Shown here in pieces: positions 1 to 54,352 of a stretch of 54,352 nucleotides of DNA (position 1 is the stretch's first letter; each line of letters starts with the position of its first letter). The notes under the pieces were generated by a model. It searched no databases. It saw only the letters and a list, made by a program, of their open reading frames with translations, and was not told the origin of the DNA. The translations under genes were made by a program, and so were the position numbers. This DNA is from Deltaproteobacteria bacterium (GTDB lineage: Bacteria; Desulfobacterota; Dissulfuribacteria; Dissulfuribacterales; QOAL01), in contig JALVJO010000169.1 in the NCBI GenBank assembly GCA_027028245.1, positions 1-54,352 on the forward strand. Direction: 5' to 3'.

Positions 1-2
1 CA

Positions 3-494
3 ACGGTTTGTCTCTTCTTTCTGGGGTACGCGGCTGCAGTCTTTGAGTCCAGTGCAGGCGCCTTTTTGCAGGTGGGACTTGTACGTCTGGACGCCCTTGC
101 TGCCCTGCTGTGCTGGTACAGTCTCAGACAGGACACCCTTTACGGGTCTATTTTCATCCTGCTGTTCAGCCTTCTGCTGTCCACCTTTTCTGTGCTTCCT
201 GTCTATGTATTTCCTCTTTCCTATTTGTTGGGTTTTTTCACAGTGCGTTATATTGCAGCAAACGTCCTGGAACTTGCTCCCTGGCAGATATATCTTATTA
301 CCGGGTTTGTGAGCATGGAAATTTCGGTTATTCAGCTGGTGGGAAGCGGCAACGCGGAGCTTGTGTGGCCCTGGGGACTTTTTCAGGCCATGGTCAATGT
401 TTTTACTGCACCTGTCTTCATGTTTATATTCAACAGGGCTGAGGCCCTTTTGAGGAAGCTCAGGAAGGAAAAAGGTGAACTTGCAGCCGGATAA
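3..494 (+). CDS. mreD: MreD, rod-shape determining membrane protein (5' end outside window)
   Basis: The reading frame is open from the first complete codon in the window, so the true start lies upstream. The visible 163 codons encode a very hydrophobic protein with about five membrane segments and a short basic, charged tail (RKLRKEKGELAAG), which is the usual build of MreD (normally 160-170 residues), so only a few residues are missing. MreD is an inner-membrane part of the elongasome and links MreC/MreB to the peptidoglycan synthases. The identification leans on context: the next two genes encode PBP2 and RodA, and the stop lies 20 bases inside the next gene, as in classic mreBCD-mrdAB operons. 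No catalytic motif can be checked. Confidence 0.85.
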   Translation, partial: TVCLFFLGYAAAVFESSAGAFLQVGLVRLDALAALLCWYSLRQDTLYGSIFILLFSLLLSTFSVLPVYVFPLSYLLGFFTVRYIAANVLELAPWQIYLITGFVSMEISVIQLVGSGNAELVWPWGLFQAMVNVFTAPVFMFIFNRAEALLRKLRKEKGELAAG

Positions 495-2370
495 GAAATC
501 ACAAAAGCCCCCTGATACCAGGATAAGGCTCAAAAGATTTGACCAGCAGGGCGAGGAGTACAGAGTCAGGCTGGGTGTTTATGCTTCGTGGTTTCTGTTC
601 TGCTGTTTCTGTCTCCTCAGTGCCAGGTTGTGGTATCTTCAGGTGATGCAGGGCCCCTATTTCAGGGCCCAGTCAGAAAGAAACCGCATAAAATCAATCA
701 GGCTTCAGCCCTACAGGGGGAACATTCTGGACCGATCCGGAAGGCTTCTTGCCGGTGTGGAGCCGAGTTTCAATATCGGAATAGTGCTGAAAGACGCGGG
801 AGATATCGAAAGCCTTCTTCCAAGGCTCGAGCCACTCCTGGATGAATCCCCCATGAATGTGAGGATGAGGCTTGTGGCAGCCAAGGGCCAGCCTGCATAT
901 CTTCCTGTGATCATCAAGCGCAATGCAGACTGGGCGACTGTTGCCAGGATAGAGGCCAGGCTGTACGAGCTTCCAGGCGTGGTTGTGGAGGTGGCCCCTT
1001 CCCGCCAGTATCCCTATGGCAAGATTGCCCCGCATCTTTTGGGTTACCTTGCAGAGGTGAGTCTGGACCAGCTCAAAAGCGGGAAGTTCTCCCATGCAGT
1101 ACCGGGAGATCTCGTGGGTAAATACGGGGTTGAAGCAAGGTTTGAGCCCCTTCTTGCCGGTAAAAGCGGCTTTAAGAGGGTGGAAGTAGATGCAAAGGGA
1201 AGGATGGTGAGGGTGGTAGACGTGAAGTTGCCCAGAACCGGACAGGATCTTTCCCTTACCATTGATCTGGATCTACAGCTGGCTGCCGAGGAGGCACTGG
1301 CAGGCCGGCCCGGGGCAGTGGTGGCCCTGGATCCTCGAAACGGGCAGCTTCTGGTAATGGCAAGCAGTCCAAAGTTTGATCCTGCAATATTTGCCAATGG
1401 TCTGAGCAGCGAGGAATGGAAGGCCTTAAATGATCCGCTTCTTACCCCCCTGGTAAACAAGACCATTCAAGGGCAGTATGCCCCTGGTTCCACCTTCAAG
1501 ACCGTTATGGCAGCAGCCGGCCTCAACGAGCATGTTATCAGCCAGTATTCCACGTTTTTCTGCAGCGGATCCATGAAGCTTGGCAAGAGGAGGTTCAGGT
1601 GCTGGAAAAGGGGAGGGCACGGCAAGACCGACCTCTATAAGGCCCTGGTCCAGTCATGTGACGTCTATTTCTACAATACCGGTCTGAAACTGGGGGTAGA
1701 CCGCATTTCAAGGTATGCCTTCGGATTTGGCCTGGGCAAGAAGACCGGGATAGACCTGCCGGGAGAAAAAAGCGGAAGGGTGCCCACAAGGAAATGGAAA
1801 TACAGGCGTTTCAGGGAACCGTGGCAGAAGGGAGAGACACTGAACTATTCCATAGGCCAGGGATTTTTGGTTGTCACTCCCCTGCAGCTTGCCAGGATGA
1901 TATCGGCAGTGGCCAACGGCGGGACCCTATACAAGCCTGAATATGTCCTTGGCAGGCCGGCTCAACGCCAGGGCCGGGTTCCCGTTGAGCCACAGGTTCT
2001 GGCCATTATCAGGCATGCCCTGGAAGGCGTTGTGGCAGACAGGCACGGGACGGCTCGAAAATGCAGGATCCCTGGTCTCAGGGTTGCAGGCAAAACCGGA
2101 ACCGCCCAGGTTGTCAGGCAGTCCAAGAGGAAGCAGGATGAAAAGATGGCATGGAAATTCAAGGATCATGCCCTGTTCGTGGCATTTGCACCTGTGGAAG
2201 ATCCCCAGATAGCAGTAGCGGTAATAATCGAGCACGGCGGACATGGCGGCTCGGCTGCAGCACCTGTTGCAAGGGCTGTGATAGAAAGGTGGCTTCAGCT
2301 TAGAAGTCCCAAGCCTGCAACTTTTCTCGAGCGTACTGCTTCTGCAGACAGGGGTAAGCCCCGTGTTTGA
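475..2370 (+). CDS. mrdA: Penicillin-binding protein 2 (peptidoglycan D,D-transpeptidase)
   Basis: A 631-residue class B PBP that cross-links peptidoglycan during side-wall elongation, working with RodA. A single N-terminal membrane anchor lies near residues 36-58, followed by a pedestal domain and a C-terminal transpeptidase domain. All three catalytic motifs are present: STFK at 339-342 (nucleophile Ser339), SCD at 394-396 in the SxN/D position, and KTG at 540-542. The length matches E. coli PBP2 (633). The start is GTG at 475, preceded by AGGAAAAAGG and overlapping mreD, which suggests translational coupling. The 3' end overlaps rodA by eight bases. Confident assignment. Confidence 0.97.
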   Translation: MNLQPDKKSQKPPDTRIRLKRFDQQGEEYRVRLGVYASWFLFCCFCLLSARLWYLQVMQGPYFRAQSERNRIKSIRLQPYRGNILDRSGRLLAGVEPSFNIGIVLKDAGDIESLLPRLEPLLDESPMNVRMRLVAAKGQPAYLPVIIKRNADWATVARIEARLYELPGVVVEVAPSRQYPYGKIAPHLLGYLAEVSLDQLKSGKFSHAVPGDLVGKYGVEARFEPLLAGKSGFKRVEVDAKGRMVRVVDVKLPRTGQDLSLTIDLDLQLAAEEALAGRPGAVVALDPRNGQLLVMASSPKFDPAIFANGLSSEEWKALNDPLLTPLVNKTIQGQYAPGSTFKTVMAAAGLNEHVISQYSTFFCSGSMKLGKRRFRCWKRGGHGKTDLYKALVQSCDVYFYNTGLKLGVDRISRYAFGFGLGKKTGIDLPGEKSGRVPTRKWKYRRFREPWQKGETLNYSIGQGFLVVTPLQLARMISAVANGGTLYKPEYVLGRPAQRQGRVPVEPQVLAIIRHALEGVVADRHGTARKCRIPGLRVAGKTGTAQVVRQSKRKQDEKMAWKFKDHALFVAFAPVEDPQIAVAVIIEHGGHGGSAAAPVARAVIERWLQLRSPKPATFLERTASADRGKPRV

Positions 2371-3514
2371 CAAGAGTCTTTTACAGGATATGGACTGGTG
2401 GCTCTTGCTCAGTCTTTTCATTATCATGTTCCTGGGGTTTGTGAATCTCTGGAGCGCCAGTACTGCAGCCGGGTACCCCTTCCAGTGGAAACAGCTCCAG
2501 TGGTACCTGATAGGCTCCGTGCTGATGTTCGGGATGTTGGCATTCGATTATAGAAAGCTTGCTTCTTACTGGGTCCAGATCTATGTGCTCACCTTGATCA
2601 TGCTGCTCCTGGTGATGTTCATTGGTAAGAGCGTGTCAGGATCCCAGAGGTGGATTTCCCTGGGAGTCATAAATCTTCAGCCCTCAGAGTTTGCCAAACT
2701 CCTGATGGTCATAGTTATCAGCAGCGTTTTCGCCCAGGAAGACAAGGAACAGTACGGCCTTTCCGACCTGTGGAAGCCGCTTCTTCTTGTCCTGGTACCA
2801 GTGCTTCTTATTGTGAAGCAGCCTGATCTTGGAACAGGGCTTCTGGTACTGGGGATCTTTGCTTCCCTGGTTTACTATGCCAGGCTGAAATGGACTTCAT
2901 TCATAATAATACTCGGGATGGCGCTTGCGGCCTTTCCGCTCTTGTGGAAATTCATGAAGCCTTATCAGAGACGAAGGGTGGAGATATTTCTCAATCCCGA
3001 ATCCGATCCCTTCGGTGCAGGCTGGCATGTGCTTCAATCCAAGATTGCGGTGGGCTCCGGACAGTTAATCGGAAAGGGCTTCATGAAAGGGACCCAGGCC
3101 CAGTTGAATTTTCTGCCTGAAGTCCATACGGATTTTGCATTCTCTATTTGGTCTGAAGAATGGGGATTCGTGGGGGCTGTAGCTCTCATCGGTGTCTATT
3201 TTTTCTTCCTGGTCCGCTGTCTCTCCATTGCCCAGAATGCAAGGGACCGTTTTGGTTCCTTCCTGGTATTCGGCATTACTGCCATGATCTTCTGGCAGCT
3301 TCTCATAAATGTCTGCATGGTGCTGGGGCTCATGCCCGTGGTCGGCATTCCCCTGCCCCTGATCAGTTACGGGGGCTCGTCAGTCTTGACAACCATGGCG
3401 GGTGTGGGTCTAATTATGAACGTCAGGCTCAGAAGATCGCTGTTCCAGAGGAAAGAGGCAGGGAAGCCGAGACTGGGCTACCAAAAGGCTGCAGCAGGTC
3501 TCGGAAGCTCCTGA
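2363..3514 (+). CDS. rodA: RodA, SEDS-family peptidoglycan glycosyltransferase
   Basis: A 383-residue polytopic protein of the FtsW/RodA/SpoVE family, predicted to have about ten membrane helices. It polymerises lipid II glycan chains in partnership with PBP2. Family hallmarks include QPDLGTG with the functionally important Asp near residue 155 and the C-terminal ISYGGSS motif at 334-340. The start is GTG at 2363, overlapping the stop of mrdA by eight bases. RodA rather than FtsW is preferred because the neighbours are MreD and PBP2. No clear U-rich terminator follows; a short palindrome GCCTGATCAGGC lies near 3527-3538 before the tRNA gene. Confidence 0.96.
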   Translation: MFDKSLLQDMDWWLLLSLFIIMFLGFVNLWSASTAAGYPFQWKQLQWYLIGSVLMFGMLAFDYRKLASYWVQIYVLTLIMLLLVMFIGKSVSGSQRWISLGVINLQPSEFAKLLMVIVISSVFAQEDKEQYGLSDLWKPLLLVLVPVLLIVKQPDLGTGLLVLGIFASLVYYARLKWTSFIIILGMALAAFPLLWKFMKPYQRRRVEIFLNPESDPFGAGWHVLQSKIAVGSGQLIGKGFMKGTQAQLNFLPEVHTDFAFSIWSEEWGFVGAVALIGVYFFFLVRCLSIAQNARDRFGSFLVFGITAMIFWQLLINVCMVLGLMPVVGIPLPLISYGGSSVLTTMAGVGLIMNVRLRRSLFQRKEAGKPRLGYQKAAAGLGSS

Positions 3515-3562
3515 CTTGTCCTCATGCCTGATCAGGCTTCAGCACTAACTGCAGTACTAAGT

Positions 3563-3638
3563 GGGGGTGTAGCTCAGCTGGGAGAGCGCCACGTTCGCAA
3601 CGTGGAGGCCGCCGGTTCGATCCCGGCCATCTCCACCA
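3563..3638 (+). tRNA. tRNA-Ala (anticodon CGC)
   Basis: A 76-nt cloverleaf with the CCA encoded in the genome. The acceptor GGGGGTG pairs with CATCTCC (two G-U pairs). The D arm is GCTC/GAGC, the anticodon stem CCACG/CGTGG encloses the loop TTCGCAA with anticodon CGC, and the T arm is GCCGG-TTCGATC-CCGGC. The anticodon reads GCG (alanine). It lies 48 bp after rodA. Confidence 0.95.
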
Positions 3639-3675
3639 TCCTTTTGATTATCCAGATCTGCACAATAAAAAACAT

Positions 3676-4494
3676 ATGCTGCCGCAGGTTGATAAACCGT
3701 TGTCTTTTCAGAAACTGCCTCAAAAGGCCCTTTTAAAATACCATGCCCGGTTTGGCAGGTACGTAAGATCCTTTTTAAAAAGATCCCCACAGGATGCACC
3801 TGCCGTATCCCTGAAAATTGTGCACAGCCAGAAGGTCAGGCGCGAAATAGCTGATATAGCCAGGGCATCAGGGCTTTGCCGCAGGGATGTTATCCTTGCC
3901 GAGATAACAGGGCTGTTTCACGACATAGGAAGATTCGAGCAGTTTTTGCAATTTCATACCTTTAACGATGCTCAGTCCGTGGACCATGCCCTTTTGGGAA
4001 GACAGGTTTTGGAAAAAGAGGAGCTTTTGAAGGATTTTTCTGCAAAAGACCGAGATATCATACTGGATGCGGTATTTTTCCATAATAAACTTGTGTTGCC
4101 GGCGTATTTTAAGGGTCGAAAACTGACAATCTGCAGGCTGATACGAGATGCTGACAAGCTGGACATACTGCGGGTTTTTGATGAAATCTATAAAAAAGGC
4201 TCAGGCTGCAAGGCGGCGGACTTGGGCCTGCCAGAATCCCATGAGGTCTCGGAAAGTGTTTATAAAAGCATAATGCAGGAAAGGGTGGTGCAGTTTAAAC
4301 ATGTGCAAAGCGACCTGGATTTTCTTGTCATGAGGCTGAGCTGGCTCTATGATATCACTTTTCCCCGCACCCTGGAAAAGATCAGGGAAAGGGGCTACGT
4401 CGAAAACATGGCCCAACGGATACCAGAGGGCAGATGCAAAAAGGAGATATTAGACAAGATCCGGGGATACCTGGAAGAAAGGCTCTGCGGATAA
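3676..4494 (+). CDS. HD-domain phosphohydrolase-like protein
   Basis: A 272-residue soluble protein with the metal-binding pattern of the HD superfamily: an early His (KIVHSQKVRRE), the HD doublet in GLFHDIGRFEQF, a further His in FFHNK, and the late Asp in IRDADKLD. The family hydrolyses phosphomonoesters, phosphodiesters or nucleotides; the substrate cannot be read from the sequence. It stands alone between tRNA-Ala and a small cytochrome gene. The ATG at 3676 has no strong ribosome binding site, so the exact start is uncertain, but the HD core begins well inside the frame. Confidence 0.75.
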   Translation: MLPQVDKPLSFQKLPQKALLKYHARFGRYVRSFLKRSPQDAPAVSLKIVHSQKVRREIADIARASGLCRRDVILAEITGLFHDIGRFEQFLQFHTFNDAQSVDHALLGRQVLEKEELLKDFSAKDRDIILDAVFFHNKLVLPAYFKGRKLTICRLIRDADKLDILRVFDEIYKKGSGCKAADLGLPESHEVSESVYKSIMQERVVQFKHVQSDLDFLVMRLSWLYDITFPRTLEKIRERGYVENMAQRIPEGRCKKEILDKIRGYLEERLCG

Positions 4495-4564
4495 ATTTCA
4501 TTTTTCCTCATATTTCACCTGGCTTGACGCGAAGCCACGATTTTGCAGGGGTAAATCTTAAGAC

Positions 4565-4831
4565 ATGGAAAAGAAAAAGGCAGCCTTTTACAACGTGATG
4601 TTTTTGATTATCGGGGCAGGGATCCTCATATTTCTTCTTATGGCCCCTCCGGAATCCACGGTAAAACTTCCCAGGGACAAGGATCATATTGCCTTTTATG
4701 ATATGCCCAGGAAGGAAGCAGAGAAGCACTGTTCCAAGTGTCATGGCAAGGAGGCGGGAAACCCCCTTCCGGAAAAACATCCTCCCAAATTCCGATGCCT
4801 TTTCTGTCATAAGCTGACCAAGGCATCCTGA
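4565..4831 (+). CDS. Small membrane-anchored dihaem c-type cytochrome
   Basis: An 88-residue protein with one N-terminal hydrophobic helix (about residues 9-27) and two CXXCH haem-attachment motifs, CSKCH and CLFCH, in the exported C-terminal half. The uncleaved helix probably anchors it on the periplasmic side of the inner membrane. Small dihaem proteins of this shape serve as electron carriers between membrane quinol oxidases and periplasmic partners; the partner here is unknown. It ends 15 bp before speE on the same strand, but a functional link is not evident. Confidence 0.8.
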   Translation: MEKKKAAFYNVMFLIIGAGILIFLLMAPPESTVKLPRDKDHIAFYDMPRKEAEKHCSKCHGKEAGNPLPEKHPPKFRCLFCHKLTKAS

Positions 4832-4846
4832 TTTCGTTATTTCATC

Positions 4847-5692
4847 GTGGAACTCTGGTACACTGAAAAGCATACTCCTGATGCCGGCATTACAATCAAG
4901 TGCCGGAAAACCCTCTTCAGCCGGCACTCGGACATTCAGCGGATCGACGTTTTAGAGACCAAGGAATTCGGCAGAATGCTGCTGCTTGACGGCCTGGTGA
5001 TGACCACGGAGCGGGATGAATTCTTTTATCACGAGATGCTGGTTCATCCTGCCGTGAATCTATCCCTGAGGCCCCCCGGCGAGGTATTGGTAATAGGAGG
5101 CGGGGACGGGGGGGCAGTCCGGGAACTCATGAAATATCCCTCTATCCGCAGAATAGTGCTCTGTGAAATTGATCCAATGGTGGTGGAAGTCAGCAGGGAG
5201 TTTCTCCCGGGTATTTCCTGCGCCCTTTCGGAAAACGACAGGCTGGAGATGGTATTCATGGACGGGGAAGAGTACGTGGGAGAAAATGAAGGCAGGTTTG
5301 ACCTGATCATCGTGGATTCATCCGATCCAATCGGAGCTGCCGAGATCCTTTTTACAGAAGGTTTTTACAAGAAGTGTTTGGAAGGGCTTTCTCTTGAGGG
5401 AATCATGGTAGTCCAGAGTGAATCACCAATCTATCACCTGCAGGTCATGAAACAGGTCAAGTATTCGCTGATTTCAGCAGGTTTTTCTCATGTCAGGTTT
5501 TACACTGCACCGGTTCCCACATATCCAGGTGGTTTCTGGTCCTGGGCTGCTGCCTTTAAAAATGACTTCAAAAACAGTGGGAACCGTTTTTTCCTGCCCC
5601 ATGAGGAGGTCGAGAGGCTTAAATTTTTTACTCCCGATATGCTTCGGTCCTGCTTTGTTCTGCCGGCTTTTCTAAAGAGGGAACTGGGCTGA
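4847..5692 (+). CDS. speE: Spermidine synthase (polyamine aminopropyltransferase)
   Basis: A 281-residue enzyme that transfers the aminopropyl group of decarboxylated S-adenosylmethionine to putrescine. The N-terminal beta-rich domain (LWYTEKHTP, GRMLLLDG) is followed by a Rossmann methyltransferase-like domain with the nucleotide-binding motif GGGDGG at 84-89 and the catalytic-loop motif DSSDPIG. TYPGGFWSW is typical of the C-terminal substrate region. The start is GTG at 4847. Length and motif order match bacterial SpeE closely. Confidence 0.95.
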   Translation: MELWYTEKHTPDAGITIKCRKTLFSRHSDIQRIDVLETKEFGRMLLLDGLVMTTERDEFFYHEMLVHPAVNLSLRPPGEVLVIGGGDGGAVRELMKYPSIRRIVLCEIDPMVVEVSREFLPGISCALSENDRLEMVFMDGEEYVGENEGRFDLIIVDSSDPIGAAEILFTEGFYKKCLEGLSLEGIMVVQSESPIYHLQVMKQVKYSLISAGFSHVRFYTAPVPTYPGGFWSWAAAFKNDFKNSGNRFFLPHEEVERLKFFTPDMLRSCFVLPAFLKRELG

Positions 5693-5721
5693 CCAGCCAT
5701 GTCAGTCGTGTGGTGGGGCAG

Positions 5722-6672
5722 TTAAAGTTTTACCGTCCTGTTTCTTCCCTCCTTCTTGGCCTGGTAAAGTGCTTTATCTACCCGGTTTACCAGCTCTTCA
5801 ATCCCCTCCGTGCGTTCTGCCTCTGTGAGACCGGCTGAAACCGTAATGGTCAGGCTTGTTTCAGGTTGTTTTACCAGGAATCTCAGTGCTGAAATCTTGT
5901 TTCTGATCCTTTCTGCTATCCCGTACGCCTCTTCGGCAGATGTGTGGGGCAGGATAAGCATGAACTCTTCCCCGCCATAGCGATATGCTGCGTCTGTTTC
6001 CCTGATTCCCTTTTTCAGGACGTCAGCCACCTTTTTCAGAACCTTGTCGCCCACCCTGTGGCCGCAGGTGTCATTAATGTTTTTAAAATGATCCAGGTCG
6101 AACATGATAAGGGAAAGCGGGTATTTATATCTCTTTACTCCTGCAAGCTCCTTTTTGAGGTCAGACTCGAAGGCCCTCCTGTTCAAAAGACCGGTCGGGG
6201 CATCAATTCGAAGTTTAGATCGAAGCTCTGCAATGATTTCGGTCTGTTTTTTCAGGCGTTCTTCCGTCTGTTTCGCCTTTGCCTCAAGGGTCTTGTTCTT
6301 GAGCATCAGGGAGGCTATTTCCTCCCTGAAAAGATTGTCCATGTCCTTTTCTTCCATGGACAAAATGGAGCTTTCCATTTCGCCTACGTGCTGTTTAGCA
6401 GAGGCCAGGAAATTGTTGACGGTGTCTTTGACCCCGCCGAGAACCTTGTCTGTTGCGTCCATAAAGGCTTGTATTGTTTCTGGTGAAAATGATTCAGAAC
6501 CTTCTTTTTTGAGGATGGACGAAAACTCCAGGGTTTTGGCCACTGCCCAGAATTCTTCAGTATAGGCCTCGGGCCAGGGCAGTTCTCCCCTGCTAACAAG
6601 CCGTTTCAAGGCAGTGCGTGCAGTCTGCGCCACCTGTTCAGCCAATACTGTAGCGGTTGTTTTCGTCTTCAT
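5722..6672 (-). CDS. Diguanylate cyclase with coiled-coil N-terminus
   Basis: A 316-residue protein that should make cyclic di-GMP from two GTP. The C-terminal GGDEF domain carries the active-site signature GGEEF at 233-237, an allowed variant, and an RETD inhibitory site (RxxD) at 224-227, exactly five residues before it, so product inhibition is expected. The first 150 residues contain no recognised sensor and no membrane helix; residues about 105-150 are heptad-like (KNKTLEAKAKQTEERLKKQ) and probably dimerise the protein. It is convergent with speE and is followed by the multihaem cytochrome gene, 118 bp apart. Confidence 0.93.
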   Translation of the reverse strand: MKTKTTATVLAEQVAQTARTALKRLVSRGELPWPEAYTEEFWAVAKTLEFSSILKKEGSESFSPETIQAFMDATDKVLGGVKDTVNNFLASAKQHVGEMESSILSMEEKDMDNLFREEIASLMLKNKTLEAKAKQTEERLKKQTEIIAELRSKLRIDAPTGLLNRRAFESDLKKELAGVKRYKYPLSLIMFDLDHFKNINDTCGHRVGDKVLKKVADVLKKGIRETDAAYRYGGEEFMLILPHTSAEEAYGIAERIRNKISALRFLVKQPETSLTITVSAGLTEAERTEGIEELVNRVDKALYQAKKEGRNRTVKL

Positions 6673-6790
6673 CAGGCAGGTTGTGTTTTTCTGTTTTTCA
6701 ATTTTATCGAAAAAACACCCAAAATGCTAAAGCGCAATCTTGAAATTATGCATATCAGTCGGCCTGCGGGAGTCTTCCTGGATGCATGAA

Positions 6791-8587
6791 CTATCTCTTC
6801 TCGGACAGCTGTCCTTTTGAAGCAGCCTTGGTACATGGGCTGGGCGGGGATAGCGGATTCCAGTTTTTCATTACCTTGTCCTTAAAGGAGCTGTGGCAAA
6901 ATATGCAACGGCCGGCATTCAGTATGGCCTCAAGCTCAGCCCTGTCAAAGGGCCTGAGGTCTGGTCTTGATACGTTGACCAGTCTTTTTCCCTCCATGTT
7001 CACAAACCCGTCAAGTCTCGGCATGGTGTTGTCTCCTATTTTTCTTGAAGACGTTGCCGGGATGAAATGCCATCTGCCGTCCTTTCTTTGCAAAGAGCCG
7101 CTTCCCAGGCCGAGGACCCTGCTGTCTGCGTGGCATTCCATGCAGCTTCTGGACCTGGCATTTGTCGTATGGGGATCCATCCACGAGATGGTCATTCTTT
7201 GGTAATCGCCCTTCCAGTTCTTCCTTTCATCCAGAAAGGAAATGAAATCCTGTCAGCCAGGCACGAGGATCACTACCTCATCCCTACCTGTATGGGCCTG
7301 CCTTTTCACGCCCAGGGCAGGTGCCTCGTATCTCATGTATGATCTGAACTCCTGCCATAGGCCCGGAGTTTTCTTCAGGGAAAGCTTGTCCAGCTGCTCC
7401 CTGGACTTGTCATTTATAACGTGACACCCGTAACACTGGGGCACCCAGCGGCTGTGACACGACTGGCATGAAAGTCTCTGATGGGTCTTGTGTCTGCATT
7501 CATCCTGGAGGAAGGGATCAAGGGGATGAAGTTTTCCGTCATTTTTGCCCTTTAGGAAAAACACATCCTCCTTCTTTACAAGGTTGGTGAGAACAGGAAA
7601 TTTTGGTTTTTTCTGGTTTTCCTGGAAGATTTTTTGGAGCTTAGTTCTGCCTCCGTGGCAGGTAGAACAGGTTATTTCCAGCTGTTGTTCAAAGTGCGCC
7701 CTTTCCTTGCCATCACCCATGACCTCTTTCTGACTGTGGCAGTCTATGCATATCAGGCCCTTTTGGAAATGGACATCAGGGGAAAGCCTTTTGACAAATC
7801 TTCCATCGTGAAGCTGGTCTTCCGAAAAGTCCCCGTCCTGAAAGGGGGTGCCGTAGCCTTCGGCTTCATACATGCCCTGGTAGGCAAGGCCGATCCTGCC
7901 GCTTCTGTTGTGACAGCGCACGCAGTTTTCCATGGGAATATGCCTTGTGATGAAGGGATGATCAGGTTTTCTGCCGTTTTTTTGTCTTGGTGGCTTGTAA
8001 TAGTGGCAGGCCGTGCATCCTCCTCCCCTTTCTACCAGGAAGCTCGGCAGCCTGTGCCTTTCCAGCCACAGGTGGCAGGTTCCGCACAGTTTTCGGAAGT
8101 AATCCGTTGCCGGGCTGTCCAGGCCGGATTTTATCAGCTTTTCCACTGTGAGGTCTTCATTGTGGTCTTTGGTCTCTTTCCAATAGAAGCGAAGGGTGGT
8201 TATAATGCCCCTGTTTGTAGCCATGAGGGATTTTTTGGCCCTTTGTACCTGGTCCACGTGGCATCCTTCCTGGCCGCAGGTCCTGGAAGCTACGGCAAGC
8301 TCTCCGGGATTGTATATCATGCCCTTGTGTGCAAGTTCCGGCGTGCCTGCCAGGGGATCTCCAAGATGACATGAAAAACAGCCCAGGACTTTCCTGCCAT
8401 GGGCCTTGTCAGGTCTTTCATCATGGCAGGAAAGGCACATATCGATCTGGCCGCCTGCGGTTCTTGTCACCCTGGATGGGCTTTCAAGGGGTTTGGCCAA
8501 GCACTTGGAACAGCTCCAAAAGAAGGGAGCAAAACCTGTCAGGAGGATGATTAAAATGAAGGCAAAGAGAGTATGAAGGCCTTTAAT
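6791..8587 (-). CDS. Multihaem (about 12 haems) c-type cytochrome with in-frame UGA, probable selenoprotein
   Basis: Read through one UGA at 7255-7253, this frame encodes about 598 residues with 11 CXXCH motifs and one CX4CH (CGQEGCH). Ten are before the UGA and two after it (CMECH, CIFCH). The same frame continues directly beyond UGA for 153 further sense codons with coherent sequence (VPG-U-QDF, then DPHTTNARSRSCMECH). A hairpin typical of a bacterial SECIS lies just downstream. I therefore read UGA as selenocysteine near residue 445. The alternative is a nonsense mutation giving a truncated protein. An N-terminal hydrophobic helix predicts export or membrane anchoring. No ATG, GTG or TTG in this frame lies between the tRNA terminator and the helix; ATT at 8587, with GAGG upstream, is my best start. 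The partner is unknown; electron transfer in the periplasm is inferred. Confidence 0.72.
7221..7255 (-). promoter_or_regulatory. Candidate SECIS element following UGA of the multihaem cytochrome
   Basis: Starting 11 nt after the UGA, TTCCTTTC pairs perfectly with GAAAGGAA (8 bp) around the loop TGGAT, so the loop begins at nucleotide 20 after UGA. Bacterial SECIS elements lie inside the coding region right after UGA with a G at the start of the apical loop for SelB binding; position and loop both fit. The hairpin at the peroxiredoxin UGA has the same geometry. Confidence 0.7.
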
Positions 8588-8630
8588 GGAACCGGATGCC
8601 TCAGGGAATGCCGAGCTGAACTTTTGAACG

Positions 8631-8653
8631 AAAAAGGGCAGCGTCCGCTGCCC
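8631..8653 (-). terminator. Rho-independent terminator of tRNA-Gly
   Basis: On the minus strand GGGCAGC-GGAC-GCTGCCC forms a 7-bp GC-rich stem with a tetraloop, followed at once by TTTTT. It lies 17 nt after the tRNA CCA end and upstream of the cytochrome gene, so it should separate the two transcription units. Confidence 0.88.
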
Positions 8654-8670
8654 GTACCTTTCAAAAAGAA

Positions 8671-8745
<75 letters not shown>

Positions 8746-8890
8746 CCTTCTGCTTTTTGGGCCTAAATAATAAGGAGCAGTTATTCAGGTGTCAAGAGGT
8801 ATCTGAAGGCTATGCACCGGAGTCCAGCGGACTTGCCGTTAAAAGGTAAGGGTTGTAAAAAATTTGTTGAATTGATACCTTATTTGCCCT

Positions 8891-9199
8891 ATGAAACGCG
8901 GCAGGTGGGAAGCAATTGACAGGGCGAGAAGGCTGCTGGGGCTCATGGAAAAGGCATCCAGGAATGAGATCAGGGATGCATATACCAGGGCATGTCAGCT
9001 GTGCCATCCGGACCGCTCCAAGTGTGAGGACAGCCAGGAAAAGATGGCGGAATTAAACGCAGCTTACAGGCTGCTTATGGAATATTCTGATGGATACCGA
9101 ATCAGCTTCCTGCCAAATGAGGACGGCATGAACGAAAGCGAATGGTGGTTTTTCCATTTCGGTCAGGACCCGATATGGGGTGGAAAAAAAGAGGATTGA
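8891..9199 (+). CDS. Small J-domain protein
   Basis: A 102-residue protein whose first 70 residues form a DnaJ-type J domain. The segment LLGLMEKASRNEIRDAY forms helices I-II, and HPD at 39-41 is the motif that stimulates the DnaK ATPase. A Cys lies directly before HPD. The rest is short and acidic with aromatic residues and has no zinc finger or substrate-binding domain, so it would be a DnaK co-chaperone of narrow function, as is common for minimal J proteins. It ends 3 bp before lysC, suggesting one transcript. Confidence 0.85.
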   Translation: MKRGRWEAIDRARRLLGLMEKASRNEIRDAYTRACQLCHPDRSKCEDSQEKMAELNAAYRLLMEYSDGYRISFLPNEDGMNESEWWFFHFGQDPIWGGKKED

Positions 9200-9202
9200 T
9201 AT

Positions 9203-10420
9203 ATGGCTTTAGTGGTTCAAAAATACGGTGGCACCTCAGTGGCCAATTGCAACAGGATCAAGAGGGTTGCTGAAAGGGTGATCGCACGCAAGGAGGAAGG
9301 GGACGATGTGGTAGTGGTGCTGTCTGCCATGGCAGGCCAGACCAACTATCTTATAGACCTTGCCCTGGAAATGCAGGCACATCCTGATCCCAGGGAACTG
9401 GACGTGCTTTTATCCACCGGAGAGCAGGTGACGATTGCCCTTTTTTCCATGGCAGTCAAGGAAATGGGACAGGATGCCAGGTCATTTCTGGGATATCAGG
9501 TTCCTGTGGAGACAGATTCTGCCCACAGCAAGGCAAGGATTCAGAACATCCCCACAAGCAAGCTTCAAGAGGCCATAAGCAAGGGGATAATCCCGGTGGT
9601 GGCAGGGTTCCAGGGGGTATCCTCAACCGGCGATATCACCACCTTGGGCAGGGGCGGTTCGGACACAACGGCTGTTGCTGTTGCCGTTTCCCTGGACGCA
9701 GATGTATGCGAGATATACACGGATGTGGACGGGGTCTATACCACAGATCCAAATATCTGTCCCAGTGCCAGAAAGATAGAAAGGATCTCCTACGAGGAGA
9801 TGCTTGAGATGGCCAGCCTCGGGGCAAAGGTCCTTGAGATACGCTCGGTGGAGTTTGCAATGCGTTACGGTATGCCCATCCACGTAAGATCCAGCTTTAC
9901 AGGCACCCCGGGAACCATGGTTGTTAAGGAGGATGAATTAATGGAAGATGTTCTGGTCTCAAGTGTTACATACAGCAGGGATGAAGCCCGGATTACCATA
10001 AAGAAGGTTCCTGACAGGCCGGGTATAGCTGCGATGATATTCAACCCCATCTCGGACGCCAATATTATCGTGGACATGATAATTCAGAATACCAGGGCAG
10101 GAGACCTCACGGATATGACCTTTACCGTGCCCAAGGGGGACTTCGACCAGGCCATGTCGATTGTTGAGAAAACGGCCGAGAAAATAGGTGCGGAAAGTGT
10201 TGCAGGCGACAAGAATATTGCAAAGGTTTCCATCATAGGTGTAGGCATGAGAAATCATGCGGGTATTGCCAGCAGGATGTTCGATATACTTGCCAGGCAC
10301 AACGTCAACATCCTGATGATAAGCACCTCCGAGATCAAGGTCTCATGTATCATCGATGAAAAGTACACTGAACTTGCAGTAAGGGCGCTTCATGAAGGAT
10401 TTGGTCTGGATAAAAAGTAA
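9203..10420 (+). CDS. lysC: Aspartate kinase
   Basis: A 405-residue enzyme catalysing ATP-dependent phosphorylation of aspartate, the first step toward lysine, threonine and methionine. The amino-acid kinase domain starts with QKYGGTSV (residues 6-13) and includes the family segment [19 protein letters not shown]. The last 150 residues carry two ACT domains ([26 protein letters not shown]), which should bind lysine or threonine for feedback control. Length and order match single-function aspartokinases of the LysC-alpha type. It is followed 55 bp later by cimA, placing two amino-acid biosynthesis genes together. Confidence 0.96.
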
Positions 10421-10475
10421 AACAGTTAATGGATCGGGCCGAAATGGCCTGGAGATATTTCAAGGCTGGTTTTAA

Positions 10476-12065
10476 ATGAACAAAAACATAGAAATCTATG
10501 ATACCACCCTCAGGGATGGCACCCAGGCGGAAAATTTCAATCTCTCCCTGGAAGACAAGATCCGGATTGCCCTCAAGCTGGACGAACTCGGTTTGGATTA
10601 CATAGAAGGCGGCTGGCCCGGCTCTAATCCCAAGGACCAGCAGTTTTTTTCTGAGATAAAAAACTACAGGTTTTCCAACAGCCGCATAGCAGCCTTCGGA
10701 AGCACCCACATGGCCAGGAACAAGGCTGAGGATGACCCTAACCTCAAGGCATTGGTGGCATCAGGTGCCCCGGCAGTGACCATTTTTGGAAAGAGCTGGG
10801 ACATACATGTTCGAGATGCCCTGAGAATAAGCCTTGAGAGAAACCTGGAAATCATCGAAGATTCCCTGAAGTACCTGAAACCCAGGGTGGAATGCCTTTT
10901 TTACGATGCAGAGCATTTTTTCGACGGCTTCAAGGCAGACCGGGATTATGCAGTAACCACCCTCAAGAAGGCAAGGGATGCCGGGGCGGAGTGCCTCATC
11001 CTTTGCGACACCAACGGCGGCACCATGCCTACGGAGATCGTGGAGATAATAAAACAGGTGCAAAGGGAGCTGGGCCAGGATGCAAGGCTGGGCATCCATT
11101 GTCACAATGACTCGGAGATGGCTGTAGCAAATTCGGTTCTTGCGGTAACTGCCGGGGTAAGCCAGGTGCAGGGCACCATGAACGGCTTTGGCGAAAGATG
11201 CGGAAACGCCAACCTTTGTTCCATAATTCCGGCCCTTGTTCTGAAGATGGGCTTTGAATGCCGTGCAGGAAAAAACCTCAAAAAGCTCACCAGTACTGCA
11301 AGATACGTTTACGAGATAGCAAACCTTGCACCCAACAAGTACCAGCCGTACGTGGGTGCCAGTGCCTTTGCACACAAAGGGGGAATCCACGTCAGTGCCG
11401 TTCAGAGAAACCCGGAGACCTATGAGCACATAAGACCGGAACTGGTGGGGAACGTTCAGCGCATCCTGGTTTCAGATCTTGCAGGCAAGAGCAACATCCT
11501 GGCCAAGGCCAGGCAGTTCGGCCTGGATCTTGACAGCAATGATCCCCTGGTCATGGAAATTGTATCCAGGCTCAAGGAGCTGGAGGCCCAGGGCTTCCAG
11601 TTTGAGGGAGCCGAAGCCTCCTTCGAGCTTCTCATGAGAAGGGCAAGCGGAACACAGAGAAGATATTTCGAGCTCCTGGGATTCAGGGTCTTTGACCAGA
11701 AGATGAAGGAAGACGAACCGCCCCAGGCCGAGGCCACCGTAATGGTCAGGGTAGGGGGCAGGATCGAGCACACAGCGGCCGTGGGCAACGGGCCGGTAAA
11801 TGCCCTGGATAATGCCATCAGGAAGGCCCTGGAGACGTTTTATCCCCAGCTGAGGGACATGAGCCTTGTGGATTACAAGGTACGGGTCCTGCCTGAAACC
11901 CCTGGTACTGGTGCAAAGGTCAGGGTGCTCATAGAATCAAAGGATGAAAAGGACAAGTGGGGCACCGTGGGCGTATCTCACGATATCATTGAGGCCAGCT
12001 GGCAGGCACTGGTAGATGGAATCTGCTACAAACTCCTCAAAAGCGAGGGAAAATCCCAGGAGTAA
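10476..12065 (+). CDS. cimA: (R)-citramalate synthase
   Basis: A 529-residue enzyme of the 2-isopropylmalate synthase family that condenses pyruvate and acetyl-CoA to citramalate, giving isoleucine without threonine deaminase. The TIM-barrel catalytic part opens with [11 protein letters not shown] and contains the metal-binding GIHCHND motif. The C-terminal regulatory (LeuA allosteric) domain starts near residue 400. GWPGSNPKD and [15 protein letters not shown] are typical of the CimA branch rather than LeuA or homocitrate synthase. The stop TAA at 12063-12065 is directly followed by the next gene. Confidence 0.93.
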
Positions 12066-12066
12066 A

Positions 12067-12447
12067 GTGAGGGTTCTTCTGGATCCCCTGGTGATGCTAT
12101 TTTTTGTGGTTTTGTTCATCTGCCTGGCTGCTATGAGCGACCTGTTAAGATGGCCCTTTCGTCAATCTCCAGGTTCCACCATGAGGCAGGTGGTTCAGGT
12201 CCCGGAAGACGCCCGGGCCTTTCTCTTTTTCAAAAGGGTAGATATCAACCAGCTTGGCATGGAAGGACTTGTCCTGATTCCGGGCATAGGCCAGGACACA
12301 GCACAAAAGATAATGGATTACAGGGACGTATTCGGCTTTATCCTGGATATTGATGAACTCCAGGTGCCCCAGGGGCCGCTTCGACAAAGCAGGGTGCGGA
12401 TTTTAAAACACTACTGCATGGCTGGAGAAAGCCGGGACAGCCTTTAG
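12067..12447 (+). CDS. Membrane-anchored helix-hairpin-helix (ComEA-like) protein
   Basis: A 126-residue protein. I chose GTG at 12067 because AGGAG lies seven bases upstream and the frame then begins one base after the cimA stop; a longer frame starting inside cimA has no ribosome binding site. A hydrophobic helix near residues 7-24 anchors it. Residues about 60-110 form a helix-hairpin-helix fold, VDINQLGMEGLVLIPGIGQ, as in ComEA-type DNA-binding proteins. The role could be DNA binding at the membrane, but no other competence gene is nearby, so the function is left open. Confidence 0.75.
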   Translation: MRVLLDPLVMLFFVVLFICLAAMSDLLRWPFRQSPGSTMRQVVQVPEDARAFLFFKRVDINQLGMEGLVLIPGIGQDTAQKIMDYRDVFGFILDIDELQVPQGPLRQSRVRILKHYCMAGESRDSL

Positions 12448-12468
12448 ATTGGTGATGGAGTATAAAAC

Positions 12469-13251
12469 ATGACATCGAATCACGGTGCGGAAATAATAGC
12501 AATGGCAGGAAAGGGGGGGACAGGGAAGACCACCCTTACGGCACTTCTCATTAAATATCTCGTGGAGTCTGATCTTACCCCGGTGCTAACAGTGGATGCA
12601 GATGCCAATGCCAACCTCAATGAACTCCTGGGCCTGAAGGTGGATATGACACTTGGGGAAATAAGGGAGAGGATGAAGACAGAAACCCCCCAGGGCATGA
12701 CCAAAAACGAGTTCATGGAGCTTCATATAAACCAGGCAGTTATCGAGGCCAGGGGATTCGATCTGCTGGTCATGGGTCAGCCCGAAGGCCCAGGCTGCTA
12801 CTGCATGGCAAATTCCATCCTTGCTCAGGTGATGGAAAAACTTTCCAGGAATTACCGCTATCTCCTGGTCGACAACGAAGCGGGAATGGAGCATCTGAGC
12901 AGGCTGAATCTGAGAAAGATCCATACCCTCTTTGTGGTCTCGGATCCTTCAGCAAGGGGTGTTCTGACAGCAGCCCGTATAGCGGATCTCACCAAGTCCC
13001 TCCAGGTTGAGGTGAAGCAGAAGGTCCTGGTGGTGAACAGGGTTCCTGAAGATATCCCGGAAGCACTGGACAAGCATGTGAAACAAGCCGTTGCCAAGAC
13101 CGACCTGGAGTTCGGCGGCTACCTTCCGGCAAGCCAGGAGATCTTCCAGAAGGAGATGGCCCAGGAATCCCTGCTGGAACTTCCACCAGATATCCCTGTG
13201 GTAAAGGAAGCATTCGGAATCTTTGAAAGGTTTCTGGGAAGTGCTTCATAG
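12469..13251 (+). CDS. CooC/AcsF-like nickel-insertion ATPase (MinD/ParA fold)
   Basis: A 260-residue P-loop ATPase with the deviant Walker A motif GKGGTGKTT at 14-22, the segment VLTVDADANANLNE, and VDNEAGMEHLSR. The motif PEGPGCYC at 105-112 places Cys110 and Cys112 in the CxC pattern that binds nickel or zinc at the dimer interface of CooC. CooC-type proteins load nickel into carbon monoxide dehydrogenase / acetyl-CoA synthase. No CODH or ACS gene is in this window, so it is either an orphan accessory gene acting in trans or serves another metalloenzyme. Same strand as the HHH protein, 21 bp apart. Confidence 0.88.
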   Translation: MTSNHGAEIIAMAGKGGTGKTTLTALLIKYLVESDLTPVLTVDADANANLNELLGLKVDMTLGEIRERMKTETPQGMTKNEFMELHINQAVIEARGFDLLVMGQPEGPGCYCMANSILAQVMEKLSRNYRYLLVDNEAGMEHLSRLNLRKIHTLFVVSDPSARGVLTAARIADLTKSLQVEVKQKVLVVNRVPEDIPEALDKHVKQAVAKTDLEFGGYLPASQEIFQKEMAQESLLELPPDIPVVKEAFGIFERFLGSAS

Positions 13252-13272
13252 AATGCTGCCGAACCAGCGGGT

Positions 13273-15822
13273 TCATCTGTAATGGATTATACCCCTTCTC
13301 AGGAGCAGCTTTTCCACTTCAACTGCTGCAAATACCATTAGTCCTGCAAGAATACACATGCCCATTTCTTGGAAAGAAAGGGCAGCTGTATGCATTATGG
13401 CCGAGATGCCAGGCAGGTAGATTACAGCAGCCTGTACGGCAGCAGTGATTGCAACTGTCAGGGTAAGGGGCAGATTGGAATAGAGTCCCTGTTTGAAAAG
13501 AGACATCTTTTCCGATCTTATGGCCATGACATGGGCCAGCTGGCAGAAGGCAAGGGCCGTAAATATCATGGTCTGCCAGTGGCCCCCGGTCTCAAGGCCT
13601 ATTTTCTGGATGCCGAGGCAAAGTGCAGTCACGAAGGGTGCCATCCATAAAAGATGCTGCCAGATGCCCCTGGCAAAGAGGCTTTCCTCAGGCGGCCGCG
13701 GGGGCCTTTTCATGATGTCATCTTCCGCAGGTTCTGCCACCAGGGCCAGGCACGGGGCCCCGTCGGAGATGAGATTGATCCAGAGTATCTGGATGGGCAT
13801 AAGTGGCATTGGAAGCCCCAGGAAAGGGGCCAGAAGGATTATCATTATCTCCGCCGTGTTGCTGGCAAGAAGATACTTGATAAATTTTCTTATGTTGTCG
13901 TAGATCCTGCGCCCGATTTCCACAGAGCGGACAATGGTTGCAAAATTATCATCCAGGAGTACAAGATCTGCTGCCTGCTTGGCAACGTCTGTTCCATTGA
14001 TGCCCATGGCAACCCCGATGTCTGCCTGCTTGAGGGCGGGTGCATCATTTACCCCGTCGCCGGTCATGGCTACTGACTGGCCAGCCTGCTGGAGTGCGGA
14101 AACAAGGAGCAGTTTCTGCTCAGGGCTGATCCTTGCATAAACCCTGGCCCTGGTGACAATATCTTTTAGTTCCTGCCTTTCCATGGCCGAAAGCATACTG
14201 CCGGTAACGGCCTGTCCCTCCTGGCCGCCTCCCAGGATTCCTATCCTTCTGGCTATGTTTACGGCTGTGCCGGGATGGTCTCCTGTGATCATGACCGGCG
14301 TAATACCTGCAGACTTACAGGTGGCAATTGCCCGGGGTACTTCTGGTCTTGGCGGATCCATCAGTCCTGCAAGTCCCAGGAAGGTCATATCCCTTTCTAT
14401 CTCTTGGAGGGATTCAGGCAACCGGTGGACCTGCCTGAAGGAAAAGGCCAGTACCCGGAGTCCTTTTTCCGTAAGGAGCCTGTTTATCTCCTCTGTTTTT
14501 TCCGTGTTGATATCACGGCATATTTCAGACACTGATTCCGTGCTGCCCTTGGTAAGTGCCAGGAAAGAGCCGGATGGCATGCGGTGAACAGTGGTCATCC
14601 GCATCCTTTGAGAATTGAAGGGGATCTCTGCCACTTTTGGATAGGCCTTTTCCAGGTCTTCCAAATCAAGGCCGAGTTCCTGAACCTTTGCCGTCAGCGC
14701 GGTTTCCGTCGGGTCTCCCAGGGGCCTTCCCTTTGAATCCCTTGAGACATGGTTGCAGAGGGCCAGGGCCAGTATGAATTCTTCCGGCAGCTTGCGGGCT
14801 TTTATTTTATTCCCGTTAGTATCTACCAGGATTTCCACCCTCATGCGGTTCTGGGTGATTGTCCCCGTCTTGTCCGAGCAGATATACGTGACAGAGCCGA
14901 GGGTTTCCACTGCGGGAAGATTCCTGGCAAGGGCGTTTTTACGGGCAAGCTGCCTTGCTCCAAGGGCCAGGGAGATGGTAACAACTGCAGGAAGTGCCTC
15001 TGGAACTGCCGCAACGGCCAGACTTACCGATGTAAGAAAAAGCTCCAGGATGTCCCGGCTGTTAACCAGGCCGGCAAGAAAGACCACAATGCTTATGGCC
15101 AGAACCCAAACGGTGAGCCTCCTGCCAAGATGATCAAGACGTCTCTGCAGGGGTGTCTTCTCGTCTCCGGCCTGTTCCAGGAGGTTTGCAATACCTGCAA
15201 AACGGGTACGGGTGCCGGTTGCCTTGACTATACCCACACCCCTTCCGTTAACTGCCACCGTACCCATAAAGAGCAGATTTTCTTCATTATGGGATTCCAG
15301 GATTGAAGCAGGCACCTTGTGTGCCGGGATGGATTCTCCCGTAAGGACAGACTCGTCTATGCGAACATCACTTCCCTCAAGGAGCAGTATGTCTGCCGGA
15401 ACGATGTCTCCGGCCTCGATTACCACCACGTCCCCTGGTACCAGGGCAGCTGCCGGAATCCTTCTGGAACTGCCGTCTCGTATGACAAGGGCAGTGGGGG
15501 CGGCCATTTTCTGAAGGGCCTCCATGGCCCTTTCTGCCCTGTATTCCTGGATGAAACCTATTATTCCGTTAATTAACAGGATCAGGATGATGGCCAGCCC
15601 GTCATGAATCTGGCCAAGCGCCATGGACACAGCAGCACCTGCCATGAGAAGAAGGATCAGGGGGCTTTTAAACTGCGACAAAAGGGAGGACAGGGGAGAT
15701 CTTTTTCCAGGTTCCGGCAGTTCATTTGGCCCGAATTGCCCGAGAAGCTTCAGGGCTTCTTTTTCGGAAAGACCCTGTTTCAGGTAAATATCGGTTGCAT
15801 AAGCTGCCTTTTCAGCATTCAT
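13273..15822 (-). CDS. P2-type cation-transporting ATPase (Ca2+-ATPase-like)
   Basis: An 849-residue P-type ATPase of the SERCA/PMCA-like bacterial group. Domain order is an N-terminal cation ATPase domain (residues 5-70), actuator domain with LTGES, phosphorylation site SDKTGT with the aspartyl-phosphate at Asp317, hinge GDGVNDAP, and six C-terminal membrane helices. The helix-4 segment AAVPEALPAVV (PEALP) is the ion-binding motif found in Ca2+ and some Na+ or Mn2+ pumps, so calcium efflux is likely but not certain. The ATG overlaps the stop of a short upstream FeoA-like frame in an ATGA arrangement. Convergent with the cooC-like gene, 21 bp apart. Confidence 0.93.
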   Translation of the reverse strand: MNAEKAAYATDIYLKQGLSEKEALKLLGQFGPNELPEPGKRSPLSSLLSQFKSPLILLLMAGAAVSMALGQIHDGLAIILILLINGIIGFIQEYRAERAMEALQKMAAPTALVIRDGSSRRIPAAALVPGDVVVIEAGDIVPADILLLEGSDVRIDESVLTGESIPAHKVPASILESHNEENLLFMGTVAVNGRGVGIVKATGTRTRFAGIANLLEQAGDEKTPLQRRLDHLGRRLTVWVLAISIVVFLAGLVNSRDILELFLTSVSLAVAAVPEALPAVVTISLALGARQLARKNALARNLPAVETLGSVTYICSDKTGTITQNRMRVEILVDTNGNKIKARKLPEEFILALALCNHVSRDSKGRPLGDPTETALTAKVQELGLDLEDLEKAYPKVAEIPFNSQRMRMTTVHRMPSGSFLALTKGSTESVSEICRDINTEKTEEINRLLTEKGLRVLAFSFRQVHRLPESLQEIERDMTFLGLAGLMDPPRPEVPRAIATCKSAGITPVMITGDHPGTAVNIARRIGILGGGQEGQAVTGSMLSAMERQELKDIVTRARVYARISPEQKLLLVSALQQAGQSVAMTGDGVNDAPALKQADIGVAMGINGTDVAKQAADLVLLDDNFATIVRSVEIGRRIYDNIRKFIKYLLASNTAEIMIILLAPFLGLPMPLMPIQILWINLISDGAPCLALVAEPAEDDIMKRPPRPPEESLFARGIWQHLLWMAPFVTALCLGIQKIGLETGGHWQTMIFTALAFCQLAHVMAIRSEKMSLFKQGLYSNLPLTLTVAITAAVQAAVIYLPGISAIMHTAALSFQEMGMCILAGLMVFAAVEVEKLLLRRGIIHYR

Positions 15823-15977
15823 GGTGACCTAAAATGGGCAAAATCCAGGCCGGAAAGCTGATTCAGATATTTATGGATGTACGGGCATCTTTCCATGAGC
15901 CGGTTCCTGAAATGTCCCTTGCCTGAAATGTTTTTAATAAGGGCCTTTTCGCCAGGCTGCATATCGGAAATGGTCAT
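15819..15977 (-). CDS. Short FeoA-like (SH3-fold half) protein coupled to the P-type ATPase
   Basis: A 52-residue frame beginning MTISDMQPGEKALI and continuing ISGKGHFRNRLMERC, which resembles the first half of FeoA domains (typically a DLxPGExxxI start and a later RRLxEMG motif). The second half of a FeoA domain is missing; the tail is unlike it. AAGGAAC lies directly before the ATG at 15977, and the TGA stop overlaps the ATPase start codon as ATGA, which suggests real translation and coupling. FeoA proteins are small cytosolic partners of the FeoB Fe(II) transporter; here it may regulate the ATPase or be a decayed remnant used as a leader. Confidence 0.55.
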   Translation of the reverse strand: MTISDMQPGEKALIKNISGKGHFRNRLMERCPYIHKYLNQLSGLDFAHFRSP

Positions 15978-16165
15978 GTTCCTTGTCCAGGTTGAAAGCA
16001 GGGAAAGATCATCAAAAAATCCACAACAAGGGCCTCCTGTTTATAATGTCGTCAGGAAGATTCTAACCGCCTGGTGAGGCCCTGCAAACCGTTCTTGAAA
16101 AAAATGAATTCGTGCATGCTGCCAGGTGTCAGCTAATGAAGACATGTTTTTTCTCCCTTGCTGCC

Positions 16166-16389
16166 GGGAGCATTCCCAGTTTGTTCCTGGACGAAAAAAG
16201 CAAGGATCGGTGCATTTCTTTCAAGGTTCACCAAGCCGCTGTGCAGATTTCAAATTCTTCTCGAATACAGACATTGTCAATCTCAGCGACTTGGCTACGG
16301 TTGAAGTTGGCTTCCTTGTGGTGAAACCTTTCAAGAAACACTCCTTCCTTGCCAATGGTGCAAATGAGGAACAAACGGGGAATGCTCCC
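16166..16389 (+). repeat. Fold-back repeat element, copy 1
   Basis: A 224-bp element bounded by GGGAGCATTCCC and its inverse GGGAATGCTCCC. The inverted match extends across GTTTGTTCCT with one mismatch. It shares a highly similar core with the elements at 42491 and 49476 (for example the shared stretch TGCAGATTTCAAATTCTT). The gap 15978-16549 holds no convincing gene apart from this repeat; apparent open frames in it are conserved only as part of the repeat. Confidence 0.8.
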
Positions 16390-16549
16390 TTGCGGGCAAG
16401 GGAGGAAAGTCCGGGCAGAAATTAATGAGATTACATTAGGGGAGTAGATGCATTTTGAATTATCAATGGACAATCCCGCTTACCAGACGCATATTATATT
16501 CTGAAAGGTCTTAAAAACTGATAATCCGGGAAGGCGGGAGAATTTAAAC

Positions 16550-17728
16550 ATGAAGCCGGAAAATCATACGGCCAGGATAATAGCAATAATGGAAAGATTT
16601 GCAGAAGAGACGGGGCTTTATCCCCCTGCCTCTTCTCCGAAGCGGTATCTTTGGACCGATTCCTTTGCAGTATGCAACTTCCTTGAGCTCTTCAGGCGGA
16701 CCGGAGACAGGAAATACAGGGATCTTGCCCTTCGTCTTGTTGACCAGGTGCATTTTGTCCTGGGCAGGTTCAGCAGGGAAGATCCGAGAAACGGCTGGAT
16801 CAGCGGCCTTGAAGATGAAGAGGCCAGGGAGCATCCCACCATGGGCGGCCTGAGGATAGGAAAGCCGCTTCTTGAGCGCGGGCCGGATGAGCCCTTTGAT
16901 GAACGTATCGAGTGGGACAGGGATGGCCAGTATTACCATTATCTCACCAAATGGATGCACGCACTGAACAGGGTCAGCAGGGTGACCGGGGACATCAGCT
17001 ACAACCGCTGGGCAATCGACCTGGCAAAGACAGCCCACGCCGCTTTCACCTATACCTCTCCCATTGACGGCAGAAAACGCATGTACTGGAAGATGAGTGT
17101 GGATCTTTCCAGGCCCCAGGTGTCGTCCATGGGGCAGCACGATCCGCTGGATGGATATGTTACTTACTGCGAGCTGGAGATGTGCGGCCCCATGGAACTT
17201 ATGAAGGCCGGTCAGTATCCGGACCTTTCGGCAGAAATACGGGATATGGCCGGCATCTGTCAGGGCATGGATCTTGTTACTGATGATCCCCTGGGAATCG
17301 GCGGGCTGCTTTTTGATTCCTGCCGCCTGGCACAGATGATCCAAAGCGGCTATTTGAAGGACGTGGCACTTCTTGTGAGCCTTCTCAGTGCTGCTGCAGA
17401 AGGACTTAGATATTTTTCCGGGACCAATCTTTTGAATATGCCGGCGGAACTGAGGCTGGCCTTCAGGGAAGAGGGACTTTCCATCGGGCTCCACGGCGCA
17501 GAAAAGGTGGATGCCCTGGCGCGCGAGGAAGGGTCCCCGCTTGTTCAGGATCCGAATTTTTCCTCAGTCCTCGGCAGATTAAGGGAATATTTGGGCCTGG
17601 CAGAAGGCATAGAAAGGTTCTGGCTCAGGCAGGAGAACCAGACGGTGCAGACCTGGCTTGAGCATGAGGAAATAAATGCAGTCATGCTGGCCACAAGTCT
17701 CGGGCCGGAAGGTTTCCTGTTGATTTAA
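16550..17728 (+). CDS. Unknown protein, probably an all-helical (alpha/alpha) toroid
   Basis: A 392-residue soluble protein without signal peptide. I do not recognise the family with certainty. The spacing of helices and motifs such as YLWTDSFAVCNFLELF, DGQYYHYLTKWMHALNRV and the repeated helix pairs resemble six-hairpin glycosidase-like folds (as in N-acylglucosamine epimerase or GH88/GH105 relatives). Charged and aromatic residues in the WDRDGQYYHYL segment could line a pocket. It stands alone between the repeat element and typA on the same strand; its start ATG at 16550 is preceded by GGCGGGAGAATTTAAAC. Enzymatic role not assigned. Confidence 0.6.
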   Translation: MKPENHTARIIAIMERFAEETGLYPPASSPKRYLWTDSFAVCNFLELFRRTGDRKYRDLALRLVDQVHFVLGRFSREDPRNGWISGLEDEEAREHPTMGGLRIGKPLLERGPDEPFDERIEWDRDGQYYHYLTKWMHALNRVSRVTGDISYNRWAIDLAKTAHAAFTYTSPIDGRKRMYWKMSVDLSRPQVSSMGQHDPLDGYVTYCELEMCGPMELMKAGQYPDLSAEIRDMAGICQGMDLVTDDPLGIGGLLFDSCRLAQMIQSGYLKDVALLVSLLSAAAEGLRYFSGTNLLNMPAELRLAFREEGLSIGLHGAEKVDALAREEGSPLVQDPNFSSVLGRLREYLGLAEGIERFWLRQENQTVQTWLEHEEINAVMLATSLGPEGFLLI

Positions 17729-17982
17729 CCCTGGGGATGTATAACTGGCTTGTGTTTCAGCCTCAATGGTGTAATATGCTGCCACCAGTAAATGAAAGTC
17801 CAGGTTTAACTCCAAGAAATCCGTTTCAAATACCTTAGACCAAGAGATTTGATCAGAACCGGGGTTGGCTTTAAAGGCCTCGTATCCTGCACCAAATGCC
17901 GGGGGGAGGGCAATAACCTTTTTGTCGTCTATTCCCGGCTTGCTTATTGAAGCAGGCGGCCGGGCTTTGTTCAGGAGGATGA

Positions 17983-19773
17983 ATGAAACAGGAATATATC
18001 AGGAACGTGGCCATCATTGCCCACGTGGATCATGGCAAGACCACGCTGGTAGACCAGCTTTTCCGCCAGAGCGGGATGTTCCGGGAGAATCAGGAGGTGG
18101 CTGAACGCCTCATGGATTCCATGGATCTTGAAAGGGAAAGAGGGATCACCATTGCATCCAAGAACGGTGCTTACTCCTACGGTGATTACAGGATAAACAT
18201 CATAGACACCCCGGGACATGCAGATTTCGGAGGCCAGGTGGAAAGGGTGCTGCGCATGGCAGACGGTGCACTGCTGCTGGTGGATGCCCAGGAAGGCCCA
18301 ATGCCCCAGACGTTTTTCGTGGTCAAAAAGGCCCTGGCGGCAAACCTGCCCATCCTGGTGGTGGTGAACAAGATAGACAAGGATGCGGCACGCTGCGACT
18401 GGTGTGTGGACCAGGTGTTTGACCTGCTTGCCAGGCTTGATGCTCCCGATGAGACCCTTGATTTTCCAGTGGTATACGGTTCTGCAAAGCTTGGCTGTAT
18501 GGTCTCTGACCCGGAGGAAACACCTGTTCCCGGAAGGGGCATGGAGCTTGTCTCAGAGATGATATTAAAACATGTCCCTCCTCCCACGGGAGACCCTGAA
18601 AACCCCCTTCAGCTGCAGATCAATACCATAGATTATTCGCCTTATCTGGGCAGGCTCGGTATCGGGAAGCTTGTCAACGGCACACTCAGCATCAACGATT
18701 CAGTGGTGGTGGCAAGAAGGGACGGAAGCATAGGGCCTGTAAGGATTACCAAGATCTTTGGTTTCCAAGGCAACAGGCAGGTTCCCCTGGAAAGGGCATT
18801 TACAGGCGATATTATAGCAGTGGCAGGCATGGAAGACGTTACCGTGGGGGTGACCTTCACAGACCCGGAGGACCCTAGGCCACTTCCCCTTATAGAGATT
18901 GATCCCCCTACGATTTCCATGAATTTCATTCCCAATGATGCACCCTTTGCCGGGCAGGACGGCCGGTTCGTGACATCCCGGCACCTGGAGGAGCGGCTTG
19001 CCCGGGAGACACTGGCAGACGTGGCCCTTCGTGTTGAGCCCCTGGCGGAAGGAGTGGGTTTTAGGGTTTCGGGCAGGGGAGAGCTTCATCTTTCCATTCT
19101 CATAGAAAAGATGAGAAGAGAAGGGTATGAATTCCAGGTTTCCAGGCCCAGGGTGATAATGAAGGAAGAGGACGGCCGCACACTGGAACCCTACGAGGAA
19201 CTTACAGTGGACGTGGATGAGAATTACCAGGGAGCAGTCATTGAAAAACTAGGCAGGCTTAAGGGCGTGCTCGAGGACATGCAGGTGGAAAACGGCATGG
19301 TACGCATGGTATTCAAGATCCCCACCCGGGGCCTATTGGGCTATCGCTCCCAGTTTCTTACAGATACCAGGGGCATGGGAACAATGAATTACGTGTTTTC
19401 ACACTGGGGACCTTATGCCGGGGAGATACAGAACCGAACAAGCGGGGTCATGATAGTAAAGGAAAACTGCACCAGCGTGGCCTATGCCCTTTTCAACCTC
19501 CAGGACCGCGGCAAACTCTTCATAAGACCGGGTCAGGAGCTTTACAAGGGGCAGATAATAGGTGAGCACTGTAGGGCATCAGACCTTGTGGTGAATCCGG
19601 CCAAGGGAAAGAAGCTGACAAACATGAGGGCCTCGGGCTCCGACGAGGCAGTGGTGCTTTCGCCTCATCTTGAGATGACCCTTGAAGACTGCATTTCCTA
19701 CGTGAACGACGATGAGCTGGTGGAGGTAACCCCCAAGGCTGTAAGGCTAAGAAAGCCCCTTGGGTGCCATTAG
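17983..19773 (+). CDS. typA: Ribosome-associated GTPase TypA/BipA
   Basis: A 596-residue translational GTPase of the EF-G family that assists 50S assembly and stress adaptation. The G1 motif AHVDHGKTT is near residues 10-18, DTPGHADFGG (G3) and NKIDKD (G4) follow, then domain II, two EF-G-like alpha/beta domains and the BipA C-terminal domain with NMRASGSDE. The start ATG at 17983 follows AGGAGG four bases upstream; another ATG at 17979 opens a different, short frame. The 253 bp before it (17729-17982) show no convincing gene. Confidence 0.97.
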   Translation: MKQEYIRNVAIIAHVDHGKTTLVDQLFRQSGMFRENQEVAERLMDSMDLERERGITIASKNGAYSYGDYRINIIDTPGHADFGGQVERVLRMADGALLLVDAQEGPMPQTFFVVKKALAANLPILVVVNKIDKDAARCDWCVDQVFDLLARLDAPDETLDFPVVYGSAKLGCMVSDPEETPVPGRGMELVSEMILKHVPPPTGDPENPLQLQINTIDYSPYLGRLGIGKLVNGTLSINDSVVVARRDGSIGPVRITKIFGFQGNRQVPLERAFTGDIIAVAGMEDVTVGVTFTDPEDPRPLPLIEIDPPTISMNFIPNDAPFAGQDGRFVTSRHLEERLARETLADVALRVEPLAEGVGFRVSGRGELHLSILIEKMRREGYEFQVSRPRVIMKEEDGRTLEPYEELTVDVDENYQGAVIEKLGRLKGVLEDMQVENGMVRMVFKIPTRGLLGYRSQFLTDTRGMGTMNYVFSHWGPYAGEIQNRTSGVMIVKENCTSVAYALFNLQDRGKLFIRPGQELYKGQIIGEHCRASDLVVNPAKGKKLTNMRASGSDEAVVLSPHLEMTLEDCISYVNDDELVEVTPKAVRLRKPLGCH

Positions 19774-19827
19774 CATGGTTTTAGCCCGGGAAAAAGAAGG
19801 GGCCTGTAACAAAGTATATTCGGCTTT

Positions 19828-20508
19828 TCAGCAGGTCAGCTTCTCCAGGGCCATGGCGGCGGCATCTGCCACGGAGATTTCCCTTAGTTCCATATCAAGG
19901 TAGAGCTTGAACATCCTCCTGTCAGAAAGCATGTTCGCTATTTCATCGCAGAATTCCTTTTTGCCTGCAAAGCCCAGGGCAAGGGCTGCAAGGGCGCGTG
20001 ATTCTGCATCATTGTCTTTGAGATAATCCTTTACCAGCCTGGCACAGTCTATTTCATTGAATATGTCCGGGCGGCTCTGGGCAAGGCGCATCAGGCCCCA
20101 TAGGGCGCCGCGTCTCAGGGGCAGGTATTCAAGGTAATTTCCCTCTTCCCAGATGTAGGAAAGGAGTATGCGGCTGTATTCTTCTGCCAGGACGGCGTTA
20201 TTGGCCATTGCCTCTGCCATTGCCTCTGGAGCGCCCCAGCCAATGCCTCCGGATTCATCATTGAGGCTCCACATAAGCCTTCTCATGATGATCCTGGCAT
20301 CTTCCATCTCGGCGCCTGCGATCCTGTTCATCACCCTGCCAAAGGCAGTAAGGGCATGCCAGCGCTGAAGGGAGTCTGTCTTGTAGAAGGTCTGTATGAG
20401 GGGCTGAACCACCTTTTTAGGCGGTACTGTCTCGACGAATTCAAGAAGGTGCAGGAGATCGCCATCTTTCAGGATGGCCTTGACCTCCTGCCTTATTTTT
20501 CTGCTCAT
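19828..20508 (-). CDS. HEAT-repeat protein, DVU0298-like
   Basis: A 226-residue helical protein with repeat-like helix pairs (VVQPLIQTFYK, LRRGALWGLMRLAQ, SRALAALALGFAGK), as in HEAT/PBS-lyase repeat scaffolds. The segments WSLNDESGGIGWGAPEAM and NYLEYLPLRRGALWG match what I recall of the DVU0298 family from sulfate reducers. HEAT scaffolds mediate protein contacts; the partner is not known. It begins one base after the stop of the 109-residue protein upstream and is the last gene of the oxygen-defence strand. Confidence 0.7.
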   Translation of the reverse strand: MSRKIRQEVKAILKDGDLLHLLEFVETVPPKKVVQPLIQTFYKTDSLQRWHALTAFGRVMNRIAGAEMEDARIIMRRLMWSLNDESGGIGWGAPEAMAEAMANNAVLAEEYSRILLSYIWEEGNYLEYLPLRRGALWGLMRLAQSRPDIFNEIDCARLVKDYLKDNDAESRALAALALGFAGKKEFCDEIANMLSDRRMFKLYLDMELREISVADAAAMALEKLTC

Positions 20509-20509
20509 A

Positions 20510-20839
20510 TCAATCCATTGGTTCCATTTCCTTGCCGCAGCAAAGGGGGACCGGCTGGCCTGCTTGGCAGTTCATGTACTTGTTGCATACTGAACAATAA
20601 TAAGTGCATTCCCTTTCCACTGTCTTTTCCTGGGAATAGGTGGTGGCACCGCCCTTTACCCCCTCTATGTGGAACCTGGCTACCTTGTCGTGACCGGGCA
20701 CGAAATTGCCCATGGGCACTATCTTTTTGTTGTCGCCGTAACAGTCAACAACCACCTTCCACAATACTTCCAGGGATGCCTCTTCCTGGGGAGATTCAGG
20801 CGTGAACTCCACCACATTTCTGTCAACTTCTATCTTCAT
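20510..20839 (-). CDS. Small protein with rubredoxin-like Cys cluster, function unknown
   Basis: A 109-residue protein, not recognised. The C-terminal 40 residues contain the cysteine pattern YYCSVCNKYMNC and a closing CCGKEME, which looks like a zinc or iron knuckle; the CCG end resembles the desulfoferrodoxin N-terminal iron site at 23129-23503. The N-terminal part is beta-rich with no cysteine. Position between flavodiiron protein (20 bp upstream) and a HEAT protein suggests cotranscription with the oxygen-defence genes. Confidence 0.6.
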   Translation of the reverse strand: MKIEVDRNVVEFTPESPQEEASLEVLWKVVVDCYGDNKKIVPMGNFVPGHDKVARFHIEGVKGGATTYSQEKTVERECTYYCSVCNKYMNCQAGQPVPLCCGKEMEPMD

Positions 20840-20859
20840 AACTACTGCAGCTCCGTTGT

Positions 20860-22062
20860 TTACTGGTTGTCTACCGCTTCCTTGACCTTTTCACCCATGA
20901 GTTTTCCAAGCTCCCAGCATTTCTTCAGATCATCATGGGTTGGCACATACTTGACCTTTATTCCTTCATGGATGAGTTCGAATTTCATCTCTTCCATGGC
21001 CTTGTTCATGTGTTTCACAGATTCACCGCTCCAGCCGAATGAGCCGAATGCTGCGCCGAGCTTCCGGGCTGGTCTCAGGCCCTTCATGTACATGAGGTAT
21101 CCGGCCATGCGCGGGAGCAGCCCGTTATTCAGGGTGGGACACCCAAGGCATATTCCCTTGGCATCCAGGAGTTCGGCCATTACATCGCTTCTATGGTTGA
21201 CGCTGAGATCCAGCAGCTGCATGCTCGTTCCCGTGGATTCAATGCCATCGGCAACAGCCTTTGCCATCATCTCGGTGGAATGCCACATGGTGTCATAGAC
21301 CACCAGGGCCTTCTTGGCTGCCTTGTGGCTGGACCAATCCCTGTATGCCTGGAGTATCTTGTCGATGTGGGTGCGCCAGATTACCCCGTGGTCCGGGGCT
21401 ATCATGTCTACTTCAAGGCCGATTTCTGCCACGTGATCCAAGAGCTTTCTCACCTGGGGCGAATAAAGGTAGAGGATGTTGGCGTAGTATTTCTTGGCCT
21501 GATACATGAGCTCGGAAAGATCCACCTCGTCATCGAATCGTTCACTGGTGCCCAGGTGCTGGCCGAATCCGTCCTGGGAGATCAGGAGTTTTTCTTCCGG
21601 GATGTACGAAAACATGCTGTCAGGCCAGTGGAGCATCCTGGTTTCCATGAACTGGATGGTCCTGTTGCCCACTGGGATGGACTCATTGTTTTCAATGATA
21701 TGGTAGGGCCAGTCCGGCTTGTGAAAATGCGAAAGCAGGTTCTTGTGCCCCATCTTGGAGCAGATGATCTTTTCAGGCTTTACCATCTCCACGATCTTGG
21801 GCAGGGAGCCGGTATGATCCATTTCCACATGGTTTACCACGATGTAGTCTATCTTTTCAGGGTCGATAACCGTCCTGATCCTGTGCACCAGGTCTGAACA
21901 GAGGTTGTGCTTTACTGTGTCAAAGAGCACGTTCTTTTCGCCGAGCATAAGATAGGCATTATAGGTGGAGCCGCGGTAGGTGGAATATCCGTGAAAATCC
22001 CTGACCAGCCAGTCCACTGCGCCGACCCAGAAGATGTCTTTTTTAATCTCATAAACTTGCAT
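20860..22062 (-). CDS. roo: Flavodiiron protein (rubredoxin:oxygen oxidoreductase)
   Basis: A 400-residue A-type flavodiiron protein reducing O2 to water (some also reduce NO) with electrons from rubredoxin. The N-terminal metallo-beta-lactamase-like domain has the diiron motif HxExDH at 78-83 (HVEMDH), and further ligands are expected in MLHWPDS and APDHG. The C-terminal flavodoxin domain starts near residue 255 (KALVVYDTMWHSTEMMA, GCPTLNNG). I chose ATG at 22062 because AAGGAGAAACAG lies directly upstream; seven more in-frame codons upstream lack such a site. The gene just upstream encodes rubredoxin, its natural donor. Confidence 0.95.
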   Translation of the reverse strand: MQVYEIKKDIFWVGAVDWLVRDFHGYSTYRGSTYNAYLMLGEKNVLFDTVKHNLCSDLVHRIRTVIDPEKIDYIVVNHVEMDHTGSLPKIVEMVKPEKIICSKMGHKNLLSHFHKPDWPYHIIENNESIPVGNRTIQFMETRMLHWPDSMFSYIPEEKLLISQDGFGQHLGTSERFDDEVDLSELMYQAKKYYANILYLYSPQVRKLLDHVAEIGLEVDMIAPDHGVIWRTHIDKILQAYRDWSSHKAAKKALVVYDTMWHSTEMMAKAVADGIESTGTSMQLLDLSVNHRSDVMAELLDAKGICLGCPTLNNGLLPRMAGYLMYMKGLRPARKLGAAFGSFGWSGESVKHMNKAMEEMKFELIHEGIKVKYVPTHDDLKKCWELGKLMGEKVKEAVDNQ

Positions 22063-22086
22063 AGCTGTTTCTCCTTGTAGCAAACA

Positions 22087-22248
22087 TCAGTCTGCAGGTT
22101 CAAACTGGTCCTTGGAGGCTCCGCAGATAGGGCATGTCCAGTCGTCCGGAACCTTTTCAAAGTCCGTCCCGGGCTCAACTCCGTTGTCCGGATCGCCGTT
22201 TTCAGGGTCGTATATATATCCACATACTGAACATCTGTATTTTTTCAT
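22087..22248 (-). CDS. Rubredoxin (type I)
   Basis: A 53-residue protein, [18 protein letters not shown] at the start and TCPICGAS near the end, with the two CX2C knuckles that bind one Fe(Cys)4 centre. It is short, acidic and cytosolic. It lies 24 bp upstream of the flavodiiron protein and very probably donates electrons to it for O2 reduction, and perhaps to desulfoferrodoxin and rubrerythrin in the same locus. Confidence 0.95.
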
Positions 22249-22328
22249 GGTGTTGTCCTCTCTTTTTTTAAGTTTTTTATTTCAAGGGGCAGAGGGCAGG
22301 CCCATCCGGGCCGCCCCCTGCAGCTGGG

Positions 22329-22556
22329 TTATGCATTCGCCTTGGCTTCGGCATTTTCCTCTGCCACGGAACCCGGGCCTGCCAAGGGCTTGAACATGGC
22401 CTTGGAGGCCCCGCAAATCGGGCACTTCCAGTCATCAGGAAGGTCCTCGAACTTGGTTCCCTTGGGAATTTTACCCTTTCTGTCCCCCTTGTCAGGGTTG
22501 TAGATATAACCGCAGTTAAGGGTCTGGCACTGATACATTTCTTCAGGTGTTGCCAT
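22329..22556 (-). CDS. Rubredoxin-2 type with CX4C first knuckle
   Basis: A 75-residue rubredoxin with an unusual first knuckle, CQTLNC (CX4C), and a normal second knuckle CPICGASK. The CX4C form is known from the rubredoxin-2 of Desulfovibrio species. A 20-residue Ala/Glu-rich tail follows the fold. AAGGAG is eight bases upstream of the ATG. The 80-bp gap to the next rubredoxin contains an imperfect GC-rich inverted repeat (about 22291-22320). Confidence 0.92.
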
Positions 22557-22607
22557 CTTCTTTCTCCTTGCTCTGTTTACGGGTTCTTCTGGATATTCAT
22601 GTCTCTT

Positions 22608-23123
22608 TTAGGCAGCAGGCATGGGGATTGGAAGGGCCCTCTGGCCAAGTTCCCTATCCACCATGAAAAGGCCGCCGCCTTCTTTTGCACCGGCGAGCTT
22701 CAGTTTCTGGACAACTCCGCTGGCCGAGGCCTCCTCTTCCACCTGTTCGCTTACAAACCACTGCAGGAAGATCTGGGTGGCGTGATCCTTTTCCTCAATG
22801 GCCAGGTTCATGAGGTCATTTATGAGGCTTGTGACCAGCTGCTCGTGTTCATAGGCATGTTCAAAGACGGCCAGTGCAGAGTCCCACTCCTTTTGGGGGG
22901 CCTTTATGGTATCAAGCAGTACCCTGCCGCCCCTTTCTATGACAAAGTCATAGATCTTCATGGCATGTATCATCTCTTCCTGGGTCTGAGCCTTCATCCA
23001 GTTGGCACAGCCTTCCAGGTCGACGCTTTCAAAATAAGATGCCATGGAAAGATAGAGATAGGCGGAATACATCTCTGCGTTGATCTGTTTGTTCAGGGCC
23101 TTTTCCATTTTTTCACTCAACAT
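22608..23123 (-). CDS. ftnA: Ferritin
   Basis: A 171-residue non-haem ferritin with a four-helix bundle. Ferroxidase ligands are visible: Glu in [14 protein letters not shown], the ExxH in QEEMIHAMK, and the Glu/Gln of helices C and D ([13 protein letters not shown]). The family forms 24-subunit cages that oxidise and store iron, removing Fe(II) that would drive Fenton chemistry. The C-terminal Pro/Met-rich tail is unusual. It is five bases downstream of desulfoferrodoxin, so cotranscription is likely. Confidence 0.95.
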
Positions 23124-23128
23124 GGCCT

Positions 23129-23503
23129 TTAGCTCCTCCAGAGTCCGTGGAGATTGCAGTAGGCCCTGGCAGTCACCTCTGTGGCATCTGTGCAGAAGGA
23201 GGCTTCAGGAGCATCTCCGGGTTTCAGGAATAGGCGCTGTGAAACGTCACCTGCAACCAGCTCTATCCATTCTATATAATGCTTGTCTTCCATGGGATGG
23301 GCCGCGCTTCCAACCTTGACCTTGTAGCCTTTGTCCGTCTTTTCCACCACAGGAACGTGTTTTTCCTGGGCTGCATCAGTGGAATTTTCGCTCATAAGAG
23401 TCATGTCCTGTCCGCAGCAGACCAGGGTTCCGCCGCCTTCGTGAACCATTTCCACCATGTTTCCACAGATCTCGCACTTGTATACTTCCATCTTTTTAGT
23501 CAT
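23129..23503 (-). CDS. dfx: Desulfoferrodoxin (two-iron superoxide reductase)
   Basis: A 124-residue class I superoxide reductase. Residues 1-36 form the desulforedoxin-like domain with the Fe(Cys)4 site (KCEICG and VCCGQD). The C-terminal domain carries the catalytic Fe(His)4Cys centre: [18 protein letters not shown] and YCNLHGLW. It reduces superoxide to hydrogen peroxide in the cytosol without making O2. The start ATG at 23503 follows AAGGAG by eight bases; a longer open frame upstream overlaps the intergenic hairpin and is not coding. Confidence 0.96.
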
Positions 23504-23594
23504 TGTCTTTCTCCTTTTTTCGCGGTTTTTTAGACCGAAACACCACGGCCCCGTAAATCTCCGGGCCTGCGATGCGTGATATTTTTGGGGGATA

Positions 23595-23617
23595 AGGGGT
23601 GCCTGCCTGACACCCCT
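23595..23617 (-). other. Intercistronic hairpin between exported SOR and desulfoferrodoxin genes
   Basis: AGGGGTG and CACCCCT form a perfect 7-bp stem around a 9-nt loop in the 122-bp gap. No U-run follows, so it is more likely an mRNA processing or stability structure than a terminator. Confidence 0.5.
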
Positions 23618-23625
23618 GTGTCTTC

Positions 23626-24072
23626 TTAAATAACGTTTACCTTGACAGACTCTCCTGTCCAGGTGCCGTGCAGGTTGCACCGGATGACGGCTCTCAGTTC
23701 AGAAGGAGCCTGCAGCCTTATCCTGAAACATCCGTCAGGAGAGGTGATTCCACCTGCCTGGTTGTCGATTTCACTAACCTCTTTTCCATTGACAAGGAGC
23801 TTGATCTCGTCAATCCAGTGACCAGGGGTTGAGGGATGTGGAATCATGAAACCCACCTTGACCCTTACATCGAACCATTCGTCTTTTTTTGCCTGTGCAG
23901 GCGCTTCGACCAGCGGAACGTGTTTCTTCTCAAGGGTCGAGGGATTCTTGGGATCCTTAAGGGTCTGGGGAGGCTGATCCGTATCTGCACGCCCTGTGGC
24001 CGGCAGAACTGCCAAAGACATGGCAGCCCCGCCGATTATTGCCGTGTTTTTTAGGAATTCGCGTCTTTTCAT
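23626..24072 (-). CDS. Tat-exported one-iron superoxide reductase (neelaredoxin type)
   Basis: A 148-residue protein with a twin-arginine signal peptide ([18 protein letters not shown], cleavage near ATGRA) followed by a class II superoxide reductase domain. Centre II ligands are visible as KKHVPLVE (Glu/Lys lid and His), [11 protein letters not shown] (two His) and RCNLHGTW (Cys and His). It lacks the N-terminal Fe(Cys)4 domain of desulfoferrodoxin. It should remove superoxide in the periplasm. The upstream gene, 16 bp away, is a pentahaem cytochrome that could supply electrons. Confidence 0.9.
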
Positions 24073-24088
24073 TTTTGTTTTATCCCTG

Positions 24089-25423
24089 TCATCTTACGTT
24101 CAGGTTAATTTCAGTGCTGTTTACAAGTATTGGTGCGTACTCGCTTTCCGGCAGCTTGAAAAATTCGCCTACCGAGCTTGGTATCTGGCTGTAATACAGG
24201 TTCGCCTTGATGGTCAGTTTCCCCTTCAAATCCGCCGGAATGGTCCAGCTGTAGTCTTCAGTCACGGTCTCCTTGGGTTTGATCCTGTAGTCAACAAGGG
24301 TGTTGTCCTTGGTATACCACTGGCAGATCGTCATGCGGCCCTTGGGGTCGAAGAAGGGGTGCCTGAAGATCCTGGCCCCGTCAGGTACGTTTCCGTCCCT
24401 TTTCAGGCCCTTGAAATCCTTGATTTCCATGATCTCTCCAATGGCCTGGTATGCCATGGCCGAGGAGTCAGCGATGGTGTATTCTTCACCCTTGAATCCC
24501 TTCTTGGAAACAGGTACAGGGTATTTCTTGCCGTTTGCATCCACTGCCCATACTTCTAACCACAGCATGCGTTCCTCAGTAGAGCCCGAAGGTATGGGAT
24601 GGCCGGCCTTGCCGTTAAAGAGCTTTGCCTGGAACTTGACGGCTTCTCCAGCCTTGGCTTCCCCTGGTGCCCCTTCGATCTTGAGGTCAACCGCTCCTGC
24701 AAGCTGTGTTGCAGAGTGGGAACCCAGGAATGTGTGGTGTGCCACATCCTTTCTTTCCTTGCCGCCTCCGGCAGACTTACCAGGGGCCTTGGGCATGTGG
24801 CAGTCCTGGCAAACCCTACCTTCCTTGGCGTAGGGCCCTTCTTTCCATTCCCTGTAGGTGGCCTTTACCCATGCACCGTATGGGCTCTGCTCGTCATGGC
24901 AGGTAGCACACATCTCAGCACTCTTGTGAAATTCACTGTATGCCGTCTTGTGCATGGGGGATACAGCATCCTTTCTCGGGCCTCGTTTTAGGTTTCCAGG
25001 CTCTATGTTGAAGCTGAAATTAAAGGGAACCTTTTCAGAGGTGCCGGTTATGTTGTGGCAGACCTCGCAGGATACCCCTTCATTGGCCCTTGTGTCCTGA
25101 TGAGCCGGTTTTGGCGGAATGTCCCCTGACAGAAAGGCAAGTGGGCTGTGACATGCTATGCAGCCGGCCTTTACGCCTGCCACCTTTTCGAGTTTCTGGG
25201 AATGGGGCAGGGCAAGCTTGAAATACTCCACCTGGTCCCACTCATGGGTATAGCTTTTTGACATGAGGGTGTCCTTCCATTCCTTGTAGATCTGCCTGTG
25301 GCACATGCCGCACTTCTTGGGTTCTTTGAAATCGGCATATTTGCAGCAGCCCATCTTGGCTGCAAATGCCGCGCAGGGCAGAGCCAATAATAAAGCTGTC
25401 AGAATCGCAAGTTTTCTTAGCAT
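24089..25423 (-). CDS. Periplasmic pentahaem c-type cytochrome, cytochrome c554-like
   Basis: A 444-residue exported protein. I place the start at ATG 25423 (MLRKLAILTALLL...AFA signal peptide) because GGAGGAAGGAAAG precedes it; an upstream in-frame ATG lacks a signal peptide start. Five CXXCH motifs lie in the first 250 residues: CGMCH, CIACH, CEVCH, CATCH and CQDCH. The C-terminal 200 residues are haem-free and beta-rich, an arrangement seen in cytochrome c554/multihaem proteins of sulfur and nitrogen bacteria. Position between peroxiredoxin and exported superoxide reductase suggests a role as electron donor in periplasmic oxygen defence. Confidence 0.88.
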   Translation of the reverse strand: MLRKLAILTALLLALPCAAFAAKMGCCKYADFKEPKKCGMCHRQIYKEWKDTLMSKSYTHEWDQVEYFKLALPHSQKLEKVAGVKAGCIACHSPLAFLSGDIPPKPAHQDTRANEGVSCEVCHNITGTSEKVPFNFSFNIEPGNLKRGPRKDAVSPMHKTAYSEFHKSAEMCATCHDEQSPYGAWVKATYREWKEGPYAKEGRVCQDCHMPKAPGKSAGGGKERKDVAHHTFLGSHSATQLAGAVDLKIEGAPGEAKAGEAVKFQAKLFNGKAGHPIPSGSTEERMLWLEVWAVDANGKKYPVPVSKKGFKGEEYTIADSSAMAYQAIGEIMEIKDFKGLKRDGNVPDGARIFRHPFFDPKGRMTICQWYTKDNTLVDYRIKPKETVTEDYSWTIPADLKGKLTIKANLYYSQIPSSVGEFFKLPESEYAPILVNSTEINLNVR

Positions 25424-25461
25424 CTTTCCTTCCTCCATTTTTTCCTGGTGTTGTTGAACTT

Positions 25462-25492
25462 CCCGGTTCTTCAAACGATGAAAAGAACCGGG
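25462..25492 (-). other. Strong intercistronic hairpin between peroxiredoxin and cytochrome genes
   Basis: CCCGGTTCTT pairs perfectly with AAGAACCGGG (10 bp) around an 11-nt loop, 9 nt after the peroxiredoxin stop. There is no U-tract, so it may be a processing or 3'-end protection site that sets different mRNA levels within the operon. Confidence 0.6.
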
Positions 25493-25501
25493 TTTAACCT
25501 T

Positions 25502-26095
25502 CTATTTGGCGTGCTTGGCCAGGTATTCTGCAACACCTTCTGCAGTGGGCTTCATGGCCTCTTCACCGGGCTTCCAGTTTGCAGGGCAGACCTCGCCTAC
25601 GGATTCGTGGTGCTGAAGTGCTTCGAGGATCCTGAGGGCCTCGTCAAAGTTCCTGCCCAGGGGAAGGTCGTTTACAAGGTTGTGCCTGATGATGCCTTCC
25701 TTGTCTATGAGAAACAGGCCGCGCAGGGCAATTCCGGCATCCTCCAGGAGCACGCCGTAAGACAGGGATATCTTCTTGTTAAGATCTGAAACCAGCGGGT
25801 ATTTTATGCGGCCTATGCCGCCCTTTTCCACGGGGGTCTGCCTCCATGCAAAGTGGCTGTAAGGTGAGTCCACTGATATTCCCAGCACTTCGCAGTTTTT
25901 CTCCTTGAATTTGTCGATTGCCTTGTCCAAGGCAATTATTTCTGTGGGTCAGACAAAGGTAAAGTCCAGGGGGTAAAAGAAGAGCAAGACGTATTTCCCC
26001 CTGTAAGATGAAAGGGTGACATCCTGTATGGAGTCATCAGGCATGACTGCTTGAGCTGTAAAATCCGGGGCCTCTTTGGTAACCATGGTACACAT
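25502..26095 (-). CDS. Selenocysteine-containing 2-Cys peroxiredoxin (UGA at catalytic position)
   Basis: With the in-frame UGA at 25951-25949 read as selenocysteine, this is a 197-residue AhpC/Prx1-type peroxiredoxin. Residue 49 replaces the peroxidatic Cys in the universal FTFVCPTE motif (here FTFV-U-PTE). The resolving Cys is present in GEVCPANW, and [10 protein letters not shown] follows the expected order. It should reduce H2O2 and organic peroxides. ATG at 26095 ([12 protein letters not shown]) follows GGAGGAG. A hairpin fitting a SECIS lies after UGA. Sec peroxiredoxins are known, for example in Peptoclostridium acidaminophilum. A decoder missing selenocysteine would show two broken fragments here. 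Confidence 0.93.
25917..25951 (-). promoter_or_regulatory. SECIS element of the peroxiredoxin
   Basis: Twelve nucleotides after UGA, ATTGCCTT pairs perfectly with AAGGCAAT (8 bp) around loop GGAC, so the loop begins at nucleotide 21. G at the first loop positions and the spacing fit bacterial SECIS elements recognised by SelB. The loop shares GGA with the cytochrome hairpin. Confidence 0.85.
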
Positions 26096-26162
26096 GTTTT
26101 TCTCCTCCTTTTTTCCTTGTGCGTATTTTTCAAAACGATTTTTTTATTTTTATAAACATGGT

Positions 26163-26738
26163 TCAAAAGGTTTCAACCAGTGTCTCGAAGTATCCCTTGG
26201 GGTGTGCACAGGCAGGGCATTTTTCCGGGGGCTCGTTGCCTTCGTGCACATAACCGCAGTTTCTGCAGCGCCATTTCACAGGTGCATCCTTTTTGAAGAC
26301 CTTGCCCTCTTCGATATTCCGGGCAAGTGCATTGTAGCGTTCTTCATGGTACTTCTCCGCCACTGCAATGGCCTCCATGACGCAGGCGATTTCATTGAAA
26401 CCTTCTTCCCTGGCGATCTTTGCAAATTCCGGATACATGGATGTATGTTCATAGTTTTCTCCTTCTGCCGATGCCTTCAGGTTTTCCAGGGTGGTCCCGA
26501 TGGTGCCTGCGGGAAAAGCACCAACAATCTCCACTTCTCCTCCTTCCAGGAACTTGAACAGGCGCTTGGCATGTTCCTTTTCCTGGTTTGCCGTTTCTTC
26601 AAACACTGCGGCTATCTGCACGTAGCCTTCCTTCTTGGCCTGGCTGGCGAAATATGTGTATCTGTTCCTGGCCTGTGATTCCCCGGCAAATGCCGTAAGT
26701 ATATTTTTTTCCGTCCTGGTACCCTTGAGTGAAGCCAT
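26163..26738 (-). CDS. rbr: Rubrerythrin
   Basis: A 191-residue peroxide reductase. The N-terminal four-helix diiron domain has ligands in [38 protein letters not shown]. The C-terminal rubredoxin-like domain has CRNCG and [11 protein letters not shown] (Fe(Cys)4). It reduces H2O2 to water with electrons from rubredoxin. The gene lies 67 bp upstream of the Sec-peroxiredoxin and downstream of two regulators, as in PerR-controlled loci of sulfate reducers. Confidence 0.97.
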
Positions 26739-26786
26739 ATCTTGTCTCCTTTAACGTCTTGGTGTTTTCTCTTTATAAATGCTTTT

Positions 26787-27038
26787 TTACTGGGCTGCTA
26801 TTGACTTGCCCTTGTCCGTAACTTCGTATTTGCACCTGGCAGGGCTTTCTATCAGGCCCTTTTTCTTCAGGCTCTGAATCCTGCAGCTTACTGACTTTGA
26901 GGCAAGGCCTGTTGCTTCTGAAATTTCCTTGGTTGACACCGGCGAGTCCTTGGCTGCAACAGCCTTCAAGACCAGCTCCTGCTCCTCAGTGAGCTTGACA
27001 GCACCGTTGTCACCCTTGGATTTTCTTTTGCATGCCAT
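26787..27038 (-). CDS. Small winged-helix transcriptional regulator
   Basis: An 83-residue protein; ATG at 27038 is chosen because GGAGGAGTGAAA precedes it. After a basic N-terminus (MACKRKSKG), residues 15-80 form a winged helix: VLKAVAAKDSPVSTKEISEATGLASKSVSCRIQ covers helices 1-3 and KKKGLIESPARCKYEVT the wing. Two Cys (one at residue 3, one in the wing) and a Cys in SVSCR may sense redox state, but this is inference. It lies between perR and rbr on the same strand and may fine-tune this locus. Confidence 0.75.
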   Translation of the reverse strand: MACKRKSKGDNGAVKLTEEQELVLKAVAAKDSPVSTKEISEATGLASKSVSCRIQSLKKKGLIESPARCKYEVTDKGKSIAAQ

Positions 27039-27081
27039 TTTCACTCCTCCTGTTTTCAATTTTATAACATAAAAAAATATT

Positions 27082-27486
27082 TTAACTAAAAGTATTTTGG
27101 TTAATATTTTTCCTGTTGCGGCATTCTGGGCATATACCGCTGAATTCCACTTGGTCATCAATCACTTCATATCCGGAAGCATCTGAGATCATGGAATTTA
27201 GACGACGGCCCGGAATTGTTTTTACATCGGCAATTCTTCCGCACCTGATGCAGTGGATATGGTAATGGGGATGGGTGGCTGCATCGAATCGTTTCTGCCG
27301 GCCGCTGTATTCCAGTTTCTTGATTATTCCGGCCTCCGACATCTTTTCAAGATTCCTGTAGACCGTTGCAATACTGATCCTCGGCAGTCTCTGCTTGACC
27401 ACCAGGTAAAGCTCATCGGCAGTGGGATGGCTTTTGAGTTTTCGGAGCTCTTCTAGTATTATTTCTCTCTGGCTGGTCATTCTCAT
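27082..27486 (-). CDS. perR: PerR-type peroxide-sensing repressor (Fur family)
   Basis: A 134-residue Fur-family repressor. The winged helix spans residues 1-62 (HPTADELY; ISIATVYRNL). All five residues that bind the regulatory metal in Bacillus PerR are matched: His20, Asp68, His74, His76 and Asp87 (corresponding to 37, 85, 91, 93 and 104). Asp87 in GRIADV is the PerR-type residue, where Fur has Glu. The structural zinc site has CIRC and CPEC. Metal-catalysed His oxidation by peroxide would release it from DNA. It heads the oxygen-defence strand, and a Per-box-like sequence overlaps its own promoter. Confidence 0.93.
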   Translation of the reverse strand: MRMTSQREIILEELRKLKSHPTADELYLVVKQRLPRISIATVYRNLEKMSEAGIIKKLEYSGRQKRFDAATHPHYHIHCIRCGRIADVKTIPGRRLNSMISDASGYEVIDDQVEFSGICPECRNRKNINQNTFS

Positions 27487-27503
27487 TTGAATTGATTTCC
27501 TAT

Positions 27504-27548
27504 TTGATAATGATTACTACTTTTAAATGAGAGTCAGAAATTTGTCAA
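27504..27548 (-). promoter_or_regulatory. perR promoter with overlapping Per/Fur-box-like operator
   Basis: On the minus strand TTGACA (27548-27543) is followed after 17 nt by TAAAAG as a weak -10. Just downstream, 27504-27518 contains the 7-1-7 inverted repeat TAGTAAT-C-ATTATCA, close to the Per-box form TTATAAT-N-ATTATAA. The placement predicts autorepression of perR and possibly of the whole island. Confidence 0.6.
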
Positions 27549-27592
27549 TAAAAAAGATTAATTTTATCCAAAAATTTTTAAAAGGGTGAGCC

Positions 27593-28024
27593 ATGGATTT
27601 TATCGTTAAGACCTTTCAGCTGGAAAAGGCCATGGAAACCGGGCCTGATATCCAGGACATTACGGATGATATTGCAGTTTCAGTTGAAAAAAGCCGAATC
27701 AGAGACGGAGTTGTGCATTTGAACGTAGTGGGATCCACCGGTTCCCTGACCACCATAGAGTTTGAACCGGGCGTGATAGAGGATCTCAAGGATGCTGTAG
27801 AACGCATGGCGCCCAGGGGTATGGACTACAAACACGAGCTTGCATGGCATGACGGAAACGGTCATAGTCATGTTCAGTCAGCGCTTCTGGGTCCGAGTAT
27901 CAGCATATGCGTGCACGGCGGCAGGCTTCAGCTTGGAACCTGGCAGCAGGTGGTAGTCATCAACCATGACAACAGGCCCAGAAAGAGAAAGATCGCAGTT
28001 ACTGTTGTGGGAGCAGCCGGTTAA
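27593..28024 (+). CDS. yjbQ: YjbQ-family protein (UPF0047, secondary thiamine-phosphate synthase)
   Basis: A 143-residue protein of the YjbQ/UPF0047 family, which forms trimers with a metal-binding centre. The family signature is clear in HDGNGHSHVQSALLGPS and in VGSTGSLTTIEFEPG. Some members show weak thiamine-phosphate synthase activity; the physiological function is not settled. GGGTGAG lies just upstream of the ATG. It is divergent from perR, 106 bp apart, and is followed 35 bp later by the TraB-like gene. Confidence 0.9.
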   Translation: MDFIVKTFQLEKAMETGPDIQDITDDIAVSVEKSRIRDGVVHLNVVGSTGSLTTIEFEPGVIEDLKDAVERMAPRGMDYKHELAWHDGNGHSHVQSALLGPSISICVHGGRLQLGTWQQVVVINHDNRPRKRKIAVTVVGAAG

Positions 28025-28059
28025 AAAGGCATAAGGAATTTAGGAAGAAAGACACCGTA

Positions 28060-29238
28060 ATGACCACTGAACATGAAGATATCTCCAGGGTCTTCCTGGA
28101 TGGAAAAGAGATCATCCTGCTTGGAACAGCTCATATTTCAAGGGAATCCGTGGATCTTGTGACAGAAACAATACAGCGGGAAAAACCGGACTGTGTATGC
28201 GTTGAGCTGGACAAGAGGCGCTATGACGCCATATCCCGGAAGGATCATTTTGAACAGCTTGATATAAAAAAGATCATAAAGAAAAAACAGCTTGCAACCC
28301 TCATGGCAAACATGATCCTGTCTTCCTACCAGAAAAAGCTTGGTGAGAAGATGGGGGTGCTGCCGGGAACCGAGCTTATCGAGGCGGCAAGGGTTGCCGA
28401 GGACCAGGGAATCCCTCTTGAGCTGTGTGACAGGGATGTCAGGGTCACTTTGCTCAGGGCCTGGAGGATGACACCGCTTTGGAAAAAGGGAAAACTCATG
28501 GCCAGCCTTCTCATGAGCCTCTTTGATGATACCGACATCACCGAGGAGAAGCTGAGGCAGCTGAAGAAGTCTGATGTCATATCTGAGCTCATGGCAGAGC
28601 TTGGAAGCGCCATGCCTGAACTCAAGAAGGTTCTTATTGACGAGCGCGATACCTACCTGTCCGAGAAGATCAAGCAGGCACCAGGCAGGAAGATTGTCGC
28701 AGTCATAGGCAAGGGACACCTTGAAGGCATTAAAAAGGCCATCATGGAAGACAGAACCGGGCTTCTGGAGGAAATATCAACCTTACCTCCCCTGTCTCCG
28801 GCATGGAAGGCTGCCGGCTGGTCCGTCCCCGCTGTCATCATCGGGTCTGTTGCGGTTATTGCCTTCAACAGGGGAGCAGAAGTTGCCGGAGACAATGTTC
28901 TCTACTGGATACTGGCCAACGGCATTGCCTGCGCCCTTGGAGCAGTGGCGGCCCTGGCACACCCGGCAACTGTGGCCGCAGCCTTTGCCGCAGCTCCAGT
29001 GACCAGTCTCACGCCTGTGATAGGGGCAGGATATGTCACGGCCTTCGTGCAGGCGCTCATGCAGCCGCCCCTTGTAAAGGAAATCCAGAACGCCTCTGCC
29101 GACATGGGAACTTTAAGTGGCTGGTGGAAGAACAACCTGCTCAAGGTGTTTCTTGCCTTCCTGCTACCAGGTGTGGGCAGCATGGTGGGCACATGGCTGG
29201 GAGGCTACAGGATTATTTCAAATCTTTTCCCCGGTTAG
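28060..29238 (+). CDS. TraB/PrgY-family membrane protein
   Basis: A 392-residue protein. The N-terminal 230 residues form the TraB domain with the family motif LLGTAHISRES, a conserved ELDKRRYDA and a second GKGHLEGI motif, which may be a metal-dependent protease-like site. The C-terminal 150 residues contain four or five hydrophobic helices (residues about 255-385). PrgY of Enterococcus reduces peptide pheromone activity, and TraB proteins occur in all domains; the substrate here is unknown. Convergent with the HDOD gene, 10 bp apart. Confidence 0.88.
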   Translation: MTTEHEDISRVFLDGKEIILLGTAHISRESVDLVTETIQREKPDCVCVELDKRRYDAISRKDHFEQLDIKKIIKKKQLATLMANMILSSYQKKLGEKMGVLPGTELIEAARVAEDQGIPLELCDRDVRVTLLRAWRMTPLWKKGKLMASLLMSLFDDTDITEEKLRQLKKSDVISELMAELGSAMPELKKVLIDERDTYLSEKIKQAPGRKIVAVIGKGHLEGIKKAIMEDRTGLLEEISTLPPLSPAWKAAGWSVPAVIIGSVAVIAFNRGAEVAGDNVLYWILANGIACALGAVAALAHPATVAAAFAAAPVTSLTPVIGAGYVTAFVQALMQPPLVKEIQNASADMGTLSGWWKNNLLKVFLAFLLPGVGSMVGTWLGGYRIISNLFPG

Positions 29239-29248
29239 TCTTCCATCT

Positions 29249-30700
29249 TCACGCCGTGACACATGTTCTTTTCCTGGCCCTCAGGCTCGTGGCAGTGACA
29301 ACCAGCTGGCGGATTATCGAGGTCTTTTGGATTTCGTCGGGCTGGAACCTGCTGCCCATACTTTTATCAAGGATCAGACAGCCGATATTGGTTCCCTCTA
29401 TGACAAGGGGAGCCAGCAATATGGGTCTTGCCAGTACGTTTTCAGGCACACTGCCTTCCATGCCTGGCAGGTCCTTCCAGCAGAGGATGGTTTCTCTCTG
29501 ATGAATAAATGCATCCCTGAGTTCCCTGGCACAGCCTTCCAGGTGAAAGAAGAGTGTACGCTTCAACAGCCCGGCATGATCCCCCATGCCGAAGCCTGCG
29601 GAAAATCCGCGCCTGTCAGAAGAGACTTTGCAGAATATGATGTTTCCTGTGTTGATTACACGTCTCAGAATTTCTATGGCCAGAAGATATATCTGGTCAA
29701 GGCCTGTATCCATGCTGTTTATTGAACTCATCAAGTTCTGGACAAGTTCGGTAAAAAGTCTTTCTTTTTCAAGGCTGGACTGGAGCAGTGCATCTGCTTC
29801 CTTTTTTGCCTCCTGGCCGGTTTTTTCTGATATCTGAATTCCTGCCGGGGAAATTGCCGTAAACTCGGCGTGCAGCACGTCTTTGATGCCCGGGACGGTC
29901 TCTTTTGTCTCCTTCAATGCACGGCTCAGCACTCTATCAAGTGATTCTGTCTCGAGATGGTAATTCTTGGTTAATTCTTCCTCCAGTGAAATCAGTTCGT
30001 CCTCCGGGCCTCCGTTGTACCGTAAATTCACGAAAAGGGACACGTCCCTTGCAAGAGTGCGATATGCAGGAGTCGAACTGCCGGAGATGGAACCACACCC
30101 TTCCAGGTATCCTGCAAGGGTCTTCGGAAGTTTCCAGTGCCGGCACAGCTTGTAGCCGAGATCTCTTACCATCCGCTTTGCCTTCAGCCTGTCTTCGCTT
30201 TTTTTACTGGTCTCCAGCCCTTGTATCTCTGCCAGAAGCCCGGGGTTGCCTATGGCCATGGCGATCCTTGGAAGGTGCCTGAAAAGCGTGCAGATGAATA
30301 TCTCCTCGGGCTCGTAAGACCCGTATTCTTTGCCCATGGTCTGAGCAAGCCGGGCTGCCAGGAATGCCTTTCCGATCTCGGTTATGGCATCTTTACTTGC
30401 ATCTTCTCCCATGAGTTCCAGCACGGCCATGGAAAGTGCTATCTTTTTAACCGTGTTGAACCCAAGTAGTACCACGGCCTGAGTGACCGTTTTTATTTCC
30501 TTTCCAAGCCTGTTGTAATAAAAGGCGTTGACGGTTTGCAGCACCTTGTTTATAAGGCCGCAGTCATCTAAAATGATTACTGAAAGTTCGTGTGTCGAAA
30601 GCTCGTTGTCTTCTTCCAGCTGTATGAGTCTTCTTAAGGAAGCGGAAAGAAGGGGGATGCTGTCCAGTTTGTGTAGCTTTTTCAGCAGCGGCTTTTTCAA
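29249..30700 (-). CDS. HDOD-domain signalling protein with C-terminal GAF-like region
   Basis: A 483-residue cytosolic protein. Residues about 15-215 match the HDOD domain (LLSASLRRLIQL; VIILDDCGLINKVLQTVNA; VVLLGFNTVKKIALS), a degenerate HD fold that lacks the catalytic His-Asp pair and is used as a signalling scaffold. Residues about 300-480 resemble a GAF domain (LAIEILRRVINTGNIIFC, GCLILDKSMG). The protein likely links a small-ligand signal to gene expression or motility; no direct partner is visible. Confidence 0.78.
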   Translation of the reverse strand: MKKPLLKKLHKLDSIPLLSASLRRLIQLEEDNELSTHELSVIILDDCGLINKVLQTVNAFYYNRLGKEIKTVTQAVVLLGFNTVKKIALSMAVLELMGEDASKDAITEIGKAFLAARLAQTMGKEYGSYEPEEIFICTLFRHLPRIAMAIGNPGLLAEIQGLETSKKSEDRLKAKRMVRDLGYKLCRHWKLPKTLAGYLEGCGSISGSSTPAYRTLARDVSLFVNLRYNGGPEDELISLEEELTKNYHLETESLDRVLSRALKETKETVPGIKDVLHAEFTAISPAGIQISEKTGQEAKKEADALLQSSLEKERLFTELVQNLMSSINSMDTGLDQIYLLAIEILRRVINTGNIIFCKVSSDRRGFSAGFGMGDHAGLLKRTLFFHLEGCARELRDAFIHQRETILCWKDLPGMEGSVPENVLARPILLAPLVIEGTNIGCLILDKSMGSRFQPDEIQKTSIIRQLVVTATSLRARKRTCVTA

Positions 30701-30878
30701 TTTTTAAGGGTCCTGTAAAACCTCAACGTATGGGCATGCTAATTAAGTATACCAGTCCCGGCCGTATACATGCGCAGTAAGCACTCACAGGATACCGCAT
30801 CTGTCCCGCAGAATAGAGTCTCCGTTTCCCGGCCGCTTACTATTATAATTATCGAAAGAAATCTGTTAGACTGTAACC

Positions 30879-31931
30879 ATGATACTGCAAGAGATGAAAA
30901 TAGCAGACAGCCTCCTGGAGAGCTGGAAGGAGATACAGCAGCCATCTGTTATTCATACGGCTGACAGGTGTCTGAAGGTAAACGAGGCGTTTCTTGACTT
31001 GTTCGGCCTGCTGCGGGCAGACAAGGCCGAAGACAGGTTCATGGCGGAGTTTATTTCCCCCTGGTCATCCTACCGTCCGCGAGTAGGGGTAAGACAGGCC
31101 CTCGGCAGGAGATTTGATGGTTCCAGCTTTGATGCCGAACTTGTCACCTGCCCCTTCTGCATTGTTGACCATGACCTGATCTACCAGAGCATTGTAAAGG
31201 ACATATCCAGGATGAAATCCTGGGAAGACAGGATGCTGCAGTCGGAAAGACTCACTGCAATGGGTAAACTTTCCGGAGAGATTGCACACGAGATAAACAA
31301 CCCCCTGGGAGGGATACTTCTTTATGCAAATCTGATAAAGGAAGATATGCCCCCTGGGCATGAAGCAGAGAAAAATCTTCAGAAAATCATCAAGCTTGCT
31401 GCAAAGTGCAGGATTATCGCCAAGGGGCTCCTGGATTTCGGACGTTCTTCATCCAGGGGTTATGCCCCTGTGGACCTGAATCACGTAATACACGAGATGT
31501 TTTCACTAATTGGTGATCAGCATATATTTTCAGAGGTAGATACGAAGCTCCACCTCGAGGACAGCCTGCCTCATCTTGTAGGTGACCGCGGACAGCTTGA
31601 ACAGGTGGTGCTGAATCTCATGATGAATGCCGCAGAGGCTATGGAAGGCAGGGGAGAACTCCTTGTAACCACCAGAAGCCTGAGAAAGCCTTCCAGGATA
31701 CAGCTTTTGGTGGAAGATACCGGGCCGGGGATTCCAGAGGAAAGCAGGGTGAAGATATTTGAGCCCTTTTACACCACCAAGCAGTCAGGCGAAGGCACAG
31801 GACTTGGTCTTTCCATAACCCACGGTATAGTTCAGCGTCACGGCGGCAGGATTTCCGTAGAAACCGGACGTCACGGCGGCGCCCTTTTTACCGTGACACT
31901 GCCCCTTGACAACACGGGGATGGATTCATGA
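30879..31931 (+). CDS. Sensor histidine kinase (PAS-like sensor, NtrB type)
   Basis: A 350-residue cytosolic kinase with no membrane helix. An N-terminal PAS-like segment (residues 15-115) precedes the dimerisation domain with phospho-acceptor His137 in GEIAHEINNPLGG. The ATP-binding domain has the N box LNLMMNAAEAM, G1 VEDTGPGIP and G2 GTGLGLSITHG. It is coupled to the next gene by an ATGA overlap, so the NtrC-type regulator at 31928 is its cognate partner. The signal is unknown. No Shine-Dalgarno sequence lies before ATG 30879, and ATG at 30894 is possible. The 178-bp gap upstream (30701-30878) holds no evident gene. Confidence 0.92.
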   Translation: MILQEMKIADSLLESWKEIQQPSVIHTADRCLKVNEAFLDLFGLLRADKAEDRFMAEFISPWSSYRPRVGVRQALGRRFDGSSFDAELVTCPFCIVDHDLIYQSIVKDISRMKSWEDRMLQSERLTAMGKLSGEIAHEINNPLGGILLYANLIKEDMPPGHEAEKNLQKIIKLAAKCRIIAKGLLDFGRSSSRGYAPVDLNHVIHEMFSLIGDQHIFSEVDTKLHLEDSLPHLVGDRGQLEQVVLNLMMNAAEAMEGRGELLVTTRSLRKPSRIQLLVEDTGPGIPEESRVKIFEPFYTTKQSGEGTGLGLSITHGIVQRHGGRISVETGRHGGALFTVTLPLDNTGMDS

Positions 31932-33310
31932 AGGACAGGATCCTCATAATAGATGACGACATGGCCATAAGGGATGGATGCTGCCAGGTCCTTTCCAGGA
32001 GCGGCAGCGAGGTAACCGAAAGTTCCACCGGTGCAGAGGGCCTGGAAAAGATGGATAGGTACGAATTTGACCTGGTGCTCCTGGATCTCAAGCTTCCTGA
32101 CTATCATGGCCTGGATCTCATAAGAAAGATTCGGGATCGAGACCCTGGTGTCCCCATAGTTGTCATAACCGGCTACGGGACCATCCAAAATGCCGTGGAG
32201 GCCATGAGGCTCGGCGCCAATGATTTCCTGCCCAAGCCCTTTGAACCAGATGAACTCAGGCTGATAGTGGGAAGAAATATTGCTGCCCACAGGCTCGCCC
32301 TTGAAAACCTCTACTTGAAGGAGGAGTTGAAACGGAAAGAAGGTGAGAAGCGAATAGTCGGCGGCAGCACAGAGATGGAGGCCCTTTTTGAACAGGTGGA
32401 AAGGGTGGCCCCCACGGACAGCACCATCCTCATTACCGGTGAAAGCGGTACAGGCAAGGGGCTGCTTGCCAAGTTTATCCACGAGCACAGCAGCCGGCGG
32501 GATTATCCCTTTGTCTCTGTTGACTGCTCGACCCTGGTTTCGACCCTCTTTGAAAGCGAGCTTTTCGGCCATGTCAAGGGAGCATTTACCGGCGCAGAGA
32601 CAAACAAGATCGGAAAATTCGAGCTTGCAAGTGGCGGCACCCTGTTTCTGGATGAAATCGGGAATGTAAGCCTTGAGCTCCAGGCAAAACTTCTAAAGGC
32701 CGTGGAGGAAAAGGAGATCAGCAGGGTGGGCAGCCACAGGATCACCAAGGTGGATGTGAGGATCATTGCGGCCACAAATAAGAACTTAAGGAGGGCGGTG
32801 GAAAGGGGCACTTTCAGGCAGGATCTCTTTTTCCGGCTGAACGTCGTGGCCTTGAGGACCCCGCCTCTCAGGGCAAGAAGGGGAGATATCCCTGAACTCG
32901 TGAGATATTTCCTGGAGGTCTTCGGCAAAAAATACAACCGACCGAGACTTGCCGTCACCCCGGCGGTCCTGGCGCTTTTTGAAGAGTACCGGTGGCCCGG
33001 AAACGTCAGGGAACTTGAAAATATCATGGAAAGACTGGTCATATTTGCCGGGGGAAATATAATCGACGTGGATGATCTTCCCCTGGCAGGGATAAGGATA
33101 GGTGAAAGACTCAAGAGGCAGTCTCGTGGCACCTCCGCTGGGGCAGCAGTGGATTCTCCCCCCGAGGATTTGAGCCTCGGGCTGGCAGAAAAAAGGCATA
33201 TCCTGGCGGTTCTTGAAAAGACCAGCTGGAACAGGAGCGAGGCATCGAGACTCCTGGGTATAGACAGGAAGACCTTGAGGCACAAGCTTAGAAAATGGGG
33301 AATGGAATAA
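31928..33310 (+). CDS. Sigma-54-dependent response regulator (NtrC family)
   Basis: A 460-residue activator. The receiver domain has the acidic pocket DDD at 9-11 and phosphorylated Asp53. The central AAA+ domain has Walker A GESGTGKG, the sigma-54 contact loop GAFTGA at 218-223 and Walker B GGTLFLDE. The C-terminal Fis-type helix-turn-helix is [19 protein letters not shown]. It should activate sigma-54 promoters when phosphorylated by the upstream kinase. The 3' end overlaps the glycosyltransferase gene, so the targets may include surface polysaccharide genes. No clear sigma-54 promoter was found nearby by eye. Confidence 0.95.
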
Positions 33311-34170
33311 CCTGCGATGTGGGCATAGTTGGATTCAACTGCTATCCTGAACTTGAATTATGTCTGGACAGTATTTACCAGGCAGAAAAGGATGCCCTCG
33401 GGCGGATTCACGTAGTTGAAAACAGCAGCATCGAAATCCCATCCCGCCTGAGGGAGAGCTTTCCGGATGTAGTCTGGAAAGAGAACAGGGAGAATATCGG
33501 GTTTGCAAGGGCATGCAACCAGATAATTTCTGAAACCGCTTCACCCTATATAATGCTTCTGAATCCCGACTGTCTGGTAATAAAGGGTTTTCTCCAAAGG
33601 GCCATGGAATGGCTTGAAGAACACTGCGACACCGCAGTCCTGGGGCCGAGGATTCTGGATTCCGACGGACAGGTTCAGGCATCTGCAAGGGCCTTTCCAG
33701 GGCTGCATACTGCCTTTTTTGGAAGGACCTCGCTTCTTACCAGGATTTTTCCAGCCAATGCCGTCTCCAGCAGGAATCTTACCGCGCGGTCCTGCCAGGA
33801 TGGGCCCAAGGAGGTGGACTGGGTTTCAGGGGCCTGCATGGTGGTAAGACGTTCGGCCATAAGGAAAGCCGGCCTCCTGGACGAGGGGTTTTTCATGTAC
33901 TGGGAGGACTGTGACTGGTGTACCCGTTTTCGAAAATGCGGCTGGAAGATCATATACCACCCGGGCATGGGGCCTGTCAGGCATGCTGCAGGAAGCTCCA
34001 GCACCAAGGTGCCCTTTTTGACGCATTTTCACTTTCACAAGAGTGCGGCAAGGCTTTATCTTAAATATGATACTACCCCCTTCAGGGTCGGCAGCCTGGT
34101 TGCAATTTCAGGGGCATTGTTGAGGTTTCTGATGTTGTTTCCCGGGGTTTTTCTCAAGCAGTACCGATAA
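33295..34170 (+). CDS. Family 2 glycosyltransferase (rhamnosyltransferase-like)
   Basis: A 291-residue cytosolic GT2 enzyme transferring a sugar from a nucleotide donor to a surface glycan precursor. The GT-A fold is seen in [18 protein letters not shown], in NIGFARACN, and in the metal-binding [20 protein letters not shown] and [13 protein letters not shown] match WbbL-like enzymes, suggesting rhamnosyl transfer, though sugar specificity cannot be read. It overlaps the preceding regulator gene by 16 bp and is followed 15 bp later by the clostripain-family gene, so the four genes may be cotranscribed. Confidence 0.87.
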
Positions 34171-34185
34171 CAAATAAAAAAGCCC

Positions 34186-36021
34186 ATGAAAAAACATGCC
34201 TTACTTATCGTTTCCCTTCTGTTGATAACGCACCTGGTCCTGCCAGGCAGGTGTCCGGGTGCCCAGGCCAGGTGGACAGTCATGGTTTACATGGCCGGAG
34301 AAAACAACCTTGCCCAGAGCCTTGAGGCAGACCTGGAAGAGATGAAGAGCGCAGGCTCTACAGATGATGTCAATGTTGTGGTGCAGGCCGATGTCGGCTT
34401 TTCCGGTCAATTCAGCTTTGCCGACGGATATACTCACAGGTTCATGGTCAGGCAGGGATGGCTGGAGGATTATCCCCTTGGATACAATGCCGACATGGCC
34501 TCTCCCAATGAGCTGGCCGCCTTTATCTCCTGGGCGGTTTCAGCCTTTCCTGCAGAGCATTACATGCTTGTGCTGTGGGATCACGGTCTTGGATGGATCG
34601 GCGGGCAGGAAAACGGGACAGGGGCTGAAAACGGGATGAGCGCGCCTGTCAGGGGCATACTGGAAGATGCCGGCTCCCATTCCTTTATGTCCCTTTCCGA
34701 GCTCAACCAGGCTCTGGCTGCTGCGGGAACCAGGTTTGACGTGATTGAATTCGATGCCTGTCTCATGGGCATGTGGGAGGTGGCCCATGCAGTAAAGGAC
34801 TGGTCGTCCTTTCTCACCTTTTCCCAGGCCACGGAACCTGCCAGCGGAGATCCCTACGGGCTGATACTTTCTGATATCATTTCACACCCATGGATGGACG
34901 GAAGAGCTGTGGCAGAAAAGATAGTGGATGATTATCTGGGCTTTTACCAGAATTCCGGCGTCATGGATCTAAGTGTCACCAAGTCTGCCGTTGACACCGC
35001 GTCACTTCAGGAACTAACTGAAAGGATCAACAGGCTTGCCGGTCTTATGAATGGTTCCTTTGAGGATATGAAGGACAAGCTTGTCGATATCAGGCAGGCT
35101 GTTCAGGCCTTTCCGGAGCTTCCGGGAAGTATAGATCTGGGTGATTTTCTTGCACGCCTTATTGAGGCAGGTGCAGGAGGTGAAATCCTGGCAGAGGCTT
35201 CGGCCCTGGAGGAGTTTCTTTACGACAGTGTGGTCATAAAGCATGGTTTTCATAATGCAGAATACGTCTCCGTGCTGGCCGGCTCTTCAGATCTTTCCGG
35301 CTCACATGGGTTGAGCATCTTCATGCCCCTTGGCAGGGAGCTTGTGCAAGGAGAGCTTGACCAGTATGCACAGGTTCAGGCAGTTCAGGAAGCGCCGGAT
35401 TGGCTGGAGTTTGTGCAGAAATTTTCCGGAGAGACAGGGTTGATACCTGATGAGGAGGCCGCAGAAGGTGGTTTCCTGCTGGGGGTTTACTGGAGCAGCA
35501 TCCCTCCGGGAAGCTTCGTGGCCGACCTGGACCTCTACGTTATAGAGCCTAGTGGGGTTTACTCCCCTTGGACAGGACATTCCACGCCAAACGGCTACTT
35601 TTCTCTGGATTCAGTCGTATCCGGCTTAGGCCTTGAGTATTATGCGGCAAGGCCTGTTGTCCGCAAGGGCATATATATTCCCGTGATAAACTACCGCCTG
35701 TCGGGTACATTCAATTCGTGGTGGCATGACCAGGTTATGGCTTATTTCTACTATGTGCCCCAATACGGCAGCCAGGAGGTCTACCAGGAAGGCCCGAGAT
35801 TCATGAGCCTTTTGAATCCCGCCCCGGATGATTGGGATGACCAGGTCTTGGAGCGCCTCAGCCGGAATTACTATTCGGACTGGTGGATCCCTGCCAGCAT
35901 TCAAAAAGCCCTGTCCAGGGCCTCCATTGAGGCCAGGCGCTGCTTCTGGGAAAGGATAAAAAGTATAAAGGGCAGACAGTCAGCAGGACAGGCCTTTAAA
36001 TCCTACGGCATGATACCCTGA
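34186..36021 (+). CDS. Exported clostripain-family (C11) cysteine peptidase
   Basis: A 611-residue protein with a signal peptide (residues 1-26, cleavage near PGAQA). The C11 fold follows: WTVMVYMAGENNL at the start, catalytic His133 in LWDHGLGW and catalytic Cys192 in EFDACLMGMWE. Clostripain-type peptidases cut after Arg or Lys and many self-activate. Residues 430-560 look like a separate beta-rich domain (DLDLYVIEPSGVYSPW). Likely targets are extracellular proteins; the collagen-like product downstream is rich in Lys and Arg, but a link is inference only. Confidence 0.88.
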   Translation: MKKHALLIVSLLLITHLVLPGRCPGAQARWTVMVYMAGENNLAQSLEADLEEMKSAGSTDDVNVVVQADVGFSGQFSFADGYTHRFMVRQGWLEDYPLGYNADMASPNELAAFISWAVSAFPAEHYMLVLWDHGLGWIGGQENGTGAENGMSAPVRGILEDAGSHSFMSLSELNQALAAAGTRFDVIEFDACLMGMWEVAHAVKDWSSFLTFSQATEPASGDPYGLILSDIISHPWMDGRAVAEKIVDDYLGFYQNSGVMDLSVTKSAVDTASLQELTERINRLAGLMNGSFEDMKDKLVDIRQAVQAFPELPGSIDLGDFLARLIEAGAGGEILAEASALEEFLYDSVVIKHGFHNAEYVSVLAGSSDLSGSHGLSIFMPLGRELVQGELDQYAQVQAVQEAPDWLEFVQKFSGETGLIPDEEAAEGGFLLGVYWSSIPPGSFVADLDLYVIEPSGVYSPWTGHSTPNGYFSLDSVVSGLGLEYYAARPVVRKGIYIPVINYRLSGTFNSWWHDQVMAYFYYVPQYGSQEVYQEGPRFMSLLNPAPDDWDDQVLERLSRNYYSDWWIPASIQKALSRASIEARRCFWERIKSIKGRQSAGQAFKSYGMIP

Positions 36022-36027
36022 ACCGAG

Positions 36028-37152
36028 GTGCCCGCAGTTCTGTACATGGAGGAATCCCTGAAGAGAAAACTGGCTGTTTATCAGCCTCTTATCGATGCTG
36101 CACCGGACATTATTCACATATTGTCTCCGGATATGCGCATAATACTGCGCAACAAGCGCAGCCGACAGTGGTTTCCGCGGCTGCGGATAGGTGAGCATTG
36201 CTACCGCGGGCTGCACGGTCTTGAGCACAGGTGTCCTCACTGCTCGGTGAGGAGGGTCTTTGAAGACGGCTGCAGGCATGAGCACGAATCCTCTATTGGA
36301 GAACAGCAGCACGGCAAGAAGATCATACTTCATTCCACGGCATCTCCGATTTTCAGCGAAGATGGAAAGATACTTGCTGCCCTTGAAATCCTGCGTGACA
36401 TTACCAAAAGGAAGCAGATGGAGCAGGAGCTCAGGGAAACTGCTGAAAGACTTGAGCGGGTAAACCGCATCAGGGAACTGCTTCTCCGCATGGTCCGCCA
36501 TGACCTCGGCACACCAGTGGGGGCCATCTTGAATACGGCTGAATATCTTCTGGAAGAACCTGAGCAGCTGGGCAGATTCAGGGAAGACATAGAAGACATA
36601 TATCAATGTTCTACCCATATCCTCCAGCTCATCCAGGATGCTGACTTGCTCTCCAAGGTGATGACTGCCTCCCGCCTGGTTTTCCAGGACATGGACATTT
36701 CCATGCTGCTTACGAGCATAATTCAGAAGCTGGAACCTGTATTGAAGCAGTCAGGGGTCAGTTTGGAAACACATATTCCACCCAGGTTGATGGTCAAGGG
36801 ACTGCCCATCCTGAAGACAGCATTCGAGAATATCCTGGTAAACGGGATCAAATATGGGGGCACCGGTGGCCGCTTGGTGCTTTCTGTCTGGGCGAACAGT
36901 AGGAAACTTTCCGTGGAAATAAAGGATTTCGGCCCGGGGATACCGGATGAATATAAGGAAAAGATCTTTGAGCAGTTTGAAAGACTTGCCACCGACACCC
37001 CGGGCACAGGGCTGGGACTGGTCATCGCCAGGCAGTCCGTGGGGCTTCATGGCGGTACCATAGAGGTCAGGGACAACCCTGAAGGCGGTGCTGTTTTCCT
37101 GGTCACTCTTCCCAGGGTGCCGGACGCAGTCTCTTGTTCGATAAACGTATAG
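36028..37152 (+). CDS. PAS-domain histidine kinase (orphan)
   Basis: A 374-residue cytosolic kinase. An N-terminal PAS domain (residues 12-130; HILSPDMRIILRNKRS) has a CxHCSV cluster near CPHCSVRRVFEDG that could bind metal or sense redox. The dimerisation domain has His158 in MVRHDLGTPVGAIL, and the catalytic domain has ENILVNGIKYG, IKDFGPGIP and GTGLGLVIARQS. No receiver protein is adjacent. The start GTG at 36028 lacks a good ribosome binding site; ATG at 36046 is an alternative. It begins 6 bp after the peptidase gene. Confidence 0.9.
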   Translation: MPAVLYMEESLKRKLAVYQPLIDAAPDIIHILSPDMRIILRNKRSRQWFPRLRIGEHCYRGLHGLEHRCPHCSVRRVFEDGCRHEHESSIGEQQHGKKIILHSTASPIFSEDGKILAALEILRDITKRKQMEQELRETAERLERVNRIRELLLRMVRHDLGTPVGAILNTAEYLLEEPEQLGRFREDIEDIYQCSTHILQLIQDADLLSKVMTASRLVFQDMDISMLLTSIIQKLEPVLKQSGVSLETHIPPRLMVKGLPILKTAFENILVNGIKYGGTGGRLVLSVWANSRKLSVEIKDFGPGIPDEYKEKIFEQFERLATDTPGTGLGLVIARQSVGLHGGTIEVRDNPEGGAVFLVTLPRVPDAVSCSINV

Positions 37153-37345
37153 ATTTTTACAATAGGATGAATAGGGCACACCTGTTGGTTTTATTTGATA
37201 TTTTGTTGTTGACATGGAAAATATGCTGGTCTAACTTCAATTTTCGGCTGATACTGGGAGACGAGGGTTGATTCTCCTGGCCGATTTCTAAAAGTAAAGG
37301 CATTTTTATCAGGTATTTTAATTTTTCTGGACCGAAGGAGGGAAA

Positions 37346-38020
37346 ATGGCAGTTATTATTGCACTTGTAGCCATAGGGCTGAGCATTTTCGGTATCATGG
37401 CGTATCGTCAGATCACATCTCTTCGTAAAGAGATACAGGAGATCAGGGATGCCATAGCGTCTGGCGAACTTAGGGGCCCAAGGGGTGAACCAGGGCCTCC
37501 TGGCAGACAGGGACCTCCTGGTCCCAGGGGTGAAAAGGGTGAACCAGGTCCCCAGGGACCTCCTGGTGAACCAGGACCCAAGGGTGAAAAGGGAGATAAG
37601 GGTGAGCCTGGTCCGGAAGGGCCGCAGGGACCTCCGGGCGAACCCGGACCTCCAGGTCCTCAGGGCGAGCCTGGACCGCAGGGACCTCCGGGTCCGGAAG
37701 GACCACAAGGACCACAGGGCGAACCCGGACCTCAAGGACCTCCGGGACCACAGGGACCTCCAGGCCCAGAAGGACCTCCGGGACCCAAGGGTGAAAAGGG
37801 AGATAAGGGTGAGCCTGGTCCGGAAGGGCCGCAGGGACCTCCGGGCGAACCCGGACCTCCAGGTCCTCAGGGCGAGCCTGGACCGCAGGGACCTCCGGGT
37901 CCGGAAGGACCTCCGGGGCCCAAGGGCGAAAAGGGAGAACGTGGTCCGAGAGGACCCAGGGGCGCAAAGGGCGCTGCCGGCGGTAAGACTACGAAGACCA
38001 AGAAGAAGAAGGCGGAATAG
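37346..38020 (+). CDS. Membrane-anchored collagen-like protein
   Basis: A 224-residue protein with an N-terminal hydrophobic anchor (residues 1-20), a short heptad stretch ([14 protein letters not shown]) that could nucleate a trimer, then 56 uninterrupted Gly-X-Y triplets and a Lys-rich tail ([11 protein letters not shown]). Pro-rich triplets ([12 protein letters not shown]) predict a stable triple helix without hydroxyproline, helped by charged GEK/GDK/GER triplets. Bacterial collagen-like proteins form surface filaments or bind host or matrix. Codons repeat strongly, with a 131-bp exact duplication. ATG 37346 follows AAGGAGGG. The 193 bp upstream show no other gene. Confidence 0.93.
37574..37911 (+). 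repeat. 131-bp exact direct duplication inside the collagen-like gene
   Basis: Bases 37574-37704 and 37781-37911 are identical, offset by 207 bp (69 codons, 23 triplets), so the reading frame and Gly-X-Y phase are kept. This points to recent in-frame expansion by recombination or slippage, and the gene length may vary between strains. Confidence 0.9.
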
Positions 38021-38047
38021 TCCCTTAAGCCAACGCAGCTGACAGAA

Positions 38048-38088
38048 GGTGCCTGCTTCCTTAAGCCTTCTTCTGGAAGTCAGGCACC
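38048..38088 (+). other. Hairpin downstream of the collagen-like gene
   Basis: GGTGCCTG-CTTCC pairs with GGAAG-T-CAGGCACC: 13 bp with one bulged T, around a 14-nt loop. It lies 27 bp after the stop codon, before the true terminator; it may protect the mRNA 3' end. Confidence 0.5.
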
Positions 38089-38105
38089 GCAGCTCAAAGA
38101 TTCAA

Positions 38106-38138
38106 AGCCGTGTCAAGAGATTGATGCGGCTCTTTTTT
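38106..38138 (+). terminator. Rho-independent terminator after the collagen-like gene
   Basis: AGCCGTGTCAA-GAGA-TTGATGCGGCT forms an 11-bp stem (two G-U pairs) with a GAGA tetraloop, followed by CTTTTTT. It ends at the stop codon of the convergent U32 peptidase gene. Confidence 0.85.
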
Positions 38139-40290
38139 ATTGGAGTTTTCCCTTCAGATTGAAGCTTCTGCCCCTGAACTTGGATGAAAGTGTTTTGAGA
38201 TTAGGGGGAAGCCTTGGAGGAATCCGGCTGTTCCCGGGAAGACGGCTGAAATCCAGTATCCATTTTTCTGCCCCTGCTTCCAGGAGTTCTTCCTGAAGGT
38301 CCAGTGCACTAAAAGGCGCCTTGGCAAACAGCCGGCCGGTATCTCCACATCCTTTCCAGAGGTATTTTTCGCCCCTTGTACTTGTTACAGGAACCTTTGA
38401 GTCATAGATCCTGTGTCTGAGGCGTGATGTGAAAAGAGGAATGAAACCAAACACGGAGAATAAAGCCCTTTCTCCGCAGGCCGAAAGCGCTTCATGCATG
38501 TTTGAAATGTCTGTTTCAATGGAGAAATGGCATATTGAGACACCAAGGGATTTTGCAGCCTTGATTGCCTGGGAATTTAGAATATTCATCTCATAGGAGC
38601 CGTAGAGGCTGGCCCGCCTGCCTTGCCGGTTTTGCCAAAAAAGAGTCAGGTGAGAAAGGTTTGAGACCTGAAAATTCCTGAAACCCTGCCTCATGAGCAT
38701 GTCTACCTGTTTTGCAGTCTCGCCGAGGCCCTTTTGAAACAACACTTGAGAAAGGGACCAGATGATTTTTTCCCTGGAAAGGGACTTGGGCAGTCTTCGT
38801 GCAATGGATCGAATGTTTTTAGGTGAAAGCTCAAGGATAACCGCCTTGACATCCAGTTTCCCCAGAATCCGAAGGTCATCAGCAGAGGAAAGCTTAAGGT
38901 AGATTTCCGGCCTTCCGGTCTTTTTCTTATGACGCCTGCCAGCCTTCCTGCCCCCGGAGACTTTCCTTGTTATTTCATCTGCTTTTTTCTGTGCCCTGGC
39001 AGGCATCTTCCATTTTTGGCCCATGCTGTCCCCGGCTGGCCTGCGCTGGGATTTGTTATCCACTTTTTCAGCAGATGAAGTCTTAAATACCAATGCTCCC
39101 GAAAGTCTTCGGCCTGCTTCCAAGGGTATGCGTTCAAGCTTGAAGGAGCTTTGTTTCCGTCTTCTTTTTACCTCAAGGCATCTTGAGGAAAACTGGAGAT
39201 CTTTTTCTGCTTTTACAACCCTGAGCATGTCACCGGGATCTATGGAGCCCGGGCCTGCAAGATGCAGCCATCCATTTTGGCCTCCGGAGATCCGGCCCAT
39301 GTATTGCCCGGTATTGGCGGTCCTGGTTGGAGAGATGGCTGAACGGGGATTTTCTGAAAGGAAATACCCGGTGGATGCAGGCCGTCCCATTGCCTTTTGG
39401 AGTATCTGCTGCGCCTTTTCCAACACGTGCTGGTAGGAATTTAGATCCGCATCAATGATCATCCTGTATGCCCGGGTGACTGCGGCCACGTAGTCCGCCG
39501 GTTTCAGGCGGCCTTCAATCTTGAGAGAGGTTATGCCCAGTCTTGCCAGTTCCGGCACAGTCTCCAGGCCGCACAGGTCATCCATGGAAAAAAAGGTGCC
39601 GGGTCTCCCCTTCCACGTATAGCGTCTCCTGCATGGCTGGACGCATCTTCCCCTGGTGCTCGAGCGTCCGCCAAAGTAACTGCTGAACAGGCACATTCCA
39701 GACATGGTAAAACACATTGCCCCGTGTATGAATACCTCCAGTTCAGCTTGGCAGGTCCTGGTTATGGATGCGATCTCCTTCAATGTCAGTTCCCTGGCAA
39801 GGACTACCCTGGAAAAGCCCATGCGTTCTGCCGCCTGAACACCGGCACTGTTGTGAATGGTCATGAGGGTGCTGGCATGCAGCCTGAGCCCGGGAAAGTA
39901 CTTGCGGCAGATGCGCCATACACCAAGATCCTGGATGATCAGCGCATCCACCCCCATTTCCTCCATTGCGGCAAGAAGCCTGACGGCCTGTGGGATTTCC
40001 GCCTCCTTCATGAGGGAATTCAGGGCAATGAATATCTTTCTGCCCCTGGAATGTGCGGTTTCGGTTAATTGCCCGATTTCACCAATGGAAAAATTTTTGC
40101 CGTAGGCCCTGGCATTTAAAATGGCCGGGCTGCAATAGACTGCATCAGCCCCGTTTTCCATGGCAGCATAAAAAGAGTCATGGTTTCCGGCTGGTGCCAG
40201 GAGCTCGGGTTTGACAGGCAGACGCTTAAAGGGCCTTTTGCGTTTTTTATTTCTGCGATGCTTTATGGTTTTCCTCTTGAATACAGACAA
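38137..40290 (-). CDS. U32-family peptidase-like protein (YhbU/RlhA type)
   Basis: A 717-residue protein with the U32 core in residues 28-290: PELLAPAGNHDSFYAAMENGADAVYC and the family signature VFIHGAMCFTMSGMC, plus RGRCVQPCRRRY, giving four cysteines that bind an iron-sulfur cluster in related proteins. U32 members once called collagenases are now mainly linked to tRNA and rRNA hydroxylation (TrhP, RlhA); this is the likelier role. The long middle and C-terminal part (residues 330-717) matches the length of the larger U32 group. A basic N-terminal tail (KRKTIKHRRNKKRKR) suggests RNA binding. Confidence 0.88.
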   Translation of the reverse strand: MSVFKRKTIKHRRNKKRKRPFKRLPVKPELLAPAGNHDSFYAAMENGADAVYCSPAILNARAYGKNFSIGEIGQLTETAHSRGRKIFIALNSLMKEAEIPQAVRLLAAMEEMGVDALIIQDLGVWRICRKYFPGLRLHASTLMTIHNSAGVQAAERMGFSRVVLARELTLKEIASITRTCQAELEVFIHGAMCFTMSGMCLFSSYFGGRSSTRGRCVQPCRRRYTWKGRPGTFFSMDDLCGLETVPELARLGITSLKIEGRLKPADYVAAVTRAYRMIIDADLNSYQHVLEKAQQILQKAMGRPASTGYFLSENPRSAISPTRTANTGQYMGRISGGQNGWLHLAGPGSIDPGDMLRVVKAEKDLQFSSRCLEVKRRRKQSSFKLERIPLEAGRRLSGALVFKTSSAEKVDNKSQRRPAGDSMGQKWKMPARAQKKADEITRKVSGGRKAGRRHKKKTGRPEIYLKLSSADDLRILGKLDVKAVILELSPKNIRSIARRLPKSLSREKIIWSLSQVLFQKGLGETAKQVDMLMRQGFRNFQVSNLSHLTLFWQNRQGRRASLYGSYEMNILNSQAIKAAKSLGVSICHFSIETDISNMHEALSACGERALFSVFGFIPLFTSRLRHRIYDSKVPVTSTRGEKYLWKGCGDTGRLFAKAPFSALDLQEELLEAGAEKWILDFSRLPGNSRIPPRLPPNLKTLSSKFRGRSFNLKGKLQ

Positions 40291-40322
40291 TTGGGAAGGG
40301 CGAGGTTTTTAAGTAAAGGGTA

Positions 40323-41096
40323 TCAGTCCAACAGTTTCCTGACAACATCCTCGAGTTTTCTGAAGTCTGTGGACATTTCTTCGGCCCTGTTCCTTTTTTC
40401 GCCTTCCAGGTACCTTGGCCCGAAATACAGATTGATTCGTATCCCCCTCTGCCGACAGTAGCTTTCCAGGGACCACTTGGTCATGCTTCCTGTCAGGAAC
40501 GCCCCGACCTTGGCTCCCCATTGGAAATGAGGGCCGTCTCCTCCGCTGTCTCCGATAATCATTATCCTGTTGAAGGAAACTCCGTGGATTGCGGCTGCAC
40601 GCTTTGTATTAATTGATTTATCAGTGATCTCGTGTAGTTCGTAGATTTCTTCAGGGTCAGTTCTTGATGGGTCAAAACGGATTCCAGGATGGGCAGAAAG
40701 GGCAGGGATGCTCGGCAGCAGGCCCTTGGCAAAAACACGTTGGAAAAAACCTATGGAAGCCGTGGTATTTATCATGAAGAGCACAGAGTTTTCACCGCAC
40801 CAATTCATAAGCTCCGGGACCCCTTTGTAGGTTTCAAAATGGCTGTCAAGGTAGGCATCCATCTCGCCGATGGTCAGGGGGGCGGGCATGAGTTCCCTGA
40901 GTCTTGAAACGGCTTTATTCAGCGTGATTCTGTTGGATGTATACTCCCGGAAGATATCTCCAAGTCTGGGCCCAAGCTCGGGATAAGCAAATATAATCGG
41001 GTCGAAGGGCCCCATGGGTGAGAGGCATTCGTTCCAATCAGTGGAAATAAGGGCTGAATACCCGACCTTTTCACTTTCTGGTTTTATGTTTTTCAT
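40323..41096 (-). CDS. HAD-superfamily-like hydrolase
   Basis: A 257-residue protein with a HAD-like pattern. The N-terminal motif LISTDWNECLSP places a possible nucleophile at Asp20, but position +2 is Asn22 instead of the usual Asp. INTTAS provides the motif II Thr/Ser, and IIGDSGGDGPHF is a clear motif IV with acidic metal ligands. The protein may be a phosphatase with altered general acid, or a non-catalytic relative. Substrate unknown. It lies 32 bp upstream of the U32 gene on the same strand. Confidence 0.65.
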   Translation of the reverse strand: MKNIKPESEKVGYSALISTDWNECLSPMGPFDPIIFAYPELGPRLGDIFREYTSNRITLNKAVSRLRELMPAPLTIGEMDAYLDSHFETYKGVPELMNWCGENSVLFMINTTASIGFFQRVFAKGLLPSIPALSAHPGIRFDPSRTDPEEIYELHEITDKSINTKRAAAIHGVSFNRIMIIGDSGGDGPHFQWGAKVGAFLTGSMTKWSLESYCRQRGIRINLYFGPRYLEGEKRNRAEEMSTDFRKLEDVVRKLLD

Positions 41097-41337
41097 TTTC
41101 CTGCGGGTATATTAGCAATTATCAGAAGCTTTTGCCATTTAAAAGCCCTGGCAACATCTTTGGGTTCAACCAGGTCCCAGGCACCTGTGACCTTTCAGCC
41201 GCCTTTCCTCCATTGTGCGAAATTTAAGTTATTCTCAGGTTAAGGCCGATTCTGGAAATAACAAGGATGATGAGCAGAAACAGGCAGGAAGGCCTGTATC
41301 ATCTTTATTCAAAAAAACATGCCAGGGAAGGCTCAAT

Positions 41338-42405
41338 ATGAAGATTACAAGTTCATCCATTAAGCTTGGTTCTGAAACCTCTGCACTCGAACACCACGAA
41401 CGACGCGAATCCCTCACCCTCTGGACAGCAGGCAGGCGGCAGTTGCCCCATGGAGGAATAAATCCTGAACAGGCGGCCCATGCTGGTTTGGGGCAGGATG
41501 GCGGAAACGATCCGCCAGTCACTGTTTCCCTATCCAGTAAGGCAGCACGGGCAAGGCCTGTTCCAAAATGTGCAAAAGTTCAGTCTGCCAGACCTTCTTC
41601 CATTGATCAGCTGAAGCTGGATATCCTCAAGGCCCTTATTGAAAAGCTTACGGGAAAAAAGATCAAGGTTACCACGCCTGATGAAATCATGTCGCCGGCC
41701 GATGCTGCCGGAGAATCCCAAGACCAGGAGGTTTCCTCTGGATTTGCCATGATATACGATTCCTATGAATCACATTATGAATACCAGGAAATGACCTTTT
41801 CGGCCTCTGGTTCCATAACTACCGAGGACGGCAGACAGATAGAATTCCAGGTTGACCTCAACATGACCAGGGAGTTTTACAGTGAACAGCATGTTCAGAT
41901 CAGGGCCGGAGATGCCCTCAAGGATCCCCTTTCAGTAAATTTTTCTGGCAATGCAGCTGAACTTACCTCCACCAGGTTTTCCTTTGATATAGATGCCGAC
42001 GGCAGAAGTGAACAGATAGCCTTTGTGAGGCCGGGTTCCGGATTCCTGGTGCTGGACAGGAACATGGACGGCAAGATCAATGACGGAAGGGAACTTTTCG
42101 GAGCCATGACAGGCAACGGCTTTACCGAACTGGCAGAATTTGACGCAGACGGCAACAATTTCATAGATGACAATGACCCCATCTACCACAGGCTCCGCAT
42201 CTGGGAAAAAGACAGGGAAGGAAACGACCACCTTCTTGCCCTGGGGCAGGTGGGTATCGGTGCACTTTATCTTGGAAGTGCAGATTCTGCCTTTGACTTG
42301 AAGGACCAGGAGAACAACCTTCTGGGAAGGATCGGCTCCACGGGCCTTTTCATTCGAGAAGACGGCACAGCCGGGACAATCCAGCAGCTCGACCTGGTGG
42401 CCTGA
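41338..42405 (+). CDS. EF-hand/VCBS-like calcium-binding protein, function unknown
   Basis: A 355-residue protein. I place the start at ATG 41338 (MKITSSSIKLGSETS) because GGGAAGG lies upstream and the segment before it has low-quality coding. The middle carries acidic loops like EF-hands: FDIDADGRSEQI, DRNMDGKINDGRE from Asp240 and DADGNNFIDDND from Asp269. The segment FSASGSITTEDGRQIEF is a beta-rich repeat. Proteins of this build are common in Desulfobacterota and other Proteobacteria. No signal peptide is seen. Calcium binding is likely; the biological role is not assigned. Confidence 0.7.
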   Translation: MKITSSSIKLGSETSALEHHERRESLTLWTAGRRQLPHGGINPEQAAHAGLGQDGGNDPPVTVSLSSKAARARPVPKCAKVQSARPSSIDQLKLDILKALIEKLTGKKIKVTTPDEIMSPADAAGESQDQEVSSGFAMIYDSYESHYEYQEMTFSASGSITTEDGRQIEFQVDLNMTREFYSEQHVQIRAGDALKDPLSVNFSGNAAELTSTRFSFDIDADGRSEQIAFVRPGSGFLVLDRNMDGKINDGRELFGAMTGNGFTELAEFDADGNNFIDDNDPIYHRLRIWEKDREGNDHLLALGQVGIGALYLGSADSAFDLKDQENNLLGRIGSTGLFIREDGTAGTIQQLDLVA

Positions 42406-42490
42406 TCCTAAAAGGGTGATTTACGTCACCTGGAATGCCCTTCAATGTTCAAGGCCTGACATGCGCATATAAGATGAAAGCGCCTCTTGA

Positions 42491-42709
42491 CAATCCCGGT
42501 TTGTCCCAGCCATTTATGCCACTGGCAAGGAAGGTGTGTTTTAAAGGTTTCACCACAAGGAAGCCAACTTCAGCCGCACTCAAGCCGCTGAGATTGGCGA
42601 TGTCTGTACTCGCGAAGAATTTGAAATCTGCAAAGCGGCCTGGTGAACATTGAAAGAAATGCGCCGATCCCTGCCCTTCCGTGTCCAGAGGGAAACAGGG
42701 AATGCTCCC
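42491..42709 (-). repeat. Fold-back repeat element, copy 2 (inverted, left end degraded)
   Basis: Same family as the elements at 16166 and 49476 but in the opposite orientation. The right end keeps GGGAATGCTCCC at 42698-42709; the left end is eroded to AATCCCGGTTTGT. The core differs by substitutions and a codon-sized deletion, so it is the oldest-looking copy. It fills most of the gap 42406-42780, in which I see no gene. Confidence 0.78.
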
Positions 42710-42780
42710 AATCAAATTCTGGTTGACAAGGGAAAAATCCCGGCGGAAAGGCGCTTTTCCGGTATTGAGAAAGCGTTTTT

Positions 42781-44091
42781 TTATGTTGCGCCTTCTCTTC
42801 GGGAAAGGCGGGGTGCAGTGTCTTTTTCAATGCGGTAAATGATGGCAGCGCCGCAGGAATCGCTGAAGACATTTACGCTTGTCCTGCACATATCCAGGAC
42901 CCTGTCCACCACCAGCAGGGGTGCGATGGCCTCGGCGGGCAGGCCTATGGTCCCAAGTATAACGGCAATGGCTACCAGGCTTGCTGCAGGTATCCCTGCC
43001 ACTCCTACAGAAGTAAGAAGCGCAGTGAGAACCACGGTGAACTGCTGAGCAAAGGAAAGATGAAGCCCGTAGGCCTGGGCCAGGAACATGGCTGCAACGC
43101 ATTCATACAGTGCCGTACCATCCATATTGACTGTGGCCCCAAGGGGAAGAACAAACGAGGTGATCCGGTTTGGGATCCTTGCTGTCTTTTCCAGGCATTC
43201 CATTGTCACAGGCAGTGTTGCCGAGGAAGATGCCGTTGAAAATGCAGTTACCAGGGCAGGAAGCACGGCCTTTGAATGTTTCAATGGATTTATACCCCAG
43301 GATATCAGTAGGGCAGGCAGTGTGATCAGGCTGTGCAGGGCAAGGGCAGCGATGACCGTGGTGAAAAACCAGGCAAGGGAAGAAAATGCCGACACTCCTG
43401 TGGAGGCTGTCACTCCTGCCACCAGGCCGAATATGCCTATGGGGGAAAATTTCATGATCCATTCGGTCATCAGCATCATCACCTTGAAAAGTCCGTCCCA
43501 GAACCGGGTAACTGTTTGAATGGCCCGTTCTGTTCGAAGCCTCAGAAGAGCGAGCCCGGAAATGACCCCGAAAAATATGATTCCAAGCATCTGTCCTTCT
43601 GCCGCTGCCTTGAAGATATTGGTGGGGATCATCCTCAGGAAGACGTTGGCCAGCTCTGAACTGTGGTGACTGCTGATTTTTTCCACTACTTCCTGTGACA
43701 GGCTGTCAAGTCCCAGGTCATGACCAACCGGCAGGCCGTCTATGAGGCCGGGTTTAATCAGCTGAACCAGGAAGAGACCGGCAAGAATGGCTGCAAGGCT
43801 GGTAACCATGTAATAGACAATGGTGAAGGCCCCCATGCGGCCCAGTTCCTCCCCGCTTTTCATCCCTGTAACACCGGTGATAATGGATGAAAGTATCAGG
43901 GGGACGATGATCATCTTAAGGGCATTGATAAAGGCCGTTCCCAGGAAATGGTATACAGATTTAAGAGGAATTCCTGCCAGGGCTGCATCCGGGCCCAGAA
44001 AGATTCCGCATGCGGCCCCAAGCAGCATGGCTGCGGCTATCTGTATGTGAAGCGGCGGAAGTCTTTTGAGAAAGGAACCACGTGTTTTCAT
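42781..44091 (-). CDS. Dicarboxylate/amino acid:cation symporter (DAACS family)
   Basis: A 436-residue membrane protein of the GltP/DctA/SLC1 family, importing glutamate, aspartate or C4-dicarboxylates with Na+ or H+. Eight helices and two hairpins are expected; the diagnostic motifs are the serine-rich hairpin AFSTASSSATLPVT, the substrate-binding NMDGTALYE and the C-terminal VVDRVLDMCRTSVNVFSDS. RTSVNVFSD has Asp/Arg patterns that set specificity, but Glu versus dicarboxylate cannot be called. It is followed upstream by ubiD, 82 bp away on the same strand. Confidence 0.93.
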   Translation of the reverse strand: MKTRGSFLKRLPPLHIQIAAAMLLGAACGIFLGPDAALAGIPLKSVYHFLGTAFINALKMIIVPLILSSIITGVTGMKSGEELGRMGAFTIVYYMVTSLAAILAGLFLVQLIKPGLIDGLPVGHDLGLDSLSQEVVEKISSHHSSELANVFLRMIPTNIFKAAAEGQMLGIIFFGVISGLALLRLRTERAIQTVTRFWDGLFKVMMLMTEWIMKFSPIGIFGLVAGVTASTGVSAFSSLAWFFTTVIAALALHSLITLPALLISWGINPLKHSKAVLPALVTAFSTASSSATLPVTMECLEKTARIPNRITSFVLPLGATVNMDGTALYECVAAMFLAQAYGLHLSFAQQFTVVLTALLTSVGVAGIPAASLVAIAVILGTIGLPAEAIAPLLVVDRVLDMCRTSVNVFSDSCGAAIIYRIEKDTAPRLSRREGAT

Positions 44092-44173
44092 GTATATTTT
44101 ACCTGTCAGAAGTGCTCATCTGATAGCATGGCTGCTCCGGCTCCGCCCAGGAACAGCTGGTTCCGGCCCCGGT

Positions 44174-46015
44174 TTATATGACGCCATGAAGGGATCTGCC
44201 CCTGGCTGACAGCTCATCCACCCGCCTTGATACAGCCGGGTCTTCAACCAGAGGAGGGGCATGGTGGGGCTTCATGCGTGCATCTATCACAAGGGTCCTG
44301 CCGCATCCCCAATGCTTATATTGGCAGAAACTGCCTGTACCGTAAATGTCATGGGATGGATTGGACCTGGTAAAGGTGACCCATAGGAAGTTTGCCAGGT
44401 TTCGTGCCGTGAACCTGGAGTCGTCTGCTATCACCACCAGGGGTATGGAGTCGGATTTCAGCGAACCCTCAAGGTGTTCTGTTAAAATGCCAAGTTTGAC
44501 CTTTTCTTCCCTGTAGGATGAAAATGGTGGCCCCTTCATTACCAAGACACCAGGCATTGCCGGCATGGCGTCGGAAAAGCCCCGGGGCAGAGACAGGTCA
44601 TCTGGAACAGCAGATGCAAGGATTCTTTTTTTCTCACCTGCTGCTGCAACCACCAGCTTTGATCCCCGGTTGAGACCAGTACCCGTGTAATCAAGGGTGT
44701 CTATGGTGGTTCTCGTCTGGAAGTGGAGATCCCTGGACCAGTCAACCCTTTCCAGTATGTGGACAAAAAAATCATCCACCCTTTTTATATCAAGCTCCGG
44801 GTTATCCTCTTTTGCTGCAATAAAGAGATACTTTGCCAGGGAGCACTGGCCGAAACCAAGTAATGCATTTGCAATTGTAAGAAGTTCCATGGGTTCGCGC
44901 TGCCTGTAGGGAACGTATCTTTCGCTTCCAATGGCCAGGAGCAGCGGGTGTACTCCTGCCTCGTCCACTGCATGGATTGAATGGAGGCCGGGTATCTCTG
45001 CAGGTACAACAGGTGCGGTTATTTCATGTATGAATTTTCCGAACACGGTGTCTTCCTGGGGCGGTCTGCCCACGGCGGTAAAAGGCCAGATGGCATCCTT
45101 CCTGTGAAAGACCTTATGGATTTTCAGGTATGGAAATTCATGGACCAGGCTGTAATAGCCCAGATGGTCTCCAAAGGGGCCTTCCGGCAGGGTCCTTTTG
45201 GTATCAACCGTGCCGGTTATGCAGAAATCTGCTTCTGTTGATATGCAGAAGCCGTCCCTGTAGCTGTATCGAAATCTCCTTCCTCCCAGCATGCCGGCAA
45301 ACATCAGCTCTGAAATGCCCTCGGGAAGCGGCATCACTGCGGCCACCGTGTGGGCCGGCGGCCCTCCCACGAATATGCTGACCTTCAGTGGAAGGCCCTT
45401 TTCCAGGGCCTTTGCATGATGAACTCCTATGCCTCTGTGGATCTGGTAATGAAGACCTGCTTCCTGGTCCGGCATGTACCTGTTTCCCGAGATCTGTATC
45501 CTGTACATGCCGAGGTTTGAGTGCATCACCCCTGGTTTTTCCGGGTCTTCAGAATAGACCTGCGGCAGGGTGATGAATGCCCCGCCGTCGTCCGGCCAGC
45601 CCGTGATCTGAGGAAGGGATGAGAGCCTGCCTGCACGTTCCAGAACCGGGCCGGTGCCTACTTGAAGGGGCAGACAGGTCAGGGCAGTACGGGGAAGGGC
45701 GGCCAGCCTGAGCAAACCGTCCAGGCCCCTGATTTCTGAAAGGGCGTCTGCCTTGAACCTCATGAAGGATTTTACCCGCTCGAGGGAGTGCCTGAACAGG
45801 AATTCGCACCGCTCCATGGTGCCGAAGAGGTTGCAGACCGCCTTGAAAGTACACCCCCTGACCCTTTCAAAATAGATGGCCGGGGCCCCTGCAGCATAGG
45901 CCCTGCGCTGGATTTCCGCCATCTCAAGATGGGGTGAAACCTCCTCTCTGACCCGCACAAGATGGCCATGTTTTTCAAGGTCCAGAAGGCAGTCCCTGAG
46001 GCTTTTGTATACCAT
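44174..46015 (-). CDS. UbiD-family decarboxylase
   Basis: A 613-residue prenylated-FMN-dependent decarboxylase. The family motifs are visible in YRIQISGNRYMPDQEAGLHYQIHRGIGVH, in the middle segment EGPFGDHLGYYS (the catalytic Glu region) and in PHHAPPLV near the C-terminus. UbiD enzymes reversibly decarboxylate unsaturated or aromatic acids, using a cofactor made by UbiX; no UbiX gene is in the window. It could act in menaquinone-related or aromatic-acid metabolism. Divergent from the Tim44-like gene (129 bp between starts). Confidence 0.9.
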   Translation of the reverse strand: MVYKSLRDCLLDLEKHGHLVRVREEVSPHLEMAEIQRRAYAAGAPAIYFERVRGCTFKAVCNLFGTMERCEFLFRHSLERVKSFMRFKADALSEIRGLDGLLRLAALPRTALTCLPLQVGTGPVLERAGRLSSLPQITGWPDDGGAFITLPQVYSEDPEKPGVMHSNLGMYRIQISGNRYMPDQEAGLHYQIHRGIGVHHAKALEKGLPLKVSIFVGGPPAHTVAAVMPLPEGISELMFAGMLGGRRFRYSYRDGFCISTEADFCITGTVDTKRTLPEGPFGDHLGYYSLVHEFPYLKIHKVFHRKDAIWPFTAVGRPPQEDTVFGKFIHEITAPVVPAEIPGLHSIHAVDEAGVHPLLLAIGSERYVPYRQREPMELLTIANALLGFGQCSLAKYLFIAAKEDNPELDIKRVDDFFVHILERVDWSRDLHFQTRTTIDTLDYTGTGLNRGSKLVVAAAGEKKRILASAVPDDLSLPRGFSDAMPAMPGVLVMKGPPFSSYREEKVKLGILTEHLEGSLKSDSIPLVVIADDSRFTARNLANFLWVTFTRSNPSHDIYGTGSFCQYKHWGCGRTLVIDARMKPHHAPPLVEDPAVSRRVDELSARGRSLHGVI

Positions 46016-46144
46016 TTAAATCTCCTTTTAACCTGGATGATTCACTTTTAAAGTCCTGGCAGCCGTTTGACTGAAGGTCTGGATGCGGCTATCATGCCCT
46101 TTGCCCGTGTGGGAAACATAATAACAGATTTAAAGGGGATTTTT

Positions 46145-47074
46145 ATGAATTCACAAAGGATGATGGTCCTGATCTCCGTGATCCTGTTCACTGTATCCAT
46201 GGCGGCATTCTACGCCGATTCTGTGGTAGATGCACGTGCCAGGGGAGGCGGGCGGTCCTTTGGAAGCTCCAGGAGTTTCAGCGGTTCAAGGTCTGCTATA
46301 CGTCCCTATACTGCAAATCCTTCGAGGCGTGTCGGTGCGCGGGGTGGCAGCAGTTTCCTGAGAGGGCTTGGAGGGGGCCTTCTCGGCGGTTTCCTGGGCT
46401 CCCTGCTCTTCGGCAGCCTCGTGCATGCGGGAGGAGGCATAGGGGGCTCTGGTATAGGACTTTTCCAGCTTCTTATCATCGGGGGCATCGGGTATTTTTT
46501 TTACAAGAAATTTTTTTCAAGGCCTGGAAACAGCGCCAGGAGTCCCGGCATAGGCCCTGGCGACGGTTATGGAGGACAGTCGGGATACAGCACGCCTCCA
46601 CCACCTCCGGGCGGCACAGTCGGCACCATAGATGCACCGCCTCCAGGCGGCTTTTCGAGTCATTCAGCCTTCAACCAGGAAGAGATCAAGGAACTGGCAC
46701 AGGACATCTTTTTCAAGGTACAGGCCGCATGGATGCGCAGGGATCTGGATGCAGTCAGGGATCTTCTGGGCCCTGAGCTCCTTGCCCAGTACCAGCAGGA
46801 ATTCCAGGACATGAAGGCAAGGGGAATAGTAAACCGCCTGGAAAATATCGCTGTCAGGAATGTTGAAATCGTGGATCACGGCAGGGAGTCAGGTTTTGAG
46901 TACGTAAAGATCAGATTTAATGCCAACCTGCTGGATTATTCCGTGGAAGAGGCCAGCGGCAGGGTGATAGATGGCAGTAACAGGGAGCCTGTCAAGTTCC
47001 AGGAGGTTTGGACCCTTGCAAGGCCCGAGGGTACCGCTGAGTGGAAACTTTATGGTGTTGAAGAGATTTCCTGA
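46145..47074 (+). CDS. Tim44-like domain protein, membrane-anchored
   Basis: A 309-residue protein. ATG 46145 is chosen because AAGGGGAT precedes it. A signal-anchor (residues 6-24) is followed by an Arg/Gly/Ser-rich segment, Gly-rich hydrophobic stretches near residues 72-122 and a Pro/Gly-rich linker. Residues 175-309 form a Tim44-like domain (IKELAQDIFFKVQAAWMRRDLDAVRDLL and ENIAVRNVEIVDHG). Such bacterial proteins may help membrane biogenesis or bind lipids; the role is not established here. Confidence 0.82.
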   Translation: MNSQRMMVLISVILFTVSMAAFYADSVVDARARGGGRSFGSSRSFSGSRSAIRPYTANPSRRVGARGGSSFLRGLGGGLLGGFLGSLLFGSLVHAGGGIGGSGIGLFQLLIIGGIGYFFYKKFFSRPGNSARSPGIGPGDGYGGQSGYSTPPPPPGGTVGTIDAPPPGGFSSHSAFNQEEIKELAQDIFFKVQAAWMRRDLDAVRDLLGPELLAQYQQEFQDMKARGIVNRLENIAVRNVEIVDHGRESGFEYVKIRFNANLLDYSVEEASGRVIDGSNREPVKFQEVWTLARPEGTAEWKLYGVEEIS

Positions 47075-47083
47075 CCCTTTGGT

Positions 47084-48091
47084 TTAGATAGGTGCCAGGT
47101 GTCTCAGCTGGTACACCTGCCTGAAAACCTCGGGAGATATCACGGTATCCCAATGGCCGAAAGCCCTGGCTGCGGCCCAGAATAGGAAAAGAACTGCCAG
47201 GCAGCCAAGGGGAATGAGGAAAACAGGGGCATTTTTTCCAAGGGGCAGGCCTGGTATAAGACAGTTCTTTTCCGGGCAGCGGGCAACGCATTCCATGCAC
47301 CCTATGCATTCTGCAGTGCGTACAGTCTTCTTGCTGGTAATCCTGATGGAAGACGGACAGGCCTTTTCGCACCGCAGGCAGCCGGTGCAGTGGTTTTCAT
47401 TTCGTCTTATCTGAACGGGTCCGATTATGGCCAGGATGCCCAGAAGCGCACCGTAGGGGCACAGATAGCGGCACCAGAAATTCCTCAGAAAAAACGATAT
47501 GATCACCAGGGCCAGGATGACTGCCATGGATACACCGGAAGGGGAGAGAAAAAACTGGAGCATCTCTGCATCTGCAGCCATGTTGTAAGGGGAGGATATG
47601 AAGGCCGCTGCCTGTTCCGGATCCATCTTCCAAAAAATAAAATAGAAGAAAAACCCTAGCAGCAGGTATTTGAGGCCCAGCATTGGGATGTCAACCCAGG
47701 CAGGAAGCCGCAAAAGAAGGCCGGTCCTTCGAGATAATTTTTCCACCAGGTTTGAAAATGCCCCTATCGGGCAGATCCAGCCGCAGAATCCCTTTCGAAA
47801 CAAGAATGACATGGTCATTACGGCCATCAATATGGTAAGTCCAGCAGGGTGAACCGGATCAAAAGTGCCTGTTAGTATAAGCTGTTTTAAACCTACAAGG
47901 GCGCTTATGGGAAGAAATGCCTCAACAGCAGGGGGCCTTGGTGTGTAATGAGTGCTCCGGCCCGATGCCCAGATAAAAAATTCGAAAAACTGCCATCCGG
48001 TCCATATGGAGAAGGTGAAAAAGGCGGTCTGGATTAAATGTCTCACCACGGGGATGATGGCAGCTGGTATGTGGGGCATTTTTATCTTCAT
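47084..48091 (-). CDS. Membrane-bound NapH/MauN-like 4Fe-4S ferredoxin
   Basis: A 335-residue polytopic protein with about five membrane helices, two CXXXCP motifs on helix ends (GFCGWICPIG, CRYLCPYGALLG) and two 4Fe-4S ferredoxin motifs, CTGCLRCEKACP and CIGCMECVARCP. This matches the NapH/NosR/MauN type that passes electrons from quinol to periplasmic acceptors. The electron acceptor is not identified; the multihaem cytochromes of this window are candidates. The start overlaps nothing on its strand; it faces the DUF2092 gene divergently. Confidence 0.88.
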   Translation of the reverse strand: MKIKMPHIPAAIIPVVRHLIQTAFFTFSIWTGWQFFEFFIWASGRSTHYTPRPPAVEAFLPISALVGLKQLILTGTFDPVHPAGLTILMAVMTMSFLFRKGFCGWICPIGAFSNLVEKLSRRTGLLLRLPAWVDIPMLGLKYLLLGFFFYFIFWKMDPEQAAAFISSPYNMAADAEMLQFFLSPSGVSMAVILALVIISFFLRNFWCRYLCPYGALLGILAIIGPVQIRRNENHCTGCLRCEKACPSSIRITSKKTVRTAECIGCMECVARCPEKNCLIPGLPLGKNAPVFLIPLGCLAVLFLFWAAARAFGHWDTVISPEVFRQVYQLRHLAPI

Positions 48092-48217
48092 GATAAACTC
48101 ATGGTAGTTTCTCTAAATGGGAAACTCATTGATCTAAGTCATGTTGCAGAGGACAGGTATTCCGGTATTTCCAAATATGGTGTATGTTTTTTCCAACCCC
48201 TCATCAAGGAGAAGATC

Positions 48218-49012
48218 ATGTCATTTCGTCCCAGGACCATCTTGCTGATCTGCAGCATTTTCCTGCCCCTGCTTTTTTCATCTGTCAAGGCTGCCGAAGT
48301 GTCTTCCAGCGTGGAGCCGGAAGCAGACAAGGTATTGAGGCAGATGAGTGATTTCCTGAAGGCCCAGAAGCATTTCGTGATTCGGGCTGAGACGTCTTAT
48401 GAATCCATGCTTGATTCAGGACAGAAGCTGACTTACCTGAACCAGATCACCACATACGTCAAGCGGCCGAACAGGCTTTATATCCACAGGACAGGCATGG
48501 TACGAAACCAGGAGATATTCTACGATGGTTCCAGTCTCACGTTATACAGCAGAAACAAGAACATGTATGCATCTGCAAAGGTCCCCGGGACCATTGATGA
48601 AATGCTGGATTATGCTACTCAAGTCCTCAACCTGCCGGCACCGGGCGGAGATCTTTTTTATTCCCACGTGTACGAGGGCTTGATGTCGGACGTCTTGTCA
48701 GGGATATACGTTGGCAAAAACAAGGTCAACGGTGTCTTGTGTCATCACCTTGCTTACCGAGGTGCTGATGTGGACTGGCAGCTCTGGGTGGAGGCAGGCG
48801 ATAAGCCTATTCCAAGAAAATACATCATCACTTCCAAGTGGACTACAGGTGCCCCTGAGTACAGCCTGACCATCTATGAATGGGATTCTGAAAAGGTCAT
48901 TCCAGAGGAAAGATTCCATTTCAAGGCACCTGAAGGGGCGCTCAGGATCAGGTTTCTTTCAGAAAAAGAGGTCAAGGACATTAAAAGAAAGATAAAGGAG
49001 CGCCAGAAATGA
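48218..49012 (+). CDS. Exported DUF2092-like protein (LolA-like fold)
   Basis: A 264-residue protein; ATG 48218 follows AAGGAGAAGATC. The signal peptide (residues 1-23, ...SSVKAAE) leads into a beta-rich domain of the DUF2092 / outer-membrane-lipoprotein-sorting group: EADKVLRQMSDFLKAQKHFVIRAE, YVKRPNRLYIHRTG, FYDGSSLTLYSRNKNMYA and DWQLWVEAGDKPIPRKY. The fold suggests lipid or lipoprotein handling in the periplasm. A longer open frame upstream overlaps the divergent gene and is rejected. Coupled by ATGA to the next gene. Confidence 0.82.
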   Translation: MSFRPRTILLICSIFLPLLFSSVKAAEVSSSVEPEADKVLRQMSDFLKAQKHFVIRAETSYESMLDSGQKLTYLNQITTYVKRPNRLYIHRTGMVRNQEIFYDGSSLTLYSRNKNMYASAKVPGTIDEMLDYATQVLNLPAPGGDLFYSHVYEGLMSDVLSGIYVGKNKVNGVLCHHLAYRGADVDWQLWVEAGDKPIPRKYIITSKWTTGAPEYSLTIYEWDSEKVIPEERFHFKAPEGALRIRFLSEKEVKDIKRKIKERQK

Positions 49013-49407
49013 AATACTTCGTTATAATTCTTGCTTCCGCTGCCGTATTCTGCACCGCCTTTTTTCTGGATTCCGTTGATTTCAGTTCAAATGATGTGTT
49101 GATCATGTCCCAGGCCAGTGCCTATTATTACGGCACCGGAAGGAGGGTGGCCCGGAGGACAGCCAGGAGGACTTCAAGGCGTGTAGCCAGACGCCACAAC
49201 TATTACGGGGGAGCAGCTGTAGTAGCGGCACCGGTAGCGGTAGCCGCAACCGGTGTTGCCGTGGGAGCCACTGTGGTTAGTCTGCCGTCAGCATGCAGCA
49301 GCGTGGTTGTAAATGGTGTCACTTATTATAACTGCAGCGGGACCTATTATCAGCCGGTCTATGACGGCCCAAACCTGGTCTATGTAGTGGTGCAGCCGCC
49401 CCTGTAG
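49009..49407 (+). CDS. Small exported basic/Gly-Ala-rich protein
   Basis: A 132-residue protein with a signal peptide-like start and an Arg-rich segment (GRRVARRTARRTSRRVARR) followed by an Ala/Val-rich hydrophobic stretch and a conserved-looking tail (VVVNGVTYYNCSGTYYQPVY) resembling DUF6515-type domains. Two Cys in the tail may form a disulphide. It starts in an ATGA overlap with the DUF2092-like gene, so the two are probably made together. Role unknown. Confidence 0.7.
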   Translation: MKYFVIILASAAVFCTAFFLDSVDFSSNDVLIMSQASAYYYGTGRRVARRTARRTSRRVARRHNYYGGAAVVAAPVAVAATGVAVGATVVSLPSACSSVVVNGVTYYNCSGTYYQPVYDGPNLVYVVVQPPL

Positions 49408-49475
49408 CCCTGCTGCCCGTACCCGGGGCAATGCGTCAGGTATTGTTCTGCATGCCCTTGTTCTATGTTTGCGGG

Positions 49476-49709
49476 GGGAGCATTCCCCGTTTGTCCCCGG
49501 ACGAATAATGGCGAGGAATGGCAAGGAAGGTGCATTTCTTTCAAGGTTCACCAAGCCGCTATGCAGATTTCAAATTCTTTTGGAATGCAGACATGGCCAA
49601 TCTCATCGGCTTGACTGCGGCTGAAGTGGGCTTCCTTGTGGTGAAACCTTTCAAGAAACACCCTTTCCTTGCCAGTAGCACAAATGGGAGACAAACTGGG
49701 AATGCTCCC
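49476..49709 (+). repeat. Fold-back repeat element, copy 3
   Basis: A 234-bp element with GGGAGCATTCCC at one end and GGGAATGCTCCC at the other. A second, inner inverted repeat GGCAAGGAAGG...CCTTTCCTTGCC extends the arms to about 75 bp, so the transcript or single strand could fold into a long hairpin. Nearly the same orientation and sequence as copy 1. The 336-bp gap 49408-49743 holds nothing else. Confidence 0.8.
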
Positions 49710-49743
49710 GTTTGCCGGGTTATTTCGACTGGTAAGGTGAAAA

Positions 49744-50208
49744 TTAAATGTCCTCTTTTTCATCCTGCCTGCACAGCCTGTCATCTCTTTCCCTCATGAG
49801 CCAGTAAACAAGTCCCAGGGCAAGCAGTACCGTTGCAAGAGAAAATATGGTGATGGCAGGGGTGGCCTTGATGTCCAGGATGATCATCTTTCTGCTTATG
49901 GCCAGTATTGCAATGAGAAGCACCGTCTTTACCTGGACTATGCTTTCCTGGTCCACGATTACCTTTACAATGGAGTGCTTGAATTCCAGGGCGATCAAAA
50001 CGATCATGATCATGCCGAAAAGGGCCTTGAAGGACTTGTGCTCCAGGGGGTCGATGCCCTTTTCCAGGAAGAAGGCAAAGATGTGGTATCCCAGCTTGTA
50101 GGTGGCACATATGATTATGAGTGCCACAAAAAATGAAAGAATTATGCAGATGACCTTTTCAAATTTTTCGTAAAAGCTGAGAAGTTTCCATTCTTCTGAA
50201 AGTTTCAT
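49744..50208 (-). CDS. PsiE-like membrane protein
   Basis: A 154-residue protein with four membrane helices (about residues 18-40, 60-78, 90-108 and 117-138) and a charged, acidic C-terminus. The pattern FEKVICIILSFFVALIIIC and LIALEFKHSIVKV resembles the phosphate-starvation-inducible PsiE family. Function in the family is not known. It sits alone between the repeat element and the ABC transporter genes. Confidence 0.75.
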   Translation of the reverse strand: MKLSEEWKLLSFYEKFEKVICIILSFFVALIIICATYKLGYHIFAFFLEKGIDPLEHKSFKALFGMIMIVLIALEFKHSIVKVIVDQESIVQVKTVLLIAILAISRKMIILDIKATPAITIFSLATVLLALGLVYWLMRERDDRLCRQDEKEDI

Positions 50209-50234
50209 CTATTTTCTCTCCCAAATGTCCCTGT

Positions 50235-50987
50235 TTATCCTTTGATTTCCATGTGGAGGCTGTGCAAACAGTCCCTGAAGGCCCTAAGCAGGGGAAATTT
50301 TGAGTTCTGCATCAGGGTCTTGAAGTCTCCTGATTCGACTATCTCTCCCTGGTCAATCAGTATTATCCTGCGGCAGAGACTGGAGACCTCAAAGGGATCA
50401 TGGCTTACGAGTATGGTGGTTATTTTGTGAGCCGCTGTCAAAACTTTAATCTTGTTTATGATATTGCTTTTTATCTCCATGTCCAGTCCACTGAAGGGTT
50501 CGTCCAGCAGAAGATAGGCAGGGCGGGCTGCAAGTGCCCTGGCCAGGGCAAGTCTTTGCTGTTCACCCCCGGAAAGCTGTGCGGGATATCTCTTTGCCAG
50601 GTGACTGATGCTGCACATTGAAAGGCTCTCCATGGCTTTTCTGGCGGCATCTTTATCCTTTCCAAGGCCGAGCCTGACGTTTTCTTCTGCAGTTAAATTC
50701 GGCCACAGGGCAAGGTCCTGAAATACCATGGAGATCTGTCTCTTACTGGCAGGCACCTCTATAGCTCCGTCCCTGGAAACCAGCCTTTTGTCCAGAAAGA
50801 TCTTTCCCTGGTCGGGAGGTTCAAGGCCTGCCATTATCCGAAGAAGCGTGGATTTGCCGCTGCCTGACGGGCCGAGAATTCCCCAGCTTGCATTCGGTTC
50901 TATCCGGCAGGAAATGTCCCTTAGAACTGTTTTACCGCCGTAGACCCGGCTTACATTTTCCAGTTCAAAGCCCTTGATGCCTTTCAT
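50235..50987 (-). CDS. ABC transporter ATP-binding protein (iron/thiamine-type importer)
   Basis: A 250-residue ATPase; ATG at 50987 overlaps the permease stop as ATGA and is preferred over ATG 51005. It has Walker A GPSGSGKST, Q loop FQDLALWPN, signature LSGGEQQR, Walker B LLLDEPFSGLD and the switch His in LVSHDPFE. FbpC/ThiQ-like. It powers the permease encoded upstream. Confidence 0.93.
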   Translation of the reverse strand: MKGIKGFELENVSRVYGGKTVLRDISCRIEPNASWGILGPSGSGKSTLLRIMAGLEPPDQGKIFLDKRLVSRDGAIEVPASKRQISMVFQDLALWPNLTAEENVRLGLGKDKDAARKAMESLSMCSISHLAKRYPAQLSGGEQQRLALARALAARPAYLLLDEPFSGLDMEIKSNIINKIKVLTAAHKITTILVSHDPFEVSSLCRRIILIDQGEIVESGDFKTLMQNSKFPLLRAFRDCLHSLHMEIKG

Positions 50988-52534
50988 GTTCTCCGATTCA
51001 TCCATAATTTATACGTCAGGAAAAAAAGAGCCGAGGCAGAGACAAGATACAGCAGGCAGAGCTGTGCAACGAGGCTTTCCGGGGCATTGGCCATGATGGT
51101 AAATATGGCAAGGGGAAGGTTCTGTGCTCCCGGCGGGTGAATAAGAAGCACGGTTCCCGTATCGGCTGCGGAAAGAAGAAGTGCCAGGAGAAATCCCGTC
51201 ATTATGAACACCGATGCCAGCGGGGCCAGCACCCTTATTAAAAATTTTCCCAGGCTGATTCCATGTATTTCAGCCGCAAAGGACCATGATTGCGGCATCT
51301 GGCTGAAAAATCTGGCTGCAAGGACGGCCGGTACCGGGAAGAGATGAATACCCTGGGCCAGGCAGACTGCCATGGGTCCCCTGAAGATAAAATCGGCCCA
51401 GGCGGGCGTCCTTGTGCCTGCATATACAAATCCCAGGGCCGTGAGGGCGGCAGGCAGGGAAAAGATAAGCAGCAGACAAACCATTCCGGCTAACCGGGTA
51501 TCGGGACGTCGGCCCATGAAGAAGCCTGTCATAAAACCCAGTATAGTGGCGGTTGTTGCAGAACCTGCAGCATAAAACATGGTGTATCCCCATGTCCTTG
51601 AAAGGGTCGTGCTGATTGCCTGCATGTCCGGTCTTGAAAGGGCTGGAAAAAGAAGTCCCGCCAGGGGCAGGAGAACCAGCAGCAGTGAGCAGGCACTGTT
51701 GAAAAGGATCGCTGCAGCCGACATGCTGCGGTGATAAGAGGCTTGAACCGGCCTGGAGGAAGTGGCAAGAAGTTCCATGGATCTTCTGCCCGCCGCTGTC
51801 AGTGCCAGGATGGCAAGAAAAAGGGTAGAGCCTGAGAGCATCAGGCACTGGAGGGCTGCAAGCCTCATGTCGTAGAGGGCTGAAAAACTAACAAGTATTT
51901 CCGATACCGCGGTCTTGATGCCAAGCCCCATGGCCGGCCCCGGGCTTGAAAGCATGAGAAAGGCGCCGAGACAGGCGGCAACTGCAGCTGGGGGCATGGC
52001 AAACCTGGCAGTAAGCCGGATAAGACCGCTTTCTCCCTGGGCCATTCTCACTGCATCGCACTGGCTGGCGCTCAAACCTGAACATGCAGCAATGGTTGAT
52101 GCTGCCACAAGGGGAAAGGTGACCATAGCGGTGATGAGAATGAATGCAGTTCGTCCGCTGTAAAGAAAGGATGTGAACCCTGGAAAAGAGGCCAGGCTGT
52201 TCATGCTCACCGCCCAGAGGAGGGGAGGGACCATTACCGGAAGGAAGAACAGGAACATGAAAAGCTTTCTGGCAGGGTATTCGTAAAGGGTATAAAAGAT
52301 CCCTGCCAAAAGGCCCAGGGCCAGTGCCAATGCCGCCCCTGAAAGGCAGATCAAGATGCTCTTAACGAGCAGCGGGAAAAAGCCCTGGAGCCTGGTAAAA
52401 AGATCCGAAGAAACGCTCTGCATTGCAGCATGCAGAAGCGCAACGGCTGGAAGAAAGGCTATGCAGGCAACGGACAATAGGCCTGTCATCCGCCACCTGC
52501 CGGGCCGTTCCAGGACTAAGGCAGAAAGGCTCAT
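50984..52534 (-). CDS. ABC transporter permease, two fused membrane domains (FbpB/ThiP-like)
   Basis: A 516-residue permease with about 12 helices. Two tandem copies of the binding-protein-dependent permease domain are suggested by its length and repeated LFLPVMVPPLLWAV / LIFSLPAALTALGF segments, which hold the cytoplasmic EAA-like loops. This fused form is typical of Fe(III) FbpB and thiamine ThiP permeases. It overlaps the ATPase gene by 4 bp and the binding protein by 4 bp, so one operon. Confidence 0.92.
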   Translation of the reverse strand: MSLSALVLERPGRWRMTGLLSVACIAFLPAVALLHAAMQSVSSDLFTRLQGFFPLLVKSILICLSGAALALALGLLAGIFYTLYEYPARKLFMFLFFLPVMVPPLLWAVSMNSLASFPGFTSFLYSGRTAFILITAMVTFPLVAASTIAACSGLSASQCDAVRMAQGESGLIRLTARFAMPPAAVAACLGAFLMLSSPGPAMGLGIKTAVSEILVSFSALYDMRLAALQCLMLSGSTLFLAILALTAAGRRSMELLATSSRPVQASYHRSMSAAAILFNSACSLLLVLLPLAGLLFPALSRPDMQAISTTLSRTWGYTMFYAAGSATTATILGFMTGFFMGRRPDTRLAGMVCLLLIFSLPAALTALGFVYAGTRTPAWADFIFRGPMAVCLAQGIHLFPVPAVLAARFFSQMPQSWSFAAEIHGISLGKFLIRVLAPLASVFIMTGFLLALLLSAADTGTVLLIHPPGAQNLPLAIFTIMANAPESLVAQLCLLYLVSASALFFLTYKLWMNRRT

Positions 52535-53571
52535 GAATTCTTGTCAGTCCACTCCTTGAGAAAACCGTTCATGATCTTTTCCAGGGTGCCTGCAAGTTCC
52601 TGGTAGTCAACGTCCATGGTCTTTATTTCTTCGATGGGAGGAAACTGCTCTGGGCCCTTTATTCCCCGGCGCAGCGGGATCTGGGCAGCCTTGCTTTCTG
52701 CCAGCAGTTTTTCCGTATCCGGGCTCAGGAGGAAATCTATGAATCTTTTTGCCTCTTGTTCATGGGGGGCCTTCCTTATGAGTACAGCACAGTTGGGGAT
52801 CAAGAGTGTGCCCATGCCGTCCTGATCCGGGAAGACGAAACCCAGGGGAAGGCCCTGGGAAATTGCCACATTCACATCGTCCGAATCGGTAAGCCCTGCC
52901 AGACAGGTCCCCCTGGCCACGCTGTTCTTTACATCACCGTTTGATGCCAGGATTTTTCCGCCGTTTTCAGAAAAATCACGGAAGAATTTTTCCGCCCTTT
53001 CACTGCCAAGAACCTGGAACAAGGCCGCTGCGTGCATGGATGTAGTGCCGAAAAGCGGGTTTGCAATGCAGGCAGCACCATGGAAACGCTGATCATTCAG
53101 GTCGAATATGGAAGCAGGCCTTTTTTCCGCCGGGACCCTTTGCTTGTTGTAGATCAGCATCCGTGCCCTGGTGGAAAAACTGGTCCAGTAACCCTCAGGA
53201 TCTGAAAATTTTTCAGGAAGACCCCTGGCAGCAGGAGACTTGTATGGAGCAGCTGCGCCCTTTTTCTTGAGTACGGCAGCCCTTACAGGATCGCCGCTCC
53301 AGAATACGTCTGCAACCGGCCTGTCTTTTTCTGCTATGAGCCTGTTTAGAAGGCCGGTGCTCTTGGTCTCCTCTGTATCTGTTACAAGCCTGACCTTTAT
53401 GCCCGTCAGTTTCTGAAAGCGTTCTGCCACAGGTCTTGCAAATATGTCGTCCACTGAAGTGTAGACGACTACTTCCCCTTTTTCTCCCTGGCTGCTGCAC
53501 GCTGAGAGACAGCAAAGTGCCGGGACGCAGATGAAGAGCAGGAAGGTTCTCAAAATTATTGCAGCATTCAA
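52531..53571 (-). CDS. Periplasmic Fe(III)/thiamine-type solute-binding lipoprotein
   Basis: A 346-residue binding protein with a lipobox LSAC ending at Cys25, so it should be lipid-anchored. The family II extracellular binding fold appears in VVVYTSVDDIFARPVAERF, DVFWSGDP and GLTDSDDVNVA. The overall pattern fits FbpA-like iron binding better than thiamine; the typical FbpA double Tyr for Fe(III) was not located, so the substrate stays open. First gene of the ABC operon. Confidence 0.88.
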   Translation of the reverse strand: MNAAIILRTFLLFICVPALCCLSACSSQGEKGEVVVYTSVDDIFARPVAERFQKLTGIKVRLVTDTEETKSTGLLNRLIAEKDRPVADVFWSGDPVRAAVLKKKGAAAPYKSPAARGLPEKFSDPEGYWTSFSTRARMLIYNKQRVPAEKRPASIFDLNDQRFHGAACIANPLFGTTSMHAAALFQVLGSERAEKFFRDFSENGGKILASNGDVKNSVARGTCLAGLTDSDDVNVAISQGLPLGFVFPDQDGMGTLLIPNCAVLIRKAPHEQEAKRFIDFLLSPDTEKLLAESKAAQIPLRRGIKGPEQFPPIEEIKTMDVDYQELAGTLEKIMNGFLKEWTDKNS

Positions 53572-53576
53572 CCCGG

Positions 53577-54278
53577 CTATTCCTCCATCTTCACAGTAAG
53601 ATCATCAAATGAGGAGGCAGCATCGGCCTTGCTCCACATGCCTACTCCTCCCTCGTCAGGCAGGGTTGAATCCTTGACCTCAATCAGTTTCTTTCCATTC
53701 ACCCAGCCTGTGATCCTGTCATCCTTGGCTGAAATCTTGACGGTAAACCACTTTCCTTCCCTTATTCCCCGCACCCTGGCAGAGCCGAGCATCACCCTGT
53801 CGCCGTCCTTGACATAATAGATCCTGAAGTTGTCTTCCAGAGGGTTCATCCTTGCCACATAATAGTTCATCCTGTCCTTTACCCTCCAGATGGGTCCTCC
53901 ACCCTGGTCTATCCTGCCGCTGTCTGCACGGACCTTTACCTCTATGGAACCGTCCCTGAACCTGATCTCGTCGGACCAGCAGATGTTGAACTGGGAGCCG
54001 GATGGGGATTTTATCTCGGTTATCTTGAGTATATTCGGCCTTGAGGGAGCATCATGGTCCTGAATGACTGTCCAGACTGCGTCGTATTTTGATTTTCTGG
54101 TGGTTTCCACCCTGAATCCGGCAGGAAGCTCGGGATATTGATCAAAATTGATGATAAGAGTTTTATTCTCGCTGCCGTAAAGATCCTCTTTCTCATTGCA
54201 CATGCCCTGTGCCTGAAAAAGGCAGACCAGGATGAAAAGGGCCAAAAGACAAGTGATTTGATGCTTGAAAATCTTCAT
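53577..54278 (-). CDS. Exported beta-sandwich protein (LamG/DUF1080-like)
   Basis: A 233-residue protein with a signal peptide (residues 1-27). The mature part looks like a concanavalin-type beta-sandwich: FRDGSIEVKVRADSG, YYVARMNPLEDNFRIYYVKDG, GKWFTVKISAKDDRITGWVNGKKLIEVKD and GGVGMWSKADAASSFDDLTV. Such folds often bind or cut sugars; the catalytic residues of glycosidase families are not evident. It begins 5 bp after the binding-protein gene and could be cotranscribed with the transporter. The last 74 bp of the window show no further gene. Confidence 0.72.
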   Translation of the reverse strand: MKIFKHQITCLLALFILVCLFQAQGMCNEKEDLYGSENKTLIINFDQYPELPAGFRVETTRKSKYDAVWTVIQDHDAPSRPNILKITEIKSPSGSQFNICWSDEIRFRDGSIEVKVRADSGRIDQGGGPIWRVKDRMNYYVARMNPLEDNFRIYYVKDGDRVMLGSARVRGIREGKWFTVKISAKDDRITGWVNGKKLIEVKDSTLPDEGGVGMWSKADAASSFDDLTVKMEE

Positions 54279-54352
54279 GTTTTTCTCTCTTTCTCTTTGA
54301 AGTTTGTTGTTTAAGACGTATTAGACCATGGGGGACAGCGGCAAGTGATGCC

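Follow-up and report, generated by a model that had tools for sequence, protein, structure and literature searches.

The window analyzed here (the whole stretch of 54,352 nucleotides, part of contig 169 of the genome designated G000) carries three related elements, which a first-pass annotation had placed at 16166 (plus strand), 42491 (minus strand), and 49476 (plus strand) and whose relationship is confirmed by their alignment end to end. The element is ~225 bp long, with 22-bp terminal inverted repeats (GGGAGCATTCCCNGTTTGTCCC), and its layout runs from the outside inward through the terminal inverted repeat, variable outer arms, the conserved arms of an inner hairpin, and a variable loop. 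Copy 1 (positions 16166 to 16389, plus strand; full length, 224 bp) has its left terminal inverted repeat, GGGAGCATTCCCAGTTTGTTCC, at 16166 to 16187 (plus strand) and the right one at 16368 to 16389 (minus strand), and it is flanked by the 8-bp target-site duplications TTGCTGCC (16158 to 16165) and TTGCGGGC (16390 to 16397), the left agreeing with the right at 6 of 8 positions. Copy 3 (49476 to 49709, plus strand; full length, 234 bp) has a 9-bp insertion near its left end and lies between the 9-bp duplications GTTTGCGGG (49467 to 49475) and GTTTGCCGG (49710 to 49718), which match at 8 of 9 positions. No target-site duplication was recognized around copy 2 (42491 to 42709, minus strand). The terminal inverted repeats that the same annotation had ascribed to all three elements hold in full for copies 1 and 3, where the exact 12-mer end GGGAGCATTCCC is present on both sides; copy 2 retains it only at 42698 to 42709, the opposite end having decayed to GGGATTGTC with the loss of most of one terminal repeat. 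Searches of the window with this 12-mer alone, allowing two mismatches, gave hits at chance level; the reality of a three-copy family is therefore established by the whole-element evidence and not by the 12-mer alone.

A covariance model of the conserved core (R1), which includes the inner hairpin, matches all three copies: at 16209 to 16344 (minus strand, 153.7 bits) in copy 1, at 42531 to 42665 (plus strand, 129.8 bits) in copy 2, and at 49529 to 49664 (minus strand, 155.4 bits) in copy 3. The inner inverted repeat that had been described is also present, with its 5' arm, TTTCTTTCAAGGTTCACCA, at 16215 to 16233 and its 3' arm, TGGTGAAACCTTTCAAGAAA, at 16319 to 16338 of copy 1 (both given on the plus strand); this arm pair is near-invariant across copies and is flanked by AGCCGCTGTGC and GCGGCTGAAGTTGGCTTCC. 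Single-strand folding gives the element z-scores of −5.4 (plus strand) and −7.9 (minus strand). Just to the right of copy 1, positions 16400 to 16416 (GGGAGGAAAGTCCGGGC) show a 17-base identity to the 5' conserved region of RNase P RNA; the comparison gene is the intact copy on contig 102 of G000, and the remainder of the gene is absent beside copy 1. Elsewhere in the window (37517 to 37930), direct repeats of one family are spaced at multiples of 9 bases and are probably a repetitive coding region.

Copy number, genomic setting, and target-site duplications

Using a copy from the window as the query against G000 (2.86 Mb, 96% complete, 205 contigs), we obtained 102 first-look candidates, 40 of which were scored. 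R1 recovered 83 strong core matches (E below 1e-18), and collapsing by position gave ~84 copies plus a few fragments, a heavy load for 2.9 Mb; the profile count that had been suggested as a check thus places the family throughout the genome. The ends tell the same story, far in excess of what chance would give, with the exact 12-mer GGGAGCATTCCC occurring 69 times and the extended 22-bp end 132 times within three mismatches, against no occurrence of the reversed control pattern in either case. No reading frame is open in all copies. A common small protein was ruled out, since the frames are closed in some of them, and, as had been proposed, the element at ~225 bp is too short to encode a transposase.

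With gene calls taken as simple longest open frames rather than curated annotation, 69 of 70 copies are intergenic, extending to the whole genome the location in gene-free gaps that had been noted for the window. In tandem gene settings, the two orientations relative to genes are about equally represented (20 versus 17, no bias), in keeping with the variable orientation expected of mobile elements. On the same gene calls, the copies lie a median of 24 bp from the 3' end of the preceding gene and 126 bp from the 5' end of the following one (P = 0.009). Insertion just upstream of sigma-70 promoters, which has been described for some of the ISKra4 insertion sequences, was considered and rejected, as there is no TTGACA peak beyond either end. 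Candidates for other interiors between the same ends inside G000 turned out to be fragments of the family itself or chance matches. One copy (L049; contig 95, 34750 to 35243) is interrupted by ~255 bp of other DNA with both ends kept, and a split copy on contig 116 (25350 to 25731) resembles it. Repeats are also present at several contig ends, which suggests that they contribute to the breaks in such assemblies.

When the ends are fixed by the terminal repeats, the 8-bp flanks show 73% identity compared to 29% in shuffled pairs, and the 9-bp flanks 45% compared to 26%, with other lengths near background. Counting a duplication where the identity exceeded the 99% shuffle level, with 8 or 9 bp allowed, we found direct repeats around 44 of 71 near-complete copies (31 of exactly 8 bp and 13 of exactly 9 bp) and no recognizable duplication around the other 27. 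Some of the duplications are perfect and others decayed, which bears out the earlier suggestion that the copies differ in age.

The congeners of G000 differ markedly in their content of the family. G003 (55% complete) carries at least 55 copies of a version that is longer and diverged but has identical ends, and its loci are shared with the record "Thermodesulfatator sp. isolate MAG 87." In G002, a single core copy is accompanied by one decayed remnant, and no copies were found in G001 (99% complete). The one complete core copy of G002 adjoins folE2, and at this locus, the one tested, the orthologous gap is empty in both G000 and G001. We accordingly rejected this copy as a candidate for a fixed, single-copy host element, and the conservation at the same loci in relatives that would have suggested a fixed function was not what we observed. 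Outside the genus, the core had no match among 60 relatives, nor subsequently among ~395 genomes of the phylum in a search with stricter filters that may miss weak matches. None was found in phages, plasmids, or viral contigs either; two viral matches to an 18-mer both lacked the core.

Terminal repeats and ISKra4-type transposases

When 84,980 species genomes (a set that may leave out genomes very near the window) were scanned for exact matches, the terminal repeat was recovered in 21 stretches, mostly from "Thermodesulfatator sp. isolate MAG 87," with others from SeepSRB2, Desulfobulbaceae, Magnetococcales (two), and Gallionella. In one of the Magnetococcales stretches (L079), two inverted ends, matching those of the window's elements exactly or nearly so over 20 bp, lie 2.3 kb apart around broken reading frames, of which two match the NCBIfam ISKra4 model (E values of 1.5e-15 and 6.4e-12, both short of the curated cutoff, as are the ISKra4 matches in the other genomes considered here) and another matches the DruA family. 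Two weaker cases accompany it: in SeepSRB2 (L099), a related end directly follows the gene for an ISKra4 relative, and in G010 (L100), from the same taxonomic family as G000, the ends GGGTGCATTCCCATTTTGTCGC and GGGTGCAAACCCATTTTGTCGC, which are related to those of the window's elements, enclose an open ISKra4 transposase together with a DruA protein. The intact G010 element shows no clear target-site duplication. The search for full-length elements with the same ends and a transposase, which had been put forward as a check, led outside the genus to the broken L079 element, and no ISKra4 transposase was matched in G000 or in its congeners G001 to G003.

As a separate observation, L079 and L100 indicate that ISKra4-type elements bounded by these ends carry, in addition, a gene for a DruA-family protein (PF14236). 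This family is named after the Druantia antiphage system, and no paper mentioning DruA and ISKra4 together was found in the literature searched. The same terminal repeats further bound short, transposase-free elements with interiors unrelated to the core (L080, 5834 to 6097; L094, 6049 to 6315; L085, 4035 to 4110), SeepSRB2 among others having short elements of its own whose interior is unlike the core. Such a combination of the same ends with unrelated interiors in other taxa indicates that this terminal sequence has given rise to miniature elements more than once.

Prokaryotic Mutator-like elements, ISKra4 among them, have inverted repeats of 18 to 39 bp in which the terminal C is conserved, and their insertion yields 8- or 9-bp direct repeats (PMC3942029, 2014); the repeats studied here agree on both counts. 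Because their ends and their 8- or 9-bp duplications fit both this description and the ISKra4 elements found elsewhere, we infer that an ISKra4-type enzyme, since lost, did the moving in trans. An ISKra4 (p-MULT 4) transposase of the Mutator superfamily, supplied in trans, most likely recognized the 22-bp terminal inverted repeats and would have mobilized the element through a DDE reaction, leaving duplications of 8 or 9 bp at the target site. Multiplication within the genus would have followed, above all in the species of G000 and one congener, and the source element may later have been lost or may never have been part of the G000 genome. Copies persist mainly in gene gaps near gene 3' ends. 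Given that no autonomous partner is found in G000, the assignment is to be read as "derived from or moved by," and not as "is an ISKra4 element."

Since 8-bp duplications are also made by other insertion sequence families, and given that no ISKra4 gene was found in G000 or its congeners, we considered whether the elements were moved by another DDE family that makes such duplications (e.g., ISL3, IS1595, or IS256), the ISKra4-like ends being convergent. We regard this as quite improbable in view of the exact or near-exact 20-bp termini that bracket the ISKra4 transposase in Magnetococcales, the related ends that follow the SeepSRB2 gene and bracket the one in G010, and the mix of 8- and 9-bp duplications, which fits the Mutator group. 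We conclude with considerable confidence that the repeats are a family of nonautonomous DNA transposons (MITEs) with ISKra4-type termini, most likely moved by an ISKra4-type transposase in trans; the ~84 dispersed copies, the duplications around 44 of the 71, the lack of a common frame, the transposase-bracketing termini elsewhere, and the empty orthologous site all speak for it.

Conservation of the inner hairpin

The first-pass annotation had left open a structural RNA family as the alternative to MITEs, i.e., a family of RNA genes or cis-regulatory RNAs spread by duplication rather than transposition, and the strong predicted fold on both strands and a few compensatory changes are what such a family could show. 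Against it stand the precise 8- or 9-bp direct repeats, the occurrence of the terminal repeats on an element that bears a transposase, the random orientation, and the lack of strand asymmetry, which together make it exceedingly improbable. The element matches no curated Rfam family. An alignment of 30 sequences at first favored G-U pairs on the minus strand, as a one-strand structural RNA would; with all G000 copies the excess disappears, core stem changes on the minus strand giving 72 G-U and 103 A-C and the inner stem alone about equal numbers, and this candidate was rejected. The covariation check proposed earlier yielded few compensatory pairs, and G-U was not in excess on the strand tested. 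Thus, of the two readings offered, the MITE is the right one, and a structural RNA, with neither an Rfam match nor a G-U/A-C strand asymmetry, finds no support.

Within the MITE, the inner arms stand out by their conservation. Among copies with a duplication, the inner arms diverge from the consensus by 1.6%, compared to 6.5% for the terminal repeats, 9% for the loop, and 11% for the outer arms, and the inner arms also lie below the change since insertion estimated from the duplications themselves (at least 3.0% per copy; P = 0.015). In copies without a recognizable duplication the ends are more decayed (9.7%) and the 5' arms are not (1.4%). Parsimony on the terminal branches of the copy tree gives 0.9 to 1.4 changes per site in the arms versus 3.4 to 4.3 in the loop and ends, a contrast that is suggestive only, the tree being poorly resolved. 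Three species retain the arms despite a diverging loop; one stem pair changes from G-C to A-T between G000 and G003 and one from T-A to C-G in nine copies within G003, both switches fitting a hairpin maintained in DNA or RNA.

Copies with perfect duplications, which are presumably young, show the same contrast between the arms and the rest; therefore, a good part of the arm conservation arose before insertion. This part could reflect selection on source copies, e.g., for mobility, and the remainder could reflect selection after insertion. The latter invites the reading that the inner hairpin of the MITE has a selected function at many loci once inserted, for example in stabilizing or processing RNA or in binding a protein. 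The low divergence of the arms relative to the loop, outer arms, and duplication-based rate, their persistence where the ends have decayed, and their retention in three species, together with the clear covarying pair seen between species and the one seen within G003, would all accord with such a role. We nevertheless hold it to be unlikely: the copies show no orientation bias relative to genes, the stem changes have no G-U over A-C bias on either strand, no Rfam family corresponds to the hairpin, and the contrast shared by the perfect-duplication copies may be due to selection that acted solely on source copies. Were this unlikely reading correct, an ISKra4-type MITE would have seeded regulatory or protein-binding hairpins genome-wide in the genus. 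The conserved arms beside a fast-changing loop and ends offer a testable case of whether MITE interiors are retained because they serve mobility or because they serve the host.

Comparison with known elements

Bacterial MITEs are known for many transposase families; in the open full texts searched, no MITE was attributed to the ISKra4 (Mutator-like) group. The repeats resemble the ISKra4 family of insertion sequences (p-MULT 4) in their ~22-bp terminal inverted repeats that start with GGG and end with CCC, their 8- or 9-bp direct repeats, and the presence in other genomes of ISKra4 transposases flanked by exact or related termini. They differ from these in having neither a transposase nor a common open frame, in their size (225 bp versus about 2.3 to 2.5 kb), and in the lack of a detected autonomous partner in the genome or genus. 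With the elements of SeepSRB2 and Desulfobulbaceae (L080, L094, and L085) they share the same 22-bp terminal repeats and a short, transposase-free form, whereas the interiors of the latter (about 265 and 76 bp) are unrelated to the core in a profile search. The ERIC, REP/BIME, and BOX repeats are likewise dispersed, intergenic, palindromic, and of high copy number, but they are not defined by 8- to 9-bp duplications or 22-bp ISKra4-like ends, both of which characterize the present family, itself devoid of an Rfam match. Since no ISKra4 transposase is detectable in G000 or its congeners, the elements look orphaned, and they are a new family of ordinary mobile DNA, a high-copy-number MITE with ISKra4-type ends. 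They resemble the Correia elements and the Thiomargarita hupL MITE (PMC4853749), which are also short, gene-less, hairpin forming, high in copy number, mostly intergenic, and often without their parent element in the genome; their termini and duplication lengths are different, the hupL MITE having a 10-bp direct repeat and a 19-bp inverted repeat and the dsrA MITE having TATAG ends (PMC4853749).
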